Below, in pieces: positions 1 through 64,000 of a stretch of DNA of 64,000 nucleotides. Location: the NCBI RefSeq assembly GCF_030913635.1, contig NZ_CP133188.1, positions 1,860,001-1,924,000 of the forward strand, given 5' to 3'. Each line of letters opens with the position of its first letter. The stretch's first letter is position 1. The position numbers and the translations under genes are program-made. The notes beneath the pieces are model-generated. The model was not told the origin of the DNA. It made no database searches and saw only the letters and a list, made by a program, of their open reading frames with translations. Source of the DNA: Sedimentibacter sp. MB35-C1. GTDB taxonomy: Bacteria > Bacillota > Clostridia > Tissierellales > Sedimentibacteraceae.

Positions 1-286
1 TGTATCCTTTTAATTTTAGTTCATTTCTTAAATCGTCCGTGTTGTAAAGTTCGCCGTTGTACACCATCAAAAACTTGTGCTCCCCTATCTGCCTTATCAT
101 TGGTTGTACTCCGCCTTCAGCATCAACAATTATTAAACGCCTGTGACCAAGTATTATATTTTCATCCTCATAGTAGCCGGAATTATCCGGCCCTCTGGAT
201 AATAATTTATCAGTCATGTTTTTCATTATTTCCATGTTGCCTGAGATTTTTGCTTTGGTGTTAATCCATCCTGCAATACCACACAT
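1..286 (-). CDS. asnB: Asparagine synthase (glutamine-hydrolysing), N-terminal part, cut by window edge
   Basis: Class II glutamine amidotransferase domain of an AsnB-type enzyme, which takes ammonia from glutamine to convert aspartate to asparagine. The protein begins Met-Cys-Gly-Ile-Ala-Gly; Cys2 becomes the N-terminal nucleophile after Met removal. The motifs LSRGPD, GHRRL and YNGELYN are all typical of the family. Only about 95 residues are visible, so the synthetase domain lies outside the window. The start is fixed by GGAGGCATCAT directly upstream. It could instead be an AsnB-like amidotransferase that modifies a cell-wall or natural-product substrate, because the domain that would tell is missing. 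Confidence 0.88.
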   Translation of the reverse strand, partial: MCGIAGWINTKAKISGNMEIMKNMTDKLLSRGPDNSGYYEDENIILGHRRLIIVDAEGGVQPMIRQIGEHKFLMVYNGELYNTDDLRNELKLKGY

Positions 287-543
287 ATGATGCCTCCTAA
301 TTAATTTTGATAAAATAATTTTATGTGTCAATACATCTATTGTTCCATAATAATTTTATAAAATGTAATTACAGTTTAAAGTAAACAGTGGAAATATTAT
401 CCTGATTATTATATAATATTTCTATGGCTTTGATATTTCTATGGCCTAAGGATGTAAAAATGAATATGTGGAGATAACGATACCATAGGATTTTAGCATT
501 GAAGGAAGTGCAACACATAATTTAAAAACATGGGAGGAATAAA

Positions 544-990
544 ATGTTTTGTTGCAGAGATATACCATTCAGCGATGTTTCAATTATAAAGTGTTTGTGG
601 GAAAAGAACAGAGAGTACCATGAAAGATTATCAAAAAATTTTGGAGAAATATATTCAAATCTGATTTTTGAAGAGAGAATCAATAATTTTGGTGTCTTTG
701 ATAAAGACCACATAAAAATAACAATTGCCGAAAATTCCTCAGACAAAGAAATATTGGGATATTGTATATCCACTTTTAATGGAGTTGAAGGAGAAACTCA
801 CTCTCTACATGTATATGAAGGTGCCCGTGGGTGTGGAATTGGTAAAAGCCTGATGAGCAGCCATATAGAGTGGATGAAAAATAATGGGTGCACAAATATT
901 ACAATAATAGTTGCATATGAAAACGAAAATACAATTCAGTTTTACAGAACATTAGGGTTTAAAGAAAATACCATTGAAATGCGGTTATAA
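544..990 (+). CDS. GNAT family N-acetyltransferase
   Basis: Acetyl-CoA-dependent N-acetyltransferase of 148 residues, the usual size for a single GNAT domain. The acetyl-CoA pyrophosphate-binding motif A is visible as R95-G-C-G-I-G100 after a beta strand, and motif B follows as a QFYRTLGF segment near the C-terminus. The substrate cannot be read from sequence. The start is supported by GGGAGGA seven bases upstream. The gene stands alone, with about 250 bp of non-coding DNA on its left and a second GNAT gene on its right that is not closely similar, so the two are not a recent tandem duplication. Confidence 0.85.
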   Translation: MFCCRDIPFSDVSIIKCLWEKNREYHERLSKNFGEIYSNLIFEERINNFGVFDKDHIKITIAENSSDKEILGYCISTFNGVEGETHSLHVYEGARGCGIGKSLMSSHIEWMKNNGCTNITIIVAYENENTIQFYRTLGFKENTIEMRL

Positions 991-1104
991 TAAATACATG
1001 AAGTGCATTGAAATCAAATTAGGACTACTTTCAGGACAACTTCTTTTATAGCAGCACAAATTATGGTATTATATAGTAAACATAAGAATTAACAGGGGGC
1101 AAAA

Positions 1105-1605
1105 ATGATCGAAACTAAAAGACTGTACTTGGATGATGCAAAGGAATCAGATATAGATACAATTATGGAGTTGGAAAATCATAAAGATAACAGGAACTTC
1201 GTATGGAAAGGCACTTATAAAGAGCATAAGGAAGAAATTAAGAACAGTGACTTTTTCCTCTTTGTTGTCAAGCAGAAGGAAGATAGCGAAACCGTAGGGT
1301 TCTGTCTTATTCACCTGGATAATAAGTCCAGACGATTTGAGCTTAGGAGATTTGTTATCTCAAAAAAAAGAATGGGATATGGTAGTGAAGTAATAACAGG
1401 ATTGTTTAAGTTTGCATTTGAAAATCTTAAAATGAACAAATTCTGGTTGGACGTATATCCTGATAATTCTGCAGGAATAAAGCTCTACGAAAAGGTGGGA
1501 ATGCACAGGGATGGTGTGCTGAGGCAGAATTACAAATCCGAGAGAGGATACTTGGATCAGGTGGTTTACTCTATGCTAAAAGATGAATACTTTCAAAAAT
1601 ATTAA
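1105..1605 (+). CDS. GNAT family N-acetyltransferase, RimJ/RimL type
   Basis: A 166-residue acetyltransferase resembling the RimJ/RimL and SpeG branch: it opens with MIETKRLYL, has the acetyl-CoA loop R89-M-G-Y-G-S94, and a late LYEKVGMHRDGVLRQ segment typical of that group. Members acetylate ribosomal protein N-termini, polyamines or antibiotics, so the substrate stays open. AGGGGGC lies just upstream of the ATG. The VanW-like gene begins 13 bases after its stop, so the two probably share a transcript. Confidence 0.87.
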   Translation: MIETKRLYLDDAKESDIDTIMELENHKDNRNFVWKGTYKEHKEEIKNSDFFLFVVKQKEDSETVGFCLIHLDNKSRRFELRRFVISKKRMGYGSEVITGLFKFAFENLKMNKFWLDVYPDNSAGIKLYEKVGMHRDGVLRQNYKSERGYLDQVVYSMLKDEYFQKY

Positions 1606-1618
1606 AAGGGGAAGTTAA

Positions 1619-2449
1619 TTGAAGAAAGCCGACAATTTGACTATAAAACCAGTTAACAGAAACAAAATGCGTTTGATGGCTGGGAAGGTATATTATACAG
1701 CTTTGCGGTACATGCTGTGGCATTCAGGTAAGTATAAATATGCCGGGCATCAATCCGAAAGCAATTTGGAATATGAATATTTTTCTCATAATACTCCATT
1801 GATCAGAAAGCTTAAGGAAGTTGATATGATTTATCAATACAATAAAATTATCAATCTGAAGCTTGCGGTTAAAAAAATTGACGGAATAATAATAAAGCCA
1901 GGAGAAACCTTCAGCTATTGGAAGTGTATAGGTAATCCTACTTCAAGAAAAGGTTATGTACAAGGCATGGTTTTATATTGTGGAAGCTATACCATGGGAA
2001 TTGGGGGAGGATTGTGTCAATTGTCAAATCTGATATATTGGATGACTCTTCATACTCCGCTGACGGTTGTGGAAAGATATCGCCACTCATTTGATGTTTT
2101 CCCGGATTCAAACCGCACTCAGCCTTTCGGCAGTGGAGCAACCTGCGTTTATCCATACAGGGATTTGATGATAAGAAATGATACTGAAGATAACTTTCAG
2201 CTGAGAGTTAAGGTTGGAGACGCATACTTAGAGGGCAAGTGGCTGACTGATTTCAAGCCCTGCAGCAGATATGAGATAGTTGAAAAGAACCATAGATTTG
2301 AGAGCGAATACTGGGGAGCATTTAGCAGGCACAACGAGCTTTACAGAAAAAAATATAACTTGTCTGGAGAATTAATAGAAGAACAATATATAACAGAAAA
2401 CCATGCGCTGATGATGTACTCACCATTTATAGAGTCGGAAGCGGAGTGA
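1619..2449 (+). CDS. VanW family protein
   Basis: A 276-residue protein of the VanW family, named after an accessory gene of vanB-type vancomycin resistance clusters; its biochemical role is unknown. The family hallmarks are present: IKPGETFSYWKCIG, GIGGGLCQLSN and RHSFDVFPDS followed by FGSGATC. The start is a TTG preceded by AAGGGGAAG. No VanR/S/H/A/X genes surround it, so there is no sign of a resistance cluster. It follows the GNAT gene closely and is followed by a TfoX C-domain gene. No signal peptide is evident. Confidence 0.85.
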   Translation: MKKADNLTIKPVNRNKMRLMAGKVYYTALRYMLWHSGKYKYAGHQSESNLEYEYFSHNTPLIRKLKEVDMIYQYNKIINLKLAVKKIDGIIIKPGETFSYWKCIGNPTSRKGYVQGMVLYCGSYTMGIGGGLCQLSNLIYWMTLHTPLTVVERYRHSFDVFPDSNRTQPFGSGATCVYPYRDLMIRNDTEDNFQLRVKVGDAYLEGKWLTDFKPCSRYEIVEKNHRFESEYWGAFSRHNELYRKKYNLSGELIEEQYITENHALMMYSPFIESEAE

Positions 2450-2529
2450 AGCTTTATGACGTTAGCGTATGGCTATTATATTATTGTATTAACTGCTGTT
2501 GCCTAATAAAACTTGTGAAGGAGGTAATA

Positions 2530-2784
2530 ATGGGAGAATTAAGCAAATTACCGAATATAGGAATTAAACTTGAAGAACAGCTTAATGAAATCGGTATAAA
2601 TACAACTGAACAATTAAAGAAAGTCGGAAGCAAACAGGCCTGGCTTGAAATTAAGGCTAATGATAATTCTGCATGCATTAACAGACTGTGCGCGTTAGAG
2701 GGAGCAATACAAGGAATCAGGTGGCACAGCCTTTCAGAGGAAATAAAAAGTGAGCTGAAAAAATTTTGCAATTCAGTAAAATAG
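2530..2784 (+). CDS. TfoX/Sxy C-terminal domain protein
   Basis: An 84-residue protein consisting only of a TfoX C-terminal-type domain: LSKLPNIGIKLEEQLNEIG is a helix-hairpin-helix-like opening, followed by a Leu-rich helical part with CALEGAIQGIRWHSL, the usual family signature. Stand-alone copies are common in clostridia and their function is unknown; in Gammaproteobacteria, full TfoX/Sxy proteins regulate competence. The open frame extends to 2446, but the ATG at 2530 is chosen because GAAGGAGG lies seven bases upstream, while the longer version adds an unlikely Cys-rich stretch. Confidence 0.85.
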   Translation: MGELSKLPNIGIKLEEQLNEIGINTTEQLKKVGSKQAWLEIKANDNSACINRLCALEGAIQGIRWHSLSEEIKSELKKFCNSVK

Positions 2785-2881
2785 CTAGCATTTTGCTACA
2801 TAAAGTTAGGCATAGCACTTATGATGCCTCTCCGTAACATATATTATTGACGACTAATTATTCATAAAAGATAAAATTGTA

Positions 2882-2910
2882 TTGATGTTGTCATTACAAT
2901 GAGGTATAAT
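2882..2910 (+). promoter_or_regulatory. Promoter with internal inverted repeat for the Fic toxin-antitoxin pair
   Basis: TTGATG, a 17-bp spacer and a perfect TATAAT lie 18 bp upstream of the antitoxin start. The spacer holds the inverted repeat TCATT-AC-AATGA (2891-2902). A repeat in this place fits autorepression by the ribbon-helix-helix antitoxin, which is the usual mode for such operons. Seen: the boxes and repeat. Inferred: the repressor role. Confidence 0.6.
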
Positions 2911-2927
2911 TATGATGAGGTGATTTT

Positions 2928-3257
2928 ATGTCAAAAACATATATTCAAGTGAGAGCGGAAGAAAGCGATAAGGAATTAGCATCTGAAATACTTGAAAAGT
3001 TAGGTACTAATTTATCTACGGTTGTAAATATGCTATTAAAACAAATTATTATGACTAAAAGCATTCCGTTTGAAGTGAAGCTTAATGAAACCAGCTATGC
3101 TGAAGATGAAGCAGTTTCTGAAATAGTTGCGACTTTAGCGATGGAAAATATGAATTTAACAAAAGAAGATATATTATTATTAAAAGAATATAGGAATGAT
3201 AAGAGTTCAGCTGATAAAATTCGGAAAAAAATAATTTCTGAATATACCAAGGAGTAA
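2928..3257 (+). CDS. Antitoxin: RelB/DinJ-type N-terminus with a VbhA-like Fic-inhibitory C-terminus
   Basis: A 109-residue protein. Residues 1-52 look like a RelB/DinJ ribbon-helix-helix domain (ADEKDK-like start, LGTNLSTVVNMLLKQI helix, then IPFEV), expected to dimerise and bind DNA. Residues 62-106 resemble VbhA-type antitoxins: the helix carries T69-x-x-x-E73-N74, which fits the (S/T)xxxE(G/N) motif whose Glu blocks ATP positioning in Fic enzymes, followed by a Leu-rich helix and a charged tail. It sits five bases upstream of a Fic gene. The pair therefore looks like a class I Fic toxin-antitoxin module whose antitoxin also carries a DNA-binding domain. ATGATGAGGTG supplies the ribosome binding site. 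Confidence 0.82.
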   Translation: MSKTYIQVRAEESDKELASEILEKLGTNLSTVVNMLLKQIIMTKSIPFEVKLNETSYAEDEAVSEIVATLAMENMNLTKEDILLLKEYRNDKSSADKIRKKIISEYTKE

Positions 3258-3262
3258 TAAGA

Positions 3263-3841
3263 ATGAGCGATCATGTATATTGCTATGCTAATTCCGATGT
3301 ATTGACTAATAAATTAAATATTCGAGATAGTAAGATATTGATTGAAGCTGAAAGAAAACTTACAATGTTACGTATTTCTGATTTGATTGACACTCCTATT
3401 GAAGGTGAGTTTGACTTAAGACATTTGCAGGCAATTCATAAATATATATTTCAAGATATTTATCATTGGGCTGGTGAAATTCGTACAGTAAATATATCTA
3501 AGGGAAATATGTTTTGTAAGGCTCAATATATTGAAGAACAGGCTAATAGTATTTTTGAAAGTCTGAAGAAGGACAACTATTTATATAGTTTGGGTCGAGA
3601 TGAAATGATAATAAAATTAGCTTATTATTTTTCTGAAATAAATGCACTTCATCCTTTCAGAGAGGGTAATGGACGTAGTCAAAGAGAATTTATTAGAGAA
3701 TTGGCACTGTTTTTCAATTATAGAATTGATTTTAGAAAAATAGATAATAACCTAATGTTAGAAGCTTGTAAAGATTCTTTTTTGTGCAATTATAGTAAAA
3801 TGGAAGAACTATTTAATATTTGCTTAAGTGAAAAGTTATAG
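3263..3841 (+). CDS. Fic family protein (AMP-transferase toxin)
   Basis: A 192-residue Fic-domain protein, a size typical of stand-alone toxins. The active site is intact: H130-P-F-R-E-G-N-G-R138, matching HxFx(D/E)GNGRxxR, with the catalytic His and the anion-binding glycines. Upstream is YHWAGEIRTVNISKGN, the usual target-docking flap region. Fic proteins normally transfer AMP from ATP to a hydroxyl side chain; bacterial toxins of this group modify targets such as DNA gyrase and topoisomerase IV, but the target here is unknown. No inhibitory helix is seen inside the protein, which agrees with inhibition by the separate antitoxin encoded immediately upstream. Confidence 0.92.
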   Translation: MSDHVYCYANSDVLTNKLNIRDSKILIEAERKLTMLRISDLIDTPIEGEFDLRHLQAIHKYIFQDIYHWAGEIRTVNISKGNMFCKAQYIEEQANSIFESLKKDNYLYSLGRDEMIIKLAYYFSEINALHPFREGNGRSQREFIRELALFFNYRIDFRKIDNNLMLEACKDSFLCNYSKMEELFNICLSEKL

Positions 3842-3896
3842 GCAATGTTTGTTATTTATCACAGAAAGTATATAACCATTTCGGCTTCGATAGCCT

Positions 3897-3983
3897 ATGT
3901 CAATATATGATACTTTAACATTAATGATTGCGTTTGCGATGTTAGTAGCGGTTATCATAAATGACAAAAAAAGTTACTTATGA
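3897..3983 (+). CDS. Possible 28-residue holin-like peptide (type I toxin-like)
   Basis: A short frame in the gap between the Fic gene and rlmH. The peptide starts MSIYDTLTLMIAF, has one hydrophobic helix (about residues 7-21), then INDKKSYL, a short basic tail. This layout matches the small putative holin-like toxins of Firmicutes (Met-polar-Leu-rich helix-NDKK). The last ten bases overlap the 3' end of rlmH on the other strand. No convincing ribosome binding site precedes the ATG; GGC-TTCGATA-GCC just upstream could fold. It may be expressed poorly, be a remnant, or use another start. Confidence 0.45.
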   Translation: MSIYDTLTLMIAFAMLVAVIINDKKSYL

Positions 3984-4453
3984 TATGCCTCACCTGAATT
4001 AATTTTAAATGTTCTGTATATCTGTTCCATTAAAATTACTTTAAAAAGCTGGTGCGGAAATGTCATTTTGGAAAATGAAAGCTTGAAATTTGCAGCATCC
4101 AGAACTTCCTTGGACAGACCGTTACTGCCGCCTATTATAAACGTTATATCTGAAATTCCGTCAATTCCCAATGAATTGATTTTTTCGGCAAGCTCTTCTG
4201 AAGTAAGTTGTTTTCCCTTTACATCCAACACGACAATATAAGTGTTTTTTGGTATTTTATTTAATATTTTTATACCTTCTTTAATTTTAACCTGTTCTAT
4301 TTCTGCAGGAGAAAAGCTTTCGTCAGCTCGTTCGTCATGTATTATCTCTTCTGACAGCCTGCAGAATTTTGTAAGTCTTTTTGAATATTCATTTATTGCG
4401 TCTGTAAAAAATCTTTCTTTAATTTTTCCTACGGAAATTATTGTAATTTTCAT
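3974..4453 (-). CDS. rlmH: 23S rRNA (pseudouridine-1915 N3)-methyltransferase
   Basis: RlmH methylates N3 of pseudouridine 1915 in helix 69 of 23S rRNA, on the assembled 70S ribosome, using S-adenosylmethionine. The protein is 159 residues, exactly the usual length. SPOUT-fold features are present: IIGGSNGLS (residues 107-114) in the knot and the C-terminal FPHQLFKVILMEQIYRTFKI with the terminal GEAYHK. The start chosen is the ATG giving MKITIISVGKIKE, preceded by AAGGAT; the open frame extends 21 codons further but without a good site. Confidence 0.96.
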   Translation of the reverse strand: MKITIISVGKIKERFFTDAINEYSKRLTKFCRLSEEIIHDERADESFSPAEIEQVKIKEGIKILNKIPKNTYIVVLDVKGKQLTSEELAEKINSLGIDGISDITFIIGGSNGLSKEVLDAANFKLSFSKMTFPHQLFKVILMEQIYRTFKINSGEAYHK

Positions 4454-4546
4454 ATTCGTATCCTTAAGCAAGTTTTTTTCATAATTTTTTTTCTCTATAA
4501 TATAATAGTATAACAATAAGAAACAAATTTTTACAGGATTTTTTAA

Positions 4547-4558
4547 GTAAACGTTTAC
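4547..4558. promoter_or_regulatory. 12-bp palindrome resembling a catabolite-response element
   Basis: GTAAACGTTTAC is a perfect palindrome and, with its flanks (A on the left, A on the right), fits the cre consensus TGWAAACGTTWWCA at all but the first position. It lies 10 bp upstream of the -35 box of the surface protein gene at 4654, so a LacI/CcpA-family protein may bind there. No such regulator is encoded in the window. Confidence 0.4.
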
Positions 4559-4568
4559 AATTTTATTA

Positions 4569-4597
4569 TTGATTATAAACTATTAATATGTTATAAT
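4569..4597 (+). promoter_or_regulatory. Sigma-A-type promoter for the SLH-type protein
   Basis: TTGATT, a 17-bp spacer and TATAAT, ending 56 bp upstream of the start codon at 4654. The -10 box is perfect consensus. Confidence 0.55.
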
Positions 4598-4653
4598 TTT
4601 TTAATAATCACGCTAACGCAAGCAATAAAATCCAAATTAGCGAGGTAGAAACT

Positions 4654-6006
4654 ATGATAAAACTAATAAGAATTTTATGTGTTGCCTTTGCAATATGCTT
4701 TATAGGAACATATGCATACGGTCTTGCATATGAACCTTCAGATGAAGAAGAATTAATTAAAAATCTTGAAAGTAATTACAATATAAATATAATTATTCCG
4801 GATGACGGGGAATATGTAAGATACAGAGAATGTCTGCTGGTTCTTGAACGAGGGTTAAGCAGGTTCTCGGATGGAGTTATAAAGGAAATAACACAATACT
4901 ATTTTGATAATGGTATAGAAACAAATATTATAATAAATAAGACTGAAAAAATAAAGGATTTGTTTTCTGAATATAAATTAAATGAGCATTCGGCTGATAT
5001 ATATATAAATACACTTCAAAGCAGCATGTATAATGCTTCTTGCGTTGCATCTGAGGAAGGATTTGTCTATGAGATGGGACGCTTTATAAGTGATTATTTA
5101 TTTAATTCTTACGGCTATGACAAAATTAAAAAGGAATTTGAAAAATTAAATGAGGGTTATACATACGGTGCATGGAAAGATGGTTATGAAAATGTATTTG
5201 TAAATAAACATGCCTCCCTTAGCTTTGAAGATGAAGTTGTGGATTTAATATGGTTCAATGAAATTCATCCCAATATTGTAAGAACTATTGATAAAGATAA
5301 TTATACCGTTATACATAAAAAGGTTGAGGTTTTAGCACATGCTTTAGATGAAAGTTTAAAATCCGTAACTGCGGATTCAAAGATGTGGCTTGAAGCCTTA
5401 CCGCAAAAACCTGATTCTTGGGCATTAGATACTATACAAGCTATGAAAGAGGCAGCTCTTATTCCTGAAGAATTTGACGGAATGTATGGATCCTATGTAA
5501 CAAGAGAAGATTTTTATGTACTGACTCTGAATGTAATAGAAAAAAAGCTTGGCAGAGAAGAATTCGTAAAAACTTTCAACTTAATTAGCGATGAGGGCAA
5601 TGTATCCATTGACCCTGTAAAAGGTGAAATTTTTGTTAATAGTTGTGCAGATGTAGTAAACATTGATTTTAACGTGAGCGATTATAAAGAAAAAAAGCTT
5701 TATGAAGCATATCAGATAGGATTAATTGATGCCGAGGGATTGTCGGATTTAAATAAATATATAACCAGGCTTGAGATTGCAAGAATATTTAACTATCTGG
5801 GAAATGAACTGGGTGTTGATATTTCCGACTACGAGGCTGTTAATTATGATGACATTTCAAGTGTTAACAAATCTGAAAAAAACCTTATATATTTTGCATC
5901 AAGCAAAGGGCTGCTTAAGGGCTATGGAACAAGCTTCAAGCCTCACAATTATTGCACATACCAAGAAGCATATCTTATACTGATGAGATTTTATTCGCTA
6001 ATTTAA
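4654..6006 (+). CDS. Exported protein with degenerate metallopeptidase-like domain and SLH-like repeats
   Basis: A 450-residue secreted protein with a signal peptide (basic MIKLIR, hydrophobic core to about residue 22, AYG-LA). The C-terminal half holds two regions like S-layer homology repeats: about 262-300 (SWALDTIQAMKEAALIPEEF, then YVTREDFYVL) and about 350-450 (KYITRLEIARIFNYLG, IYFASSKGLLKGYG), which would attach it to the cell wall. The N-terminal part (about 30-215) resembles zinc peptidases: Y139-E140-M-G-R143 sits where HExxH would be, and FEDEVVDLIWF (191-201) looks like the third-ligand helix. Both zinc histidines are missing, so it is probably not catalytic. The peptidase comparison is my inference; the SLH-like part is clearer. 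Confidence 0.65.
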   Translation: MIKLIRILCVAFAICFIGTYAYGLAYEPSDEEELIKNLESNYNINIIIPDDGEYVRYRECLLVLERGLSRFSDGVIKEITQYYFDNGIETNIIINKTEKIKDLFSEYKLNEHSADIYINTLQSSMYNASCVASEEGFVYEMGRFISDYLFNSYGYDKIKKEFEKLNEGYTYGAWKDGYENVFVNKHASLSFEDEVVDLIWFNEIHPNIVRTIDKDNYTVIHKKVEVLAHALDESLKSVTADSKMWLEALPQKPDSWALDTIQAMKEAALIPEEFDGMYGSYVTREDFYVLTLNVIEKKLGREEFVKTFNLISDEGNVSIDPVKGEIFVNSCADVVNIDFNVSDYKEKKLYEAYQIGLIDAEGLSDLNKYITRLEIARIFNYLGNELGVDISDYEAVNYDDISSVNKSEKNLIYFASSKGLLKGYGTSFKPHNYCTYQEAYLILMRFYSLI

Positions 6007-6086
6007 CAATACATATTGTTTGAAAATAACATATTTAATAAATTTTTCATATGTGTTATAATGGTAAAAATAATGAGGGTAGAGAC

Positions 6087-6788
6087 ATGTTTGACTTGAG
6101 AAGTATTGTAATAGGCATTGTGTTGATGCTGAAAAGATATACTTGTGTTGATATTACCATATACGCAGAGGAAAATGAAGAAGATTATAAAAGCGGCATA
6201 ATGGCACTGCCCTTGATTGGTATTGCCATCGGCTTTATTGCGTTTATTATTTCGTCTCTGAAAATATTCTATGATGGGTTTTTTGTAAGTGCTTTAATCC
6301 TTTCATATTATAATGTAGTTACAAAAACCGTAACTATGAGAGATACCTACAAAACATTAAATTATTATATAAAACCAAAAAATCAGTCAGAGCAGCTTGC
6401 AGGGCTGATCGGTATTATATTGGTTAATTTAATGTATTTTTCTATTTTCAGAATTGTCTCTTCCACAGCACTGATAGTCATGGCTTCGGCAGGATACTCA
6501 GGTCTCATTATATCAAGCTCAGCAATAAAACGTAACAAGAGCAACACGACGATCATGAAGTACTGCGGGCGGTACCATATCATAGCAGCATTTGGAATTT
6601 CATTTTTTACAGCTGCCGTTTTTAATTACAGATTGGTTGTTTCACTTGCACTTACATATATTGTACTTGCTGCCGTTGTGAGCATTTTGGATGAAAAAAT
6701 AAAAAAGCTTCCGAATTCAGTTGAAGGAACAATCATTGAAATGACGCAACTTTTGTTTCTTATAATTACATATATACTGAAAATTTAA
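6087..6788 (+). CDS. CobS-like integral membrane protein, divergent
   Basis: A 233-residue polytopic membrane protein. It resembles CobS, adenosylcobinamide-GDP ribazoletransferase, the last step of B12 nucleotide-loop assembly: an early ALPLIGIAIGFIAF segment, a central MRDTYKTLNY region where CobS has its Asp-rich motif, and a C-terminal SVEGTIIEMTQLLFLI that matches the CobS ending. The Asp-rich DGLADTADG motif is not preserved, so activity is doubtful. It is far from the cob operon at 42 kb. The start at 6087 is preferred to the upstream ATG at 6051 because GAGGGTAGAGAC precedes it. An unrelated membrane protein remains possible. Confidence 0.5.
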   Translation: MFDLRSIVIGIVLMLKRYTCVDITIYAEENEEDYKSGIMALPLIGIAIGFIAFIISSLKIFYDGFFVSALILSYYNVVTKTVTMRDTYKTLNYYIKPKNQSEQLAGLIGIILVNLMYFSIFRIVSSTALIVMASAGYSGLIISSSAIKRNKSNTTIMKYCGRYHIIAAFGISFFTAAVFNYRLVVSLALTYIVLAAVVSILDEKIKKLPNSVEGTIIEMTQLLFLIITYILKI

Positions 6789-6808
6789 AATTTTCAACTA
6801 TGCATATT

Positions 6809-6834
6809 CAACGACCTGATGGTCGTTGTTTTGT
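6809..6834 (+). terminator. Rho-independent terminator after the CobS-like gene
   Basis: Perfect 8-bp stem CAACGACC/GGTCGTTG with a TGAT loop, followed by a short T run. Confidence 0.75.
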
Positions 6835-6969
6835 ATAAAATATGTAACGAACGGCAGCAATACATATACGCCGGATATACTGTTAAGCCCTTCCATAGAG
6901 GATTTTATGAATGGTAATGATGCTGTCTTGAATTATATTTTGGAATAATAATATATTTGTTGGAGAATA

Positions 6970-7010
6970 AAAAGGAGTATCATATTAATGTATATGTTGC
7001 TCCTTTTTTT
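6970..7010 (+). terminator. Second terminator-like hairpin
   Basis: Arms beginning AAAGGAG and ending CTCCTTT pair over 14 positions with one mismatch and one G-U pair, and are followed by seven T residues. It lies 160 bp after the first terminator, so it may end an unrecognised short transcript. Confidence 0.6.
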
Positions 7011-7146
7011 AGCGATATTTTCCGCAGTGAAATGGGAATCGTCTTATAAATAAGAAAAAAAAAGAATACTAAAGCACAGCATAATATAATATTAAGGATA
7101 ATAGGATATAATTAGTTGCAAACTTAATGAATACTGAGAGGTAAAT

Positions 7147-7866
7147 ATGTCGGGAATCAATGAAAAAAAGAAAAGAAATTGGAAGAATATCACGGGCTAC
7201 TTCTTATTTGTTGTTTTATTAATCTCTATTGCTTATACGATAGTAAGAATAATAATGGCACCTTCCGAGCTTACCGTTTCGGATGCTCATGTTAAAATAA
7301 AAAGTGATTATGTTCTTATGCTTATACAGTGTATTCTAGGACTGATTGTAATGATGATTCCATCTATAGTTGAACGTCGGCTTTCAATAGATATTCCAAA
7401 TAATATGGAAGTGCTATATTTTATATTTTTATTTTGTGCAATATATTTGGGAGAAGTTCGGGATTTCTACTATTTGATACCATACTGGGATACAATTCTG
7501 CATGCATTCAGCGGGGCCATGCTTGGGGCGCTAGGGTTTTGGCTTGTGAGTTTTTTAAACGATGCCAGTTACATTAACCTAAAATTGAGTCCGTTTTTTG
7601 TTGCAATGTTTGCTTTTTGCTTTGCATTGGCAGCAGGAGCTGCTTGGGAGATTTATGAATTTACTTTTGACGGCTTGCTATCTCTTAATATGCAAAAACA
7701 TACGCTGAAAAACGGAATTCCGTTGGTTGGAAGAGAAGCTTTGGAGGATACAATGAAGGATATAATTGTTGATGCGGTTAGTGCATTTGCGGTTTCTACT
7801 ACAGGATATTACCAATTACTAAAACAAGAAATGTGCGATACGAAGGATATTGATTCCATGCTTTAG
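7147..7866 (+). CDS. Conserved integral membrane protein of unknown function
   Basis: A 239-residue protein with about six membrane segments. It carries conserved polar residues inside helices: IPYWDTILHAFSG (Asp and His), AAGAAWEIYEF (Glu pair) and EDTMKDIIVDAVSA. This pattern recalls the YjdF/DUF2238 group of membrane proteins, whose function is not established. The clustered His, Asp and Glu in helices could bind metal or protons, but that is a guess. GAGAGGTAA precedes the ATG. It has its own transcript, with a terminator upstream and a promoter for the next gene downstream. Confidence 0.7.
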   Translation: MSGINEKKKRNWKNITGYFLFVVLLISIAYTIVRIIMAPSELTVSDAHVKIKSDYVLMLIQCILGLIVMMIPSIVERRLSIDIPNNMEVLYFIFLFCAIYLGEVRDFYYLIPYWDTILHAFSGAMLGALGFWLVSFLNDASYINLKLSPFFVAMFAFCFALAAGAAWEIYEFTFDGLLSLNMQKHTLKNGIPLVGREALEDTMKDIIVDAVSAFAVSTTGYYQLLKQEMCDTKDIDSML

Positions 7867-7973
7867 AGACACTATTGCGTTTGCTTTGACTAAAAGCTAT
7901 TTGCTGAACTGAAGCTCGTTTGCAACAAACTTAGAATATACTCAATGTGGAATTAATTATTGGAAAAACAATA

Positions 7974-8002
7974 TTATCAATTATATATTTTTGTGTTATA
8001 CT
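7974..8002 (+). promoter_or_regulatory. Extended -10 promoter for the two-component system
   Basis: TTATCA, 17 bp, TATACT, with TG one base before the -10 box (TGTTATACT). The first codon of the response regulator is 43 bp downstream. Confidence 0.5.
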
Positions 8003-8045
8003 TTTCATAGCATAGAGACAAAAATTATAAGAAGGAAGTTGACAG

Positions 8046-8738
8046 ATGAGAGATACCAATATTTTGATATGTGATGATGATCCGGTGGTGCATGAATCTC
8101 TTAAAATATACTTAAAAAATGAGGGCTTTGCATGCATGTCGGCCTATGACGGAGAGAATGCCTTGATGCAGGTCAAAGATAACCGACCTGATTTGGTTGT
8201 GCTTGATATTATGATGCCAAAAATAAACGGGCTGGACGTATGCAAGGAAATAAGAAAATCAAGCACGGTGCCGATAATTATGCTGACTGCAAAGGGCGAG
8301 GAAATTGACAGGATTTTGGGCCTGGAGCTTGGAGCGGATGATTACATAGTAAAGCCTTTCAGCCCCAGGGAAGTAGTGGCCAGGATTAAGGCTGTAAGAA
8401 GAAGGATTACTGAAAATGCAGTAGAAGGAAAATCATTGACCCTTTTGTTTGGCGAAATGAAAGTAAGCATTAAAAAGTATCAGGTTACGTACAAGAATGA
8501 AGTTGTAATTTCAACGCCTAAGGAGGTTGAAATACTATACCTTCTTGCTTCTAATCCGGGACAAGTATTTTCAAGAGAGCAGATACTTGACAGAGTGTGG
8601 GGATATGAATATTACGGTGACACACGTACCGTTGATACACACATTAAGCGAATAAGATCAAAGCTGCCTCAGGATGGTACAAGCTGGAGTCTGCAGACAG
8701 TGTACGGAGTTGGATATAAATTCGAGGTGGAACAGTGA
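8046..8738 (+). CDS. OmpR/PhoB-family response regulator
   Basis: A 230-residue DNA-binding response regulator. The receiver domain (about 1-120) has the acidic pocket D10-D11-D12, the phosphoacceptor D54 in VVLDIMMPK, MLTAKGEE with the switch Thr, and DYIVKPFSPRE with the conserved Lys. Residues about 130-228 form a winged helix with RTVDTHIKRIRSKL as recognition helix. The partner kinase gene overlaps its stop by four bases, so they are translated together. The closest functional analogues are PhoB, YycF and KdpE-like proteins; which signal is sensed cannot be told. Two 10-bp direct repeats at 10542 may be one of its targets. Confidence 0.95.
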   Translation: MRDTNILICDDDPVVHESLKIYLKNEGFACMSAYDGENALMQVKDNRPDLVVLDIMMPKINGLDVCKEIRKSSTVPIIMLTAKGEEIDRILGLELGADDYIVKPFSPREVVARIKAVRRRITENAVEGKSLTLLFGEMKVSIKKYQVTYKNEVVISTPKEVEILYLLASNPGQVFSREQILDRVWGYEYYGDTRTVDTHIKRIRSKLPQDGTSWSLQTVYGVGYKFEVEQ

Positions 8739-10480
8739 AAAATACAATAACCAGACGCCTTACAATCTTAATTTCACTGGCACTGATGATATCATCGGTG
8801 CTTGTAGCTTTTTTGGGTGCTGTAATGTCGGAAAGTATTAAAGTGGATAATATGGGGAAGCAGCTTATTCCGGCTCTTTCTCTTGTGGAACAGAACACTC
8901 TTAATTATATTGACGGAAATATTGACAGAAATACATATGAAAACATTATAATGAATTCCGTGGAGGAAAATAACAGACAATATATTATATTTAACTCTGA
9001 CGGTACAATTCTTATAAACACAGGAGAAAAAACAGATAATACTACAGAAGAAAAAATAAATGATTCAATCAGTGAAATTTTAAAAAATAAAAAAACGGTT
9101 GTTAAATTATACGATTATCCGAATAATCCTTTGGTGCTTGTGGGGATACCGATTGTAAAGGAAAATCAAATTATTTGTGCCGCATTTGCTTTGGAGTGTG
9201 CAGCTGATTTCTTGCCTGACAGGATGCGTTTTATGAAGGCTGTGATTATTTCTTTGTTTATAGTTATTCCTTTTATTTCGGTTCTTTCATACATGGTTTT
9301 ACAAAGAATAGTCAAACCTGTGAAGAATGTTGTAGAGGTGGCTCTTTCTATGACTGAGGGAGATTTTTCGATTCGGGCTGATGAAACTCTGAAAGGAGAA
9401 ATAGGTTTTTTAGGAAGAACCTTAAATAAGATGTCTGTTGACTTGTACAGAAATGTATCACAGCTTTTTATAGAAAGAAACAGGCTTCAAAAAGTTTTGG
9501 ACAGCCTTGAAGAGGGCATGATTGCAGTAGATGAAAATAAAAATATAACGCATTTCAACAAAGTGTTTTTGGACATGTTTAATTTAAAGGAGGATATAAA
9601 GGAAACGTGTGTGGATGACATAGAAATAATATCTGAGGATTTGACAGAACTTACACAGGTTATTGAGGGAAAATATTCTATCGTTAAAAATAGTACTGCT
9701 AATGGACGTATTATAAGAATAATAATAGCTTCAATAGAGGATGAGAAAAGCTCTGCAGTAGGTGCTGTTATATTGTTTAGAGATATTACTGAATTAGAAA
9801 AACTGGAAAGCATGAGAAAAAATTATGTGGCCAATGTATCTCATGAACTTCGTTCACCGCTGACATCTATAAGAGGGCTAATTGAGCCACTTATGGATTC
9901 CATTGTGACTGACGAAAAGGATATTAAAAGATATTATAATATAATTTATCAGGAGAGCCTGAGACTTTCAAGGCTTGTGGATGATATTATGGAATTGTCC
10001 AGGCTTCAGAACGATGGGGCGGTTATTGATAAAAGCAGGGTAGATTTAAAAGCTCTCTTGGAAATGGTATATGAAAGATACAGGCTGCATGACGAGGAAA
10101 TCAGTCTTGTATATTCTGCAAGCCCAGTTCCAAAGGTTTATACCAATTATGACAGGATTGAGCAGGTCATGGTAATATTGCTGGATAATGCTTATAAATT
10201 TATAAAAAAAGGCGGAACTATAGAAATATCCACAAAGATAGCAGAAAAATATGTTGCGGTTTCAGTTGAAGATACTGGTGAAGGCATTTCACCTGATGAC
10301 TTACCATATATTTTTGACAGATTTTATAAAAGTGACAAGTCACGTTCAAAAAAAGGTACAGGACTTGGCCTTTCCATTGCAAAAGAGATACTCAATATAA
10401 TGGGTGAGAGCATAACGGTGGAAAGCACTGCCGGAAAGGGAAGTAAGTTTGAATTTACGGTACACACAGAAGAAATATAA
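8735..10480 (+). CDS. Sensor histidine kinase, PhoR-like (TM-extracellular sensor-TM-HAMP-PAS-HisKA-HATPase)
   Basis: A 581-residue membrane histidine kinase. Order: first membrane helix about 10-32, extracytoplasmic sensor about 33-165, second helix about 168-190, HAMP about 190-245, PAS about 250-350, HisKA with the phosphorylated H370 in NVSHELRSPLTSIRG, and the ATPase domain with N485 (N box), DTGEGISPDD (G1), FYKSD and GTGLGLSIAKEI (G2). All catalytic elements are intact. It starts with GTG overlapping the regulator's stop codon. The architecture is that of PhoR/WalK. The sensor region gives no clue to the signal. Confidence 0.95.
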   Translation: MKNTITRRLTILISLALMISSVLVAFLGAVMSESIKVDNMGKQLIPALSLVEQNTLNYIDGNIDRNTYENIIMNSVEENNRQYIIFNSDGTILINTGEKTDNTTEEKINDSISEILKNKKTVVKLYDYPNNPLVLVGIPIVKENQIICAAFALECAADFLPDRMRFMKAVIISLFIVIPFISVLSYMVLQRIVKPVKNVVEVALSMTEGDFSIRADETLKGEIGFLGRTLNKMSVDLYRNVSQLFIERNRLQKVLDSLEEGMIAVDENKNITHFNKVFLDMFNLKEDIKETCVDDIEIISEDLTELTQVIEGKYSIVKNSTANGRIIRIIIASIEDEKSSAVGAVILFRDITELEKLESMRKNYVANVSHELRSPLTSIRGLIEPLMDSIVTDEKDIKRYYNIIYQESLRLSRLVDDIMELSRLQNDGAVIDKSRVDLKALLEMVYERYRLHDEEISLVYSASPVPKVYTNYDRIEQVMVILLDNAYKFIKKGGTIEISTKIAEKYVAVSVEDTGEGISPDDLPYIFDRFYKSDKSRSKKGTGLGLSIAKEILNIMGESITVESTAGKGSKFEFTVHTEEI

Positions 10481-10495
10481 ATGAATAAATATCTG

Positions 10496-10523
10496 AGCAT
10501 AAGCTGGGGCTTATGCTTTTTTT
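10496..10523 (+). terminator. Rho-independent terminator after the kinase gene
   Basis: Perfect 8-bp stem GCATAAGC/GCTTATGC with loop TGGG, then seven T residues. It separates the two-component system from the export locus. Confidence 0.88.
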
Positions 10524-10541
10524 GTTAACATTATTTCCAAG

Positions 10542-10561
10542 TTGTTCACAATTGTTCAAAT
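10542..10561. promoter_or_regulatory. Tandem 10-bp direct repeats, candidate response-regulator box
   Basis: TTGTTCACAA is followed at once by TTGTTCAAAT, giving TTGTTCA repeats with a 10-bp period, about 80 bp upstream of the Usp-like gene. Repeats of about one helical turn are the usual target form of OmpR/PhoB regulators, and such a regulator is encoded just upstream. The link is inference. Confidence 0.45.
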
Positions 10562-10639
10562 TCATACCATACTAAATACAAATATATAAATTATAATTAC
10601 TTTAAAATTGTTTAGGGAATACAAATTGTGAGGTGTAAA

Positions 10640-11011
10640 ATGCCTGATGAATTGAAGATCAAAACAACTTTAGTTTTTTTAGAGGCACAGTCAGAGGGGT
10701 GGGGGTTCCTGAACGAGGGCAGAAAAATTGCTGATGATACAAATACTCAATTGTACATAATAAATGTTCAGGAAAATTGCAAATGGGGAAGAAAGTTGAG
10801 CAGAGAGCTGGAAGATATGTTTACTCTTTCAGAGAAGCTTAACGCACAGATGCTCATATTTTTTTCTGATAATCCTATTGACATACTAAAAGATTGTATT
10901 GAGAGGTTCAATGTTATAAACATAATTCTGCCAAACGATAATACAGTTTTGAGCACCCTTGAAAAAAAATCTAAAGTTAATACAGACAGTGTTAAAGTAT
11001 ATGTTTTTTAG
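10640..11011 (+). CDS. Universal-stress-like / KdpD-Usp-like small protein
   Basis: A 123-residue protein that looks like a UspA-type alpha/beta nucleotide-binding fold: it opens with a strand (TTLVFLEAQ), has GFLNEGRKIADDTNTQLYIINVQ as first helix and second strand, and ends with INIILPND and VKVYVF strands. This is the pattern of the Usp domain in KdpD and of stand-alone Usp-like proteins. The ATP-binding GSxG loop is not clearly present. The ATG at 10640 is chosen over the GTG at 10628 because GAGGTG precedes it. The TolC-like gene starts about 25 bases downstream, so they are likely co-transcribed. Confidence 0.5.
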   Translation: MPDELKIKTTLVFLEAQSEGWGFLNEGRKIADDTNTQLYIINVQENCKWGRKLSRELEDMFTLSEKLNAQMLIFFSDNPIDILKDCIERFNVINIILPNDNTVLSTLEKKSKVNTDSVKVYVF

Positions 11012-11035
11012 TAAAACAAGAAAGGAATGATGAAT

Positions 11036-12718
11036 ATGAAAAAAATTACGGCCTTTATATGCATTGCTTCTATATTGCTGTGTTCGTCAGTATATCCGGT
11101 ATATGCTGCTGATAAAAACACGGATGATTCCAAAGACAGCACGGAAGTTACAGCACCATACAAGCTACCTGAGGATGAAGGAAAAGACAGTAAATCTTCT
11201 GAAGAAGATAGTGAGAATACTGATGAGGAAGAACCCAAGGAAAAAAATGTTGTTAATTTCACCGCTGAATCGGCAGTAGAATACGGGTTGGAGCATAACA
11301 AAACTATTGAAATATTGGATAATAAGATTAAGATTGCTGAGGTATTGTATCAAAATTCAAAGAAGAATGCCAAAGATCTTAAAGATGCCAAAAAAACCCT
11401 CAACGATGCAAACAATGAGCTTTTTGATAAACAGAAGGAGTTGGCAGAAGGAATAAGCAATCTAGATAAAGCGGAGGCGCTTCTTGGCAAAGGTATAGCT
11501 CCACAGTCAATACCATTTAAGGATCCTTTGGGAAATGCAATTGTTATTCCTGCAGGCTCTAATATAGTATCTGAGTTAGTTAAAAACGGATACCCTGAAA
11601 GCATGGCACAAAGCGTTGCTTCACAAATAATATCCGGTGTTGAAAATGAGCTGGAAGGATCAAAAGGTAAAATAAGCGAAGCTTCCACAGCACTGTCCGA
11701 AGCAAAGGAAACACTTGAATTAAAAAAAGAGCAGTTTAAGGATGTACTTAAAGATACCTCTGAAAAGCTTGATGTAAAGATGGATTACGGAAGTTTTATA
11801 ACACTTGATGCAAATGATGCAAGTAAACTTATGATAGAAATGGGCGGAGTTAATCTTGATGTAACCAGGTATGCAAAAAGTATATACAAAAACCAGATAG
11901 CAATGCTTATAAATAAAAATTATTATGATGCATTGTACACAAAAAAATTTGCAGAACTTAAAGAAATTGCAATGAAACGCGGAGAAAAGCAGTACAATAT
12001 TGTTAAACTGTCTTATGATAACGGAATGAAGGCGAAAGACGATCTTTTGCTAAGTAAAATGTATTATGACAGCACAGTTCTTCAATACGATCTGGCAATA
12101 GCTGATTATAATAATGCGGTTACAGAGTTGAAAAAAAATATGAATATTGATTTTGATACTGAAATAACACTGGCAGATGTGGATCCAAATAATGCAGAAG
12201 TTGAAAGCCTTGAGGAAGGAATAAAATCAGGGTTGACAAACAGGCTTGAAATACAGCAGGCTTTGGGGCAACTGGCTATATATCAGCTAAACGAAAAGCT
12301 GATTACATCAAGAGCTGAATATAGAACAAATTCCAGAGCAATTAAAGAGGCTAAACTGTTGAGGGAAGGTGCAGAGCTGCAGCTTGAACAGGTTAAAAAA
12401 ACTGTGGAATCCGACATTGTGCAGTCTTATGAGACAATGACCGCATTGAATAAAATGCTGGAAGAATCAAAAGAACTTGTAGGCAATGCAGAGGAAGTTG
12501 TAAGAATTGCTAAGCTGAAGTATGAGCAGGGGTTTGGTGTAGAAAACTCTCTTTTAAAACAGATGAATCTTGAGGAGAGTTCCGGCACTGTGATTGAACT
12601 TATTGCGGCACAGGAAAAGCTGTCAGAGGTTGAGGCTCAGGTTGCTCAAATTAGATACAACAGCATAATGGCAAGAATAAAGTATCAAAATGATGCAGGA
12701 ATTTTAATTTATAAATAA
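11036..12718 (+). CDS. TolC family protein (outer membrane efflux protein-like)
   Basis: A 560-residue secreted protein with a signal peptide (MKKITAFICIASILL to VYAAD) and a mature part dominated by long helices with heptad-like Ala, Leu, Glu and Lys content, the pattern of TolC hairpins. Repeated segments such as YDNGMKAKDDLLLSKMYYDS and YEQGFGVENSLLKQMNLEES correspond to the two internal TolC repeats. TolC normally spans the outer membrane of diderms. In low-GC Gram-positives TolC-like proteins also occur, with unknown placement. The start at 11036 is favoured by AAAGGA spacing. The HlyD adaptor follows 17 bases later. Confidence 0.8.
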   Translation: MKKITAFICIASILLCSSVYPVYAADKNTDDSKDSTEVTAPYKLPEDEGKDSKSSEEDSENTDEEEPKEKNVVNFTAESAVEYGLEHNKTIEILDNKIKIAEVLYQNSKKNAKDLKDAKKTLNDANNELFDKQKELAEGISNLDKAEALLGKGIAPQSIPFKDPLGNAIVIPAGSNIVSELVKNGYPESMAQSVASQIISGVENELEGSKGKISEASTALSEAKETLELKKEQFKDVLKDTSEKLDVKMDYGSFITLDANDASKLMIEMGGVNLDVTRYAKSIYKNQIAMLINKNYYDALYTKKFAELKEIAMKRGEKQYNIVKLSYDNGMKAKDDLLLSKMYYDSTVLQYDLAIADYNNAVTELKKNMNIDFDTEITLADVDPNNAEVESLEEGIKSGLTNRLEIQQALGQLAIYQLNEKLITSRAEYRTNSRAIKEAKLLREGAELQLEQVKKTVESDIVQSYETMTALNKMLEESKELVGNAEEVVRIAKLKYEQGFGVENSLLKQMNLEESSGTVIELIAAQEKLSEVEAQVAQIRYNSIMARIKYQNDAGILIYK

Positions 12719-12735
12719 GAAAGGACGGAAAGCAT

Positions 12736-13986
12736 ATGAACAGATTTAAAGATACATTGAAAACTGTCTCCAATAAGGAGTGGATAAGTAGGAATATCAG
12801 AAAAATTGTTGTTTCTCTCGTGGTAATATGCTCAGCAATGATTATTACCGTAGGGGCGGTTCAGGTAAGTGCCGGCAGTATTGATAAGGATAAATCTCAA
12901 GGTATTGTATATGCCAAGGACGTAAGCCTAAACACAAAAATACCTGGGAGAATTGTGAAGTTTTATGTAGAAGAAGGACAGAAGATTAAGGCGGGGGATC
13001 CTATTGTAGAAATATCAAGTGAGGAGCTGCAGGCCAAAAAGGCGCAGCTGGAAGCGCAGATAGAGCAGGCACAGGCAGGTGTTGATGCATCGAAGGCATT
13101 GCTTGAAATGGCTCAGGGAAACTACAGTCTGTCTCAGGAGAGGGTAAAGCAAGCAGAGGCAGGGCTCAAGGCAAGTCAAAGTCAAAGAGATATGGCAAAG
13201 GCTGTAAGCGAAAAAGCCGAAAATGGTGCTAGAACGCAGGAAGTAGCTCAGGCTGAAAGTGCATATAATTTATGGAAATCTACATATGACAGAGCTAAGG
13301 TTCTTTATGAGGGAGGAGCTCTTACAAAGCAGAAGCTTGAAGAAATAAAAACACAGATGGATGTTTCAGAGCAGACTCTAAATATGGCAAAAGAAGGGGC
13401 AAGATCGGAAGATAAAAAAGCAGCCTTAGCACAGCTCTCAATGGCTGAGGCAGGAGTCCAGTCCAGCGCGTCATTGCTTAATCAGGCAAATGAAGCTTCA
13501 AACATTGCTCTTGCTCAGGTAAATCAGGCTCAGGCTGGGCTTACGGCGGCTCAGGGAAAGTTAGAGCAGGCTAAAGCAGGACAGCAGGAGGTAGAGGTAT
13601 ATCTGCAGGATACGCTTATAAAATCTCCTATTGACGGAACTGTTACAGCGTTAAATTCCGATGAGGGAGAGCTGGTATCTACAGGAACTTCCATAGGAAC
13701 AGTTAGTAATTTGGATAAGTGCTGGGTGAGTGCAAATCTTGATGAATATAAGCTGAGCGATCTGTCGGAAGGACAGTCGGTAGATGTAAATCTTCCAGCT
13801 TACAAGGGGAAGAAATTTATAGGTAAAATAGTTACAATCAATAAGCAGCCGGATTTTGCCGTAAAAAAAGCTACATCGGAAAACGGAAATATTGATATTG
13901 TTTCATACGAAGTAAAAATTGAATTAGATAATCATGATGAGCTAATAAGACCCGGAATGACAGCTATCGTGGATTTTGCTGATTAG
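12736..13986 (+). CDS. HlyD/EmrA-family membrane fusion (adaptor) protein
   Basis: A 416-residue adaptor. It has an N-terminal cytoplasmic stretch and one membrane helix (about 24-46), a biotinyl-lipoyl-like half (VSLNTKIPGRIVKFYVEEGQ), a long Ala/Gln/Glu-rich coiled-coil hairpin (about 95-285), the second lipoyl half (DTLIKSPIDGTVTALNSDEGE) and a beta-barrel part ending DELIRPGMTAIVDF. Such proteins link an inner-membrane transporter to a TolC-type channel. It sits between the TolC-like gene and two ABC-2 permeases. RBS AGAAAGGACGG. Confidence 0.93.
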   Translation: MNRFKDTLKTVSNKEWISRNIRKIVVSLVVICSAMIITVGAVQVSAGSIDKDKSQGIVYAKDVSLNTKIPGRIVKFYVEEGQKIKAGDPIVEISSEELQAKKAQLEAQIEQAQAGVDASKALLEMAQGNYSLSQERVKQAEAGLKASQSQRDMAKAVSEKAENGARTQEVAQAESAYNLWKSTYDRAKVLYEGGALTKQKLEEIKTQMDVSEQTLNMAKEGARSEDKKAALAQLSMAEAGVQSSASLLNQANEASNIALAQVNQAQAGLTAAQGKLEQAKAGQQEVEVYLQDTLIKSPIDGTVTALNSDEGELVSTGTSIGTVSNLDKCWVSANLDEYKLSDLSEGQSVDVNLPAYKGKKFIGKIVTINKQPDFAVKKATSENGNIDIVSYEVKIELDNHDELIRPGMTAIVDFAD

Positions 13987-13998
13987 GATGTGTGTGCA

Positions 13999-15189
13999 AT
14001 GATTTTTAAAAGCTTTAAAGACGAATATTATAGCTTTAGGAAAAATAAAATGAGCATTTTAGTGCTTCTGGTATTACCGTTGATCTTTGCTATAGTGCTG
14101 GGCTTAGAACTGTCGCATGAATTTATTGACAGCATTCCAATGGCAGTTATAGACTATGATAAATCCACATTTAGCATGCAGCTTACGGATGCCTTTGACA
14201 GCAATGAAATATTTAATGTTGTTTATCATCCGGCAAATGAAGATGAACTGGAATACCTTATGAAAAACAGCAAAGCAAGGGTAGGAATGATTATACCGAA
14301 GAATTTTTACAATGATATAGCCATGCTTAAATCTCCTACCGTAATGATGGTGTATGACGGAAGCCATATGTCCATTACAAGTGCCGCAAAAACAAAGGCT
14401 ACCGAAATTCTATTGACATATAAAGCTGGAGCGGCAATTAAACAACTTACGGCAAGGCTGGATATGCCGTATGAAGAGGCATACAATATTGCTCAAGCAA
14501 TAAAATTCAGTAATCAAACATTGTATAATCCAACAAAAAGTTTTGATAATTTCCTGTCTCCGATTTTGTTGGCAGGGTATGTACAGTCTGCTATAGCATT
14601 GGTGGCTGCAGTGGCTGTAGATCACGGTATATATAAAAAAAGAAGAAGCGAACGTTTGGGATATTCAACAGGCAAGACTATATTTTATACTATTTGCGGC
14701 ACAATTGCTTTTATGATTAATATTGTTTTTCAGGTTGTGGTATTCCGCCTTCCTTTTGAAGGTAACATATTCTATGCGGTAATTTTATCCGCTGCCTTAA
14801 GCTTTTCAGTTTCTGCATTCTGCATTCTTATTTCTGCCCTGTTTGAGAACAGAATGATAGCCGTAGTTGCAGGAGCAGTTGTATTTATTCCTAATTCTGC
14901 AATGGCTGGAACTACATGGCCTCTATTGTCGATGCTTTCAGGATACAGGAGTTTTGCTGAATTTCTGCCCTTTACTCACTATGTAAGTAATATACGGTAT
15001 TTATACCTTAAAGGGCTTTCAATAAATCAAATTTACGGAGATATAATTTATATGCTTATCTTTGGAGCGGTAATGTTGCTGCTGTCTGAAGGAGTTATGC
15101 TTATAGCGGAGCAAAAATCCGATTTCGGGGAGGTGAAGGCTTATGACTTATATGAACGCGATGAAAAGGGGATTTCGCTCAATATTTAA
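13999..15189 (+). CDS. ABC-2 type permease (YhgE/YhhJ-like), first of two
   Basis: A 396-residue permease with the ABC2_membrane_3 layout: helix 1 (about 15-32), a large extracytoplasmic domain (about 33-180, with IPMAVIDYDKS and VGMIIPKNFYND), then five or six helices in the C-terminal half. This group includes the E. coli YhhJ/YbhS/YbhR exporters. No ATP-binding domain is fused. The ATG at 13999 is taken rather than the GTG at 13990 because AGGA stands at a proper distance. It overlaps the next permease by 47 bases, which suggests a fixed one-to-one heterodimer. Confidence 0.88.
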   Translation: MIFKSFKDEYYSFRKNKMSILVLLVLPLIFAIVLGLELSHEFIDSIPMAVIDYDKSTFSMQLTDAFDSNEIFNVVYHPANEDELEYLMKNSKARVGMIIPKNFYNDIAMLKSPTVMMVYDGSHMSITSAAKTKATEILLTYKAGAAIKQLTARLDMPYEEAYNIAQAIKFSNQTLYNPTKSFDNFLSPILLAGYVQSAIALVAAVAVDHGIYKKRRSERLGYSTGKTIFYTICGTIAFMINIVFQVVVFRLPFEGNIFYAVILSAALSFSVSAFCILISALFENRMIAVVAGAVVFIPNSAMAGTTWPLLSMLSGYRSFAEFLPFTHYVSNIRYLYLKGLSINQIYGDIIYMLIFGAVMLLLSEGVMLIAEQKSDFGEVKAYDLYERDEKGISLNI

Positions 15190-16291
15190 GCACAAGGGCA
15201 TGATGATAATTGTTTTTATTGGTCCGATTTTTCTTACACTTCTTTTTGGAGGCATATATTACAATGATTATGTAAAAGATGTGCCTGTTGCTGTATTGGA
15301 TGAAGACTGCACCAGCCTCAGCCGGCTTGTAAACAGTTATTTTATTACAAATGAAAGATTTCAGGTAACGAATTATCCCGAATCAAGACAAGAACTTCAG
15401 GAGCTCATTGACAACGGGGAAGTGCAAATGGGGTTATATATTCCGAAAGGTTTTGAAAGCAAGGTAGGAACGTATAAATCCTCTGAAATATTGGTCATTA
15501 CAGACGGTTCAAATGTTGTTACGGCAAACAATGCTTTGGCCCAGGCTACTATGATAGTTCAATCAGTTTCAGCCGGAATTGAAATGAAGCTGATACAGGG
15601 TAAAGGTGTTTTGCCTGCTGTGGCTGAAAACATGGCTCTCGTATATAACATTGGCGAAAGAATTTTATTCGACCCTAAAATGACCTACATGAATTACCTT
15701 ATGATTTGTTTCCTGGCAATATTCATTCAGCAGCTTATGCTTGCTGCCATGGGAGGTTCTTTTTTCAGAGAGAGCGAATACATAACACATGGAGATACTG
15801 CTAAAAAGGTACTGGGAATAGTAAGCTCATGTTTTATAGCAATGATACCGGCGTTGATTGCAAGTATTTTGATTCTTAAAATGCTTTTCCATGTTCCGTT
15901 TACCGGGAACATGCTTACGGTTGTTATAATGACACTTTGCTTTATATTGGCGCTTACAGGGCCGTCTCTGATTATGTTGTCATTAACAAAGGACAGGATT
16001 AAATATTCACAGCTTGAATTTATGCTGTCGCTGCCCACATTTGCAACTGCTGGATGTGTGTGGCCTGTAGAGCAGATGCCGTGGATTTTAGCAGTGATAA
16101 TGAAAATATCCTGGCCTTTGATATATTATGCAAAAACAGTGCAGGAGGTAATTATAAAAGGGATGGGATTCATTACTGTTCTTCCAAACATTATAAGTCT
16201 TTTACTGTTTTCTGCAATTTGGTTTCCATTAGGTATTCATTTATATAAAAAATCATTTACGCTCACATATTCTGATACCATACAGCAGTAA
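15143..16291 (+). CDS. ABC-2 type permease, second of two
   Basis: A 382-residue permease of the same ABC2_membrane_3 family as its neighbour. The extracytoplasmic part repeats the pattern (VPVAVLDEDCTSLSRLV, VQMGLYIPKGFES) and the rear half carries helices ending in a WFPLGIHLYKKSF segment. The start has GGGGAGGTG seven bases upstream inside the preceding gene. The two genes look like old duplicates that now form a pair. A strong hairpin follows the stop, so the locus ends here without an ATPase gene. Confidence 0.88.
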   Translation: MTYMNAMKRGFRSIFKHKGMMIIVFIGPIFLTLLFGGIYYNDYVKDVPVAVLDEDCTSLSRLVNSYFITNERFQVTNYPESRQELQELIDNGEVQMGLYIPKGFESKVGTYKSSEILVITDGSNVVTANNALAQATMIVQSVSAGIEMKLIQGKGVLPAVAENMALVYNIGERILFDPKMTYMNYLMICFLAIFIQQLMLAAMGGSFFRESEYITHGDTAKKVLGIVSSCFIAMIPALIASILILKMLFHVPFTGNMLTVVIMTLCFILALTGPSLIMLSLTKDRIKYSQLEFMLSLPTFATAGCVWPVEQMPWILAVIMKISWPLIYYAKTVQEVIIKGMGFITVLPNIISLLLFSAIWFPLGIHLYKKSFTLTYSDTIQQ

Positions 16292-16302
16292 TGAATGTCT
16301 GC

Positions 16303-16333
16303 AGACCGTGAAAAATCCATTTTTTCGCGGTCT
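16303..16333 (+). terminator. Terminator of the export locus
   Basis: AGACCGTGAAAAA pairs with TTTTTCGCGGTCT around a short TCCA loop, with one G-U pair. The T run lies in the stem itself and the downstream tract is short. Confidence 0.65.
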
Positions 16334-16342
16334 TTCAGTACA

Positions 16343-16371
16343 TTGACAAATAAAATTGATTGTAGTATAAT
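16343..16371 (+). promoter_or_regulatory. Perfect-consensus promoter for trpS
   Basis: TTGACA, exactly 17 bp, TATAAT, which matches the sigma-A consensus at every position. The predicted leader is only about 65 nt and lacks T-box features, so trpS seems to be expressed strongly and constitutively. Confidence 0.85.
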
Positions 16372-16444
16372 CAAAAAAATCAGACTTTTTAGGGCTTTCT
16401 CGTCTTATGTGCTGGAAGGTTCTTTTTAATATATGGAGGTTACA

Positions 16445-17446
16445 ATGGAGAATAAAAAGGTTATATTCAGCGGTATGCAGCCATCAGGATCACTTACGCT
16501 GGGAAATTATCTTGGGGCATTAAAAAACTGGGTAAAGCTTCAGGGCGAATATGACAGCTATTACTGTGTAGTAGATATGCATGCCATTACAGTTCCAAAG
16601 GAACCCAAGAATTTGAGAAAAAACACACTGGAGGTACTTGCTAATTATATTGCAGCAGGCTTGGATCCAGACCAGGTTACTTTGTTTATACAATCCCATG
16701 TATCTGCTCATGCGGAGCTGTCATGGGTTTTAAACTGCTTAACATACTTCGGTGAGCTGGGGAGAATGACGCAGTTCAAAGATAAGTCACAAAAACTTGA
16801 CAACAATTCAATTCCAGCCGGGTTATTTACATATCCTGTCCTTATGGCGGCAGATATACTCTTATATCAGGCTGATCTAGTTCCTGTTGGAGAGGATCAG
16901 AGACAACATCTTGAAATTACAAGAGACATTGCTCAAAGGTTTAATAATCGCTTCAGCGAAACGTTCAAAGTTCCGGATGCATTTATATCTAAGGACGGAG
17001 CAAAAATAATGAGTCTTCAGGATCCCACCAGCAAAATGTCAAAATCAGATCCAAATGAAAATTCATATATAATTTTAATGGACGATCCTGATGCGGTCAG
17101 AAGAAAGCTTAAAAGGGCAGTAACAGATTCTGAGGGCGTTGTAAGGTACGACAATAACCAGCCCGGCGTTAAAAACTTGATAAATATATATTCTAAAATA
17201 ACCGGTAAATCATCCGATGAAATAGTATCTCTTTATGATGGAAAGGGCTATGCCCAATTCAAGGAGGACGTTGCAGAGATAATAATCGGAGAGCTTAAAC
17301 CTCTTCAGGATAAAATTGATTACTTGCTGAAGAACAAAGATTATCTGGAAAGAATTTATGTAAAAGGCGCTGAAAAAGCTGAGGTAGTAGCAAGAAAGAC
17401 ATTGAGAAAGGTTTATAAAAAGGTAGGCTTTATTCCAAGATATTAA
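16445..17446 (+). CDS. trpS: Tryptophan-tRNA ligase
   Basis: TrpS charges tRNA-Trp. The protein is 333 residues, the normal bacterial length. Class I signatures are visible: PSGSLTLGNYLGAL in the place of HIGH, GEDQRQHLEITRDIAQRFN, and SKMSKSDPNE as KMSKS loop. The C-terminal helix bundle ends KTLRKVYKKVGF. The start at 16445 follows GGAGG by six bases; the in-frame ATG at 16433 overlaps that site and is rejected. No T-box was found upstream. Confidence 0.97.
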   Translation: MENKKVIFSGMQPSGSLTLGNYLGALKNWVKLQGEYDSYYCVVDMHAITVPKEPKNLRKNTLEVLANYIAAGLDPDQVTLFIQSHVSAHAELSWVLNCLTYFGELGRMTQFKDKSQKLDNNSIPAGLFTYPVLMAADILLYQADLVPVGEDQRQHLEITRDIAQRFNNRFSETFKVPDAFISKDGAKIMSLQDPTSKMSKSDPNENSYIILMDDPDAVRRKLKRAVTDSEGVVRYDNNQPGVKNLINIYSKITGKSSDEIVSLYDGKGYAQFKEDVAEIIIGELKPLQDKIDYLLKNKDYLERIYVKGAEKAEVVARKTLRKVYKKVGFIPRY

Positions 17447-17463
17447 TTCATAACGGAGGACAC

Positions 17464-18639
17464 ATGATTGTAATTAAAAACGGCTATATAAAAACTATGG
17501 CAGGTAAAGATATAGAAAACGGACAAATAATTATTGAAGAAGGAAAGATAAAGGCTGTTGGCAAGGAACTGGAGATACCAGATGATGCAGAGGTAATAGA
17601 CGCAGGAGGGCTAATAGTTTCTCCTGGTTTTGTTGATGGTCACTGTCACATAGGCATGTGGGAAGAGGGCATAGGTTTTGAAGGATCAGATGGCAATGAA
17701 GATACGGAACCCATAACTCCACAGCTGAGAGCAATTGATGCAATAAACCCCATGGACCAAGGGTTCACGGATGCAATTGAAGGTGGAGTAACAACAGCGA
17801 TAACAGGACCGGGAAGTGCTAATGTAATAGGCGGAACATTTTTGGCTATGAAGACATACGGCAAAAGAGTGGACGATATGGTTATAAAAGATCCTGTTGC
17901 CATGAAAATTGCTTTTGGCGAAAACCCAAAAAGGGTATATGATGAACAGCACAAGTCTCCTGTAACTCGAATGGCCATAGCTGCATTGCTCAGGGAAACG
18001 CTGTACGAGGCAAAGGAATATAAGGAAGATTTGGATGCTTCTGTTGAAGATCCTGACAAAAAGCCAGATTTTGATCTTAAGCTTGATGCTCTACTGCCTG
18101 TTATGAGAAAAGAGATTCCTTTGAAGGCGCATGCTCACAGGGCGGATGACATATTTACGGCACTTAGGATTGCCAAAGAATTTGATTTAGACATTACTTT
18201 AGATCATTGCACGGAAGGACATTTAATTGCCGAAGAATTGAAGGAAGCAGGCAAGAGTTGCTTTATTGGGCCAACTTTTGGGTCCAGAACAAAGTATGAA
18301 CTTAAGAATAAAAGCTTCGAAACACCTAAAGTATTATATGATTCAGGAATAAAAATTGCAATTATAACAGATTCAAATGTTATACCCATTCAACACATAC
18401 CTATGTGTGCAGGCATGGCAGTGAAGGCCGGACTTCCGGAAGAAGAAGGATGGAGATCAATAACAATAAATCCAGCTGAAATTACCGGAATAGCTGACAG
18501 AGTTGGAAGCATCAAGGCAGGTAAGGATGCGGATATAGCAATATTTAAAGGCAATCCTTTATTGGATGTTGATTATGAAACTGTAATGACCATAATAGAC
18601 GGCAGAATTGTTTATAAAAACGAAAAGGTAATAGCTTAG
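17464..18639 (+). CDS. Amidohydrolase family protein (imidazolonepropionase/dihydroorotase-like)
   Basis: A 391-residue metal-dependent amidohydrolase. The N- and C-terminal beta domain encloses a TIM barrel: VSPGFVDGH60-C-H62 gives the first two metal ligands, HAHRADD and LDHCTEGH supply later His ligands, and ITDSN contains the catalytic Asp. The C-terminal KAGKDADIAIFKGNPL motif is standard. Candidates include isoaspartyl or acyl-amino-acid dipeptidases and atypical deacetylases; the substrate cannot be set from sequence. It begins 17 bases after trpS with GGAGG, probably co-transcribed with it. Confidence 0.85.
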   Translation: MIVIKNGYIKTMAGKDIENGQIIIEEGKIKAVGKELEIPDDAEVIDAGGLIVSPGFVDGHCHIGMWEEGIGFEGSDGNEDTEPITPQLRAIDAINPMDQGFTDAIEGGVTTAITGPGSANVIGGTFLAMKTYGKRVDDMVIKDPVAMKIAFGENPKRVYDEQHKSPVTRMAIAALLRETLYEAKEYKEDLDASVEDPDKKPDFDLKLDALLPVMRKEIPLKAHAHRADDIFTALRIAKEFDLDITLDHCTEGHLIAEELKEAGKSCFIGPTFGSRTKYELKNKSFETPKVLYDSGIKIAIITDSNVIPIQHIPMCAGMAVKAGLPEEEGWRSITINPAEITGIADRVGSIKAGKDADIAIFKGNPLLDVDYETVMTIIDGRIVYKNEKVIA

Positions 18640-19092
18640 CTATCAGCTATACATTTTGACGTTCTATTATGCAATAAACAAGTATAAACCTATTGCATAT
18701 GGGTATATAAAATATTGAATTAAATTAAATGTAGTTTTGTAGAACAATCAGCTTGTATTATTATCAAATAATTGATATAATGATAATTGGTTATCCCCCC
18801 CGATAACTAAAAATATTCCCAATACCCCTTTAAGCATTTTTAATGCTTAACAAAAAGGCCGAAAGGCCTTTTTGTGTTTATCAATTCGTAAAATTCAATA
18901 AATATATTTATTAATTAAGGGAGACAAACTATGTGTGAGGATTAAATTTAATGGCGGTGCTATAGAATTCTCAGCTAGTTATTTGCAAGTTATTGAATTA
19001 TTTATTAAAATTTGTGTAATATATGAAAAAAAACTTGCAAAATGTCTTTAGAAAGAATAAACTTATCAGTGGAAAAAAAGAGGATGGTAAAT
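18640..19092. other. Non-coding stretch between amidohydrolase and typA
   Basis: This 453-bp region contains one clear terminator (listed), a 7-bp hairpin TAAGCAT/ATGCTTA just before it, and the inverted repeat GTTATC/GATAAC flanking a run of seven C at about 18790-18808. No gene is supported. The last 70 bases are the typA leader; a longer in-frame start at 19042 is possible but lacks a site. Confidence 0.6.
18852..18878 (+). terminator. Rho-independent terminator
   Basis: Perfect 9-bp stem AAAAAGGCC/GGCCTTTTT with a GAAA tetraloop; the T tract is part of the 3' arm. Confidence 0.85.
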
Positions 19093-20913
19093 ATGAAAAA
19101 TAAGATAATAAATATAGCGGTAATAGCCCACGTAGATGCGGGAAAATCAACATTAGTAGATGCATTTCTTCAACAAAGCGGCGTTTTTAGAGAAAACCAG
19201 GAAATGGTAGATCAAGTAATGGATTCTAACGCAATTGAACGTGAACGAGGAATAACTATTTATTCAAAAAACTGCTCAGTAATGCATGGAGATTATAAAA
19301 TTAATATTGTGGATACGCCAGGGCATGCGGATTTCTCATCAGAGGTTGAGCGTATTATGAAGACTGTGGATACAGTTATTCTGCTGGTTGACTCAATAGA
19401 AGGCCCTATGCCACAAACTAGATTTGTTCTTCAAAAGTCACTGGCAATAGGTCTGAAACCTATTCTGCTTATTAACAAAATAGACAAGAAAAACAATAGA
19501 GCAGAAGAAGTTGTAGACATGGTATTTGACTTATTTGTTGAGTTGAATGCCACTGATGAACAGCTTGACTTTCCTATATTGTACGGAATAGCAAAACAAG
19601 GCATTGTTCAGTACGAACTGGATCAGCCCAGCGACAGCATAAAACCATTGTTCGAAACAATAATAAATCACGTTGCGCCGTATCCTGACAGAGATGGAGA
19701 AGATTTGCAAATGCAGATATCTTCACTTGCGTATGATGAATATATAGGAAGACTTGGAATAGGAAGAGTTACAGCCGGGACAATCAAAGAGGGCCAGACT
19801 GTATCTGTGGCAAAGCATGACGGATCTGTAGAAAAGCAAAAGGTATCAAATATATTTATATACCAAGGCCTTAGCAGAATAAGCGTAAAAGAAGCTTCAA
19901 GCGGCGAAATAGTAGTAGTGGCAGGAGTCCCAAACATTTCCATAGGCGATACGATATGTACAGAAAACAAAGTAAAACCCATGGAGACAATCAAAATAGA
20001 AGAGCCGACACTTTCAATGAATTTTTTGATAAACACATCTCCATTTGTTGGATTGTCAGGCAAGTATGTGACTACAAGACATCTTAAAGCAAGGCTTGAA
20101 AAGGAGCTTGAGGTAAATGTAGGGTTAAGGGTTGAACCGTTGGAAGATGCTGTAGACGGTTACAAGGTATCAGGAAGAGGAGAGCTTCATATTTCAATCC
20201 TCCTTGAAAACATGAGAAGAGAAGGCTATGAAGTTGCGGTTTCACGTCCTGAAGTAATACTGAGAAAAATTGATGGCGTTACCATGGAGCCTATTGAAAG
20301 AGTATTTGTAAATGTTCCTGAAATATATTCAGGTTCAGTAATTTCAAAGCTTAATGTAAGAAAAGGAATGATGGTATCCATGACTCCAGACGGAAATTAT
20401 GTAAGGATTGAGTACATGGTTCCTACAAGAGGACTTCTGGGTTACAGAACAGAGCTGATAAATGATACCAGAGGCGAAGGTACAATGGTAAGGAGCTTTG
20501 ACCATTACGAGAAATACAAAGGAGAAATTCCTCAAAGAATTAACGGAGTGCTTATTTCAAACGACGAAGGTGAAGCAATTGCATATTCTTTAAATAACCT
20601 TGAAAGCAGGGGAACATTGTTCATCAGTGCCGGTGAAAAGGTGTATGAAGGAATGATTATTGGTATGTGTGCAAGAGGAGAGGATATAACCGTAAATCCG
20701 TGCAAGGCTAAAAAACAGTCCAATACAAGATCTTCATCAGCGGATGATTCAATAAAATTATCACCTCCAAGAATCATGACATTGGAATCGGCGTTGGAAT
20801 TTATTAATGATGATGAGCTTGTGGAAGTAACTCCTGACAATATAAGATTAAGAAAAAGACATCTTACTGAAATGGACAGAAGGAAACACGCGAACAGATT
20901 GAAGACACAATAA
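19093..20913 (+). CDS. typA: Ribosome-associated translational GTPase TypA/BipA
   Basis: A 606-residue translation-factor GTPase, close to the usual length. G1 is AHVDAGKST (residues 12-20), the switch region has RERGITI, G3 is DTPGHADF and G4 is NKIDK. EF-G-like domains follow, and the C-terminal part has [18 protein letters not shown], diagnostic for TypA/BipA. The protein assists 50S assembly and growth under stress. The start at 19093 gives the standard [15 protein letters not shown] opening after AGAGGATGG; the open frame runs 17 codons further upstream. Confidence 0.97.
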
Positions 20914-20925
20914 TATATTTAATAA

Positions 20926-20953
20926 AAATGGAAGAGCAGCTGCTCTTCCATTT
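20926..20953. terminator. Bidirectional terminator between typA and luxS
   Basis: AAATGGAAGAGCA pairs perfectly with TGCTCTTCCATTT around GC. The convergent genes on both sides fit a shared terminator. Confidence 0.85.
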
Positions 20954-21022
20954 CTTAACTGATAGTGACATTCAATATGGAAACTATTTTCAATTTTTTC
21001 TTCTTGGTAATTACACATTTAA

Positions 21023-21502
21023 CTATTTCGAATAAATTAAATTTTCGTCCCTTAAATTTAACAAAACTTCATTGTAAAATTTGGATGCTTCATACTTTGC
21101 CATTGGCAGGTTCATATCGAGGTAGTTTCCGCAGGAGCGTGCATCTGCTCCGGGAATTTCTCCTTCATAATCTTTAATGAACTTAAACATTTCTTTTATT
21201 ATATCAACAACATCTATTGATTTTAAGTCTCCTTTAAAAATAACATAAAATCCTGTTCTGCATCCCATTGGCCCAAAATACACTGTTTGCTTGTCATAAA
21301 CCGCATGATTCCTTAGAAATGTTGCTCCCAGATGTTCTATTGCATGCAACTCTGCTGTGTTGATTACAGGTTCATTATTGGGTTCCTTCATTCTTATGTC
21401 AAATGTAGTTACAGCTGAATCATTCACAGCATCTTTTCTTGAAACGTATATTCCTCTTTTTAATTTCAGATGATTTACCTGAAAACTTTCAATTTTTTTC
21501 AT
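21023..21502 (-). CDS. luxS: S-ribosylhomocysteine lyase
   Basis: LuxS cleaves S-ribosylhomocysteine into homocysteine and the precursor of autoinducer 2, in methyl-cycle recycling. The protein is 159 residues, full length. Zinc ligands H53 and H57 (LHAIEH) and C124 (ARSCGNY), and the active-site C81 in GPMGCRTGFY are all present. GGAGTAC precedes the start. It is divergent from the sigma-54 activator. No pfs (mtnN) gene is nearby, so the pathway partner must be elsewhere. Confidence 0.97.
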   Translation of the reverse strand: MKKIESFQVNHLKLKRGIYVSRKDAVNDSAVTTFDIRMKEPNNEPVINTAELHAIEHLGATFLRNHAVYDKQTVYFGPMGCRTGFYVIFKGDLKSIDVVDIIKEMFKFIKDYEGEIPGADARSCGNYLDMNLPMAKYEASKFYNEVLLNLRDENLIYSK

Positions 21503-21591
21503 TTGTACTCCTTTATAAAAAATATATATTTTGACTATATTTATATTAATTTAATTTTACAACAATTAGATTGGTATGTAAACTTATATGA

Positions 21592-21620
21592 TTGTAAAAA
21601 ATATATCACCGTGATATAAT
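21592..21620 (+). promoter_or_regulatory. Promoter with 17-bp palindrome for the sigma-54 activator gene
   Basis: TTGTAA, 17 bp, TATAAT. Between and over the boxes lies TATATCAC-C-GTGATATA (21602-21618), a near-perfect palindrome that covers the start of the -10 box. A repressor there would shut off the activator gene. The repressor is unknown. Confidence 0.55.
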
Positions 21621-21645
21621 GACATAATAGTAAAAGGAGAGTAGT

Positions 21646-23040
21646 ATGAAGGCTAAAGAATATTTGTTTATAATGCAAAAAATTTTGCACTATACAGATG
21701 AAGGTGTTCATGTTTTGGATAATAGTGGCAATACAATAATATATAACGAAGCAATGTCTAAGCTTGAAAAAATGGAAACCAAGGAAGTAATGAAAAAACC
21801 CTTCGGAGAAGTGTTCAAAAATCTGGATGTAGATAACAGCACACTGCTTAAGGCGCTTAACTCTCGTGTTACTACGTCGGATCTTAAGCAAACTTATCTT
21901 AACAAGGACGGAAGAGAAATAACAACTATCAATACAACATTTCCGGTTGTAATTAATGACGAAGTTATTGCAGTTGTTGAAGTAGCTAAAAACATAACAA
22001 AAATGACCGAAATGTCTCATACTATCTTAAAGCTACAAAATGAAATCGGCAAGCCGGAAACCGCTAAAACTAAAAGAATCAGGAAGTATAATTTTAATAA
22101 TATAGTTGGGAGCAGCAACAATTTCATTAACGTAATAGAGAAGGCAAAAAAAGCATCAAAAAATTCGGCTTCGGTATTCATATTCGGAGAAACAGGCACT
22201 GGTAAGGAGCTCATAGCTCAGAGCATCCACTATGAAGGCGTTAGAAAGGATAAACCTTTTATAGCGCAGAATTGCGCAGCTCTTCCAGAGTCATTGCTTG
22301 AGGGGCTTTTGTTTGGTACGTCTAAAGGAGGATTTACCGGCGCTATGGACAGGTCTGGGCTTTTTGAGCAGGCTAACGGTGGCACATTGTTGCTTGATGA
22401 GATAAATTCAATGCCGTATGAACTTCAGGCTAAACTTTTAAGAGTTTTGCAGGAAAATTACATCAGAAGAGTTGGTGGTACAAGAGATATACCAATAGAT
22501 GTAAGAATAATTTCCACTAGCAATGAACCACCGGAAGTAATATTGAAAAATGGCAAAATAAGAAAGGACTTGTTTTACAGATTAAATGTAATTCAGCTGA
22601 ATGTTCCGCCACTTCGTCAACGCAAGGATGACATTATGATGCTTGTAAATATGTTTATTCACAAATACAATGACAGGTTAAATAAAGAAATATTGTCTAT
22701 AGAGAAGGACGCACAGGAAAATCTTTTGAAATATAACTATCCCGGCAATGTCAGGGAACTTGAAAATATTGTTATGGCTGCTATAAGCATGACAGATGAT
22801 AATGAAAGAATATTGAAGCTAAACCACTTTAATGTGCTTGATGCAGATAGAGAGTATTCGAATGTTGATCACGAAATGGATGATGAGGGCATCGATGAAT
22901 ACTTAAGTAACTTGGAAAAATGTATAATTGAAAAAGCTTTGAGAAATAACAACAATAATATAACAAAAGCAGCTGAGGCGTTGAAAATTAAGCGGCAAAC
23001 GCTTCAACATAAAATAAAGAAATATGAAATAATGCAATAA
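21646..23040 (+). CDS. PAS-domain sigma-54 interaction transcriptional activator
   Basis: A 464-residue enhancer-binding protein. An N-terminal PAS domain (about 10-120; VHVLDNSGNTIIYNEAM) is the likely sensor. The AAA+ domain has Walker A G181-ETGTGKE, the sigma-54-contacting loop G228-GFTGA (GAFTGA with one Ala-to-Gly change), and TLLLDEINSM as Walker B. A Fis-type helix-turn-helix ends the protein (ITKAAEALKIKRQTLQHKI). The gene precedes the ornithine operon, which has a -24/-12 promoter, so it is the obvious candidate activator; it may sense ornithine or a related compound. GGAGAG site before the ATG. Confidence 0.95.
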   Translation: MKAKEYLFIMQKILHYTDEGVHVLDNSGNTIIYNEAMSKLEKMETKEVMKKPFGEVFKNLDVDNSTLLKALNSRVTTSDLKQTYLNKDGREITTINTTFPVVINDEVIAVVEVAKNITKMTEMSHTILKLQNEIGKPETAKTKRIRKYNFNNIVGSSNNFINVIEKAKKASKNSASVFIFGETGTGKELIAQSIHYEGVRKDKPFIAQNCAALPESLLEGLLFGTSKGGFTGAMDRSGLFEQANGGTLLLDEINSMPYELQAKLLRVLQENYIRRVGGTRDIPIDVRIISTSNEPPEVILKNGKIRKDLFYRLNVIQLNVPPLRQRKDDIMMLVNMFIHKYNDRLNKEILSIEKDAQENLLKYNYPGNVRELENIVMAAISMTDDNERILKLNHFNVLDADREYSNVDHEMDDEGIDEYLSNLEKCIIEKALRNNNNNITKAAEALKIKRQTLQHKIKKYEIMQ

Positions 23041-23041
23041 A

Positions 23042-23096
23042 TAGCAAATATGTTTGCGCTAAACGCAAAAATATTTGCTATTTTTGCGTTTTTTTA
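23042..23096 (+). terminator. Terminator after the activator gene
   Basis: TAGCAAATATGTTTGCG and CGCAAAAATATTTGCTA pair over 17 positions with one mismatch, loop CTAAA; TTTTTGCG and a long T run follow. Confidence 0.85.
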
Positions 23097-23183
23097 TTTT
23101 GAAAATGGTATTTTTATGTAATTTATACATATGTATAAATTTATTACTTTTACTGGTAAATGATTTTTTTTCATTGGAATATA

Positions 23184-23199
23184 AACGCTACAAAGCGTT
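23184..23199. promoter_or_regulatory. Candidate upstream activating sequence of the ornithine operon
   Basis: AACGCTACAAAGCGTT: perfect 6-bp arms with a 4-bp centre, 46 bp upstream of the -24 element. A similar element, AACGGACGAAGCGTC, lies upstream of the second sigma-54 promoter at 49740. The match supports a shared activator. Confidence 0.55.
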
Positions 23200-23242
23200 G
23201 TGAAAGCATTAAAACAAATATTTTATTTATTTTAGAAAATGT

Positions 23243-23259
23243 TTGGCATAGTTATTGCT
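23243..23259 (+). promoter_or_regulatory. Sigma-54 (-24/-12) promoter of the ornithine operon
   Basis: TTGGCATAGTTATTGCT: GG and GC are separated by exactly 10 bp, as in the RpoN consensus TGGCAC-N5-TTGC. It lies about 130 bp upstream of ord and downstream of an RpoN-type activator gene. Confidence 0.88.
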
Positions 23260-23390
23260 AAATATATAGTTAAGGGAGTCAGGGGTATATGAAGTGTTAA
23301 AGTTGTAAATAATAAATATGCTTTAACTTTTATGTTTGATGCGGCGTGACCGCAACTATAATATATCTATTTAAATAAGGAGGATTCAAA

Positions 23391-24449
23391 ATGCAGAATG
23401 TAAAAGTAATTATTTGGGGCCTTGGAGCAATGGGTTCTGGTATGGCTAAAATGTTATTAAACAAAAAAGGTGTTGATATCGTAGGTGCAGTAGGCAGAGG
23501 AGCAAAAATCGGTAAAAGCATGTATGAAATAATAGGAGTTGAAAAAGGAGACAGACCGGAAGTTTTAATAGGCTCTCCTGAAGATGTTATCAAGGAAAAG
23601 GCTGCAGACGTTGTTTTGTGCTGTACTGACTCTTATACCAAAGTTGCTTTCGAAAGACTTAAATTTGTTTTAGAAAGAAAAATTAACGTTGTATCGAGTG
23701 CTGAAGAAATGTCATACCCACAGGCTCAATCTCCTGAGCATGCTAAGAAATTAGATGAAATAGCAAAAGCAAACGGAGTTTCAATACTTGGTACAGGAAT
23801 TAACCCTGGCTTAATTATGGACCTGCTTGTTGTTGTTATGACAGGTTGCTGTGAATCAGTTGACCACGTAATTTCAAGAAGAGTTAACAGCTTGTCTCCG
23901 TTTGGACCAACTGTTATGCAGGAACAAGGTATAGGAATCACAGCTGATGAATTCAATAAAGGCGTTGAAACAGGTCACTTAGCAGGGCATGTAGGATTCC
24001 ATGAATCAATTAGTATGATTGCTGATGCTATAGGTTGGAAAGTAGACAAAATAACTACTTCAATGGAACCTATAGTTACAGATGTTGATAGAAAATCTCC
24101 TTATGGCTTTGCAGCAGCTGGAAATGTTGCTGGCGTTGCAATGAAAGGTTTTGGATACGTTGACGGAGAATTAAAACTTGAGATGGATCATCCACAGCAG
24201 ATTGAGCCAGAACAGGTTGGAGTACAGACAGGTGATTATGTAATAATTAAGGGAACACCAAATATTAACATGGTAAATTCACCTGAAGTTCCAGGAGGAA
24301 TAGGTACAATTGCAATGTGCGTAAACATGATACCTCAGATAATCAATGCAAAACCAGGATTAAGATCAATGATTGATCTGCCTGTTCCAAGAGCTATTAT
24401 GGGTGATATGAGAGATTTAATAGATCCTGAATGCAAAATAGTTAAATAA
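23391..24449 (+). CDS. ord: 2,4-diaminopentanoate dehydrogenase
   Basis: Ord oxidatively deaminates 2,4-diaminopentanoate to 2-amino-4-oxopentanoate with NAD(P), the third step of D-ornithine fermentation. The protein has 352 residues and a Rossmann motif G10-L-G-A-M-G15 near the N-terminus, with a dihydrodipicolinate-reductase-like core (LGTGINPGLIMDLL, IKGTPNINM). Identity rests mainly on family resemblance and its position as first gene of the complete operon. AAGGAGG precedes the ATG. A leader of roughly 120 nt separates it from the promoter. Confidence 0.93.
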   Translation: MQNVKVIIWGLGAMGSGMAKMLLNKKGVDIVGAVGRGAKIGKSMYEIIGVEKGDRPEVLIGSPEDVIKEKAADVVLCCTDSYTKVAFERLKFVLERKINVVSSAEEMSYPQAQSPEHAKKLDEIAKANGVSILGTGINPGLIMDLLVVVMTGCCESVDHVISRRVNSLSPFGPTVMQEQGIGITADEFNKGVETGHLAGHVGFHESISMIADAIGWKVDKITTSMEPIVTDVDRKSPYGFAAAGNVAGVAMKGFGYVDGELKLEMDHPQQIEPEQVGVQTGDYVIIKGTPNINMVNSPEVPGGIGTIAMCVNMIPQIINAKPGLRSMIDLPVPRAIMGDMRDLIDPECKIVK

Positions 24450-24524
24450 TTGTTAACAGAATAAAAAGTATAATCGATACTTATGTATGTTAAGAAATAA
24501 AATAATAAATAAGGAAGTGCAATA

Positions 24525-24830
24525 ATGATTAAAAAAGGCGAATGGGTTTTAATACACAGAAATATATTAGAACCGTCACAAAGAGCACCTCAGGCTCCAG
24601 ATGATACTAAAAAAGTTCCTCTGGAAATGTGGGTTAAAGGATATCTGCAAGATGACGCAAATGTAGGCGATGAAGTAACAGTTATTACAAGGACAAAACG
24701 TACAGAAAAAGGAACTTTGCTGGAAGCAAATCCGTACTATAAACATGACTTTGGCACATTTGTTCCTGAGCTAATGAAAATCAGCGATCAAGTGAAAGAT
24801 ATTTTATTTGGAGGTGCTGACAATGAGTAA
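24525..24830 (+). CDS. ortA: 2-amino-4-oxopentanoate thiolase, alpha subunit
   Basis: OrtA is the small partner (101 residues) of the PLP-dependent thiolase that splits 2-amino-4-oxopentanoate with CoA into acetyl-CoA and D-alanine. The sequence has the family opening KKGEWVLIHRNILEP and a VGDEVTVITRT beta segment, without catalytic motifs of its own. It overlaps ortB by eight bases, which suggests translational coupling and fixed stoichiometry. Confidence 0.93.
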   Translation: MIKKGEWVLIHRNILEPSQRAPQAPDDTKKVPLEMWVKGYLQDDANVGDEVTVITRTKRTEKGTLLEANPYYKHDFGTFVPELMKISDQVKDILFGGADNE

Positions 24831-26223
24831 GGATATGAGCTATTCAGCGGTAATGAGCAGAAGGCCTGAGATAATGAAGCAGGCAGCAGGACTTGATTTC
24901 TCTGTATTTGAGAGCGGTTCTATAGCTTTTGACTACGAAAGAATGATGAGAGAGGCAGGATTTTCAATTGAAGAAATTCAAAAAATCCAATCAGATCACG
25001 GCGTTGGAAATACTCCCATAATAGAACTGAGAAATCTTACAGCATTAGCAAGAAAAATGGCACCGGCAGGAAAAGGCGCTAGAATATTTATAAAAGATGA
25101 AGCAGCAAATGCATCTGGTAGCTTTAAAGCAAGAAGAGCATCTACAGCAGTATATCAGGCATGGAAACTTGGATATAAAGGTGTTGTTTCAGCAACAAGC
25201 GGTAACTATGGTGCAGCAGTTGCATCACAGGCTGCAATGTATGGATTGAAATGTATAGTAGTTCAGGAGTGCTATGATTCTAAAGGAATTGGACAGCCTG
25301 AAATAATTGAAAAAGCTAGAAAATGTGAAGCACTGGGCGCAGAAGTAGTACAACTTACTGTAGGACCTGAATTATTCTACACATTCTTGGCTATACTTGA
25401 AGAAACAGGATATTTCAATGCATCACTTTATACACCATTTGCAATCGCAGGCGTTGAAACATTGGGATATGAAATAGCAATGCAGTTTAGAGAAAAGCAC
25501 GGCAAGGACCCAGATGTGGTAGTTTGCACAAATGCCGGCGGAGGAAACTTGACTGGTACTGCAAGAGGGTTGAAAAAAGCAGGAGCTGAATCAAAAATAG
25601 TTGCAGCAAGTGTTGACTTGTCAGGATTGCATATGGCTTCTGACAGTCAGTTTAATAGAAAGTCATTTACAACTGGACATACAGGGTTTGGAATGCCATT
25701 TACAACATGGCCAGACAGATCAGATGTTCCTCGTTCAGCTGCAAGACCGTTAAGATACATGGATAGATATTTAACAATTCGTCAAGGCGAAGTATTTTAT
25801 ATAACCGAAGTTCTTGCAAGTCTTGAAGGACTGGAAAAAGGGCCTGCAGGAAATACTGCATTAACAGCTGCATTCTCTCTGGCACAGGAATTAGATCAGG
25901 ATCAGATGATAGTTGTACAGGAAACTGAATACACTGGAGCAGGAAAGCATATACAGCCACAGCTTTCATTTGCAAGACAAAACGGAATAGAAGTAAAATT
26001 CGGGGATCCTAAAGATGAAGTTCCGGGTAAAAATATAATTCTTCCTTCACATCCGTCATTGATTAAAGCAAATGATGCAGACTTAGAACACATGAGAAAA
26101 TCTCTTATTAAAAATGCTTTGAAAAACTATGATGTTGTACCAAATGATGCAGATATTGAGTTCCTTGCAGAGGAAACAAAGACAGATAAAGATTACGTAA
26201 AGAAAGTATTAGAGACTTTATAA
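24823..26223 (+). CDS. ortB: 2-amino-4-oxopentanoate thiolase, beta subunit
   Basis: OrtB (466 residues) is the PLP subunit of the thiolase, of the threonine synthase/tryptophan synthase beta fold. The PLP Lys is K102 in ASGSFKARR; GNYGAAVASQAAMYG and NAGGGNLTG are the substrate and phosphate-binding loops. The start at 24823 follows GGAGGTGCTGACA and lies inside the end of ortA. A 240-bp gap with a hairpin separates it from oraS. Confidence 0.95.
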   Translation: MSKDMSYSAVMSRRPEIMKQAAGLDFSVFESGSIAFDYERMMREAGFSIEEIQKIQSDHGVGNTPIIELRNLTALARKMAPAGKGARIFIKDEAANASGSFKARRASTAVYQAWKLGYKGVVSATSGNYGAAVASQAAMYGLKCIVVQECYDSKGIGQPEIIEKARKCEALGAEVVQLTVGPELFYTFLAILEETGYFNASLYTPFAIAGVETLGYEIAMQFREKHGKDPDVVVCTNAGGGNLTGTARGLKKAGAESKIVAASVDLSGLHMASDSQFNRKSFTTGHTGFGMPFTTWPDRSDVPRSAARPLRYMDRYLTIRQGEVFYITEVLASLEGLEKGPAGNTALTAAFSLAQELDQDQMIVVQETEYTGAGKHIQPQLSFARQNGIEVKFGDPKDEVPGKNIILPSHPSLIKANDADLEHMRKSLIKNALKNYDVVPNDADIEFLAEETKTDKDYVKKVLETL

Positions 26224-26240
26224 GAAAAAAGCAATTAATT

Positions 26241-26264
26241 TAAGGCGTATGCAAATACGCCTTA
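26241..26264 (+). repeat. Perfect 10-bp hairpin with GNRA-type loop inside the ornithine operon
   Basis: Arms TAAGGCGTAT and ATACGCCTTA close GCAA. No T run follows, so it is not a normal terminator. It could act as a processing or mRNA-stability element between ortB and oraS, or as a control of the short frame whose ATG lies within it. Confidence 0.6.
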
Positions 26265-26398
26265 GGCTGTTAAAAAAGAATGTAGCTTTTGATGAAAAAA
26301 CGAACCGTTTCGTTTCCGCCAGGTATATACGTATTTTACAGTACTTACGGATAGATTATGGTGTCTCGCAGGACGAATTATACGGGCAAACAGATTGA
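26249..26398 (+). CDS. Uncertain 49-codon ORF between ortB and oraS
   Basis: The frame starts with ATG inside the hairpin and runs to TGA. The peptide contains AFDEKTNRFVSARYIRILQ and then LRIDYGVSQDELYG, a plausible composition but matching no family I know. The DNA is richer in CG dinucleotides than its surroundings, which hints at foreign origin, for example a transposase remnant. The ribosome site (AAGG) is buried in the hairpin. It may be non-coding. Confidence 0.2.
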   Translation: MQIRLRLLKKNVAFDEKTNRFVSARYIRILQYLRIDYGVSQDELYGQTD

Positions 26399-26463
26399 TA
26401 CTTTGATATTGATCTGATTCATATGTTAATGCATATGTTCAAATTATTTGATGGAGGAAAAAT

Positions 26464-26814
26464 ATGAAAAGAGCCGACGATTATGAACAAAGAAGAGCTC
26501 ATCTTGCGAATCTTTCAGATGAGGAATTATATGAAAGATTTTGGAATTTGGCAGATAAAGTAGTTGACCCGCTGCTGGAATTAGGAAAGAAAAATACAAC
26601 CCCTTCTGTTGAAAGAAGTGTTTTGTTAAGAATGGGATTCTCAAGTCTTGAAGTTAAGCCTATTGTAGAAGGTGTTATGAACAAAGGGCTTATGGGCAAG
26701 GGTGCTGGAAACGTTGTTTGGAGATTATCTCAAAAACTGGGATGCTCAGTTCGTGAAGCAGGTTTAGAGCTTGCAAACGGAAGACATTGGGACGACGTAG
26801 AATCATTATTTTAA
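26464..26814 (+). CDS. oraS: D-ornithine 4,5-aminomutase, S subunit
   Basis: The small subunit (116 residues) of the adenosylcobalamin- and PLP-dependent enzyme that moves the terminal amino group of D-ornithine to C4, giving 2,4-diaminopentanoate. It is helical and has no cofactor motifs; ARLANLSDEELYERFWNLADK-like and KGAGNVVWRLSQKLG segments are characteristic. It lies 13 bases before oraE, with GGAGGAAAA as binding site. Subunit identity follows from the size and order of the operon. Confidence 0.95.
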   Translation: MKRADDYEQRRAHLANLSDEELYERFWNLADKVVDPLLELGKKNTTPSVERSVLLRMGFSSLEVKPIVEGVMNKGLMGKGAGNVVWRLSQKLGCSVREAGLELANGRHWDDVESLF

Positions 26815-26827
26815 GGAGGGGAAGTAG

Positions 26828-29020
26828 ATGAAGCTAGATCCTAACAAGAAGATAGATATTAAAGAATTATTGAAAGACTTAGATAAATATGAGCCTAGAA
26901 GACGCGGATGGCATTGGAGAGATAAAAGAAATGAAAAAAGGACAGTAGGAGATTTCGAATATCACGAAACATCCGAAGGCCTGAAGAATTCTGTTCCGCT
27001 GCCTGGCAGCAGAGGTTTCGGATATATAGACCCTCAGCCTGATTGCGTTATAACTACGGAAATTGCTTCAGGAAGATTTGAAGATGATATAAGAAGAATG
27101 CGTATGGCTGCATGGCACGGTGCTGATCATCTAATGGTTATCAGAACAGCAGGACAGTCACATATAGATTCACTGCTGGAAGGAACAAACCAGGGTATAG
27201 GCGGTATCATGGTAACTAGAAAGCAGGTAAGAGCAAGCAGAAAAGCATGCGATTTGATTGAAGATGAAGTAGGGCGCCCTATTAATTTCCATTCATATAT
27301 TTCAGGAGTCGCAGGTCCTGATATTGCGGTTATGTTTGCTGAAGAAGGAGTTAACGGTGCACACCAGGACCCTCAGTACAATGTTCTGTACAGAAATGTA
27401 AACATGGTAAGAAGCTTTGTTGACGCATGTGAGGCAAAGAAAATAATGGCTTGGTCTGATATGCTTCAAATAGATGGAGCGCACAATGCAAATGCAACTG
27501 CTATGAAAGCATGGAAAGTAATGCCTGAATTAATGGTTCAGCATGCTATTAACTCAATATTCTCAAGAAAAGTAGGTATTAAGCCTGAAAATATAGCATT
27601 GTCTACAGTACCGCCGACTGCTCCTCCGGCACCGTGTATGAGACTGGATCTTCCGTATGCTGTGGCACTGCGTGATTTCTTCAGAGAATACAAGATGAGA
27701 GCTCAGCAAAATACGAAATATATGGAATCAGATACTCGTGAGGCGGCTGTTACTCACACGATGAACATGATGATATCAAGATTAACAAGTGCAGATATCC
27801 AGTCGACAATAACTCCTGACGAAGGAAGAAACGTTCCTTGGCATTATAACAATATTGCAGGTGTTATGACTGCAAAACAGTCTCTTACAGGTATGGACGG
27901 CTTAAGAGAAATGGTTAAGTTGGACAGAGAAGGACCGTTGGGAGATAAGGTTCGTGAACTTAAGGAGAGAGCAGTATTGTTCATGGAAGAAATCCTTGAG
28001 GTAGGCGGATTCTTTAAAGCAGTTGAACAAGGATTCTTTGTTGACAGCGGTGAGTATCCTGAAAGAAACGGAGACGGTATTGCCAGAGAAATTGAAGGCG
28101 GAATAGGATACGGCTTTGTTTATGAAAGAGATGAGGATTATTTTGCTCCAGTATCTGTTCACTATGGGTACAATAACATTCCTAAGCAATTTAAGAGCGC
28201 AAGTGAAGCAATAGGCGGAGACACATTTGAAGACCGCTCTAAAATTCAATATATAGATGAGCTGGATGAAAATGACAATGTTAATGTAAGACTTAAAGAA
28301 GTTGAAAAATACTATGATACAAATCTTGTTAAACCTGAAGTTGAATGGAGAGCTGATGGAACTGTGCTTCTTTCTATATTCCTGCCTTTGGATGAAAGGA
28401 CGGCTGAGTTTGCTGCAATGAAGTGTGGAGAAAAAATGGGACTTGAAGATGTAACTGTTGTACACAAGCAATGCATGCATCCTTCAGAAGGAACATATTG
28501 CGAAGTTAAAGGAAGAGTAAACTTCGATATAGATATAAATGAACTTGTAATTCCGGAAAAACCTGAAGTGCTTTCAGAGCAGGAAATAAGAGATGACATT
28601 CAGGAAAAACCGATGTTTATAGTTGCTGCAACAGTCGGAGAAGATGAGCATTCCGTAGGTTTGAAGGAAACTCTCGATATCAAGCACGGTGGAATTGAGA
28701 AATTTGGAATCAAGTATGAATATCTTGGAACATCATGCCCGGTTGAGAAACTTGTGGATGCCGCAATAGAAACTAATGCTGATGCAATATTGTTAAGTAC
28801 AATAATAACTCATGACGATGTTCACATTAAGAACATGAAGAAGATTCATGACTTGTGCATAGAAAAAGGTATCAGAGAAAAAGTTATGATAATTTGCGGA
28901 GGAACTCAGGTAACAAATGAAATAGCTTTGGAAGCCGGACTTGATGCAGGATTTGGAAGAGGAACACACGGTATAGATGTTGCAAGTTTCTTAGTAAAAA
29001 GAAGAAGGGAAATGAATTAA
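26828..29020 (+). CDS. oraE: D-ornithine 4,5-aminomutase, E subunit
   Basis: The large catalytic subunit (730 residues). The N-terminal part forms the TIM barrel that holds PLP and substrate. The C-terminal Rossmann domain binds cobalamin base-off through D606-E-H608-S-V-G611, the DxHxxG motif. K629 in FGIKYEYLG falls at the number recalled for the PLP-linking Lys of the Clostridium sticklandii enzyme. All key residues are present, so the enzyme should be active. GGAGGGGAAG precedes the ATG. It requires B12, for which synthesis genes lie at 42-46 kb. Confidence 0.97.
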   Translation: MKLDPNKKIDIKELLKDLDKYEPRRRGWHWRDKRNEKRTVGDFEYHETSEGLKNSVPLPGSRGFGYIDPQPDCVITTEIASGRFEDDIRRMRMAAWHGADHLMVIRTAGQSHIDSLLEGTNQGIGGIMVTRKQVRASRKACDLIEDEVGRPINFHSYISGVAGPDIAVMFAEEGVNGAHQDPQYNVLYRNVNMVRSFVDACEAKKIMAWSDMLQIDGAHNANATAMKAWKVMPELMVQHAINSIFSRKVGIKPENIALSTVPPTAPPAPCMRLDLPYAVALRDFFREYKMRAQQNTKYMESDTREAAVTHTMNMMISRLTSADIQSTITPDEGRNVPWHYNNIAGVMTAKQSLTGMDGLREMVKLDREGPLGDKVRELKERAVLFMEEILEVGGFFKAVEQGFFVDSGEYPERNGDGIAREIEGGIGYGFVYERDEDYFAPVSVHYGYNNIPKQFKSASEAIGGDTFEDRSKIQYIDELDENDNVNVRLKEVEKYYDTNLVKPEVEWRADGTVLLSIFLPLDERTAEFAAMKCGEKMGLEDVTVVHKQCMHPSEGTYCEVKGRVNFDIDINELVIPEKPEVLSEQEIRDDIQEKPMFIVAATVGEDEHSVGLKETLDIKHGGIEKFGIKYEYLGTSCPVEKLVDAAIETNADAILLSTIITHDDVHIKNMKKIHDLCIEKGIREKVMIICGGTQVTNEIALEAGLDAGFGRGTHGIDVASFLVKRRREMN

Positions 29021-29021
29021 A

Positions 29022-30377
29022 TTGAAAGTTGATGTATTGGTAGCTGAAATAGGCAGCACCACTACAGTAGTCAACGCATTCAATGGAATAGGCATTGACC
29101 CTGTCTTTATAGGACAGGGTCAGGCACCTACATCCGTCCTGGAGGGAGATGTAACGGTCGGGCTTAAAGGAGCTATTGATTCCTTAACCAGAAATCTGCA
29201 AGCGGATGAAATAACATGGGATGATATGTTGGCTACAAGCAGTGCTGCAGGCGGATTAAAAATGACAGTACACGGCCTGGTATATGACATGACTGTCAGA
29301 GCGGCAAAGGAAGCCGCGCTTGGAGCCGGAGGAATTATAAAAATGATTACCTCAGGTAGAATGAGAAGGACGGATCTTAAAAAAATACAGGAAATTATGC
29401 CTAATATTATTCTTGTCGCCGGGGGAGTGGATTACGGTGAAAGAGAAACGGCGCTTCATAATCTGGAGAAGATTCTTTCGATGAATTTAAACATTCCTAT
29501 AATATATGCAGGAAATGTTGAGAATCAGGATGAAGTTAGACTTATGTGCGAGGAAGCCGGAAATCAGGTTTATATTGTTGAAAATGTATATCCTAAAATA
29601 GATACGCTTGTAGTTGAACCTACAAGAAAAATAATTCAAGATGCTTTTGAAGAGCATATTATTCATGCTCCGGGAATGTCGAAAGTTAGAGATCTTGTTA
29701 AAGGTCCTATAATTCCTACACCGGGAGCTGTAATGGAAGCAGCCAAAGTATTGAAGGATAACTTGGGAGATTTGGTTGTGTTTGATGTGGGTGGAGCAAC
29801 GACGGATGTCCATTCTGTAACTGCAGGGAGTGAAGAGGTCAATTCGATTTTAATCAGTCCCGAACCGGAAGCAAAGCGTACAGTGGAGGGAGATTTAGGT
29901 GTATTTGTCAATGTTAGCCACGTTGTCGAAAAAATAGGAATTGACAAGCTGAGACAAGAATTTCCTAACTGTGATGAAATTTTAGAAAGATACAAGCCAA
30001 TACCAGAGACAGACAGAGAAAAGCAGTTTGTTGAAAGACTGACTCTTGAAGCTGTTTTAACTTCACTGGAAAGACATGCAGGGCATTTGAGATATTTTTA
30101 TACGGCATCTGGTAAAAAGACTGTTGCTGAGGGAAAAGATCTTACGGTAATAAAATATGTAATTGGTACCGGCGGAGCTCTAACAAGGTTACCGAATAAA
30201 AAGAAAATACTGGAGAAGGTAAAAAATCACAGCAAGGAGCAGGAACTATATCCTAAACAGACAGCAAAAATATTAATAGACGAAGATTATATACTGTCAT
30301 CTTTAGGAGTACTTGCAAAAAGTTATCCCAAGGATGCCTTGAGATTAATGAAAAAAAGCTTAAGAATAGGAGAATGA
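29022..30377 (+). CDS. Aminomutase reactivating factor, GlmL/MutL-like ATPase
   Basis: A 451-residue protein of the MutL/GlmL group, ASKHA-fold ATPases linked to B12-dependent mutases. Phosphate-binding loops are visible as AEIGSTTTVVNAF (residues 5-17) and VVFDVGGATTDVHSV. Its role is probably to exchange inactive cobalamin on OraE for fresh cofactor at the cost of ATP; that is inferred from relatives and position. It starts with TTG one base after the oraE stop, so translation is likely coupled. Confidence 0.9.
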   Translation: MKVDVLVAEIGSTTTVVNAFNGIGIDPVFIGQGQAPTSVLEGDVTVGLKGAIDSLTRNLQADEITWDDMLATSSAAGGLKMTVHGLVYDMTVRAAKEAALGAGGIIKMITSGRMRRTDLKKIQEIMPNIILVAGGVDYGERETALHNLEKILSMNLNIPIIYAGNVENQDEVRLMCEEAGNQVYIVENVYPKIDTLVVEPTRKIIQDAFEEHIIHAPGMSKVRDLVKGPIIPTPGAVMEAAKVLKDNLGDLVVFDVGGATTDVHSVTAGSEEVNSILISPEPEAKRTVEGDLGVFVNVSHVVEKIGIDKLRQEFPNCDEILERYKPIPETDREKQFVERLTLEAVLTSLERHAGHLRYFYTASGKKTVAEGKDLTVIKYVIGTGGALTRLPNKKKILEKVKNHSKEQELYPKQTAKILIDEDYILSSLGVLAKSYPKDALRLMKKSLRIGE

Positions 30378-30378
30378 T

Positions 30379-31452
30379 ATGTATCCCAGATTGGTAATAG
30401 ATTTAAAAAAATTGAAAAATAATCTGGATAAAACTATTGAATTGGTAAAAGGTTCAGGCTGTTCTCTCATGATAGTGACAAAAGTTTATTGTGCAGATAT
30501 GGAGATATACAAAATGCTGGAGGAATCAAAAATTGATTACTTCGCCGATTCAAGAATCCAAAATCTGAAAAAATATGAAGGAACAAAAAAAGGAAGAGTG
30601 CTTTTAAGACTTCCCATGATGTCCGAAGCAGAAGAAACAGTTCGTTATTCTGATATCTCTTTGAATTCAGAAATTGAAACAATCAAAAGATTAAATGAAG
30701 CAGCAGCTGAACAGAATAAAAAACATAAGATACTTCTGATGATAGATTTGGGAGATTTAAGAGAAGGAATTTTCTATAAAAATGAAGACGAAATTTACAA
30801 TGCGGTTGAGGAAATACTTAAGCTGAAAAATATTGAGCTTTACGGCGTTGGTGTTAATCTTACATGCTACGGTGCAGTAATACCTCAAAAGGAAAACTTG
30901 TCTATATTGGTTGAAACGTCAGATAAAATAGAGAAAAAGTTTGGAATAAGGCTTCAGATGATTTCAGGAGGAAACTCAAGTTCGGTTCATCTGATAGGAA
31001 AAAATGAGCTTCCGGAAGGAATTAATAATTTGAGAGTGGGAGAGGCATTCGCTCTGGGAGATGAAACCGCGTACAGCCAAATGCTGGACGGTTTCTATGA
31101 CGATGCTTTTACATTGGAAGCGGAAATAATTGAATTGAAGGAAAAGCAATCAGTCCCTATCGGAGAGATAGGTGTGGATGCATTTGGAAACAAGCCTTTT
31201 TACGAAGATCTTGGAGTAATCAAGAGAGCCATAATAGCAGTAGGAAGACAGGACGTTGATCCTGACAACCTGCATCCTATAGACTCTAAAATATCCGTAC
31301 TGGGTGCAAGCTCTGACCATTTGCTTTTAAATGTAAACGAATCTGATAGAAATTACAAGGTCGGAGATATAATTAAATTCAAACTAAGCTACTCAAGCCT
31401 TTTAAGAGCGGCTACAAGCAGCGCATATGTGGATAGAGTCTATATAAGATAG
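30379..31452 (+). CDS. orr: Ornithine racemase (PLP-dependent, alanine racemase N-terminal fold)
   Basis: Orr interconverts L- and D-ornithine and so supplies OraSE. The protein is 357 residues with a type III PLP barrel: the PLP Lys is in IVTKVYCAD near residue 35, and GGNSSSVHL binds the phosphate. The C-terminal beta domain is short, as known for this racemase. It starts one base after the reactivator stop. It is the last gene of the operon, followed by a terminator. Confidence 0.94.
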   Translation: MYPRLVIDLKKLKNNLDKTIELVKGSGCSLMIVTKVYCADMEIYKMLEESKIDYFADSRIQNLKKYEGTKKGRVLLRLPMMSEAEETVRYSDISLNSEIETIKRLNEAAAEQNKKHKILLMIDLGDLREGIFYKNEDEIYNAVEEILKLKNIELYGVGVNLTCYGAVIPQKENLSILVETSDKIEKKFGIRLQMISGGNSSSVHLIGKNELPEGINNLRVGEAFALGDETAYSQMLDGFYDDAFTLEAEIIELKEKQSVPIGEIGVDAFGNKPFYEDLGVIKRAIIAVGRQDVDPDNLHPIDSKISVLGASSDHLLLNVNESDRNYKVGDIIKFKLSYSSLLRAATSSAYVDRVYIR

Positions 31453-31471
31453 TTTCAAAGCCTTAGATATA

Positions 31472-31510
31472 AATAAACAGCTTCCATAATTTTCAGGAGG
31501 CTGTTTGTTT
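31472..31510. terminator. Bidirectional terminator of the ornithine operon
   Basis: AAACAGCTTCC pairs with GGAGGCTGTTT over most positions; T-rich on the right, A-rich on the left, between convergent genes. Confidence 0.8.
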
Positions 31511-31524
31511 ATATCTTTTTGTAT

Positions 31525-32781
31525 TTATTGTCGCACTTCTTCAATAGATTTAGCAATGCTGTGCGTTATTGGTTTCCATTCTATTTTCTTGCATAGAGCT
31601 ACTATTGAAATAGGAATATATGTGAAAATAAATATTGGAAATGTAAACATATATTTAACCTTGTTCCATGGAGTTGAATTTATGTTTTTCCATTCTGAAA
31701 CTGTTGTAATTAACCCCAATACAAATAGAACTGAATAAGAATTAATTACGGACATCATAATTGCTCCTGATGTTTCCTGAATTATTTCCGGATATATTTC
31801 AATATTAATTAAACCAACAGTAAGAAATATCAGATTTATACTTACGTTCAGCAGAGACAGAAATAATGCCGGGCATATAGTTACAAACATATCGTAGCAG
31901 TAAAAGCTTCTTTTAGTAAAAATGTTCTTAAGCAGTTCAAGACCATACCGTGCAAAAACCTGGTAAAAACCTTTTGCCCATCTAAGTCTCTGATTCCATG
32001 ACTGTTCAAACAAATAAGGCTGTTCATCGTACAGCACTGCATTTCCGCAATAGCCTATCTGTTCACCATGAATGGCGCTGTCGATAGAAAATTCTATGTC
32101 TTCGGTTAGCAAGTGGTGCTTCCAACCATTATTCTTTCTTATAATTTCATCTGATACCATAAATCCTGTTCCCGAAATTGCACATCCTGTATTCAGTATC
32201 ATTCTCGAATTATTTAAGTACTTTGCTTCTCTCAAAAACCATAACGAATATCCTGCTGAAAGCCAGTTGGTGTCATAATTTTTGGAGTTTCTGTAGCTTG
32301 TTACTATTTTATATCCGTTATCAAATACCTTGTTCATTTCAGAAATATATTTTTCATCAAGCAGATTGTCTGCATCAAAAATAAAATATGCGTCATATTT
32401 TTCATCGCTGTTCAATATCCTTTTAAATGCATAATCTAAGGCATATCCCTTTCCAACAAGTTGTCTGTTAAACCTTTCAAACACAGTTGCACCTGAATTT
32501 TTGGCAACTTCTGCAGTATTATCGGTGCAGTTATCTGCAACGACGTAAACATCTACAAGCGAGGACGGATAATCCTGCTTTTTAAGGCTTTTTAATAATT
32601 GACCTATAACAGCACTTTCATTCCTAGCTGCAATAATAACAGCATATCTGTTATTATTTTCAGCATACATTATTTTACTTTTTCTGAATAGACCTACAAA
32701 TACATAAAATAATTGATAAAAATAAAATCCTGTTAATATTATAAATATAGTTAAGTTAAATATGCTTATAAACGATAACAA
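31525..32781 (-). CDS. Family 2 glycosyltransferase, membrane-bound
   Basis: A processive-type GT2 enzyme of 418 residues with an N-terminal membrane helix and three or four C-terminal ones. Catalytic motifs are in order: VADNCTDNTAEVA, FDADNLLDEKY (the D-x-D), LTEDIEFS and QRLRWAKGF (QxxRW). Relatives make polysaccharides such as poly-N-acetylglucosamine, hyaluronan or cellulose, but the sugar is unknown. The start is a TTG at 32781 with GGAGGTATTACA before it; the longer open frame to 32835 lacks a site. The gene stands alone. Confidence 0.9.
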   Translation of the reverse strand: MLSFISIFNLTIFIILTGFYFYQLFYVFVGLFRKSKIMYAENNNRYAVIIAARNESAVIGQLLKSLKKQDYPSSLVDVYVVADNCTDNTAEVAKNSGATVFERFNRQLVGKGYALDYAFKRILNSDEKYDAYFIFDADNLLDEKYISEMNKVFDNGYKIVTSYRNSKNYDTNWLSAGYSLWFLREAKYLNNSRMILNTGCAISGTGFMVSDEIIRKNNGWKHHLLTEDIEFSIDSAIHGEQIGYCGNAVLYDEQPYLFEQSWNQRLRWAKGFYQVFARYGLELLKNIFTKRSFYCYDMFVTICPALFLSLLNVSINLIFLTVGLINIEIYPEIIQETSGAIMMSVINSYSVLFVLGLITTVSEWKNINSTPWNKVKYMFTFPIFIFTYIPISIVALCKKIEWKPITHSIAKSIEEVRQ

Positions 32782-33133
32782 TGTAATACCTCCATTTTTT
32801 TTACCCTTTTCGTTTTGTAAGTATAGCATTTCCACGAATTAAATCAATTAAGGAATTCTTAAAATTCGCTTAATTTAAAGGACTGAGCTATTTAAAATAC
32901 AAATATCTGAAAGTGAAGGTATTAATTATTATTTGAAAAATATATATTTTTATGCTATTTATTAATTCCTTAATATACCATAAAATTATTTTTAAAAAAC
33001 TGCTAGATTAATTTAGCTAAAAGTTCGATGCGCTACATTTAATATAGCGCTGATACACAAAATCGATTGACTATTGTTATCGAATATCTTATACTATTTA
33101 TATATAATAATTAATTGGGAGTGATTTACAATA
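32782..33133. other. Divergent intergenic region
   Basis: A 352-bp AT-rich stretch. It contains the promoter for the CBS protein (33067-33095), the hairpin GCGCTA/TAGCGC with a 9-nt loop at 33030-33050, and the near-palindrome TTAAG-GAATT-CTTAA at about 32848. No gene is supported on either strand. Confidence 0.6.
33067..33095 (+). promoter_or_regulatory. Promoter for the CNNM/CBS protein
   Basis: TTGACT, 17 bp, TATACT, ending about 38 bp before the start codon. The GCGCTA inverted repeat ends 16 bp upstream of the -35 box. Confidence 0.6.
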
Positions 33134-34399
33134 ATGGACGATGACGGTATAAGTCGGGTCGTAATATTTATTTTTCTGATACTGGCATCTGCAATTCTTT
33201 CCGCTGCAGAAACAGCATTCATTAACTTTAACCGGACTAGAATGAAAAATTTATACAGCATGAATTCTAAGAAGGCGGCATTGGTTTTGAAATTGGATGA
33301 AAATTACGAAGAAACGATGTCGACAATTCTTATTATTAACAATATTACAAATATTACGGCAACATCTATAGCAGTATTTACTTTATCTAGTTATTTTAAC
33401 AATTATGGAATAGCTTTGGCTACAATAACCACAATTTTGTTAATTTTGATATTTGGAGAGCTGCTGCCTAAAGTATTGGCCAAAATTGCACCTGAAAAAT
33501 TTGCTATATTTTCAGCTCCTGCAATACAGGCTTTGGCATTTGTCTGCATTCCGATAAATTTTCTGTTGTTTTCATTTAAAAAAGGATTCGTCAGGATTTT
33601 TGGAACAGAAAGCCTTCCGTCTGTTACAGAGGATGAGCTTAAGACTATGATTGATGAAGTAGAAAATGAAGGTGTTATAAATAAAAGTGAAAGTGACTTA
33701 ATTAGATCTGCAATTGAGTTTAACGAAACTGTTGTGGAGGATATTTATACACCGAGAATTGATATCGCAGGTATTGAGGAAAAAGAAAACCTTGACGATA
33801 TTAAGGAAAAATTTCTGTTGAGCGGTTACTCAAGATTACCTGTATTTAGAGGAGATATTGATAATATTGTTGGAGTATTGCACGAAAAAGACTTTTATCA
33901 GGCTCTGAACAGGAAGGAAAAAGATATTAAAGGGCTTGTTTCCAAAATATTGTTTGTTACGCCCAACAAAAAAATTTCAGAGCTGTTGAAAGAACTTCAA
34001 ATTGCAAAAGCACATATGGCAATAGTAATTGATGAATATGGAGGAACAGAGGGCCTTGTTACAATGGAGGACATAATTGAAGAGCTTGTGGGAGAAATAT
34101 GGGATGAGCATGACGAGGTAATAGAATGGTTCAAAAAGATTGATGACGACAAGTTCCTTATTTCATGCAATGCAGACATTGAAGACATGTTTGATTTGTT
34201 TGGACTTGAAGCTGATGATGAGATGGATGTTACGACAGTGAATGGATTTATTACAACACTCTTCGAAGAAATTCCAGAGGTTGGGGGCAGAATTGCATAT
34301 AAAAATTTGGATATTACCGTAACAAAGGCTGAAGCAAAAAGAGTCCTGGAAATACAGGTTGAAAAAATAAAAAATGAAGCACATACCATTGTTCAATAA
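33134..34399 (+). CDS. Hemolysin-like CNNM/CBS domain transporter (CorC/TlyC family)
   Basis: A 421-residue membrane protein of the UPF0053 group. The N-terminal DUF21 domain (about 1-190) has four helices (VVIFIFLILASAILSAAETAF onward); two CBS domains follow (about 205-330, VVEDIYTPRIDIAGI and AIVIDEYGGTEGLVTMEDIIEELVGE), and a CorC_HlyC domain ends the protein (VNGFITTLFEEIPEVGG). Relatives export Mg2+ or Co2+; the ion is not certain. Single-gene unit with a terminator downstream. The name hemolysin is historical. Confidence 0.93.
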   Translation: MDDDGISRVVIFIFLILASAILSAAETAFINFNRTRMKNLYSMNSKKAALVLKLDENYEETMSTILIINNITNITATSIAVFTLSSYFNNYGIALATITTILLILIFGELLPKVLAKIAPEKFAIFSAPAIQALAFVCIPINFLLFSFKKGFVRIFGTESLPSVTEDELKTMIDEVENEGVINKSESDLIRSAIEFNETVVEDIYTPRIDIAGIEEKENLDDIKEKFLLSGYSRLPVFRGDIDNIVGVLHEKDFYQALNRKEKDIKGLVSKILFVTPNKKISELLKELQIAKAHMAIVIDEYGGTEGLVTMEDIIEELVGEIWDEHDEVIEWFKKIDDDKFLISCNADIEDMFDLFGLEADDEMDVTTVNGFITTLFEEIPEVGGRIAYKNLDITVTKAEAKRVLEIQVEKIKNEAHTIVQ

Positions 34400-34417
34400 T
34401 TAAGATATATTTATTAG

Positions 34418-34452
34418 AAACAAGCATATTATTTAGTATGTTTGTTTTTTTG
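34418..34452 (+). terminator. Rho-independent terminator
   Basis: AAACAAGCATA pairs with TATGTTTGTTT (one G-U pair) and runs into T residues. Confidence 0.82.
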
Positions 34453-34514
34453 TGCCTTAAATTGCAGGGTGATGACTTATTAACAAAGAAGCATATACAT
34501 GGAGAGGGTTGAAT

Positions 34515-35093
34515 ATGGGGAAAATATGGATTAGCTTGATAGGACTTGGCATACTGTTTTCATTTTTGAACGGGAGTCCTCAAACAGTTACAAATGTTTT
34601 ATTTTATGACTTGGAAAAATCAGTTGAGATTATATTAAGTTTACTGCCTGTTATGGCTTTTTGGACAGGGTTAATGGCAATAGTTGAAAAATCAGGAATT
34701 TTAAGCAGGGTTTCGACAGCAATTAAACCTATAGTCGGATTTTTGTTTAAAGAGGTTCAAAATAATACAAAAGCAGTTAATGCAATTATTATGACATTAG
34801 CAGCAAATATGCTTGGTATCGGTAATTCTGCTACTGCATTCGGCATAAAGGCAATGCATGAAATGCAGCTTCATAACAGAGATAAAAGCACAGCAAATAA
34901 TGCAATGTGTATGTTTTTAATAATTAACGTATCGTCCGTTCAGCTTATTCCTATAAATATAATAAAATTAAGGGCGGATTCGGGAGCGGCCTTTCCGGGA
35001 GATGTAATGGTACCTACTATTGTTGCAACAGCTTTTTCAACAGCGGTTGCAGTTGCTGCCGCAAAATATTACGAAGGGAGGGATTTCAGATGA
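34515..35093 (+). CDS. spmA: Spore maturation protein A
   Basis: A 192-residue membrane protein with the nucleoside-recognition (Gate) domain of SpmA. It holds four or five helices and the conserved ANMLGIGNSATAFGIKAM. SpmA and SpmB are needed for full spore core dehydration in Bacillus and Clostridium. The start at 34515 follows GGAGAGGG; the TTG at 34509 is too near that site. spmB overlaps its end by four bases, so both are made together. Strong hint that the organism forms endospores. Confidence 0.95.
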   Translation: MGKIWISLIGLGILFSFLNGSPQTVTNVLFYDLEKSVEIILSLLPVMAFWTGLMAIVEKSGILSRVSTAIKPIVGFLFKEVQNNTKAVNAIIMTLAANMLGIGNSATAFGIKAMHEMQLHNRDKSTANNAMCMFLIINVSSVQLIPINIIKLRADSGAAFPGDVMVPTIVATAFSTAVAVAAAKYYEGRDFR

Positions 35094-35605
35094 GCGCATC
35101 AGATATACTGCTTTCGTCGGTAATTGGAGGAATATTAATTTACGGAATGATAAAAAATGTGGATATTTACGGCGTTTTTGTTGAAGGGGCACTGGAAGGT
35201 GCAAAATCTGCAGTGAAAATTTTTCCATATATACTGGCTGTTGTTTTTGCAATCAATTTATTTATACATTCCGGAGCAGAAGCTTTTATTGTGGGAATTC
35301 TTTCTCCCTTAACTTCTATGATTGGGTTTCCCCCGGAAATCTTATCGCTGTCAATAGTAAAACCCCTTTCCGGAGGCGGATCACTGGGTGTATTTAAAAC
35401 AATACTCGATATTTACGGTCCGGACTCATACATAGGAAGAACCGCATCGGTGTTAATGGGATCATCAGAGACGATTTTTTATACTGTTGCAGTATATTTT
35501 GGAGCTGTAGGAATTAAAAACGTAAGGTATACAATAAAAGTTGGCTTAATAGCTCATTGTGCATCAATTTTTGCTGCGCTGGCAGTATGCAAATTAATGT
35601 TTTAA
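35090..35605 (+). CDS. spmB: Spore maturation protein B
   Basis: A 171-residue Gate-domain membrane protein, partner of SpmA. Typical segments are GALEGAKSAVKIFPYILAV, IVKPLSGGGSLGVF and MGSSETIFYTVAVYFGAVG, the last shared by all SpmB proteins. Start ATG lies in the spmA stop region (ATGA overlap), with GGGAGGG upstream. Acts in the forespore, in heat resistance. Confidence 0.95.
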   Translation: MSASDILLSSVIGGILIYGMIKNVDIYGVFVEGALEGAKSAVKIFPYILAVVFAINLFIHSGAEAFIVGILSPLTSMIGFPPEILSLSIVKPLSGGGSLGVFKTILDIYGPDSYIGRTASVLMGSSETIFYTVAVYFGAVGIKNVRYTIKVGLIAHCASIFAALAVCKLMF

Positions 35606-35664
35606 AATAGTAAGTTAAACTGTTTTTTGTGAATCAGGCTTTAGCTATGATTTATGCAAGTTAA

Positions 35665-36222
35665 TTACTTAGTATATCGCGGAAGCTCCTGCCAAAATAC
35701 AAAGACTCCCAGAAATAAAAATATATCACCTATACTTATTGATTTAGGAAAAGGGTAGGGAGAAGCAAGAGTTATAACGTCACACAGCATTTTAAACTTT
35801 GTATCTTCGGTTAGAAGTGAATGTATCAGATCCTGACCTGTTCCAAGGTATAACCTGTTAGCATCTGCATTAGCCAGCAAATCGGAAACAAGCACAGGCA
35901 TTTTGAAATCATTCGATGCTATTGCAATAAAGTTGAGAAGTGTACCTATAAGCAAAAGCTTCATGAATGTTTTTTTGAAGTTTAGTGTTGAAACGATTAT
36001 CAGCGCAAGGTATATAAGCCAGTTCAGGCTCAAAATCCTAAGCAGGTTGTTATGGCTGAAATTTCCGTATAAATATTCAGCAGTAATTTCTATTACGGCC
36101 ACTGCTATCAGTATTTTATATCCTTTAATTTCTAATTTAATATCTGTGAAATTAATTTTTCTGTTTCTTATAATCAGGATGAATATGGACAGTATTGAAA
36201 AAAATATGATTTCAGGAAGCAT
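35665..36222 (-). CDS. DUF5317-like membrane protein
   Basis: A 185-residue membrane protein with about five helices and a polar centre, NDFKMPVLVSDLLANADANR, that is typical of the DUF5317 group; function unknown. The gene starts seven bases after the HD-GYP gene stop and is thus the last of that operon. TAGGTG is a weak ribosome site. Members often sit beside HD-GYP genes in clostridia, which suggests a part in the same signalling. Confidence 0.7.
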   Translation of the reverse strand: MLPEIIFFSILSIFILIIRNRKINFTDIKLEIKGYKILIAVAVIEITAEYLYGNFSHNNLLRILSLNWLIYLALIIVSTLNFKKTFMKLLLIGTLLNFIAIASNDFKMPVLVSDLLANADANRLYLGTGQDLIHSLLTEDTKFKMLCDVITLASPYPFPKSISIGDIFLFLGVFVFWQELPRYTK

Positions 36223-36229
36223 AGTACAC

Positions 36230-37537
36230 CTATTCTGTTACCTTGTAATATGTGGTTCTCAGAGCTATTATTGCGTCGTCAACTATGTCGGGATTGAATT
36301 GTGTACCCGAATTCAGCTTTATTTCACTTAATGCAGCCTCTAGGCTCAGAGATTTTCTGTAAGGTCTGTTGGTTGTCATGGCATCAAAGGAATCAGCAAT
36401 AGTGAGTATTGAGGTTTCAAGAGGTATGCTGTCATGACACAGACCGTCAGGATAGCCCTTTCCGTCATTTCTTTCATGATGATGACGAATAATATCTGAA
36501 ATATTTGACAGATAACTTAAGTCGGCAATTATAGTAGCACCTATTTCAGGGTGAGATTTTATTGTTTCAAATTCATCCCGCTCCAGTTTGCCGGTCTTAT
36601 TTAATATATTTTTATCTATTCCGATTTTACCTATATCGTGCAGCAAAGCGGCACTTTTTATCAAATCAATTTTGCTTTGAGGGAGTCCGATTTGCTTTGC
36701 AACTGCTTCGGAGTATGCGCTCACTCTTAACGAGTGTCCGCTGGTGTACGGGTCGTTTGCTTCAATAGCTCGTACCAAAACATTCATTGTTTCAAAATAG
36801 TTTTTGCGCATATCTATATAAAGCTTAAAAGTATACCTTGCCAGCAAAAGTGGAATGAAGAATAACAGCAGACCGCCGATACCGTAGCTGTTGTACGCAA
36901 ATGCAAGTATTATGCCTAACAATCCAACTAAAAGCACATTTATCATCATGGAAAAGAAATTGTTTCTCCATATGTAAATAAATTTCTCATTTAATAATAT
37001 TGACATTAAAGCTGACATAAAAAGGGTGTTCAGTAATATATATACTGATAATGCTGCAGCTCCTGCGACAGGATTATAAAAATCAAAACCTACATTTATA
37101 ATATTATTTAAGTATACATATGCCATTCCAGCCATGCCTGAACATATCATAAGTTGGCTTGTGTTAAATATAGTTTTATATATAGGGTTGTTTAAAATAT
37201 GGACTCTCCCTACGCCATCCTTATATGGAAATCTAAAAGCGACACCTATGGCGGATATTATTGAAGCCAATAGGGGATTTGTCAATATTATGGCAGAATA
37301 ATACAGTGCAAAGCTTACGGAAATTGCGCCAACTTTAGGAAGCAATATAAAAAATGTTTCCGCAATAATTGATAATGCGGAAAATACTATGAGCAGGGAA
37401 TAGTCATTTATAGCATATACTCTAGAAAGGTGCAACATAAGAACAAAAGCCGTAATAGCCAGTATGAAAATATATAAAAATAAATTTGTGCTTATTTTTT
37501 CTTTTTTAGGTATTTTATTGTCTGCAATATTTTTCAT
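36230..37537 (-). CDS. HD-GYP domain phosphodiesterase with membrane N-terminus
   Basis: A 435-residue protein. The N-terminal half has about eight membrane helices. The HD-GYP domain (about 240-430) has H300-D301-IGKIG, KSHPEIGA, and HHHERNDGKGYP, that is the HD pair, the His ligands and the GYP tripeptide. All catalytic residues are present, so it probably hydrolyses cyclic di-GMP or a related dinucleotide. Start 37537 is preferred to 37543 because GAGG would be too close to the latter. It lies 43 bases after the 25-residue peptide gene. Confidence 0.92.
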   Translation of the reverse strand: MKNIADNKIPKKEKISTNLFLYIFILAITAFVLMLHLSRVYAINDYSLLIVFSALSIIAETFFILLPKVGAISVSFALYYSAIILTNPLLASIISAIGVAFRFPYKDGVGRVHILNNPIYKTIFNTSQLMICSGMAGMAYVYLNNIINVGFDFYNPVAGAAALSVYILLNTLFMSALMSILLNEKFIYIWRNNFFSMMINVLLVGLLGIILAFAYNSYGIGGLLLFFIPLLLARYTFKLYIDMRKNYFETMNVLVRAIEANDPYTSGHSLRVSAYSEAVAKQIGLPQSKIDLIKSAALLHDIGKIGIDKNILNKTGKLERDEFETIKSHPEIGATIIADLSYLSNISDIIRHHHERNDGKGYPDGLCHDSIPLETSILTIADSFDAMTTNRPYRKSLSLEAALSEIKLNSGTQFNPDIVDDAIIALRTTYYKVTE

Positions 37538-37580
37538 TTTCATTCCTCATATAATGAAGGGCTGACATGTTAAATTGCTG

Positions 37581-37658
37581 TTAAGCCCAAGTAAAGCTTG
37601 CGCCTGCAGCTAGTACCAATGCTACTATTGAAGATATTATAGGCATTAATTTTTTCAT
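37581..37658 (-). CDS. 25-residue hydrophobic peptide in the HD-GYP operon
   Basis: A short frame with an unusually strong ribosome site (AGGAGGGG, seven bases before ATG). The peptide starts MKKLMPIISSIVALVLAAG and ends ASFTWA, thus two Lys, a hydrophobic helix and a polar tail; it could be a membrane peptide or a secreted signal. No family is known to me. It sits between an unknown conserved gene and the HD-GYP gene and follows a leader that can fold over the ribosome site. The combination of RBS and context makes it more likely real than chance. Confidence 0.6.
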   Translation of the reverse strand: MKKLMPIISSIVALVLAAGASFTWA

Positions 37659-37663
37659 GTGTG

Positions 37664-37730
37664 AACCCCTCCTACAGAGAATCTCTGCTCTGTTCGCTAG
37701 TAGAACAGGAAGGTTTCGCTACGCTAGTTT
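37664..37730 (-). ncRNA. Structured leader (three-helix junction) before the 25-residue peptide
   Basis: In the minus-strand RNA, AACCUU (37715-37710) can pair with GGGGUU of the ribosome site (37669-37664), enclosing CUGUUC/GAACAG (37708-37703 with 37695-37690) and CAGAG/CUCUG (37687-37683 with 37679-37675). Two G-U pairs in the outer helix only work on this strand. The repeat CUAGCG occurs on both sides. It may be a riboswitch or attenuator that hides the ribosome site; no known class is recognised. Confidence 0.45.
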
Positions 37731-37761
37731 TTTGTTTCTATTTTTTGTTTAGTCAGCCCGA

Positions 37762-38385
37762 TCATTCTTTTATAAATAAACAGATTTTTCTGTTTATAGC
37801 ATTAAGGGTAGCTTTTATTGTGGAATCGACCTTATTGTTATTAACAATTGCAGATCCTATCAGTGTGTTCTCTCTTCCACGCTCTATATGGGTAACGGAA
37901 GAAAGCATTACATCCATGCCTGCTATACGGGCGGCTTGTATATCATCAACTATGAAGCAGTCTAAATCAATTGCTTTTTTTATAGCGTTCAAAGTCGCCT
38001 GAGCCGCAACCATGAGGGTATTTTTTTCAGATTTTATTCCTTCTGCTTCTCCTATGTATTGTTTTTCATCCCATGAAAATTTAATGGAAATTTTTATTCT
38101 TTCCGAATTTGTCTCATTTGTATAACCTTCGTAAATCAGCCTGAAATCAGAGCTAATAGAAATGTTCTTATTAACTTGAGCAACACTTATAATCTTGTAA
38201 TCTACATCCAAATTAAAATGAGACAGTAGAGCAGTTCTTATGTCCCGCACAATTTGTTTAGAGTGTCGGCTGCTGTCAGACAGGACATGTATTTCAGTTA
38301 TATTATTATTAGAGTCGGTAATAATTTTACATGATAGAACAGATTTGATATTGGCGAGAAAATATTCTATTTCTTCGAAATCCAT
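37762..38385 (-). CDS. Conserved protein of unknown function, first gene of the HD-GYP operon
   Basis: A 207-residue soluble protein. The N-terminal half (TEIHVLSDSSRHSKQIVRD, then FNLDVDYKIISVAQV) is a conserved pattern I recognise from unannotated proteins in Firmicutes and Actinobacteria, and the rear half has AATLNAIKKAIDLDCFI. It lacks membrane segments and catalytic motifs. Two similar alpha/beta halves may be present. The start follows GGAGGACTAAT. A good promoter lies 30 bp upstream. A role as sensor or adaptor for the HD-GYP operon is only inferred. Confidence 0.6.
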   Translation of the reverse strand: MDFEEIEYFLANIKSVLSCKIITDSNNNITEIHVLSDSSRHSKQIVRDIRTALLSHFNLDVDYKIISVAQVNKNISISSDFRLIYEGYTNETNSERIKISIKFSWDEKQYIGEAEGIKSEKNTLMVAAQATLNAIKKAIDLDCFIVDDIQAARIAGMDVMLSSVTHIERGRENTLIGSAIVNNNKVDSTIKATLNAINRKICLFIKE

Positions 38386-38415
38386 ATTAGTCCTCCAAAA
38401 CGTTATACTATCTTG

Positions 38416-38444
38416 ATTATAATACAACATTCCCTATAATTCAA
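38416..38444 (-). promoter_or_regulatory. Promoter of the HD-GYP operon
   Basis: On the minus strand TTGAAT, 17 bp, TATAAT, ending 31 bp before the start at 38385. Confidence 0.65.
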
Positions 38445-38490
38445 CACAAAGTTAACAATAATTATTATATTTTTTAATAATTTTCAATAA

Positions 38491-38539
38491 ATACAAAAAA
38501 ATACATTTGCAGGCAGACCACAAACGTATTTTTTTGTAT
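38491..38539. terminator. Terminator after cwlD
   Basis: ATACAAAAAAATAC pairs with GTATTTTTTTGTAT over 14 bp, loop about 21 nt, directly after the cwlD stop. Confidence 0.65.
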
Positions 38540-38543
38540 TATA

Positions 38544-39263
38544 TTAATATTCATTAAAATATCTTATTAACCCAGTATATATTGCCCAAGCTGTTTTTTC
38601 CTGATATTCATCGGAAACCAGCTTCTTTTCTTCAGAAGGGTTTGATAAAAAACCGCATTCTATCAGCAGTACAGGAGGTTTCGTTTCGTCCATTATTTTT
38701 ATGTTTTTTTTCACCTGAGGAACTCTTTTATTATTTTTATCAAGAATATTTTTTAATGAATCTTGCATTATTTCTGCGGCAATTTTTCCCGGCATGCTGT
38801 TTTTTTGATAAAAAACATGGGCGCCGTAATATTGTTTTTGCGGGAAGGAATTTAGATGTATGGAAATTGTCAAATCTGCTTCGGTTTCATTTATCATTTT
38901 TACCCTGTTTGTCAAATCTTCATTTTTCTTTTCTCTGATAGTTTTGGATTTTAGCGAATAGAGTCCTTCATCTTCATACCTGGTCATTTCTACATCGAAT
39001 CCGCTTCCTTCAAGGAAAGCCATAAGCTTTTCAGATATTGCAAGAGTCAGGGGGGCTTCGCCAATTCCCATGTCACCGCTTGCTCCCTGATCGATACCTC
39101 CGTGTCCGGGGTCAATAAGAACCTTGAGCTTTTTTACCTGTTCTCTATCCGTTGCATCAATTGTCTCTGTTGTTTTGTTTATATCGGAAAATAATGACAT
39201 CAGCATTACAATCATTAATGCTATCGCAAATATTATATTTACTCTTTTAAAAATATTTTCCAT
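38544..39263 (-). CDS. cwlD: N-acetylmuramoyl-L-alanine amidase, CwlD type
   Basis: A 239-residue amidase with an N-terminal membrane anchor (about 9-25) and an Amidase_3 domain. Zinc and catalytic residues are in IDPGHGGIDQG, the conserved Glu in GIGEAPLTLAIS, SIHLNSF with the second His, and IECGFLSNPSEE with the catalytic Glu. CwlD makes muramic-delta-lactam in the spore cortex together with a deacetylase. The size and anchor fit CwlD better than a large autolysin. The start follows GGAGGTAGC; the TTG at 39275 is rejected. Confidence 0.92.
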   Translation of the reverse strand: MENIFKRVNIIFAIALMIVMLMSLFSDINKTTETIDATDREQVKKLKVLIDPGHGGIDQGASGDMGIGEAPLTLAISEKLMAFLEGSGFDVEMTRYEDEGLYSLKSKTIREKKNEDLTNRVKMINETEADLTISIHLNSFPQKQYYGAHVFYQKNSMPGKIAAEIMQDSLKNILDKNNKRVPQVKKNIKIMDETKPPVLLIECGFLSNPSEEKKLVSDEYQEKTAWAIYTGLIRYFNEY

Positions 39264-39453
39264 TGCTACCTCCAAAGCCTTTCTTATATAAGATTATGAG
39301 GGGCTGTCAACAATAATTACAAAATACTGCTTTATATAGTTGAAATTTTAATCGTGCGGCAGCAGGGCAGAAAACAGTAATATTTAATAGGAATTAATTA
39401 ATCCAAAAGAGAATAAATATGTAATTTCTGATATTGTAAATCACAGCGCGGGA

Positions 39454-39482
39454 TTGACAGATTACATATATGGCAGTAAACT
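39454..39482 (+). promoter_or_regulatory. Promoter for the 2-hydroxyacid dehydrogenase gene
   Basis: Consensus TTGACA, 17 bp, TAAACT; 38 bp before the start at 39521. Confidence 0.6.
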
Positions 39483-39520
39483 GTAAAGAAATTTAAATAA
39501 CAATTTTTAGGAGACATGAC

Positions 39521-40513
39521 ATGCACAAAAATAAATTAGTAGTTGTAGGAGTGGGACATGTCGGTTCATATGTTTTGGCAGATGCTATGAAAACCGGACT
39601 GTTCGCTGAAATAGGAGTAATTGATATTTTAGAGAATGTAGCTTATGGCGAGGCATTGGATCAAGCCCAGGCTACAGCATTGACTTATATGAACAACGTA
39701 AATGTTACAAATGGAGAATATGAACAATGTGCTGATGCAGATGTGATTATCGTAGCTGCAGGTCCAAGCATAATACCTGATCCAAATGATCCAAAAGGTG
39801 AACCAGACCGTACCTTATTGACAAAAACAAACTGTGAAGTTATTCGCGGTGTAATGAAAGGTATTACAAAATATACTAAAGATGCTGTTATTATTTTTAT
39901 TACTAATCCATTGGATACTATGGTTTATATTGCCGAAAACGAATTTGGATATCCGAAAGGGCGTATTTTTGGTACAGGAACCATGCTTGATTCTGCCAGA
40001 CTACGCAAAATAGTTGCTGATAATTACAATATTGATCCGAAATCTGTTACAGGATTTATGATGGGAGAACACGGCAGGACAGCTTTTCCTGTTATGAGCC
40101 ATGTATATATCAGCGGGATTCCTTTATCTGAAGCAGATACTTTCCTAGAAGGAAAGAAAGATATACAAAATCCCGATGTGGTTAAAAAATTGACTGTAAG
40201 CGCTGCATATGAAGTGTTTAACGGCAAAGGCTGGACAAATGCAGGAGTCGCACAGTCGGCAGTTACAATGGCAAGGGCAGTGCTGTTAGACGAAAAAAGT
40301 ATTTACCCTGCATCAACTACATTGCGTGGTCAATACGGTCATGACAAAGATGTGGCGCTGAGCATGCCATGTATTATAGGGCGTGAAGGTGTTTTGAAGC
40401 AGATACCTGTAAAGTTAAATGAATGGGAAACAAAAAAATTAGAAGAAACAATAGCGTATATCCAAGAAACCATGGTTGATGCAAAAACAGGTCCTAAATT
40501 TTCTAAGAGATAA
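39521..40513 (+). CDS. Lactate/malate dehydrogenase family, L-2-hydroxyisocaproate dehydrogenase-like
   Basis: A 330-residue NAD-dependent 2-hydroxyacid dehydrogenase. NAD loop G10-V-G-H-V-G15, NPLDTM, DSARLRK with the substrate-orienting Arg, and catalytic H184 in GEHGRTAFP are in place. The mobile loop (PSIIPDPNDPKGEPDR) is longer than in lactate dehydrogenase, and the FNGKGWTNAGVAQSA stretch matches L-2-hydroxyisocaproate dehydrogenases. It probably reduces larger 2-oxoacids from amino acid fermentation (for example 2-oxoisocaproate from leucine). Single-gene unit between promoter and terminator. Confidence 0.85.
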   Translation: MHKNKLVVVGVGHVGSYVLADAMKTGLFAEIGVIDILENVAYGEALDQAQATALTYMNNVNVTNGEYEQCADADVIIVAAGPSIIPDPNDPKGEPDRTLLTKTNCEVIRGVMKGITKYTKDAVIIFITNPLDTMVYIAENEFGYPKGRIFGTGTMLDSARLRKIVADNYNIDPKSVTGFMMGEHGRTAFPVMSHVYISGIPLSEADTFLEGKKDIQNPDVVKKLTVSAAYEVFNGKGWTNAGVAQSAVTMARAVLLDEKSIYPASTTLRGQYGHDKDVALSMPCIIGREGVLKQIPVKLNEWETKKLEETIAYIQETMVDAKTGPKFSKR

Positions 40514-40523
40514 TATTTAAAAT

Positions 40524-40569
40524 AAAAATCAAAGTTTTAGATACAGAGTATTTGAAACTTTGATTTTTA
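40524..40569 (+). terminator. Rho-independent terminator
   Basis: AAAAATCAAAGTTT pairs with AAACTTTGATTTTT; loop about 16 nt. Confidence 0.87.
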
Positions 40570-40688
40570 TTGTTTGCTACAAAAACGATGATATATAATA
40601 ATTGTGGCAAACATTATCATTTAGCGGTATAATAAAAATAAATGCTTGTTAGAAAGCATTGTAACAATAACATTTTAAGAGGTGAATT

Positions 40689-41783
40689 ATGAAGTTAACT
40701 GATCAATATAAGGCTGCAAAGTATAAATTCCAAGGTAACGGTCCAAGAAGTATCGATATATTAAAGGAAGCCTTAAACAGTATACAAGAAGATAGGTTTG
40801 CCGATTTATACGGCAAAGGCGAAATTATTGAAGAATTTGAAAAGAAATTTGCTGGAATACTTGGAAAAGAATCAGCTGTTTTTATGCCAAGCGGTACGAT
40901 GGCACAACAGATTGCTCTTAGGATCTACGCAGACGATAAAAACAACAAGAAAGTTGCATATCATCCTCTCTCACATTTGGAATTGCATGAGCAAGATGCA
41001 ATAAAGATTTTGCATGGTTTGGAAACTGTTCTTTTGGGTGAAACAAACCGACTGTTTACCATAAAAGATTTAATGTCTGTTAAGGAGAATGTTGGGACTT
41101 TGTTAATTGAACTACCTCAGAGAGAAATAGGAGGATATCTGCCGGCTCTTAATGAATTGGAAGAAATTATAGAATACGCAAGGTCTAAAAATATGTACAT
41201 CCATCTTGACGGTGCCAGATTATTTGAATCGCTTCCATACTATGAAAAATCTCCGGCTGAAATATCAGCGTATTTTGACAGCGTGTATATTTCCTTTTAC
41301 AAGGGTATAGGTGCTGTTGCAGGAGCTGTTTTAGCTGGGGAAAAAGAGTTTATTAACAAAGCTAAAATCTGGAAACGCAGGCATGGAGGGGATTTAATAA
41401 GTCTCTATCCGTATATCATTGCTGCTGATTATTATTATGAAAAAAGAAAAGATATGATGAGTAAATTTCATGAAGAAGCTATAGAACTGGCAAAGTATTT
41501 CAATGATTTGCCATCTGTTCGTACGACACCTGAAATACCGATGACTAATATGTTTCATGTGCATGCTGATTTCAGCAGTGATCAACTGGAGAAAATAGTT
41601 TCAAAAATATTTAGCGAATTTGATGTTTCAATAGCCGGAGGTATTAAAAAAATAGATGAAAAAACATCAAAATTCGAAATATCAATTGGTGAAGAGTTTT
41701 CGAAAATTCCTAAGGAATTGTTAAAACAAGTATTTGACAGGTTTAATGAATACATAAAAGTAAGAAGCTATCTCTTTCATTGA
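40689..41783 (+). CDS. Threonine aldolase family (beta-eliminating lyase) protein
   Basis: A 364-residue fold-type I PLP enzyme. FMPSGTMAQQIALR binds the phosphate, HLDGARLFES holds the Asp that contacts the pyridine nitrogen, and the PLP Lys is K205 in YISFYKGIGAVAG. The group includes low-specificity L-threonine aldolases, which split threonine into glycine and acetaldehyde, but beta-hydroxy-amino-acid and other lyases also fall here. RBS AAGAGGTG. It precedes the B12 riboswitch and is not obviously linked to it. Confidence 0.85.
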   Translation: MKLTDQYKAAKYKFQGNGPRSIDILKEALNSIQEDRFADLYGKGEIIEEFEKKFAGILGKESAVFMPSGTMAQQIALRIYADDKNNKKVAYHPLSHLELHEQDAIKILHGLETVLLGETNRLFTIKDLMSVKENVGTLLIELPQREIGGYLPALNELEEIIEYARSKNMYIHLDGARLFESLPYYEKSPAEISAYFDSVYISFYKGIGAVAGAVLAGEKEFINKAKIWKRRHGGDLISLYPYIIAADYYYEKRKDMMSKFHEEAIELAKYFNDLPSVRTTPEIPMTNMFHVHADFSSDQLEKIVSKIFSEFDVSIAGGIKKIDEKTSKFEISIGEEFSKIPKELLKQVFDRFNEYIKVRSYLFH

Positions 41784-41837
41784 CATTTAAATCCTGTTGA
41801 TTTATAATTATTTCATAAATAAATGAAAATGTACTTT

Positions 41838-41990
41838 GTTGGTAACTTTTGTTTTAATAGGGAAAACAGTAAAAGCTGTTACAGCCCCCGCTACTGTGAA
41901 AGGTGATAAGGCTCATTGCCACTGTGAAAATGGGAAGGCGAGCGTTAAATGATCCGAAAGTCAGGAAACCTGCCAAATTAGTTTTTTATG
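41838..41990 (+). promoter_or_regulatory. Cobalamin riboswitch
   Basis: The B12-box features occur in order: TTTTAATAGGGAA, then ACAGCCCCCGCTACTGTGAA, GCCACTGTGAAAATGGGAAGG, GATCCGAAAGTCAGGAAACC and TGCC. It stands directly upstream of cbiB. Binding of adenosylcobalamin would favour the terminator at 42024 and lower expression of the B12 operon. Confidence 0.95.
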
Positions 41991-42023
41991 GATTGTCGGG
42001 AGGACTGTCTGAAATATGTGTGT

Positions 42024-42051
42024 AACCGCCTTCCGTTCAGGAGGGTTTTTT
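42024..42051 (+). terminator. Expression-platform terminator of the cobalamin riboswitch
   Basis: AACCGCCT and AGGAGGGTT form an imperfect stem, followed by TTTTTT. It is 36 bp before cbiB, as expected for transcriptional attenuation. Confidence 0.75.
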
Positions 42052-42086
42052 GTTTGTCCAAATAAGGTATGTCAGAAAGGAATAAT

Positions 42087-43037
42087 ATGAATTCACTCAT
42101 CATCGGATATGTGCTTGATTTGATTATCGGAGATCCTCAAGGATGGTTTCATCCTATAAGACTCATAGGGAATATGATTTGCTTTGTTGAGGACAAGCTG
42201 AGAAAATGCTGCAAAAATTCAAAGGAAGAAACAGCGGCAGGAGCGATATTATGGTTTTCGGTTGTTTTTACTTCATTTGTAATTCCATATGTAATTTTAT
42301 ATTTTGCATCAAAGGTTAGTTTTATGCTTGCATTAATTATTGAAGGATTAATGTGCTACTACATACTTGCAACAAAAAGTTTGAAGGATGAAAGTATGAA
42401 GGTTTATAAATCACTGAAAAGAAATGATTTAGCTGAAGCTCGTAATTATTTATCTTTTATTGTGGGCAGGGACGTGGAAAAGCTTAATGAAGTATCTGTT
42501 GCAAAAGCGGCTGTGGAAACTGTTGCAGAAAATGCATCTGACGGGGTTATTGCTCCAATGCTTTACATAATGATTGGAGGAGCTCCTCTGGGATTTATGT
42601 ACAAGGCAGTCAATACTTTAGATTCAATGGTTGGATACAAAAATGAAAAATATATAAATATAGGCAGGGTTTCAGCCATAGCTGATGATGTTGCAAATTT
42701 CATTCCCTCAAGGATTTCAGCGCTTATTATGATCGCTGTGGCATTTATTACAGGCATGGATTACAAAAATGCCCTCAGAATCTATTTGCGAGATAGGTAC
42801 AATCACAAGAGCCCAAACTCAGCACATACGGAATCAGTGTGCGCCGGAGCTCTGGACATAATGCTTGGAGGAGACAGCTATTACGGAGGCGCGCTTGTCA
42901 GCAAGCCGACAATAGGAGATGACATAAGAAAAATAGAAATAGAAGATATTAAAAGGGCTAATAGGCTTATGTACGCAGCATCTATGCTGACGTTGGCAAC
43001 AGGTTCATTGCTTTACTACTTTGTTACAAGCTTATAA
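42087..43037 (+). CDS. cbiB: Adenosylcobinamide-phosphate synthase
   Basis: CbiB joins adenosylcobyric acid with aminopropanol phosphate at the membrane. The protein is 316 residues with four or five helices. DLIIGDPQGWFHPIRLIG at the start, AETVAENASDGVIAPMLY and YKAVNTLDSMVGYKN are diagnostic, as is HTESVCAGALDIMLGG. Start 42087 is chosen because AGAAAGGA precedes it; the ATG at 42069 lies before that site. First gene of the riboswitch-controlled operon. Confidence 0.95.
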   Translation: MNSLIIGYVLDLIIGDPQGWFHPIRLIGNMICFVEDKLRKCCKNSKEETAAGAILWFSVVFTSFVIPYVILYFASKVSFMLALIIEGLMCYYILATKSLKDESMKVYKSLKRNDLAEARNYLSFIVGRDVEKLNEVSVAKAAVETVAENASDGVIAPMLYIMIGGAPLGFMYKAVNTLDSMVGYKNEKYINIGRVSAIADDVANFIPSRISALIMIAVAFITGMDYKNALRIYLRDRYNHKSPNSAHTESVCAGALDIMLGGDSYYGGALVSKPTIGDDIRKIEIEDIKRANRLMYAASMLTLATGSLLYYFVTSL

Positions 43038-43051
43038 AATAGGAGAATACT

Positions 43052-44128
43052 ATGAGTATAGAAATACATGGCGCCGACATATATACGGCGGCCGAAAAAA
43101 ACGGTAGCGGGATAAATGAAATATTGGATTTTTCATCAAACATAAATCCTTTGGGTATACCCGATTCGGTTAAATCCGCCTGTATAAATTCAATTGAATA
43201 TTCTAACAGGTATCCGGACATCAATTCTTCAGAATTAATCCGAAGTATTGCATCAGTCGAAAAAGTCCCGACCAGCTTTATTTTTGCGTCAAATGGAGCA
43301 GCAGAAGCCATATATCGTATTGCTTTTTTCTTAATGCCCAAAAAAGGCCTTGTTACTGCACCGGCCTTCAGCGAATATGAGAGCGCATTGAAAGCAGTCG
43401 GTGCAGATATTAACTATTACAATCTGGGTGAAGAATATGAATTTAAGATAAAGGATAACATATTAAATCATATAAATAATGATACAGATATTGTATTTTT
43501 GTGCAACCCCAATAATCCAACTGGGCAAATAACAGATATTAAAACAACAGAAAAAATAATTGACAAATGTATGAAGTCAGGGGCAACTGTGGTTATAGAT
43601 GAATGTTTTCTGGATTTTGTGGAAAATAAAGAATCATTAAGTTCTGTCAGACTAATGAATAAATACAATAATCTTATTGTATTGAAAGCATTTACCAAAA
43701 TATATGCTATTCCGGGGATACGCCTGGGTTATTGTATGTCTTCAAAAAGAGATGTTATTAATGGACTGAAATCGTCAGGGCCTCCCTGGAATGTTTCGAA
43801 TATTGCACAGGCTGCGGGGATTGCGGCACTGAAGGAAAGAGAGTATGTAAGCAGGACTGTTTCGTACATAAAGGAGCAAAGAAATTACATGCTCAGTGAA
43901 CTAAATAAGTTGAATATTAAGGCATATAATTCTAATGCCAACTATATATTGTTTAAAATTTTTAATGATGTGGATTTAAAGGAAGAACTGCTTAAAAAAA
44001 ATATATTGATAAGAAGCTGCTCAAATTACAAAAACTTTGACAGAAGCTATTACAGAATTGCAGTGAAATCAAAGAATGAAAATAAACTTCTCATTAAGGC
44101 ATTGTATGAAATAAGGGAGATGCTATGA
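43052..44128 (+). CDS. cobD: Threonine-phosphate decarboxylase
   Basis: CobD (358 residues, aminotransferase fold I) decarboxylates L-threonine O-3-phosphate to (R)-1-amino-2-propanol phosphate, the partner substrate of CbiB. IHGADIYTAA at the start is typical of CobD, as are LDFSSNINPLG, NPNNPTGQI, and PLP Lys K216 in AFTKIYAIPGIRLGY. It differs from histidinol-phosphate aminotransferase mainly by the N-terminus and this context. GAGAATACT lies before the ATG; it overlaps the next gene by four bases. Confidence 0.92.
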   Translation: MSIEIHGADIYTAAEKNGSGINEILDFSSNINPLGIPDSVKSACINSIEYSNRYPDINSSELIRSIASVEKVPTSFIFASNGAAEAIYRIAFFLMPKKGLVTAPAFSEYESALKAVGADINYYNLGEEYEFKIKDNILNHINNDTDIVFLCNPNNPTGQITDIKTTEKIIDKCMKSGATVVIDECFLDFVENKESLSSVRLMNKYNNLIVLKAFTKIYAIPGIRLGYCMSSKRDVINGLKSSGPPWNVSNIAQAAGIAALKEREYVSRTVSYIKEQRNYMLSELNKLNIKAYNSNANYILFKIFNDVDLKEELLKKNILIRSCSNYKNFDRSYYRIAVKSKNENKLLIKALYEIREML

Positions 44129-45156
44129 AGAAGGTTTTAATAATAATAGACGGTTTAAGTGAAAAAAATATAGCAGAGCTGAATGATATGCAGCCTTTAG
44201 AATACGCATATACACCGTTTATTGATAAGATTATTTATGAAGGGTTCCGAACAAAAAAGATGTATTGCCCTGATGGAAGAGAGCCTGACAGCTTGGGGTG
44301 CATTTTATCAATACTTGGAGTTAACGGAAATCTTATTCCAAAAAACAGGGCATATCTTGAGGCAGTTGCGGAAAATATTGATGCAGGAGAAGATGAGGTT
44401 GCTCTGAGATGCAACTTAGTGAGCATTCAAGGCAACAAGCTTGAATCCTTTAACGGTGAGGGTCTTACAAGAGAAGAGATGCGTTCAGCTTCAGGGAATA
44501 TAAAACCCGGGGGCATTAAATTTTATCACTTGAATGAATACAGAAATATTATCATTGCTGGGAAATCAGAAAAGCTTTTTTCTATTAAGGATATGCCTCC
44601 TCATGAAAACATAGGAGGCAGAATGGAGTGCTTGCTGAATCAGCTTGAAGGAATTAAAGAATTAAAGGAATTTATAAATGATAACAAATTTTCTGTGAGA
44701 GGTAAAAGCTATATGTTTTATCCCTGGGGCGTTGCGGATAAAACAGTACTGCCTTCGTTTCCTGAATTGTTTGGAAAGAGTTGTTCGTGCATATGCAGTG
44801 CTGATATTATGAAAGGTATAGCCAAATCTATGAAGATGGACGTTCCTGTTCTTAAAAGGGGAACGGGGGATGTTGATACAGATTTAAGAGAAAAAGCGGA
44901 AAATGCAATTAATGAGCTGAAAACTCATGATACAGTTATAGTTCATGTAAACGGAACGGATGAAGCTTCCCATAGAAGGGACATAAAAGGAAAAATAAAT
45001 TTTATTGAAAAAATAGACAAAGAATTAATAAAAATAATTTACGAAAACATAGAAAATGCAAGTATGATTATTGTATCGGATCATCAGACCAGCAGCATAA
45101 CAGGCAGGCATGAAACCGGCTTTGTTGATTATATATGCAGCGATAGGAGGAATTAA
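44125..45156 (+). CDS. ApgM-like phosphatase (alkaline phosphatase superfamily) in the B12 operon
   Basis: A 343-residue relative of archaeal-type cofactor-independent phosphoglycerate mutase. Metal motifs are seen: IIIDGLSE with the first Asp, [12 protein letters not shown] with the catalytic Ser region, [14 protein letters not shown] and VSDHQTSS. Its place between cobD and cbiP, with start-stop overlaps on both sides, argues for B12 synthesis, most likely alpha-ribazole-phosphate phosphatase in place of CobC. Family membership is well supported; the reaction is inferred. Confidence 0.8.
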
Positions 45157-45157
45157 G

Positions 45158-46639
45158 ATGGCAAAAGTAATAATGGTTCAAGGAACAACTTCAAATGCGG
45201 GCAAGAGCCTTATAACAGCCGCTCTGTGCAGAATATTGACGCAGGACGGATACAAAACGGCACCATTTAAGTCGCAGAACATGGCTTTAAACTCGTTCAT
45301 AACAAAGGACGGATTTGAAATGGGAAGAGCACAGGTTATGCAGGCAGAAGCTGCCAGCATAGAACCGGATGTTAGAATGAATCCTATCCTTTTGAAGCCT
45401 ACTGGGGAAAAGGGATCGCAGATTGTATTGAACGGAAAGGTATTCAAGGACATGTCGGCTGAAGAATATTATACTTACAAGGATGAAATGGTTCCTCATA
45501 TTATCAAGTCTTACAGTTCACTAGCGGAAGAATATGATATCATAGTTATTGAGGGAGCTGGAAGCCCTGCGGAAATTAATTTGAAAGAACAGGATATAGT
45601 GAATATGGGCATGGCAAAAATTGCTGATGCACCGGTTATTATAGTTGGAGATATTGACAGAGGAGGAGTCTTTGCATCTTTGGCAGGAACAATGCTTTTG
45701 CTTGATGAAGAAGAGAAGGATAGAGTTAAAGGCTTCGTAATAAATAAATTCAGAGGTGACATAAAGCTTCTGGAGCCTGGACTGGATATGCTTGAGAATA
45801 TTGTTGAGGTACCTGTGTTGGGAGTAGTGCCTTACATGAACGTTGATATTGATGATGAGGACAGCCTTTCTGAAAGGCTTGTGGAAAGTTGTGAGCACAG
45901 CATGATTGATATTGCAGTTATTAAGCTACCAAGGTTGTCTAATTTTACTGATTTCAATGTGTTTTCATTAATCAGCGGTGTTTCGCTCAGATATGTATCG
46001 TCTGTGAGAGAATTGGGTAGTCCCGATATGATAATTATACCTGGCACTAAAAACACCATAGAGGATTTAAAATGGCTCAGGCAGTCGGGATTAGAGGTAA
46101 AGATAGTAAGGCATGCCAAGGAAGGAAGAGCCGTGTTTGGTGTATGTGGAGGCTATCAGATGCTTGGTGATATAATAAATGACCCCGAGGGTGTAGAAGG
46201 TGGAGGAAGCATCAGGGGGTTAGGTCTGCTTAAGACTGTTACAGACTTTTCAGGCACAAAGACTACAGTGCGTTCGTCGGGAAAAATAGGTGATATAAAA
46301 GGCTTTTACAGCCTGCTTTCAGGCATTGATGTGGAAGGATATGAAATTCATATGGGCAATTCAAAGATAATGGAAGGACAGCCCTTATGTTTACTGGATG
46401 AAAAAAAAGACGGATGTGTCCGCAGCAACGTTGCCGGAAGCTATATCCACGGAATATTTGACAGCAGTCGAGTTGTTAATGCCATTGTAAGAACACTTGC
46501 AGAGCATAAGGGTCTATCATTAGAAGAAATCAGCGAATTTGATTTTAAAAAATATAAAGAAATTCAGTATGATAAATTAGCAGATAATGTTAGGAATGCT
46601 GTTGACATGGAACAAATATATAGAATAATAGGAATATAA
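45158..46639 (+). CDS. cbiP: Cobyric acid synthase
   Basis: CbiP/CobQ amidates adenosylcobyrinic acid a,c-diamide at four side chains using glutamine and ATP. The protein is 493 residues. The N-terminal dethiobiotin-synthetase-like ATPase has [11 protein letters not shown] and [11 protein letters not shown]; the glutaminase domain has the nucleophile C330 in [11 protein letters not shown] and later SYIHGIFDS. The start follows AGGAGG and lies one base after the ApgM-like stop. It is the last gene of the operon; other cbi genes for the corrin ring are not in the window. Confidence 0.96.
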
Positions 46640-46692
46640 AATGAAAAGAGCAGGGTGCTTTGATTTTTGATTAATGTAACTCTTGTTTGCAA

Positions 46693-46732
46693 AAAAAGCC
46701 GAAATTTGTATTTAGCGATTATCGGCTTTTAT
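46693..46732. terminator. Bidirectional terminator between cbiP and trkH
   Basis: AAAAGCCGA pairs with TCGGCTTTT, with a loop of about 19 nt; genes on the two sides converge. Confidence 0.75.
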
Positions 46733-46756
46733 ATTTATCCATTATTTTATTTATGC

Positions 46757-48214
46757 TCAATGTTTTTTCCAGATAGATGGAGAAAATAAAACCAATACCG
46801 GGAGAATCTCCAATCTTCCAACTATCATGCACATAGTAAAAACTATTTTGCTGATGTTTGAAAAATCAGCAAAGTTTCCCACTGGCCCTACGGCCCCCAA
46901 TCCAGGTCCAATGTTGCTTATTGTGGCAATTACTGCTGTAAGTGATGTCTGGAAATCAAAATTATCCAACGATACAATAAGTACCGCAAAAATTATTATG
47001 ATTATATATGCAAAGAAAAATATCAAAATGCTTTTTATGGTGTCGTCATCGACTGGTTTCCCGTCAATTCGTATTGTCTGAACTGAATTAGGATGAATCG
47101 TGTGCTTTATTTCATGAATCAATGTCTTAAAAAGTACCAAAATTCGTATTGACTTCATTCCGCCTCCAGTTGAGCCGGCACAAGCGCCAAAAAGCATCAA
47201 GGTTACAAGAATCGCTTTTGAAAACATAGGCCATAAATTGAAATCTGCCGTAACATACCCTGTAGTTGAAACGACTGTGGAAACGGCAAAGGCTGAATGT
47301 GTCAAGGCTTTAATTATATCGTAATCAAAATCATGAAGAACATTCAAAAATACAAGAAATATTGATATTAAAACATAGGATGCATATAAGCGAAATTCTT
47401 CGTTTTTAAATACTTTAAATATGTTTTTAAAGCTACCGCTAGTCAAAAACAAGTAATAAAGGGCAAAATTAACACCGAACGAAAACATTCCGAATATAAT
47501 AATCCAATTTATCAATATGCTGTTGTAGGCTCCAATGCTCAGCGCCTTATTTGAAAATCCACCTGTTCCTGCAGTACCAAAGGCGTGAATAAAAGAATCA
47601 AAAGCTGGCATTCCTGCCATAATAAGAAGTATAACCATGGCTGCAGTCATGCTGGCGTAAATGATGTAAAGTATTTTCGACGAGTTTGAAAGCTTAGGCA
47701 CGAGCTTACCAAATGTTGGTCCAGGGCTTTCTGCTCTCATTAAAAAAACTGAACGTGCTCCTAATAATGGAGCCAGAGCCATTGTAAATACAAGCACGCC
47801 CATACCACCTATCCAGTGTGTGAAGCTTCTCCAAAAAAGAAGTCCGCGGGGCATACCCTCAATATCTGTTAATATGCTTGAACCGGTTGTTGTAAACCCG
47901 GACGCAGTTTCAAATAAAGCATCTATGTATGAAGGTATGGAACCGCTTATATAAAACGGAAGTGCACCGGCTAAGGACATTACAAGCCAACACAATGCAA
48001 CTGATGCATAGCCTTCTCTTTTTCTCATTTCATTTTCGTTAGTTTTAATATTTTTAAATAATAATCCGAAGATACCACATAATAATATTGCTATAATAAA
48101 AGCTTTTACCTCGTAGCTGCCATCAACAGCCGAGATTATCAGGGAGGGCATCATCAGAATGGATTCCCAAAATAACACTGTACCCACTATTTTTAGTACA
48201 ATTTTAATATTCAC
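46757..48214 (-). CDS. trkH: Potassium uptake protein TrkH
   Basis: A 485-residue K+ channel-like subunit with four pore repeats. Selectivity-filter regions are ASGFTTTGSSIL, GTAGTGGFSNK, VVSTTGYVTAD and TISNIGPGLGAVGP; GSTGGGMKSIR is a standard cytoplasmic loop. It starts 15 bases after trkA and needs that regulator for gating. Full length. Confidence 0.95.
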   Translation of the reverse strand: MNIKIVLKIVGTVLFWESILMMPSLIISAVDGSYEVKAFIIAILLCGIFGLLFKNIKTNENEMRKREGYASVALCWLVMSLAGALPFYISGSIPSYIDALFETASGFTTTGSSILTDIEGMPRGLLFWRSFTHWIGGMGVLVFTMALAPLLGARSVFLMRAESPGPTFGKLVPKLSNSSKILYIIYASMTAAMVILLIMAGMPAFDSFIHAFGTAGTGGFSNKALSIGAYNSILINWIIIFGMFSFGVNFALYYLFLTSGSFKNIFKVFKNEEFRLYASYVLISIFLVFLNVLHDFDYDIIKALTHSAFAVSTVVSTTGYVTADFNLWPMFSKAILVTLMLFGACAGSTGGGMKSIRILVLFKTLIHEIKHTIHPNSVQTIRIDGKPVDDDTIKSILIFFFAYIIIIIFAVLIVSLDNFDFQTSLTAVIATISNIGPGLGAVGPVGNFADFSNISKIVFTMCMIVGRLEILPVLVLFSPSIWKKH

Positions 48215-48229
48215 TCTGAATACCTCTCA

Positions 48230-49588
48230 TTAATTTTCTAAAATTTCACTTAAATCACTTATAAATCCTGTTTTAGTTACAACGATTACCTTATCACCTT
48301 GTTTGATGCAGTCATCACCGTATGGGATGATTATTTTCTTGTTTCGTACAATCGCTGCAATTAATATATCTTTCTTTAAATTAAGATCCTTAAGTTTGAT
48401 ATCGTTTAACTCAGGTGAATTTTTAGCTGTGAATTCAGCAACCTCCGCCTGGTCATCCAATATCTTGTACAACTTTTCAACAGCTATGCCCTGAGAGTTG
48501 TCCAAGGCTCTTACATACCTTAAAATGTTGTTCGCTGTTGTCAGCTTAGGGCTTATTATGCTGTCCAAGCCAAGTCTTTTAACTATTGGAATGTAATTGT
48601 GACGGTTAATTTTTAATATAACCTTTGGAACTCCGCATTGGTGTGCGTACAAAGATGAAATTAAATTTTCTTCGTCCATATCGGTTAATGAAATCATTGC
48701 ATCTGCAGTTTGTATGTTTTCATTATCCAAAACCTCTTGATCCGTACCATCGCCGCAGATTATTAAAGCATTGTTAAGCATTTCGCTTAGCAGAACACAT
48801 CTGCCCTTATTTATTTCAATAATTTTTGTATGCATTCCAAGTTCATTCAAAAGCCATGTCAAATATATTGCTATTCTGCTTCCACCAATTATTGTAACGT
48901 TTTTCGCTTTGTGTGAGCTTCTTCCTAAAAAACTGAAAAATTTAGAAATATCTCCTCTTTCTCCGATAACATAGACTGTATCGTTCAAATTGAATGTATA
49001 GTTACCATTTGGAATTATAATTTCATTGTTTGTTCTGACTGCGCAGAACAACACCTTTGATGGGAGCTTTTTAGTAAGATCCATAAGTTTTATATTTATT
49101 ATTGGATCTGTTTCAAGCACACGGAACTCAACCATTTCCAGCATGTTGTTTGCAAAAGTTTCCACATTGGTCGCCGATGGGAATTGAACCATCCTTGCTA
49201 ATTCATCTGCAGCATCCATTTCCGGATTAATAACCATATCAAGCTCAAGCTCCTGCTTAAGCATTTTGTATTCATTGGAATAATCTGTGTTTCTTATACG
49301 TGCAACGGTATGTTTTGCACCTAGTTTTTTCCCTATAACGCAGCATATCATATTTAATTCATCACCGTCGGTTACGGCAATGAGCAAATCAGCTCCATTT
49401 ATATTTGCTTCCTTTAAAATTTCAGCACTTGCGCCGTTACCCCTGATGCACATTATGTCCAATGTTTCATCAGCGTGGTTCAAAACTACTGGGTTGTTAT
49501 CAATTAGTATGACATCGTGTTCCTCGGTAGTCAGCTGTTGGGCTAACGTATATCCGACCTTTCCGCCTCCGACAATAATAATTTTCAT
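48230..49588 (-). CDS. trkA: Trk potassium transport regulator TrkA
   Basis: A 452-residue peripheral regulator with two tandem RCK_N plus RCK_C units. The first NAD site is MKIIIVGGGKVGYTLA with IDNNP after it; the second is VTIIGGSRIAIYLTWLL with IEINKGRC. The second Rossmann loop has GGSRIA, which departs from GxGxxG, as is common in TrkA. The start at 49588 follows CGGAGGAA; the ATG at 49603 is upstream of that site. It forms an operon with trkH. Confidence 0.95.
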   Translation of the reverse strand: MKIIIVGGGKVGYTLAQQLTTEEHDVILIDNNPVVLNHADETLDIMCIRGNGASAEILKEANINGADLLIAVTDGDELNMICCVIGKKLGAKHTVARIRNTDYSNEYKMLKQELELDMVINPEMDAADELARMVQFPSATNVETFANNMLEMVEFRVLETDPIINIKLMDLTKKLPSKVLFCAVRTNNEIIIPNGNYTFNLNDTVYVIGERGDISKFFSFLGRSSHKAKNVTIIGGSRIAIYLTWLLNELGMHTKIIEINKGRCVLLSEMLNNALIICGDGTDQEVLDNENIQTADAMISLTDMDEENLISSLYAHQCGVPKVILKINRHNYIPIVKRLGLDSIISPKLTTANNILRYVRALDNSQGIAVEKLYKILDDQAEVAEFTAKNSPELNDIKLKDLNLKKDILIAAIVRNKKIIIPYGDDCIKQGDKVIVVTKTGFISDLSEILEN

Positions 49589-49739
49589 ATTTCCTCCGAA
49601 CATTACAGGCTAAATATTAAGTTAATTTGTTTAGTAAAATACTATGTATTATATCATAAAATTGAGATTTTGCAAGATAATTCGCATTTTTTAACGTTAA
49701 AGTAATAAGTATAACAGATATAAACACCTTGCGTCATAA

Positions 49740-49766
49740 AACGGACGAAGCGTCAGATATTTGACG
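49740..49766. promoter_or_regulatory. Candidate upstream activating sequence for the second sigma-54 promoter
   Basis: AACGGACGAAGCGTC (49740-49754) aligns with one gap to the element AACGCTACAAAGCGTT upstream of ord (12 of 15 positions). It continues into CGTCA-GATATT-TGACG, an inverted repeat at 49751-49766. It is about 89 bp upstream of the -24 element, against 46 bp at ord, a difference of about four helical turns. Confidence 0.5.
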
Positions 49767-49840
49767 TAAACTTTGAAAGAATTACGCACTTACTATGTTA
49801 AATTTTGTTGGAACCAGGCTTTAGCAATCAATGATAACGT

Positions 49841-49857
49841 TTGGCATAGTTATTGCA
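49841..49857 (+). promoter_or_regulatory. Sigma-54 (-24/-12) promoter of the oxidoreductase operon
   Basis: TTGGCATAGTTATTGCA, with GG and GC 10 bp apart. The stretch GTTTGGCATAGTTATTGC is identical, over 18 bp, to the ornithine promoter. The first gene begins about 60 bp downstream. The rest of the 328-bp intergenic region holds no other supported gene; the trkA promoter must lie in its left part. Confidence 0.88.
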
Positions 49858-49916
49858 AAAACATAAGTGAAAAACATAGACGCTTTTATGGCATAATTTT
49901 TGAGAGGAGAAAATAA

Positions 49917-50222
49917 ATGAGAATTGAAAAACATCCAATCCTTGAGTTCCGCAGGAATAAGAAAATTTCATTTACATTTAATGGTGAGAAGATTGAGGGT
50001 TATGAAGGAGAAACAATAGCTGCAGCTTTGCATGCGGCAGGAGTTAAAGTTTTGGGTAAAAGTCTGTTTATGCACAGGCCGAGGGGATTTTACTGTGCAA
50101 TAGGAAATTGCTCGTCTTGTTTAATGAAGGTAAACGGGGTGGCAAACGTAAAAACCTGCGTTACGGATCTTGAGGAAGGAATGGTGGTTGAAACACAGGA
50201 AGGCAAAGGAGAGATAATATGA
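49917..50222 (+). CDS. (2Fe-2S) ferredoxin-like subunit of an amine/imino-acid dehydrogenase complex
   Basis: A 101-residue protein like HcnA and the N-terminal part of sarcosine oxidase alpha. The cluster ligands are C60-x4-C65-x2-C68-x12-C81, the usual spacing for this Fer2_4 domain. It passes electrons inside a multi-subunit flavoenzyme. GAGAGGAGAAA precedes the ATG. The stop overlaps the next start by four bases. The complex probably oxidises an amino or imino acid, but which is unknown. Confidence 0.88.
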   Translation: MRIEKHPILEFRRNKKISFTFNGEKIEGYEGETIAAALHAAGVKVLGKSLFMHRPRGFYCAIGNCSSCLMKVNGVANVKTCVTDLEEGMVVETQEGKGEII

Positions 50223-51298
50223 GAGAGGCAGATTTGGTTGTAATAGGCGGAGGGCCTGCAGGATTGTGTGCCGCAATAAGCGCTGCTGAAAGCGGAGCAA
50301 GAGTATTAGTTATTGAAAGAAACAAAGTACTTGGAGGCCAGCTTGTAAAACAGACACATATGTTCTTCGGTTCTGAGAAACAGTATGCTTCTGACAGAGG
50401 TATTGACATTGCCGGAATGTTATTAAATAAATTAGGTTGTTTTAATAACGTCGAAATTCTGACGGAGACCACAGTTGTGGGGATGTATGAAGACGGGGTG
50501 ATATCGGTTCTTCACAAGGAGGATGTGTATTATAAAATTAAACCTAAAGCAGTTGTAGTTTCAACGGGTGCTTTTGAAAAAGCTTTGGCTTTCCCTAACA
50601 ATGATTTGCCGGGAATTTACGGAGCAGGTGCAGTGCAGACGCTCATGAATGTTCACGGCGTAAAACCCGGGGATAAAGTGCTGATGGTTGGGGCAGGCAA
50701 CATAGGTCTGATTGTGAGTTATCAGCTTATTCAGGCCGGGGTTGAGGTAGCAGCAATTCTTGATGCAGCACCGCGAATAGGAGGGTACCTTGTTCATGCT
50801 TCTAAAATAAGAAGAATGGGTGTTCCGATACTTACGTCGCATACAGTTAAAGAAGCTATTGGAAAAGACTTTGTGGAAAAAGCTATAGTAAGCCAGGTTG
50901 ATGAAAAATTTCGGCCGATTGCTGGAACTGAAAAAGAATTTGATGTTGATGTAATTTGCATATCCGTAGGGTTAACACCGCTAAATGAGCTGCTTTCTAT
51001 GAGAGGATGTCAGATGAAGTATGTTCCTCAGCTGAGCGGGTTTGTGCCTATAAGAGATGAAAACTATGAAACAACTGTTGAATATGTGTTTGCCGCAGGA
51101 GATGCAACAGGTGTGGAAGAAGCCAGCGCAGCCATGGTTGAAGGTTATCTGGCAGGTTTGTGCGCAGCTTCAAAAATTGGATGCACACCTGATGATTTTG
51201 ACGAAAGAAAAAGTGATTATGTTAAACAGTTAAATGATCTGCGCTCAGGTCCCGTGAGCAGACACATATTATCAGGAATTGAACAAATAGTTATATAA
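50219..51298 (+). CDS. NAD(P)/FAD-dependent oxidoreductase subunit (HcnB/PdhA-like)
   Basis: A 359-residue pyridine nucleotide-disulphide-oxidoreductase-type subunit. The FAD loop is VVIGGGPAGLCAAISAAESG near residue 6 and the second dinucleotide site is VGAGNIGLIVSYQL near 155; VFAAGDATGVEEASAAMVEG binds FAD near the end. Relatives are HcnB of hydrogen cyanide synthase, the alpha subunit of archaeal L-proline dehydrogenase, and opine oxidases. The protein would pass electrons from the substrate-oxidising subunit to NAD or an acceptor. Confidence 0.9.
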   Translation: MREADLVVIGGGPAGLCAAISAAESGARVLVIERNKVLGGQLVKQTHMFFGSEKQYASDRGIDIAGMLLNKLGCFNNVEILTETTVVGMYEDGVISVLHKEDVYYKIKPKAVVVSTGAFEKALAFPNNDLPGIYGAGAVQTLMNVHGVKPGDKVLMVGAGNIGLIVSYQLIQAGVEVAAILDAAPRIGGYLVHASKIRRMGVPILTSHTVKEAIGKDFVEKAIVSQVDEKFRPIAGTEKEFDVDVICISVGLTPLNELLSMRGCQMKYVPQLSGFVPIRDENYETTVEYVFAAGDATGVEEASAAMVEGYLAGLCAASKIGCTPDDFDERKSDYVKQLNDLRSGPVSRHILSGIEQIVI

Positions 51299-51310
51299 CA
51301 GGAGGTTGTG

Positions 51311-51799
51311 ATGTTCGAAAAAACAGGAATACCAAGTAAAGAAATGGTTACGGGCAAATTCCCTTCAATAGAAAGAATAAATAAAGGACCGGTTGCGGTT
51401 GTTGAATGCTACAAAGAGATTCCGTGCAATCCGTGTGAAACAGCATGTAAATTTAATGGAATCAATGTAGGTGATGACATAAATAACATTCCGGTTTTGA
51501 ATATTGATAATTGCACAGGCTGTGCTGTATGCTTAAGCAAATGTCCTGGGCTTGCTATAATGGTTGTGGACGGTTCTAAATCTGAAGAAAACGTACAAAT
51601 AAAGATTCCTTATGAGTTTCTTCCGCTTCCTGAAAGGGGCGATATTGTAAGAGGTTTGGACAGAGAAGGGAAATATGTTGCGGATGTAACGGTTGTTAAT
51701 GTTTTAAACCCAAAATCTTTTGATAGGACTCCGGTAATAACCATAGAAGCTGACAGAAAATATATTTATGAATTAAGAAATATTCAGGTGGAGGCATAG
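51311..51799 (+). CDS. 4Fe-4S dicluster-type electron transfer subunit
   Basis: A 162-residue protein. One group of cysteines is C33, C39, C42 and C46; a second is C68-x2-C71-x2-C74-x3-C78-P, the classic 4Fe-4S pattern. The rear part (about 90-162) has no recognised motif. The likely role is electron transfer, like the ferredoxin subunit of archaeal L-proline dehydrogenase. The ATG at 51311 follows GGAGG by five bases. It abuts the next gene with no gap. Confidence 0.88.
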   Translation: MFEKTGIPSKEMVTGKFPSIERINKGPVAVVECYKEIPCNPCETACKFNGINVGDDINNIPVLNIDNCTGCAVCLSKCPGLAIMVVDGSKSEENVQIKIPYEFLPLPERGDIVRGLDREGKYVADVTVVNVLNPKSFDRTPVITIEADRKYIYELRNIQVEA

Positions 51800-52081
51800 A
51801 TGGACGAAAATACTATAATTTGCAGATGTTCGGATGTTACATTAAAGCAGGTCAGAGATCTTATAAATGATGGCTATGTGACATATGATGAAATAAAAAG
51901 AATTACTCGTATCGGTATGGGCCCGTGTCAGGGAAAAACCTGCGGTCAGCTTGTAATGAGAGAAATAGCCAATGCAACCGGGCAAAACATTAAGGATGTA
52001 AAATTCCAGACGACAAGACCTCCGGCAGTGGGAGTTAAGCTGGGACTTATAGCAGAGGAGGGAAGAAGAAATGAAGAATAG
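51800..52081 (+). CDS. BFD-like (2Fe-2S) subunit
   Basis: A 93-residue protein consisting of a BFD-like (2Fe-2S) domain. The ligands are C8-x-C10 and C43-x4-C48 in GPCQGKTCG. In HcnB and sarcosine-oxidase-like proteins this domain is fused to the flavin subunit; here it is separate, as in the archaeal L-proline dehydrogenase. It overlaps the next gene by 11 bases. Electron relay within the complex. Confidence 0.9.
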   Translation: MDENTIICRCSDVTLKQVRDLINDGYVTYDEIKRITRIGMGPCQGKTCGQLVMREIANATGQNIKDVKFQTTRPPAVGVKLGLIAEEGRRNEE

Positions 52082-53219
52082 TGCAGAGGTGGTAATTATA
52101 GGTGGCGGCATATCAGGATGTTCTACTGCCTATAACCTGGCAAAAAAAGGCGTTAAAAATATTGTTGTGCTGGAGAAAAACTATATATGCAGCGGCTCTA
52201 CTGGTAGGTGCGGTGCAGGCGTTAGAATGCAGTGGGGAACAGAGATGAACTGCAAAATTGCCAAAAAAAGCATTGAATTTTACGAACATGCTAATGAAAT
52301 TCTTGAATACGACAGAGATGTTGAGTTCAAACAAAGCGGATATTTGCTGATAGCAGATAATGAAAAGGAAATAGAGCAGTTTAAAAAAAATATTGTAGTT
52401 CAGCATGAGTGCGGTATACCATCAAGCCTTCTTACGCCGGAGGAAGCAAAAAAAATAGTTCCGTACTTAAATACAGACATGCTTAAAGGCGCTGCTTATT
52501 GCAGCAAGGATGGATTCTTGAATCCATTTAAGACCACAGACGCATTTTACAGGGCAGCTAAAAGGTTAGGTGTGAAATTTAACACCTTTACCGAAGTAAC
52601 AGGCATAATAAAAGAAAAAGGTAGAGTTACAGGTGTAGAAACAAACAAAGGGGTTATACACACAAATATTGTTGTTAATGCAACCAATGCATATTCAAAA
52701 AGTATTTGTGATATGATCGGACTAGGTATACCAGTATATTCTGAAAGACATCAGATATTGGTTACTGAACCTGTTGAACCTATGCAGGAACCAATGGTAA
52801 TGTCATTTGGGCTTAATCTTTATGTGCAGCAGTCGCCTGAAGGGTCATTTATAATGGGTAGAGGTGATAATAGCGAGCCAAGAGATTTAAGAATTACTTC
52901 AAGCTGGCATTTTGCAGAGGAGATGGCAAAGACTATTGATGCTGTATTGCCTCCGATTTCCAAATTAAGAGTAGTGAGGCAGTGGGCGGGATTATATAAC
53001 ATGACGCCTGATAAGCAGCCTATTTATGACAAAGCAGAAAATGTGGAAGGTTTTTATCTCGCTGTAGGTTTTAGCGGACATGGCTTCATGTTTGGGCCTA
53101 TAACAGGGGTAGCCATGTCTGAAATGATATTGGGTGAAAAGCCGACAGTGGACGTGAGCATGCTTAACCTTGATAGGTTTAGGACTGGAAACCTTATACT
53201 TGAACCTTCTGTTGTTTAG
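52071..53219 (+). CDS. FAD-dependent amino/imino acid dehydrogenase, catalytic subunit (DAO family)
   Basis: A 382-residue DAO-family flavoprotein, probably the subunit that oxidises the substrate. It opens with VVIIGGGISGCSTAYNLAKKG, has GSTGRCGAGVRMQWG where flavin is placed, and ends with GHGFMFGPITGVAMSEMILG. Relatives include HcnC (glycine), sarcosine oxidase beta and L-proline or D-hydroxyproline dehydrogenases. GGAGGGAAGAA is the binding site. The substrate cannot be read; proline, hydroxyproline, sarcosine or an opine are candidates. Confidence 0.9.
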   Translation: MKNSAEVVIIGGGISGCSTAYNLAKKGVKNIVVLEKNYICSGSTGRCGAGVRMQWGTEMNCKIAKKSIEFYEHANEILEYDRDVEFKQSGYLLIADNEKEIEQFKKNIVVQHECGIPSSLLTPEEAKKIVPYLNTDMLKGAAYCSKDGFLNPFKTTDAFYRAAKRLGVKFNTFTEVTGIIKEKGRVTGVETNKGVIHTNIVVNATNAYSKSICDMIGLGIPVYSERHQILVTEPVEPMQEPMVMSFGLNLYVQQSPEGSFIMGRGDNSEPRDLRITSSWHFAEEMAKTIDAVLPPISKLRVVRQWAGLYNMTPDKQPIYDKAENVEGFYLAVGFSGHGFMFGPITGVAMSEMILGEKPTVDVSMLNLDRFRTGNLILEPSVV

Positions 53220-53262
53220 ATTGTATTGCAGTTAAAGGAGCACCTGCAGTCATTTGCGTTGT

Positions 53263-53278
53263 TTCTAACTAGTTAGAA
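53263..53278. promoter_or_regulatory. Perfect 16-bp palindrome upstream of the M24 peptidase promoter
   Basis: TTCTAACTAGTTAGAA is fully symmetric and ends 23 bp upstream of the -35 box. No T run follows, so it is more likely an operator than a terminator. The protein is unknown. Confidence 0.45.
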
Positions 53279-53301
53279 CGACTAATTGATATTAAAATGA
53301 T

Positions 53302-53330
53302 TTGATTTTTGTTATGTTTGGCTTTATAAT
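53302..53330 (+). promoter_or_regulatory. Promoter of the M24 peptidase gene
   Basis: TTGATT, 17 bp, TATAAT, 79 bp before the start codon at 53409. Confidence 0.6.
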
Positions 53331-53408
53331 AAAATATAGGCGGACAATTTCATTCAGCATATGTTTTTTAAATAGGTAATCGTTCGCAACTACTATGAGA
53401 GGTGAAAA

Positions 53409-54503
53409 ATGAGGAAAAAGTATTTGGATAAGCTTGTGAATATTTTGCAGAAAAATAATATGGATGCCATTCTAATTGCACCTTCGGAAGAAATGGAATT
53501 CATAATGGGGCATAACACACATCTTTGCGAAAGATTTCAAGCATTAGTTATTAAAAAAGACGGAACATATTTTTACATATGCAACCTGCTAACGGTTGAC
53601 GAGGTTCAGGCTGTCTTGGGTCCGAATATAAAAGTTTATGGATGGTTTGACGGAGATATATTTACGGACACAGTCAAAAAAGCATTTGAAGAAAACGACC
53701 TTATAGGAAAAGTTATCGGAGTAAACTCTACTGAAAGGGCATTTTTAGTTCTCCAGATAATGGATGCGATGGATGTCAAATTTGTAAACGGAAAGCCGCT
53801 GCTGGAAGAAATGAGAATGATTAAGAATGATGAAGAGCTTGAGAACCTCAGAATGGCTGCACGAATTACAGATGAATCATATGAAGAACTTTTAAAATAT
53901 ATTAGACCTGGAATAAAAGAAGCTGATATTGCAAGAAAAATGAACGAAATATTTAAGGAAAAAGGTGCAGATGAAGGATTTACAATGGTTTGTTCAGGGC
54001 CTAATTCGTCATATCCTCACTACAATTCTGACCAGAGGGTAATTCAGGAAAAAGACGTTATAATTCTTGACTGGGGATGCAAGTATAAAAATATGTGTGC
54101 TGATATGTCAAGAACTGTATTCGTAGGAGATATTACAGAGGAAGAAAGAAAAGTATATGAAATTGTACTGGCGTCTCAGGAAGCAGGTGAAAAGTCTGCT
54201 GTTGAAGGAGCATATATACCGGATGTAGACAAGGCGGCAAGAGAAGTTATCGAAAAATCCGGATATAGTAATAATTTCTTCACCAGACTGGGACACGGTA
54301 TAGGATATTCAGTGCACGAAGCGCCGGATATTAAGGCAAGTAACAAGAGAAAGCTTGAAAAAGGAATGGTTTTCAGCATAGAGCCGGGAATCTATATAGC
54401 AGGAAAGTTTGGTATGCGCATAGAAAATATTGTGGCTGTTACCGAGAACGGCAATGAAGTGCTGAACAAAGCGACAAAGGAAATTCAAATAATTAAGAAA
54501 TAA
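53409..54503 (+). CDS. M24 family aminopeptidase (Xaa-Pro dipeptidase-like)
   Basis: A 364-residue peptidase of the pita-bread fold, with a creatinase-like N-terminal domain (about 1-135). Metal ligands are D221 (DWGCKYKN), D232 (ADMSR), H296 in GHGIGYSVHEAP, and Glu residues in FSIEPGIYI and GMRIENI. All five are there, so it should be active. The group contains Xaa-Pro dipeptidases and aminopeptidase P, so it may release proline from peptides. GAGAGGTG precedes the ATG. Confidence 0.92.
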   Translation: MRKKYLDKLVNILQKNNMDAILIAPSEEMEFIMGHNTHLCERFQALVIKKDGTYFYICNLLTVDEVQAVLGPNIKVYGWFDGDIFTDTVKKAFEENDLIGKVIGVNSTERAFLVLQIMDAMDVKFVNGKPLLEEMRMIKNDEELENLRMAARITDESYEELLKYIRPGIKEADIARKMNEIFKEKGADEGFTMVCSGPNSSYPHYNSDQRVIQEKDVIILDWGCKYKNMCADMSRTVFVGDITEEERKVYEIVLASQEAGEKSAVEGAYIPDVDKAAREVIEKSGYSNNFFTRLGHGIGYSVHEAPDIKASNKRKLEKGMVFSIEPGIYIAGKFGMRIENIVAVTENGNEVLNKATKEIQIIKK

Positions 54504-54529
54504 TAAAGAAATAACAATTATAATGAGGA

Positions 54530-54557
54530 TTTGCATATGCTGCAGATTCTCATTATT
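54530..54557 (+). terminator. Terminator-like hairpin after the M24 peptidase
   Basis: Outer arms TAATGAG and CTCATTA with an internal GATTTGCA/TGCAGATT region, followed by a T-rich stretch. Confidence 0.6.
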
Positions 54558-54597
54558 AATTTTATGCCCTTCATTTGAATTCTAAGTTAACAAACAC

Positions 54598-54626
54598 TTG
54601 TAAAATATTGATGTATTAATTATAAT
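54598..54626 (+). promoter_or_regulatory. Promoter of the M19 dipeptidase gene
   Basis: TTGTAA, 17 bp, TATAAT, 29 bp before the start codon. Confidence 0.55.
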
Positions 54627-54655
54627 TAAATATATTATAATCAAAGGAGAGCAAA

Positions 54656-55684
54656 ATGGATTTTAAGGAAGCTGCTTTACAACTGCATAAAAGCAATGTG
54701 GTTGTCGACACTCATCTTGATCTTGCAGGCGAAATATACAACAGGTACCTTGCGGGTGAGAAAGAAGTAATTAAAAATAAATATTTAAGCAATTTCAAAA
54801 AAGGGGGATTCAATATTATTGTATCTTCTTTGTTCATAGATGATATATTTTTGCCGGAAATGGGATTGAGAGTTGCGTTAGGTCAAATAAGAGCGCTGAT
54901 GGAAGATATAGAGACGTTAAAGGGAGAGGTTATTCTTATAAAGACAAAAAAACAGATGGAAGATGTAATAAAAGAAAATAAAATAGGAATAATGCTGTCT
55001 TTTGAGGGCTTAGATCCAATAGGGAATGATATTGGGCTTTTAAAAATATTTTATGAACTTGGTGTACGCGCAGCCGGTCTTGTATGGAGCAGAAGGAACT
55101 ACGCGGCTGATGGTTGCAGTTTTAATCCAGTTGAAGAAGGGCAAAGAGGCGGGCTTACAAAATTTGGAGTAAACGCTGTGAAAGAGATGGATGAAATGAA
55201 TATGTTGATTGACGTAAGCCACTTAAACGACGAAGGATTTTATGATGTTTTAAAATTTACTGAGAAGCCATTTATAGCTTCCCATTCAAATTCAAGAAAC
55301 ATTCATGGAAGGATGCGAAATTTAACAGACGAACAAATTAAAATTATAGGTGAAAGAGGCGGCGTAATAGGGATAAACGCATACAAAAATATTGCAGGAG
55401 TTAAGGATGGAGAAAACCCTGTTAAAAAGTTGGCCGACCATATTGAGCACATGGTTAACCTTGTTGGGGCAAAACATGTTGGATTTGGATTCGATTTGTG
55501 CAATGGTTACTATGAAAGCGAATTGAAGTTTAAATTTGAACCGTATAATAATGACAGCCTGAATTCCCATGCGGAGGCTGTATTAATAACTGAAGAGCTT
55601 TTAAGAAGAGGTATGTCAGAAGAAGATGTGAAATTAATTATAGGCGGAAATTTCTATAGAATATTTAATGATATGCTTCAATAA
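54656..55684 (+). CDS. M19 family membrane dipeptidase (renal dipeptidase-like)
   Basis: A 342-residue zinc dipeptidase. The first ligands are H20 and D22 in DTHLDLAGE; the bridging Glu lies in MLSFEGLDPIG; later His residues are in IDVSHLNDEGF and IASHSNSR; HVGFGFDLCNGYY places the Asp near the end. Cytoplasmic, in spite of the family name, since no signal peptide is visible. Such enzymes split dipeptides, including ones with D-residues at the C-terminus. AAGGAGAG is the binding site. Confidence 0.92.
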   Translation: MDFKEAALQLHKSNVVVDTHLDLAGEIYNRYLAGEKEVIKNKYLSNFKKGGFNIIVSSLFIDDIFLPEMGLRVALGQIRALMEDIETLKGEVILIKTKKQMEDVIKENKIGIMLSFEGLDPIGNDIGLLKIFYELGVRAAGLVWSRRNYAADGCSFNPVEEGQRGGLTKFGVNAVKEMDEMNMLIDVSHLNDEGFYDVLKFTEKPFIASHSNSRNIHGRMRNLTDEQIKIIGERGGVIGINAYKNIAGVKDGENPVKKLADHIEHMVNLVGAKHVGFGFDLCNGYYESELKFKFEPYNNDSLNSHAEAVLITEELLRRGMSEEDVKLIIGGNFYRIFNDMLQ

Positions 55685-55706
55685 TTGAAAAGGAATGGAT
55701 GAGAGA

Positions 55707-56216
55707 ATGAAGTATTTTATTAAAGAATGGGTTGTACCTGTTGTAATAGCTCTGGTAATAGTAATATTTTTGAACAAATTTGTATTCATATTGGTTACCG
55801 TGCCAACGGGCTCTATGGTGGGTACAATTATGCCCGGAGACAGACTTTATGTTAATGAATTGTTTGATATAAAAGATGCGGAGCGGGGAGATATATTAGT
55901 GTTCAAATCGGATGAGCTTGATGAAAAAAGATTGGTTAAAAGATTGATAGGGCTCCCAGGGGAGACAGTCGAGGTTAAGGAAGACGGCAGTGTGTTTATC
56001 AACGGAGAAAAATTAGATGAACCTTATGTTACTAAAGCCGAAGGCGAAGAAAAAGTATTTAAAGTTCCGGAGAATTCTTACCTGTTTTTTGGAGATAACA
56101 GACCTATTTCATATGATGCACGTTATTGGGAAAATCCATATATAGACGGGAGCAAAATAATAGGAGATGTTAAATTTAGATTTTTCCCCTTTACCAGAAT
56201 AGGTAAAGTTGAATAA
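55707..56216 (+). CDS. lepB: Signal peptidase I
   Basis: A 169-residue single-anchor signal peptidase, the Gram-positive size. The catalytic Ser is S36 in PTGSMVGTIMPGD and the general base is K78 in RLVKRLIGLPGE; GDNRPISYDARYW is box E. It removes signal peptides from exported proteins. The open frame reaches the ATG at 55695, but that codon touches AAGGA; the ATG at 55707 gives the usual KYFIKEWVVPV opening. Start choice is uncertain. It sits between two dipeptidase genes. Confidence 0.94.
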   Translation: MKYFIKEWVVPVVIALVIVIFLNKFVFILVTVPTGSMVGTIMPGDRLYVNELFDIKDAERGDILVFKSDELDEKRLVKRLIGLPGETVEVKEDGSVFINGEKLDEPYVTKAEGEEKVFKVPENSYLFFGDNRPISYDARYWENPYIDGSKIIGDVKFRFFPFTRIGKVE

Positions 56217-56292
56217 ATCTAAAAATTAACTAATATTTGAATATTGAACGTTTATTAAGTTTGATTCTTATTAATAAATAAAGTGGAGGAGT

Positions 56293-57732
56293 ATGATGAA
56301 AAGAGTACTAGATGGATTAAAACCAGAAAAGGTATTTTACTATTTTGAGGAAATATCGAAAATTCCAAGAGGATCCGGAAATGAAAAACAAATTTCGGAC
56401 TACTTGTATAACTTGGCAAAGTCCAAGAACTGGGATGTTGTTCAGGATGATTATTTAAATATCATAATAAAAAAACCTGCCTCAAAAGGGTATGAAAATG
56501 CACCAGTTGTTATGCTTCAGGGGCATATGGATATGGTTTGCGAAAAAAATGAAGGCATTGAACATGACTTTGAAAAAGATCCTATAAAATTAAGAGTTAT
56601 TGACGGAAATATTTATGGCACGGAAACAACTTTGGGTGCAGATAACGGAATTGCTGTTGCATATGCGCTATCTATACTTGATTCGGATGATATTAAGCAT
56701 CCAGCATTGGAAGTTTTGATAACCGTTGATGAAGAAAAAGGAATGAGCGGTGCGGAAAATGTAGATGCCAGTTTGTTTAATAGCAAGTATTTGTTAAATC
56801 TTGACAGCGAGGAAGAGGGCGTTTTTACCTGCGGATGTGCAGGCGGATGCGGTGTAGATTTTAAAATACCTGTCATTCAACAGAAAACTAAAATGCAAGC
56901 ATATAAGCTTATCGTTAAAGGGCTTCAGGGAGGTCATTCAGGTTCGGATATTGATAAAGAAAGAGGAAATGCCAATAAAATTCTGGGAAGAATTCTCTAT
57001 GATTTATATGATATTGTTGATTTAATAAGCATAAACGGAGGTTCAAAGGGAAATGCCATACCTAGAGAGGCACATGCGTTTATCGCTTCAAGCAATATTG
57101 AGCAAGTACAAGAAAAAGTAAATTGTTGGAATGAAATCTTAAGAAACGAATATTCATTTACTGATAAGCAAATAGAGATTCTATTGGAAAAATCTGATTC
57201 AGAAGAACATCCTTTAGAAAAAGATATATTTAAAAAAGTTGTAAGCGCCATCAATTTAATACCTAGCGGCGTTTTGTCCAAAAGCACTGTAATAGATTTG
57301 GTAATAAGCTCAAATAACCTTGGAGTTATAACACAGAATGATAAATCCATAATATTGAACAATCAGGTAAGAAGTTCAGTAAAATCACTAATAACAAATA
57401 ACGTGGAATATGTAATGAAGCAGATTGGAGAGGCTTTAGATATTGAATGCGTGATCGGAGGGTGTTATCCGGGATGGGAATATGCCAAGGAATCTAAAAT
57501 AAGGGACATTTGCACAGAAGCCTATCGCGATATTTTTGGTAAAGAACCTGTTGTGGAAGCTATTCATGCAGGTCTGGAGTGTGGTCTGCTGATGGGTAAA
57601 ATACATAATTTGGATGCAATTTCAATGGGCCCAGATGCATACGACGCACATTCTCCCAATGAACATGTAAGCATTAAGTCTACTGAAAATGTCTATAATT
57701 TGCTCTTAAAAATTCTAGAAAAAATTAAATAA
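56293..57732 (+). CDS. pepD: Cytosolic non-specific dipeptidase / aminoacyl-histidine dipeptidase (M20)
   Basis: A 479-residue M20 peptidase of the PepD type. Zinc ligands and catalytic residues appear as H78-M-D80 in MLQGHMDMVCEK, GADNGIAVAYAL with the bridging Asp, VDEEKGM with the general base and LDSEEEG. The lid domain is in the middle (KGLQGGHSGSDIDKERGNAN). It splits a broad range of dipeptides, including beta-alanyl-histidine. GGAGG stands upstream of two adjacent ATGs; the second, at 56296, has slightly better spacing. Confidence 0.93.
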   Translation: MMKRVLDGLKPEKVFYYFEEISKIPRGSGNEKQISDYLYNLAKSKNWDVVQDDYLNIIIKKPASKGYENAPVVMLQGHMDMVCEKNEGIEHDFEKDPIKLRVIDGNIYGTETTLGADNGIAVAYALSILDSDDIKHPALEVLITVDEEKGMSGAENVDASLFNSKYLLNLDSEEEGVFTCGCAGGCGVDFKIPVIQQKTKMQAYKLIVKGLQGGHSGSDIDKERGNANKILGRILYDLYDIVDLISINGGSKGNAIPREAHAFIASSNIEQVQEKVNCWNEILRNEYSFTDKQIEILLEKSDSEEHPLEKDIFKKVVSAINLIPSGVLSKSTVIDLVISSNNLGVITQNDKSIILNNQVRSSVKSLITNNVEYVMKQIGEALDIECVIGGCYPGWEYAKESKIRDICTEAYRDIFGKEPVVEAIHAGLECGLLMGKIHNLDAISMGPDAYDAHSPNEHVSIKSTENVYNLLLKILEKIK

Positions 57733-57751
57733 ACCAATACTTGTTTTACGT

Positions 57752-57816
57752 AAGCAAGCATTGTCTTTATATTAACTACAAAAATATTGTTTTGAATGTA
57801 TAGAGAATGCTTGCTT
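57752..57816 (+). terminator. Long-loop terminator-like stem after pepD
   Basis: AAGCAAGCATTGTCT and AGAGAATGCTTGCTT pair over 15 positions with one mismatch; the loop is long (about 35 nt) and TTTTC follows. Confidence 0.45.
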
Positions 57817-57973
57817 TTCAACTTTCTATGGTTAAATTTGAATATAAATTCATCAAATTCAATTTTTACTATATGCAATTAACTAAAAATACCAGCAAAT
57901 TGAATTCGTTAACATCATTGAAAAAAACGATTTCGTTACATAAATAAACGCTAGTGGTATAAAAATAAATATA

Positions 57974-58002
57974 TTGAAATGTATTAGTTTCTATGTTATA
58001 AT
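57974..58002 (+). promoter_or_regulatory. Promoter of the opp operon
   Basis: TTGAAA, 17 bp, TATAAT, 36 bp before the GTG start of oppB. Confidence 0.65.
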
Positions 58003-58037
58003 AACCTACACATTTAGCTAAGAGAGGAGAAAGAAAA

Positions 58038-58955
58038 GTGGTAAAATATATAGTAAAAAGAATTATTTCAGCATTTATTACTATATGGTTTATTTTGACT
58101 TTGACATTCATTTTAATGAACAGCATTCCAGGTGACCCGTTTTCATCAGGAAAGGCTTTGCAGCCGGAGGTCGAAGCAGCAATCAAAGCAAAATACGGGT
58201 TGGACAGACCTATAATTGAGCAATATTTTACTTATTTAAAAAATTATGCACACGGAGATTTCGGTGTCTCATTCAAGAAAATAGGTTTAACAACAAATCA
58301 AATAATTGGTGATGGGTTCCCATATTCGCTGAAAATCGGAGCATGGTCATCGTTATTTATAATAGTGGCGGGCATATCTTTCGGGATAATATCGGCACTT
58401 AAACAAAATAAGATTCCTGACAGAATAATGATGGTAGTTTCAACATTGGGAGCAACTATACCGAGTTTCGTTTTTGCTACAATGTTCATTTATATATTTA
58501 ACAGGAAGTTGGGCTGGGTGCCTTCCTTCGGTGCCGGTACATGGAAGCATTATATCGGTCCTGTTCTTTGTATAGGTATGTTTTCGCTTGCGTATGTAAC
58601 AAGACTTACAAGGACTTCGGTTCTTGATGTTCTGCAGCAGGACTACATAAGAACTGCAAGGGCAAAAGGATTATCCGAAGGCGTTGTAATTGTAAAACAT
58701 GCTTTAAGAAATGCGCTTATCCCGGTTGTAAGCTATCTTGGGCCAATGATAGCAGGTCTTATTACTGGATCATTTGTAGTTGAAAAAGTATTTGGTATCG
58801 CAGGAATAGGTTCGCTGTTTACAACAAGTATTATGAACAGAGACTATACTTTAATTATGGGTATCACAGTGTTTTTTGGTATATTTATAGTAATTGCGAC
58901 TTTAATAGTGGATATTCTTTATGTTTTCATAGATCCGCGTATTAAGTATGATTAG
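58038..58955 (+). CDS. oppB: Peptide ABC transporter permease OppB/DppB
   Basis: A 305-residue permease with six helices. The N-terminal part is typical (YIVKRIISAFITIWFILTLTF, MNSIPGDPF), the EAA loop reads TARAKGLSEGVVIVKHALRNAL and it ends with DILYVFIDPRIKYD. It forms the membrane channel together with OppC. The start is GTG after GAGAGGAGAAAG. First gene of a five-gene importer set, in the order B-C-D-F-A. Confidence 0.94.
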   Translation: MVKYIVKRIISAFITIWFILTLTFILMNSIPGDPFSSGKALQPEVEAAIKAKYGLDRPIIEQYFTYLKNYAHGDFGVSFKKIGLTTNQIIGDGFPYSLKIGAWSSLFIIVAGISFGIISALKQNKIPDRIMMVVSTLGATIPSFVFATMFIYIFNRKLGWVPSFGAGTWKHYIGPVLCIGMFSLAYVTRLTRTSVLDVLQQDYIRTARAKGLSEGVVIVKHALRNALIPVVSYLGPMIAGLITGSFVVEKVFGIAGIGSLFTTSIMNRDYTLIMGITVFFGIFIVIATLIVDILYVFIDPRIKYD

Positions 58956-58968
58956 GAGGAACTTATAG

Positions 58969-60231
58969 ATGGAAAACAATTTTAAAATGTCTCCTGATAT
59001 GTGGACGCCTTTGGAGAAATCAGAAAAGGATGCGGAAGGTGTATCCAGACAAAGTCTTACATTTTGGCAGGATGCGGCAAGAAGATTAAAACAAAATAAA
59101 GTTGCAATGATTTCACTGGTTATTGTTGCTATTATGATTTTGGCATGTGCTTTTGTGCCGATGTTTTATCCAATAACTTACGAAGATCAGGTTTTGGACT
59201 TTTCAAATATAGGCATTATGCTTGACATATATGAAGTGGACGGAAATTATTTCTATATGAACGGCGAATATTATCTTTTGGACATCACAAAGGATGGAGA
59301 ACTTCTTCAGAAACATCCACTTGTTAAGGATGACGTGCAGAATAAAAGGTATATTTATGATTTTAGCGGTAAAGAGGTAATTGTCGATTACAGTCCGTAC
59401 TTTAATGCCAAAGTTGAATATAACAGCTTGGAAAAGAAAGCAAGAAAAGATCCTACGATAGACTTGACTGAAGCAAAATTCAACCTCGACAATGCGAAAA
59501 GAGTTGAGCTTACTGTTGAAGGCACAGAAATAAAGCCTGTTGATACGGTTCACAACAAGACGTATATATTTGGCACAGACAATCTCGGAAGAGATATGTT
59601 CATAAGAATACTTCACGGAGGCAGGATATCATTCATAGTAGGTTTTGTCGCTGCATTTGTTAATTTCATCATAGGGGTTCTGTACGGAGGTATATCAGGA
59701 TATATCGGAGGAAGAACAGACAATCTAATGATGCGTGTCGTTGACGTAATAAACGCCATACCTACACTTTTATATGTTATACTCCTGATGGTTATAATGG
59801 GAAGTGGTATGACACCTATAATTGTTACACTGAGTATAACCTACTGGCTAAGTATGGCTAGACTTGTAAGAGGACAGGTTCTTGGACTTAAGGAACAGGA
59901 ATTTGTATTGGCAGCACAGTCTTTGGGCGCATCAACAAACAGAATAATGTTAAGGCACCTGATTCCTAATATGATGGGGCCGATAATGGTTTCTGTAACC
60001 ATGCAGATACCGAACGCCATATTTACTGAAGCTTTTTTAAGTTTCGTAGGTTTAGGAGTTTCAGCTCCTCAGGCGTCTTGGGGTTCACTGTGTAATGATG
60101 CATTGCTGACATACATGACATATCCGTACCAATTGTTCTTGCCGGCTTTTGCAATATCAATAACAATATTGGCGTTTAATTTATTTAGCGACGGTTTAAG
60201 AGATGCTCTTGACCCAAAACAAAGAAAGTAA
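58969..60231 (+). CDS. oppC: Peptide ABC transporter permease OppC/DppC with extended periplasmic-side loop
   Basis: A 420-residue OppC-type permease, longer than the usual 290-330. The extra about 115 residues (about 80-195) lie between helix 1 and the conserved IFGTDNLGRDMFIR, hence outside the membrane; the stretch has many Tyr, Asp and Lys residues. The transporter core is intact, with the EAA loop LAAQSLGASTNRIMLRHLIPN. The loop could contact the binding protein. GGAGGAAC site before the ATG. Confidence 0.93.
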   Translation: MENNFKMSPDMWTPLEKSEKDAEGVSRQSLTFWQDAARRLKQNKVAMISLVIVAIMILACAFVPMFYPITYEDQVLDFSNIGIMLDIYEVDGNYFYMNGEYYLLDITKDGELLQKHPLVKDDVQNKRYIYDFSGKEVIVDYSPYFNAKVEYNSLEKKARKDPTIDLTEAKFNLDNAKRVELTVEGTEIKPVDTVHNKTYIFGTDNLGRDMFIRILHGGRISFIVGFVAAFVNFIIGVLYGGISGYIGGRTDNLMMRVVDVINAIPTLLYVILLMVIMGSGMTPIIVTLSITYWLSMARLVRGQVLGLKEQEFVLAAQSLGASTNRIMLRHLIPNMMGPIMVSVTMQIPNAIFTEAFLSFVGLGVSAPQASWGSLCNDALLTYMTYPYQLFLPAFAISITILAFNLFSDGLRDALDPKQRK

Positions 60232-60246
60232 AGTGAGGTGTAAAAA

Positions 60247-61278
60247 ATGTCAGAAAAATTATTAGAAGTTAAAGACTTAAGGACATCATTTTTCACTCAC
60301 TTAGGCGAAGTAAAGGCTATAAGAGGCATAAGCTTTGATGTTGAAAAAGGAGAATCCTTAGGTATAGTAGGTGAGTCAGGAAGCGGTAAAAGCGTTACCT
60401 CTTTATCTATTATGAGACTATTGTTATATCCAGGTAAAATTGTAGGCGGAGAGATACTGTTCAATGGAGCTGATATAGTAAAAAAATCAAACAGAGAAAT
60501 GATGGGCATCAGAGGAAATGAGATTGCAATGATATTTCAAGACCCTATGACATCATTGAATCCTGTTTATACAATAGGAAATCAAATTACCGAAGCGATT
60601 ATGAAGCATCAGAAATTATCGAAAAAAGATGCAAATGAAAAAGCTTTGGAAATGCTGAAGCTTGTTAATATACCGGACCCTGAAAAGAGAATAAAGAACT
60701 ATCCTCATGAGTTTTCGGGAGGTATGAGACAAAGAGCTATGATAGCAATAGCTCTGTCTTGCGAACCTGAATTGCTAATTGCAGATGAGCCTACTACGGC
60801 TCTTGACGTTACGATTCAGGCACAGATACTTGATTTGATGAAAACACTGAATTCTAAGCTTGACACATCAACAATGCTTATAACTCATGATCTTGGAGTT
60901 GTTGCTGATGTTTGCTCAAGAGTAGTTGTTATGTACGGCGGTCTCATAATGGAAAAAGGGAGCATAAAAAATATTTATTATGAACCGAGGCATCCGTATA
61001 CTATGGGATTGCTAAAATCAATACCAAAAGTAGCTTCCGATGAAAAACAAAGGCTAATTCCAATAGCAGGTACTCCTCCTGATTTATTGCATCCTCCTAC
61101 AGGATGTCCGTTTTATGCAAGATGTGAGTATGCTATGCGCATATGCAACCAGGAGCAGCCTCCGTATTTTAAAACAGCAGATGGGCAGCACGAATCAATG
61201 TGCTGGTTACTCCACCCTGAAGCTCCCAGAAATGAAGAGTATGAACGATTGAAGGGAGGAGTAAGAATTGGAAAATAA
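60247..61278 (+). CDS. oppD: Peptide ABC transporter ATP-binding protein OppD
   Basis: A 343-residue ATPase. Walker A is G42-ESGSGKS49, the Q loop MIFQDPMTSLNP, the signature FSGGMRQRAMIA, Walker B LLIADEPTTALD, and the switch His lies in ITHDLGVVAD. The C-terminal Cys-rich region (GCPFYARCEYAMRICNQEQP) may hold a 4Fe-4S cluster, as in other Opp/Dpp ATPases. GTGAGGTG precedes it. It overlaps oppF. Confidence 0.96.
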   Translation: MSEKLLEVKDLRTSFFTHLGEVKAIRGISFDVEKGESLGIVGESGSGKSVTSLSIMRLLLYPGKIVGGEILFNGADIVKKSNREMMGIRGNEIAMIFQDPMTSLNPVYTIGNQITEAIMKHQKLSKKDANEKALEMLKLVNIPDPEKRIKNYPHEFSGGMRQRAMIAIALSCEPELLIADEPTTALDVTIQAQILDLMKTLNSKLDTSTMLITHDLGVVADVCSRVVVMYGGLIMEKGSIKNIYYEPRHPYTMGLLKSIPKVASDEKQRLIPIAGTPPDLLHPPTGCPFYARCEYAMRICNQEQPPYFKTADGQHESMCWLLHPEAPRNEEYERLKGGVRIGK

Positions 61279-62251
61279 GGAAATATTGATTGAAGTTAAA
61301 AACTTGAAAAAATATTTTATAAAAAATAAAGGATTTATACAAAAAAAACTTGAAATAACGAAAGCGGTTGATGACGTATCTTTTTATATAAAAAATGGAG
61401 AAACACTGGGGCTGGTTGGTGAGTCCGGTTGCGGTAAATCAACTACTGGACGTACTATTTTGAGACTTTACGAGCCTACGTCAGGAGAAATACTGTATAA
61501 CGGAAAGGATATTGCAAAGTTAAACATAGAACAGCTTATGCCGTATAGAAAGAAAATGCAGATGATTTTCCAGGACCCGTATGCATCATTGAATGCCAGG
61601 ATGACGGTTTCTGATATAATTGGGGAACCCATGGATATACATCATCTGGCTTCCGGAAAAGAGCGTCAGGAAAAAATTTATGAGTTGCTTGATACAGTAG
61701 GGTTGAATAAGGATCATGCTGCGCGTTACCCTCATGAATTCTCCGGAGGACAGAGACAACGTATAGGTATTGCCAGATCATTGGCCGTTGATCCAGAATT
61801 CATAATATGTGATGAGCCGATTTCGGCTCTTGACGTTTCTATTCAGGCACAGGTTGTAAATATGCTTGAAGATCTGCAGGAAGAAAGAGGATTGACGTAC
61901 CTGTTTATAGCTCATGATTTGTCTATGGTTAAACATATATCAGACAGGGTAGGGGTTATGTATCTCGGAAGCCTTGTGGAGGTTGCAAAAAGCAGTGAAC
62001 TGTATGCAAATCCGGTTCATCCGTATACTCAGGCTCTGCTGTCTTCAATTCCTATACCTGATCCAGACATAGCAAAAGCATCAAAAAGAATCGTTTTAGA
62101 AGGAGACGTTCCGAGTCCTGTAAATCCGCCTTCAGGCTGTAAATTCAGGACAAGATGCAGGTATGCAACAGATATATGCAAAGAAGTGTCGCCTGAACTT
62201 AAAGAAGTCGAAAAAGAACACTTTGTAGCATGTCATTTGGTAAATAAATAA
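61268..62251 (+). CDS. oppF: Peptide ABC transporter ATP-binding protein OppF
   Basis: A 327-residue ATPase, partner of OppD. Walker A is G51-ESGCGKS58, the signature is FSGGQRQRIGIA and Walker B IICDEPISALD. The C-terminal Cys motif (GCKFRTRCRYATDICKEVSP) matches that of OppD. It starts with TTG behind GGGAGGAG, inside the end of oppD. Followed by a separate promoter for oppA. Confidence 0.96.
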   Translation: MENKEILIEVKNLKKYFIKNKGFIQKKLEITKAVDDVSFYIKNGETLGLVGESGCGKSTTGRTILRLYEPTSGEILYNGKDIAKLNIEQLMPYRKKMQMIFQDPYASLNARMTVSDIIGEPMDIHHLASGKERQEKIYELLDTVGLNKDHAARYPHEFSGGQRQRIGIARSLAVDPEFIICDEPISALDVSIQAQVVNMLEDLQEERGLTYLFIAHDLSMVKHISDRVGVMYLGSLVEVAKSSELYANPVHPYTQALLSSIPIPDPDIAKASKRIVLEGDVPSPVNPPSGCKFRTRCRYATDICKEVSPELKEVEKEHFVACHLVNK

Positions 62252-62293
62252 TGATGTTTTCATCCTTTATGCAATGTGTTAAAAGTATAACTC

Positions 62294-62322
62294 TTGACAT
62301 ATTGCATAAAAAGGGTGATAAT
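62294..62322 (+). promoter_or_regulatory. Promoter of oppA, overlapping an inverted repeat
   Basis: TTGACA, 17 bp, GATAAT. An inverted repeat ATGCAATGTG (62271-62280) and CATATTGCAT (62298-62307) reaches into the spacer. A leader hairpin CAGCCA/TGGCTG lies at 62330-62346. A second promoter would let the binding protein be made in excess. Confidence 0.6.
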
Positions 62323-62374
62323 ATAAATGCAGCCAAAAAATGGCTGTAAATACATAGATATTTGGAGGGATTTT

Positions 62375-64000
62375 ATGTTAAAGAGAGTACTGGCGTTAAT
62401 AGTGGTACTAGCAATGGTATTTTCTATAGTTGGCTGCGCTAAGCAGGAAGCACCTGCACCTACAGATGAGCCAGCAGAGGAAACACCATCAGAAGAACAG
62501 CCGGCTGAACAAGCAGCAGGTAATGACGATTATTTAGTTTGGAACATAGCAGTTGACTCACAAACTTGGGACCCAACGCTTAACAGTTCTGCAGACGGTG
62601 GACACATAATTCAAAACTTATTTGAAGGTTTGACAAGAGAAACAAAAGATGGTATTGAAGCTGCCGCAGCAGATAGTTGGGAAATTACAAATGACGGTAA
62701 AACTTATACATTCAAATTAAAAGAAGGTCTTAAGTGGTCAGACGGACAACCGTTAACAGCTAAGGATTTTGAATATGCTTGGAAAAGAGCATGCGATCCC
62801 GCAACAGCATCAGAATATTCTTTCCTTGTAACTAGCTACTTAGTTGGTGGAGAAGAATTTTTTAACGGTGAAGGTACAATAGATGAAGTGGGAGTTAAGG
62901 CACTTGACGATACAACTTTAGAAGTTAATCTGAAATTCCCTGTATCTTACTTCCTGAGCTTGACTTCATTCTATACTTACATGCCTGTAAGACAGGACAT
63001 AGTTGAAGCTAACGGTGAAGGTTGGGAAAAGAATCCTGAAACTTGTATTTCAAACGGAGCTTTCAAGCTTTCTGAATATAAGACTGGCGATCATTTAACA
63101 ATGGTTAAGAACGACCAGTACTGGGATGCAGACAGCATTAAACTTGCTGGAATTAAAGGCCTTATGATAGTTGAAGGAACTACTGCTCTTAACGGTTATG
63201 AAAATGGAGAAATCCAAGTTCTTGACAGTATTACTATAGAACAGATTCCAAGACTTCAAAAAGAAGATCCTAACTTCAAAATTACTCCTCACATCGGAAC
63301 ATACTATGTAAACTTCAACGTTGACGACGATGTATTTAAGGATGTAAGAGTAAGAAAAGCATTCTCACTTGCTATTGACAGAAAAGCGTTTGTTGAACAG
63401 GTTACAAAGGGTGGGCAGGTTCCTGCAACAGGATTTATACCATCCGGTATGCAGTATTCTGAAGGAACTGACATCAGACCGTTGGATGAAAATGGACTTC
63501 CAGCAGTTGAGTATGGTATAGACCCAAGCAAAGCATTAGTAGAAGAAGCTCAGACATTATTAGCTGAAGCTGGATATCCTAATGGAGAAGGATTATCTGA
63601 AGTAACATTCCTTTACAATACAAACGAAAACAATAAGAAAATTGCTGAAGCATTACAGGGTATGTGGAAACAAAACCTTGGCGTAGATGTTACACTTCTT
63701 AATCAAGACTGGGCTGTATTCCAGGAAGAAAGAAGAGCTGGAAACTACATGATGGCCAGAGGCGGCTGGTTGGGTGACTACGGTGATCCAATGACTATGC
63801 TTGATTTATTTGCATGTAAATCAGGAAACAATGATCCTCAGTGGAGATACAAAGAAATGTCTGTTTTGGCACCTCATGATAAAATGCTGAACCCAGAGCA
63901 GGAAGAATTTGAAAATGCAATTGATGCTTCAATGCTTGCAAGCGGAAAAGACAGAGATGAGCAATTGAAGATAGCTGAAGATGCTCTTATGAACAATCAT
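62375..64000 (+). CDS. oppA: Peptide ABC transporter substrate-binding lipoprotein, cut by window edge
   Basis: The first 542 residues of a family 5 extracellular solute-binding protein. A lipoprotein signal is present: KRVLALIVVLAMVF, lipobox IVGC with C21 as lipidated residue, then a Pro/Glu/Ala-rich linker. The mature part opens WNIAVDSQTWDPTLNSS and has LKEGLKWSDGQPLTAKDFEYAWKR and RVRKAFSLAIDRKAF, both typical of OppA. The frame is open to the window's end with no stop. GGAGGGATTTT precedes the ATG. It delivers oligopeptides to OppBCDF. Confidence 0.95.
   Translation, partial: MLKRVLALIVVLAMVFSIVGCAKQEAPAPTDEPAEETPSEEQPAEQAAGNDDYLVWNIAVDSQTWDPTLNSSADGGHIIQNLFEGLTRETKDGIEAAAADSWEITNDGKTYTFKLKEGLKWSDGQPLTAKDFEYAWKRACDPATASEYSFLVTSYLVGGEEFFNGEGTIDEVGVKALDDTTLEVNLKFPVSYFLSLTSFYTYMPVRQDIVEANGEGWEKNPETCISNGAFKLSEYKTGDHLTMVKNDQYWDADSIKLAGIKGLMIVEGTTALNGYENGEIQVLDSITIEQIPRLQKEDPNFKITPHIGTYYVNFNVDDDVFKDVRVRKAFSLAIDRKAFVEQVTKGGQVPATGFIPSGMQYSEGTDIRPLDENGLPAVEYGIDPSKALVEEAQTLLAEAGYPNGEGLSEVTFLYNTNENNKKIAEALQGMWKQNLGVDVTLLNQDWAVFQEERRAGNYMMARGGWLGDYGDPMTMLDLFACKSGNNDPQWRYKEMSVLAPHDKMLNPEQEEFENAIDASMLASGKDRDEQLKIAEDALMNNH

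Follow-up and report, generated by a model that had tools for sequence, protein, structure and literature searches.

An undescribed structured RNA and a conserved 25-residue peptide frame between two genes of an HD-GYP operon in Sedimentibacter and other Bacillota

Introduction

What is the function of the 103-nt gap (37659-37761, minus strand) that precedes a frame of only 25 codons in an operon for a predicted cyclic di-GMP phosphodiesterase of Sedimentibacter sp. MB35-C1? The window, i.e. the whole stretch of DNA analysed here, comprises 64,000 nucleotides of contig NZ_CP133188.1 (positions 1,860,001 to 1,924,000). An earlier note on this DNA, made by reading the sequence alone, had proposed that the gap holds a leader RNA whose outer helix hides the ribosome site of the short frame, that it seemed to belong to no known riboswitch class, and that it might be a translational switch for a nucleotide signal. 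Here we follow this proposal through the homologues of the locus, the gene context, the peptide and the predicted structures of the two flanking proteins.

Results and Discussion

Organization of the locus

On the minus strand the order of features is a candidate promoter, the gene for a 207-aa protein upstream of the RNA (37762-38385; hereafter UP), the 103-nt gap, the 25-codon frame (MKKLMPIISSIVALVLAAGASFTWA; 37581-37658, with its ATG at 37658 and TAA at 37581), the HD-GYP gene (36230-37543, a 437-aa frame) and a DUF5317 gene. The gap, the short frame and the strong Shine-Dalgarno (SD) sequence before it (GGAGGGG, 37666-37672) were found on this strand exactly as the earlier note had described them. 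For the HD-GYP gene, SD spacing makes a start at 37537 more likely than one at 37543. The candidate promoter (TTGAAT-17-TATAAT, 38416-38444), located before UP by a consensus scan only, is preceded by a strong terminator-like hairpin on the same strand (38493-38537) that lies 3' of an amidase gene, so that the operon probably has its own transcription start. Further along the window, on the plus strand, a cobalamin riboswitch (RF00174, 90.7 bits; 41823-41991) is situated 5' of a gene at 42069 whose product resembles CbiB/CobD.

A conserved core fold covers the ribosome site

The outer helix of the leader, P2, is formed by GAAACCUUC (37709-37717), an anti-SD strand, which pairs with the strand that carries the SD sequence and ends at C37663 (37663-37671), and thereby occupies most of the SD sequence. 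Within P2 lies the conserved hairpin P3 (37685-37708), in which CUGUUC (37703-37708) pairs with GAGCAG (37685-37690), and not with the nearer GAACAG. Of the two hairpins that had been drawn inside an outer helix, the helix itself thus stood and the first hairpin had to be re-paired in this manner, while the second (CAGAGAUUCUCUG) was lost: it shares its CAG with P3, for which it competes, and is a variant at genus level that is not conserved outside the genus. Three unpaired elements are conserved, namely the invariant motif UAGCGUAGCG before P2 (37717-37726; consensus AGCG-N-AGCG), the UAGCG of the P3 loop and an AG that follows P3, and the AGCG motifs hardly vary among loci. A mini-hairpin GC-GNA-GC within the 5' motif was considered and rejected, being broken by alignment rows such as L014, L034 and L035. 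At four loci (L214, L215, L222 and L224) there is an additional AGCGGAGC-like motif just upstream of the core, as though a binding site had been repeated.

The mean unpaired probability of the SD sequence was 0.05 in the window, and its median was 0.26 across 102 loci. The 3' strand of P2 overlaps or abuts the SD sequence, placing it in a conserved pairing, and a short anti-SD hairpin in the linker before it is an optional addition (43% of loci versus 17% of shuffles). Sequestration of the SD sequence by P2 is supported by conservation, as judged from sequence comparison, whereas a P2 that is stable in silico does not by itself show switching. Folding of the window leader as a single sequence beat chance only weakly (z of -1.3 and -1.4, levels reached by 24 of 200 and 19 of 200 shuffles, respectively), so that the claim of structure cannot be carried by a single sequence and is carried by the homologues instead.

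Homologues and covariation

Using UP as the query we recovered 55 loci from 150 related genomes, nearly all of which possess the same RNA directly after UP and then encode a peptide of about 25 aa. In other families P2 is composed of GAUAUAGCC with GGCUAUAUC, sequences that differ from those of the window, so what is conserved in P2 is the helix rather than its letters. A covariance model of 15 bp was built from 24 training sequences, all taken from genera other than that of the window because a first alignment had misplaced P2 of the own genus, MAFFT having aligned the SD sequence. In this training set 97.7% of the pair cells were paired, and changes on both sides were seen in 25 cells versus 7.2 in shuffles. 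With the own genus left out in this way, the model returned the window copy as the sole match in the 3.6-Mb genome (36.5 bits), and it found matches in 40 of 391 genomes of the class and 19 of 398 genomes of the phylum, with one copy per genome.

Covariation was then evaluated on 77 loci, none of them from the training set. Here 95.1% of the pair cells were paired, 14 of the 15 pairs exhibited changes on both sides, and 179 cells were changed on both sides compared to 35 in shuffles and far fewer in slid controls; further pair types numbered 53 versus 29, again far above all slid controls. Since the alignment of these loci was fitted to the structure of the model the counts lean towards it, but the slid controls carry the same bias and the margin is large. 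Compensatory changes in a common fold, in sequences outside the training set, identify the element as a conserved structured cis-RNA; they are also what the earlier note had looked to homologous loci for, together with a homologous peptide frame in the same place, which is likewise present. On this comparative evidence the RNA is real and old, and occurs in many Clostridia and other Bacillota. Its carriers include Caloranaerobacter azorensis, Geosporobacter subterraneus, Anaerosolibacter carboniphilus, Caproiciproducens faecalis and Caldicoprobacter algeriensis. A global DNA pattern scan, whose pattern was too loose, gave 120 stretches of which 30 were positive with the model, and all 30 came from Clostridia/Firmicutes or their members.

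At gathering score none of the 4227 families of Rfam 15, the cyclic di-GMP riboswitches included, produced a match to the element, be it the window copy or those of loci L197, L043, L063, L173, L191, L215 and L226, in agreement with the earlier note that it fits no known riboswitch class. A permissive Rfam search of the window and L154 gave chance matches only. In the literature covered we found no description of this RNA. HD-GYP goes unmentioned in the main texts of two genome-wide RNA surveys (PMC6429828, PMC11109978), whose supplements may nevertheless list such a candidate, named or unnamed.

The RNA is tied to one gene context

All RNA matches with flanking sequence lie between UP and an HD-GYP gene (at contig ends one neighbour only could be checked), except for a chance match of 28.5 bits (L223) that has neither gene beside it. 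In the reverse direction, 38 of 291 genomes of the class matched UP, or 37 after one marginal partial match (E 6e-6) was dropped, and all 37 genomes with a clear UP gene carry both the RNA and the peptide. In 31 of them the RNA was found by the model search, and in 6 it was recognised by eye as divergent forms, some with a long hairpin that covers the SD sequence. A metagenome-assembled genome of the own genus (G018, locus L232) shows UP followed by unrelated sequence with the RNA absent, probably owing to a false assembly join. In the Anaerosolibacter genome of locus L173, a raiA RNA (RF03072, 174 bits; 2305-2541, plus strand) resides about 2 kb upstream of UP.

Predicted structures of UP and the HD-GYP protein

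UP, the obligate neighbour of the RNA, belongs to no known family. Its AlphaFold2 model (mean pLDDT 92.9) shows a domain resembling the regulatory domain of LiCMS/LeuA (Z 10.4) behind one resembling the C-terminal domain of CzcD/ZnT (Z 9.2), likenesses of predicted fold that do not show function. For the HD-GYP protein (mean pLDDT 91.2) the predicted structure places an N-terminal membrane domain with the fold of an ECF S-component (Z 15.2 to TmRibU) before a catalytic domain that resembles 4mcw (Z 26.9). Residues H270, H302, D303, K306, H331, H355, H356, GYP 363-365 and D384 are invariant across 26 homologues, so that with all metal and GYP residues intact the protein is a predicted cyclic di-GMP phosphodiesterase and, judging by the modelled membrane domain, a receptor-like one. 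The MASE9 profile matched the relative at L197 (25.5 bits versus a cut-off of 24.3), and gave no match to the HD-GYP protein of the window.

The 25-residue peptide

That the short frame is real, as had been proposed, is borne out by its conservation inside the HD-GYP operon and by purifying selection, with pN/pS values of 0.14-0.49 in seven groups of homologues. An alignment of 101 distinct peptides, anchored on their near-terminal G-A, revealed small residues at positions -11, -8 and -4 in 99-100% of the sequences, which together form one face of a helix. The permutation value for this face is 0.0006 over positions -17 to -4, rising to 0.098 if the consecutive small residues at -3 to -1 are counted as well. 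The G-A at -2/-1 is present in 97% of peptides and a basic N-terminus in 101 of 101, and nothing above cut-off was found for the peptides in Pfam or NCBIfam. By sequence the peptide looks like a one-helix membrane peptide with a packing face, a likely membrane nature that was absent from the first reading. Two loci depart from the pattern: at L079 the RNA is retained and followed by an atypical peptide (MTFLTMILDLFTRTIASISWW), perhaps through a frameshift, with a tail end like that of the others, and in the draft genome of L056 a short duplication within the peptide cistron breaks the frame.

Of 103 peptides, 86 have a C-terminal tail of exactly five residues. The tail usually includes an aromatic residue and differs between species (SFTWA in the window; NYSWL, GYRWL and HFSWL elsewhere), although tails of 4 to 10 residues also occur; the A/S-x-G-A motif that precedes the last five residues would also suit cutting by signal peptidase. 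This invites the idea that the peptide is an exported signal, in which residues 1-20 would serve as a signal peptide cut after A/S-x-G-A, the HD-GYP protein would sense the last five residues through its S-component-like domain, and the RNA would set the amount of signal. A basic N-terminus, a hydrophobic stretch and an A-x-A-like site in nearly all peptides speak for it, as do the prevailing five-residue tail that varies between species and the receptor-like membrane domain encoded next door. Yet the conserved face at -11, -8 and -4 and the near-invariant G at -2 exceed what a signal peptide needs, and the tails that deviate from five residues fit poorly. We regard export as unlikely, if still the strongest rival to a peptide that stays in the membrane.

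A long-range helix encloses the peptide cistron

A further helix, P1, of 8-20 bp, closes around the entire peptide cistron, reaching from the UP stop codon to just before the HD-GYP ribosome site, and like the obligate UP gene and the unpaired motifs it had gone unnoticed in the first reading. In the window its 5' arm (GGGCUGAC, 37752-37759) lies directly 3' of the UP stop codon and its 3' arm (GUCAGCCC, 37559-37566) between the peptide stop and the HD-GYP ribosome site. Elsewhere the arms are other sequences, such as GACCGG/CCGGUC, GCCAAAACAUC/GAUGUUUUGGC and GUAAACCCGAA/UUCGGGUUUAC, with 91 different 5' arms in all. When the best helix was taken per locus, and likewise per shuffle, the median P1 score was 30.5 versus 25.5 at the 99th percentile with shuffled arms and 17 with arms taken from different loci, and 84 of 105 loci individually exceeded the shuffled 99th percentile. 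The enclosed stretch has a median length of 179 nt, the arms starting a median of 7.5 nt after the UP stop and ending a median of 10 nt before the next SD sequence. In the own genus the 3' arm continues into CCCUUCAU, the whole stretch (37544-37566, minus strand) being nearly invariant there, and CCCUUCAU could, in place of P1, pair with the HD-GYP ribosome site (CCUU with AAGG or GAGG).

The peptide stop codon lies a median of 14 nt before the 3' arm of P1, and a ribosome stalled there would touch the helix. It is thus conceivable, if rather improbable, that the peptide acts solely through being translated, P1 and hence transcription into, or translation of, HD-GYP being controlled by where the ribosome stands or by arrest of the nascent chain near the stop. 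U-rich stretches after P1 in some lineages (at least 6 U in 8; 22 of 102 loci) would suit such a mechanism, and in part of the loci P1 could instead be an intrinsic terminator. However, the U-rich sequence is weak in the window, which is among the many loci without a U tract after P1, no regulatory codon run was seen in the frame, and its conservation follows the pattern of a membrane helix. That the locus is a type I toxin mRNA with 5'-3' pairing under antisense RNA control is most improbable, for while a small hydrophobic peptide, a hidden SD sequence and long-range pairing of the cistron ends recall such systems, a single copy per genome fixed between the same two genes throughout the phylum is unlike mobile toxin loci.

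Relation to known systems

In its mode of action the RNA resembles known translational leader RNAs, but its layout and product are new. Translational riboswitches and orphan candidates that pair with the SD sequence, for instance the TIGR03647 candidate (PMC6429828), similarly display conserved helices and unpaired nucleotides before the start codon with the SD sequence in a helix. In contrast to such candidates, the element described here would control a 25-aa cistron between two genes, has a helix that closes the whole cistron and is missing from Rfam 15. It shares with uORF and leader-peptide attenuators (for example the ilvB and fthC motifs, PMC11109978) a short frame with its own SD sequence before the main gene and RNA structure around it, but differs from them in that the amino acids of the peptide are conserved phylum-wide, a regulatory codon run is not seen and the SD sequence of the frame is hidden by a conserved fold. 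Its likeness to cyclic di-GMP-I and -II riboswitches, whose covariance models do not match over the element, consists in a link to cyclic di-GMP genes by context only.

Among proteins, the transporter components KdpF and CbiN are very small hydrophobic products encoded beside their membrane partners. The frame of the 25-aa peptide similarly adjoins the gene for a putative membrane partner, whose predicted S-component fold is common to ECF systems, with the difference that this partner would be an HD-GYP enzyme.

A model for the locus

The reading we lean towards, if narrowly, is an undescribed cis-acting RNA that governs how much is translated of a small membrane peptide acting together with the adjoining phosphodiesterase. 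The ground state would have the ribosome site covered by P2, which contains P3 and is often joined by the short anti-SD hairpin, so that little peptide is made. A small ligand or a protein, perhaps UP itself, may be recognised through AGCG-N-AGCG, UAGCG and AG, and the resulting shift in fold would set the output of peptide; a nucleotide signal in this role, as suggested by the earlier note, is without support. The peptide would most likely be retained in the membrane as a single helix, where its row of small residues could pack against the S-component-like domain of the HD-GYP enzyme and thus adjust cyclic di-GMP breakdown. P1, for its part, would turn the peptide cistron into a closed domain and leave no more than about 20 nt between the UP stop codon and the ribosome site of HD-GYP, and could in this way keep UP and HD-GYP translationally coupled while the peptide is regulated separately.

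A bolder version, which we offer tentatively and think somewhat less probable than not to hold in full, is that the element defines a new class of riboswitch or protein-responsive RNA. Its output, a 25-aa membrane micropeptide, would be a regulatory subunit, and an obligate one, of an HD-GYP receptor with the S-component fold, and P1 would pass translation from UP to the enzyme while the enclosed peptide cistron is regulated separately. The locus would then constitute a signalling unit of three proteins and one RNA across the Bacillota.

Significance

The locus adds an RNA family with strong covariation that is present in many families of Bacillota and absent from Rfam 15 and from the literature searched, and a conserved small protein outside all Pfam and NCBIfam models that is tied, together with the RNA, to one predicted receptor-like phosphodiesterase. 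It is unusual for a helix to close around an entire cistron that lies between two genes, and this raises the question of how ribosomes or RNA polymerase pass it. Should the peptide serve the HD-GYP receptor as a subunit or as a signal, it would represent an extra layer of cyclic di-GMP control in Clostridia.
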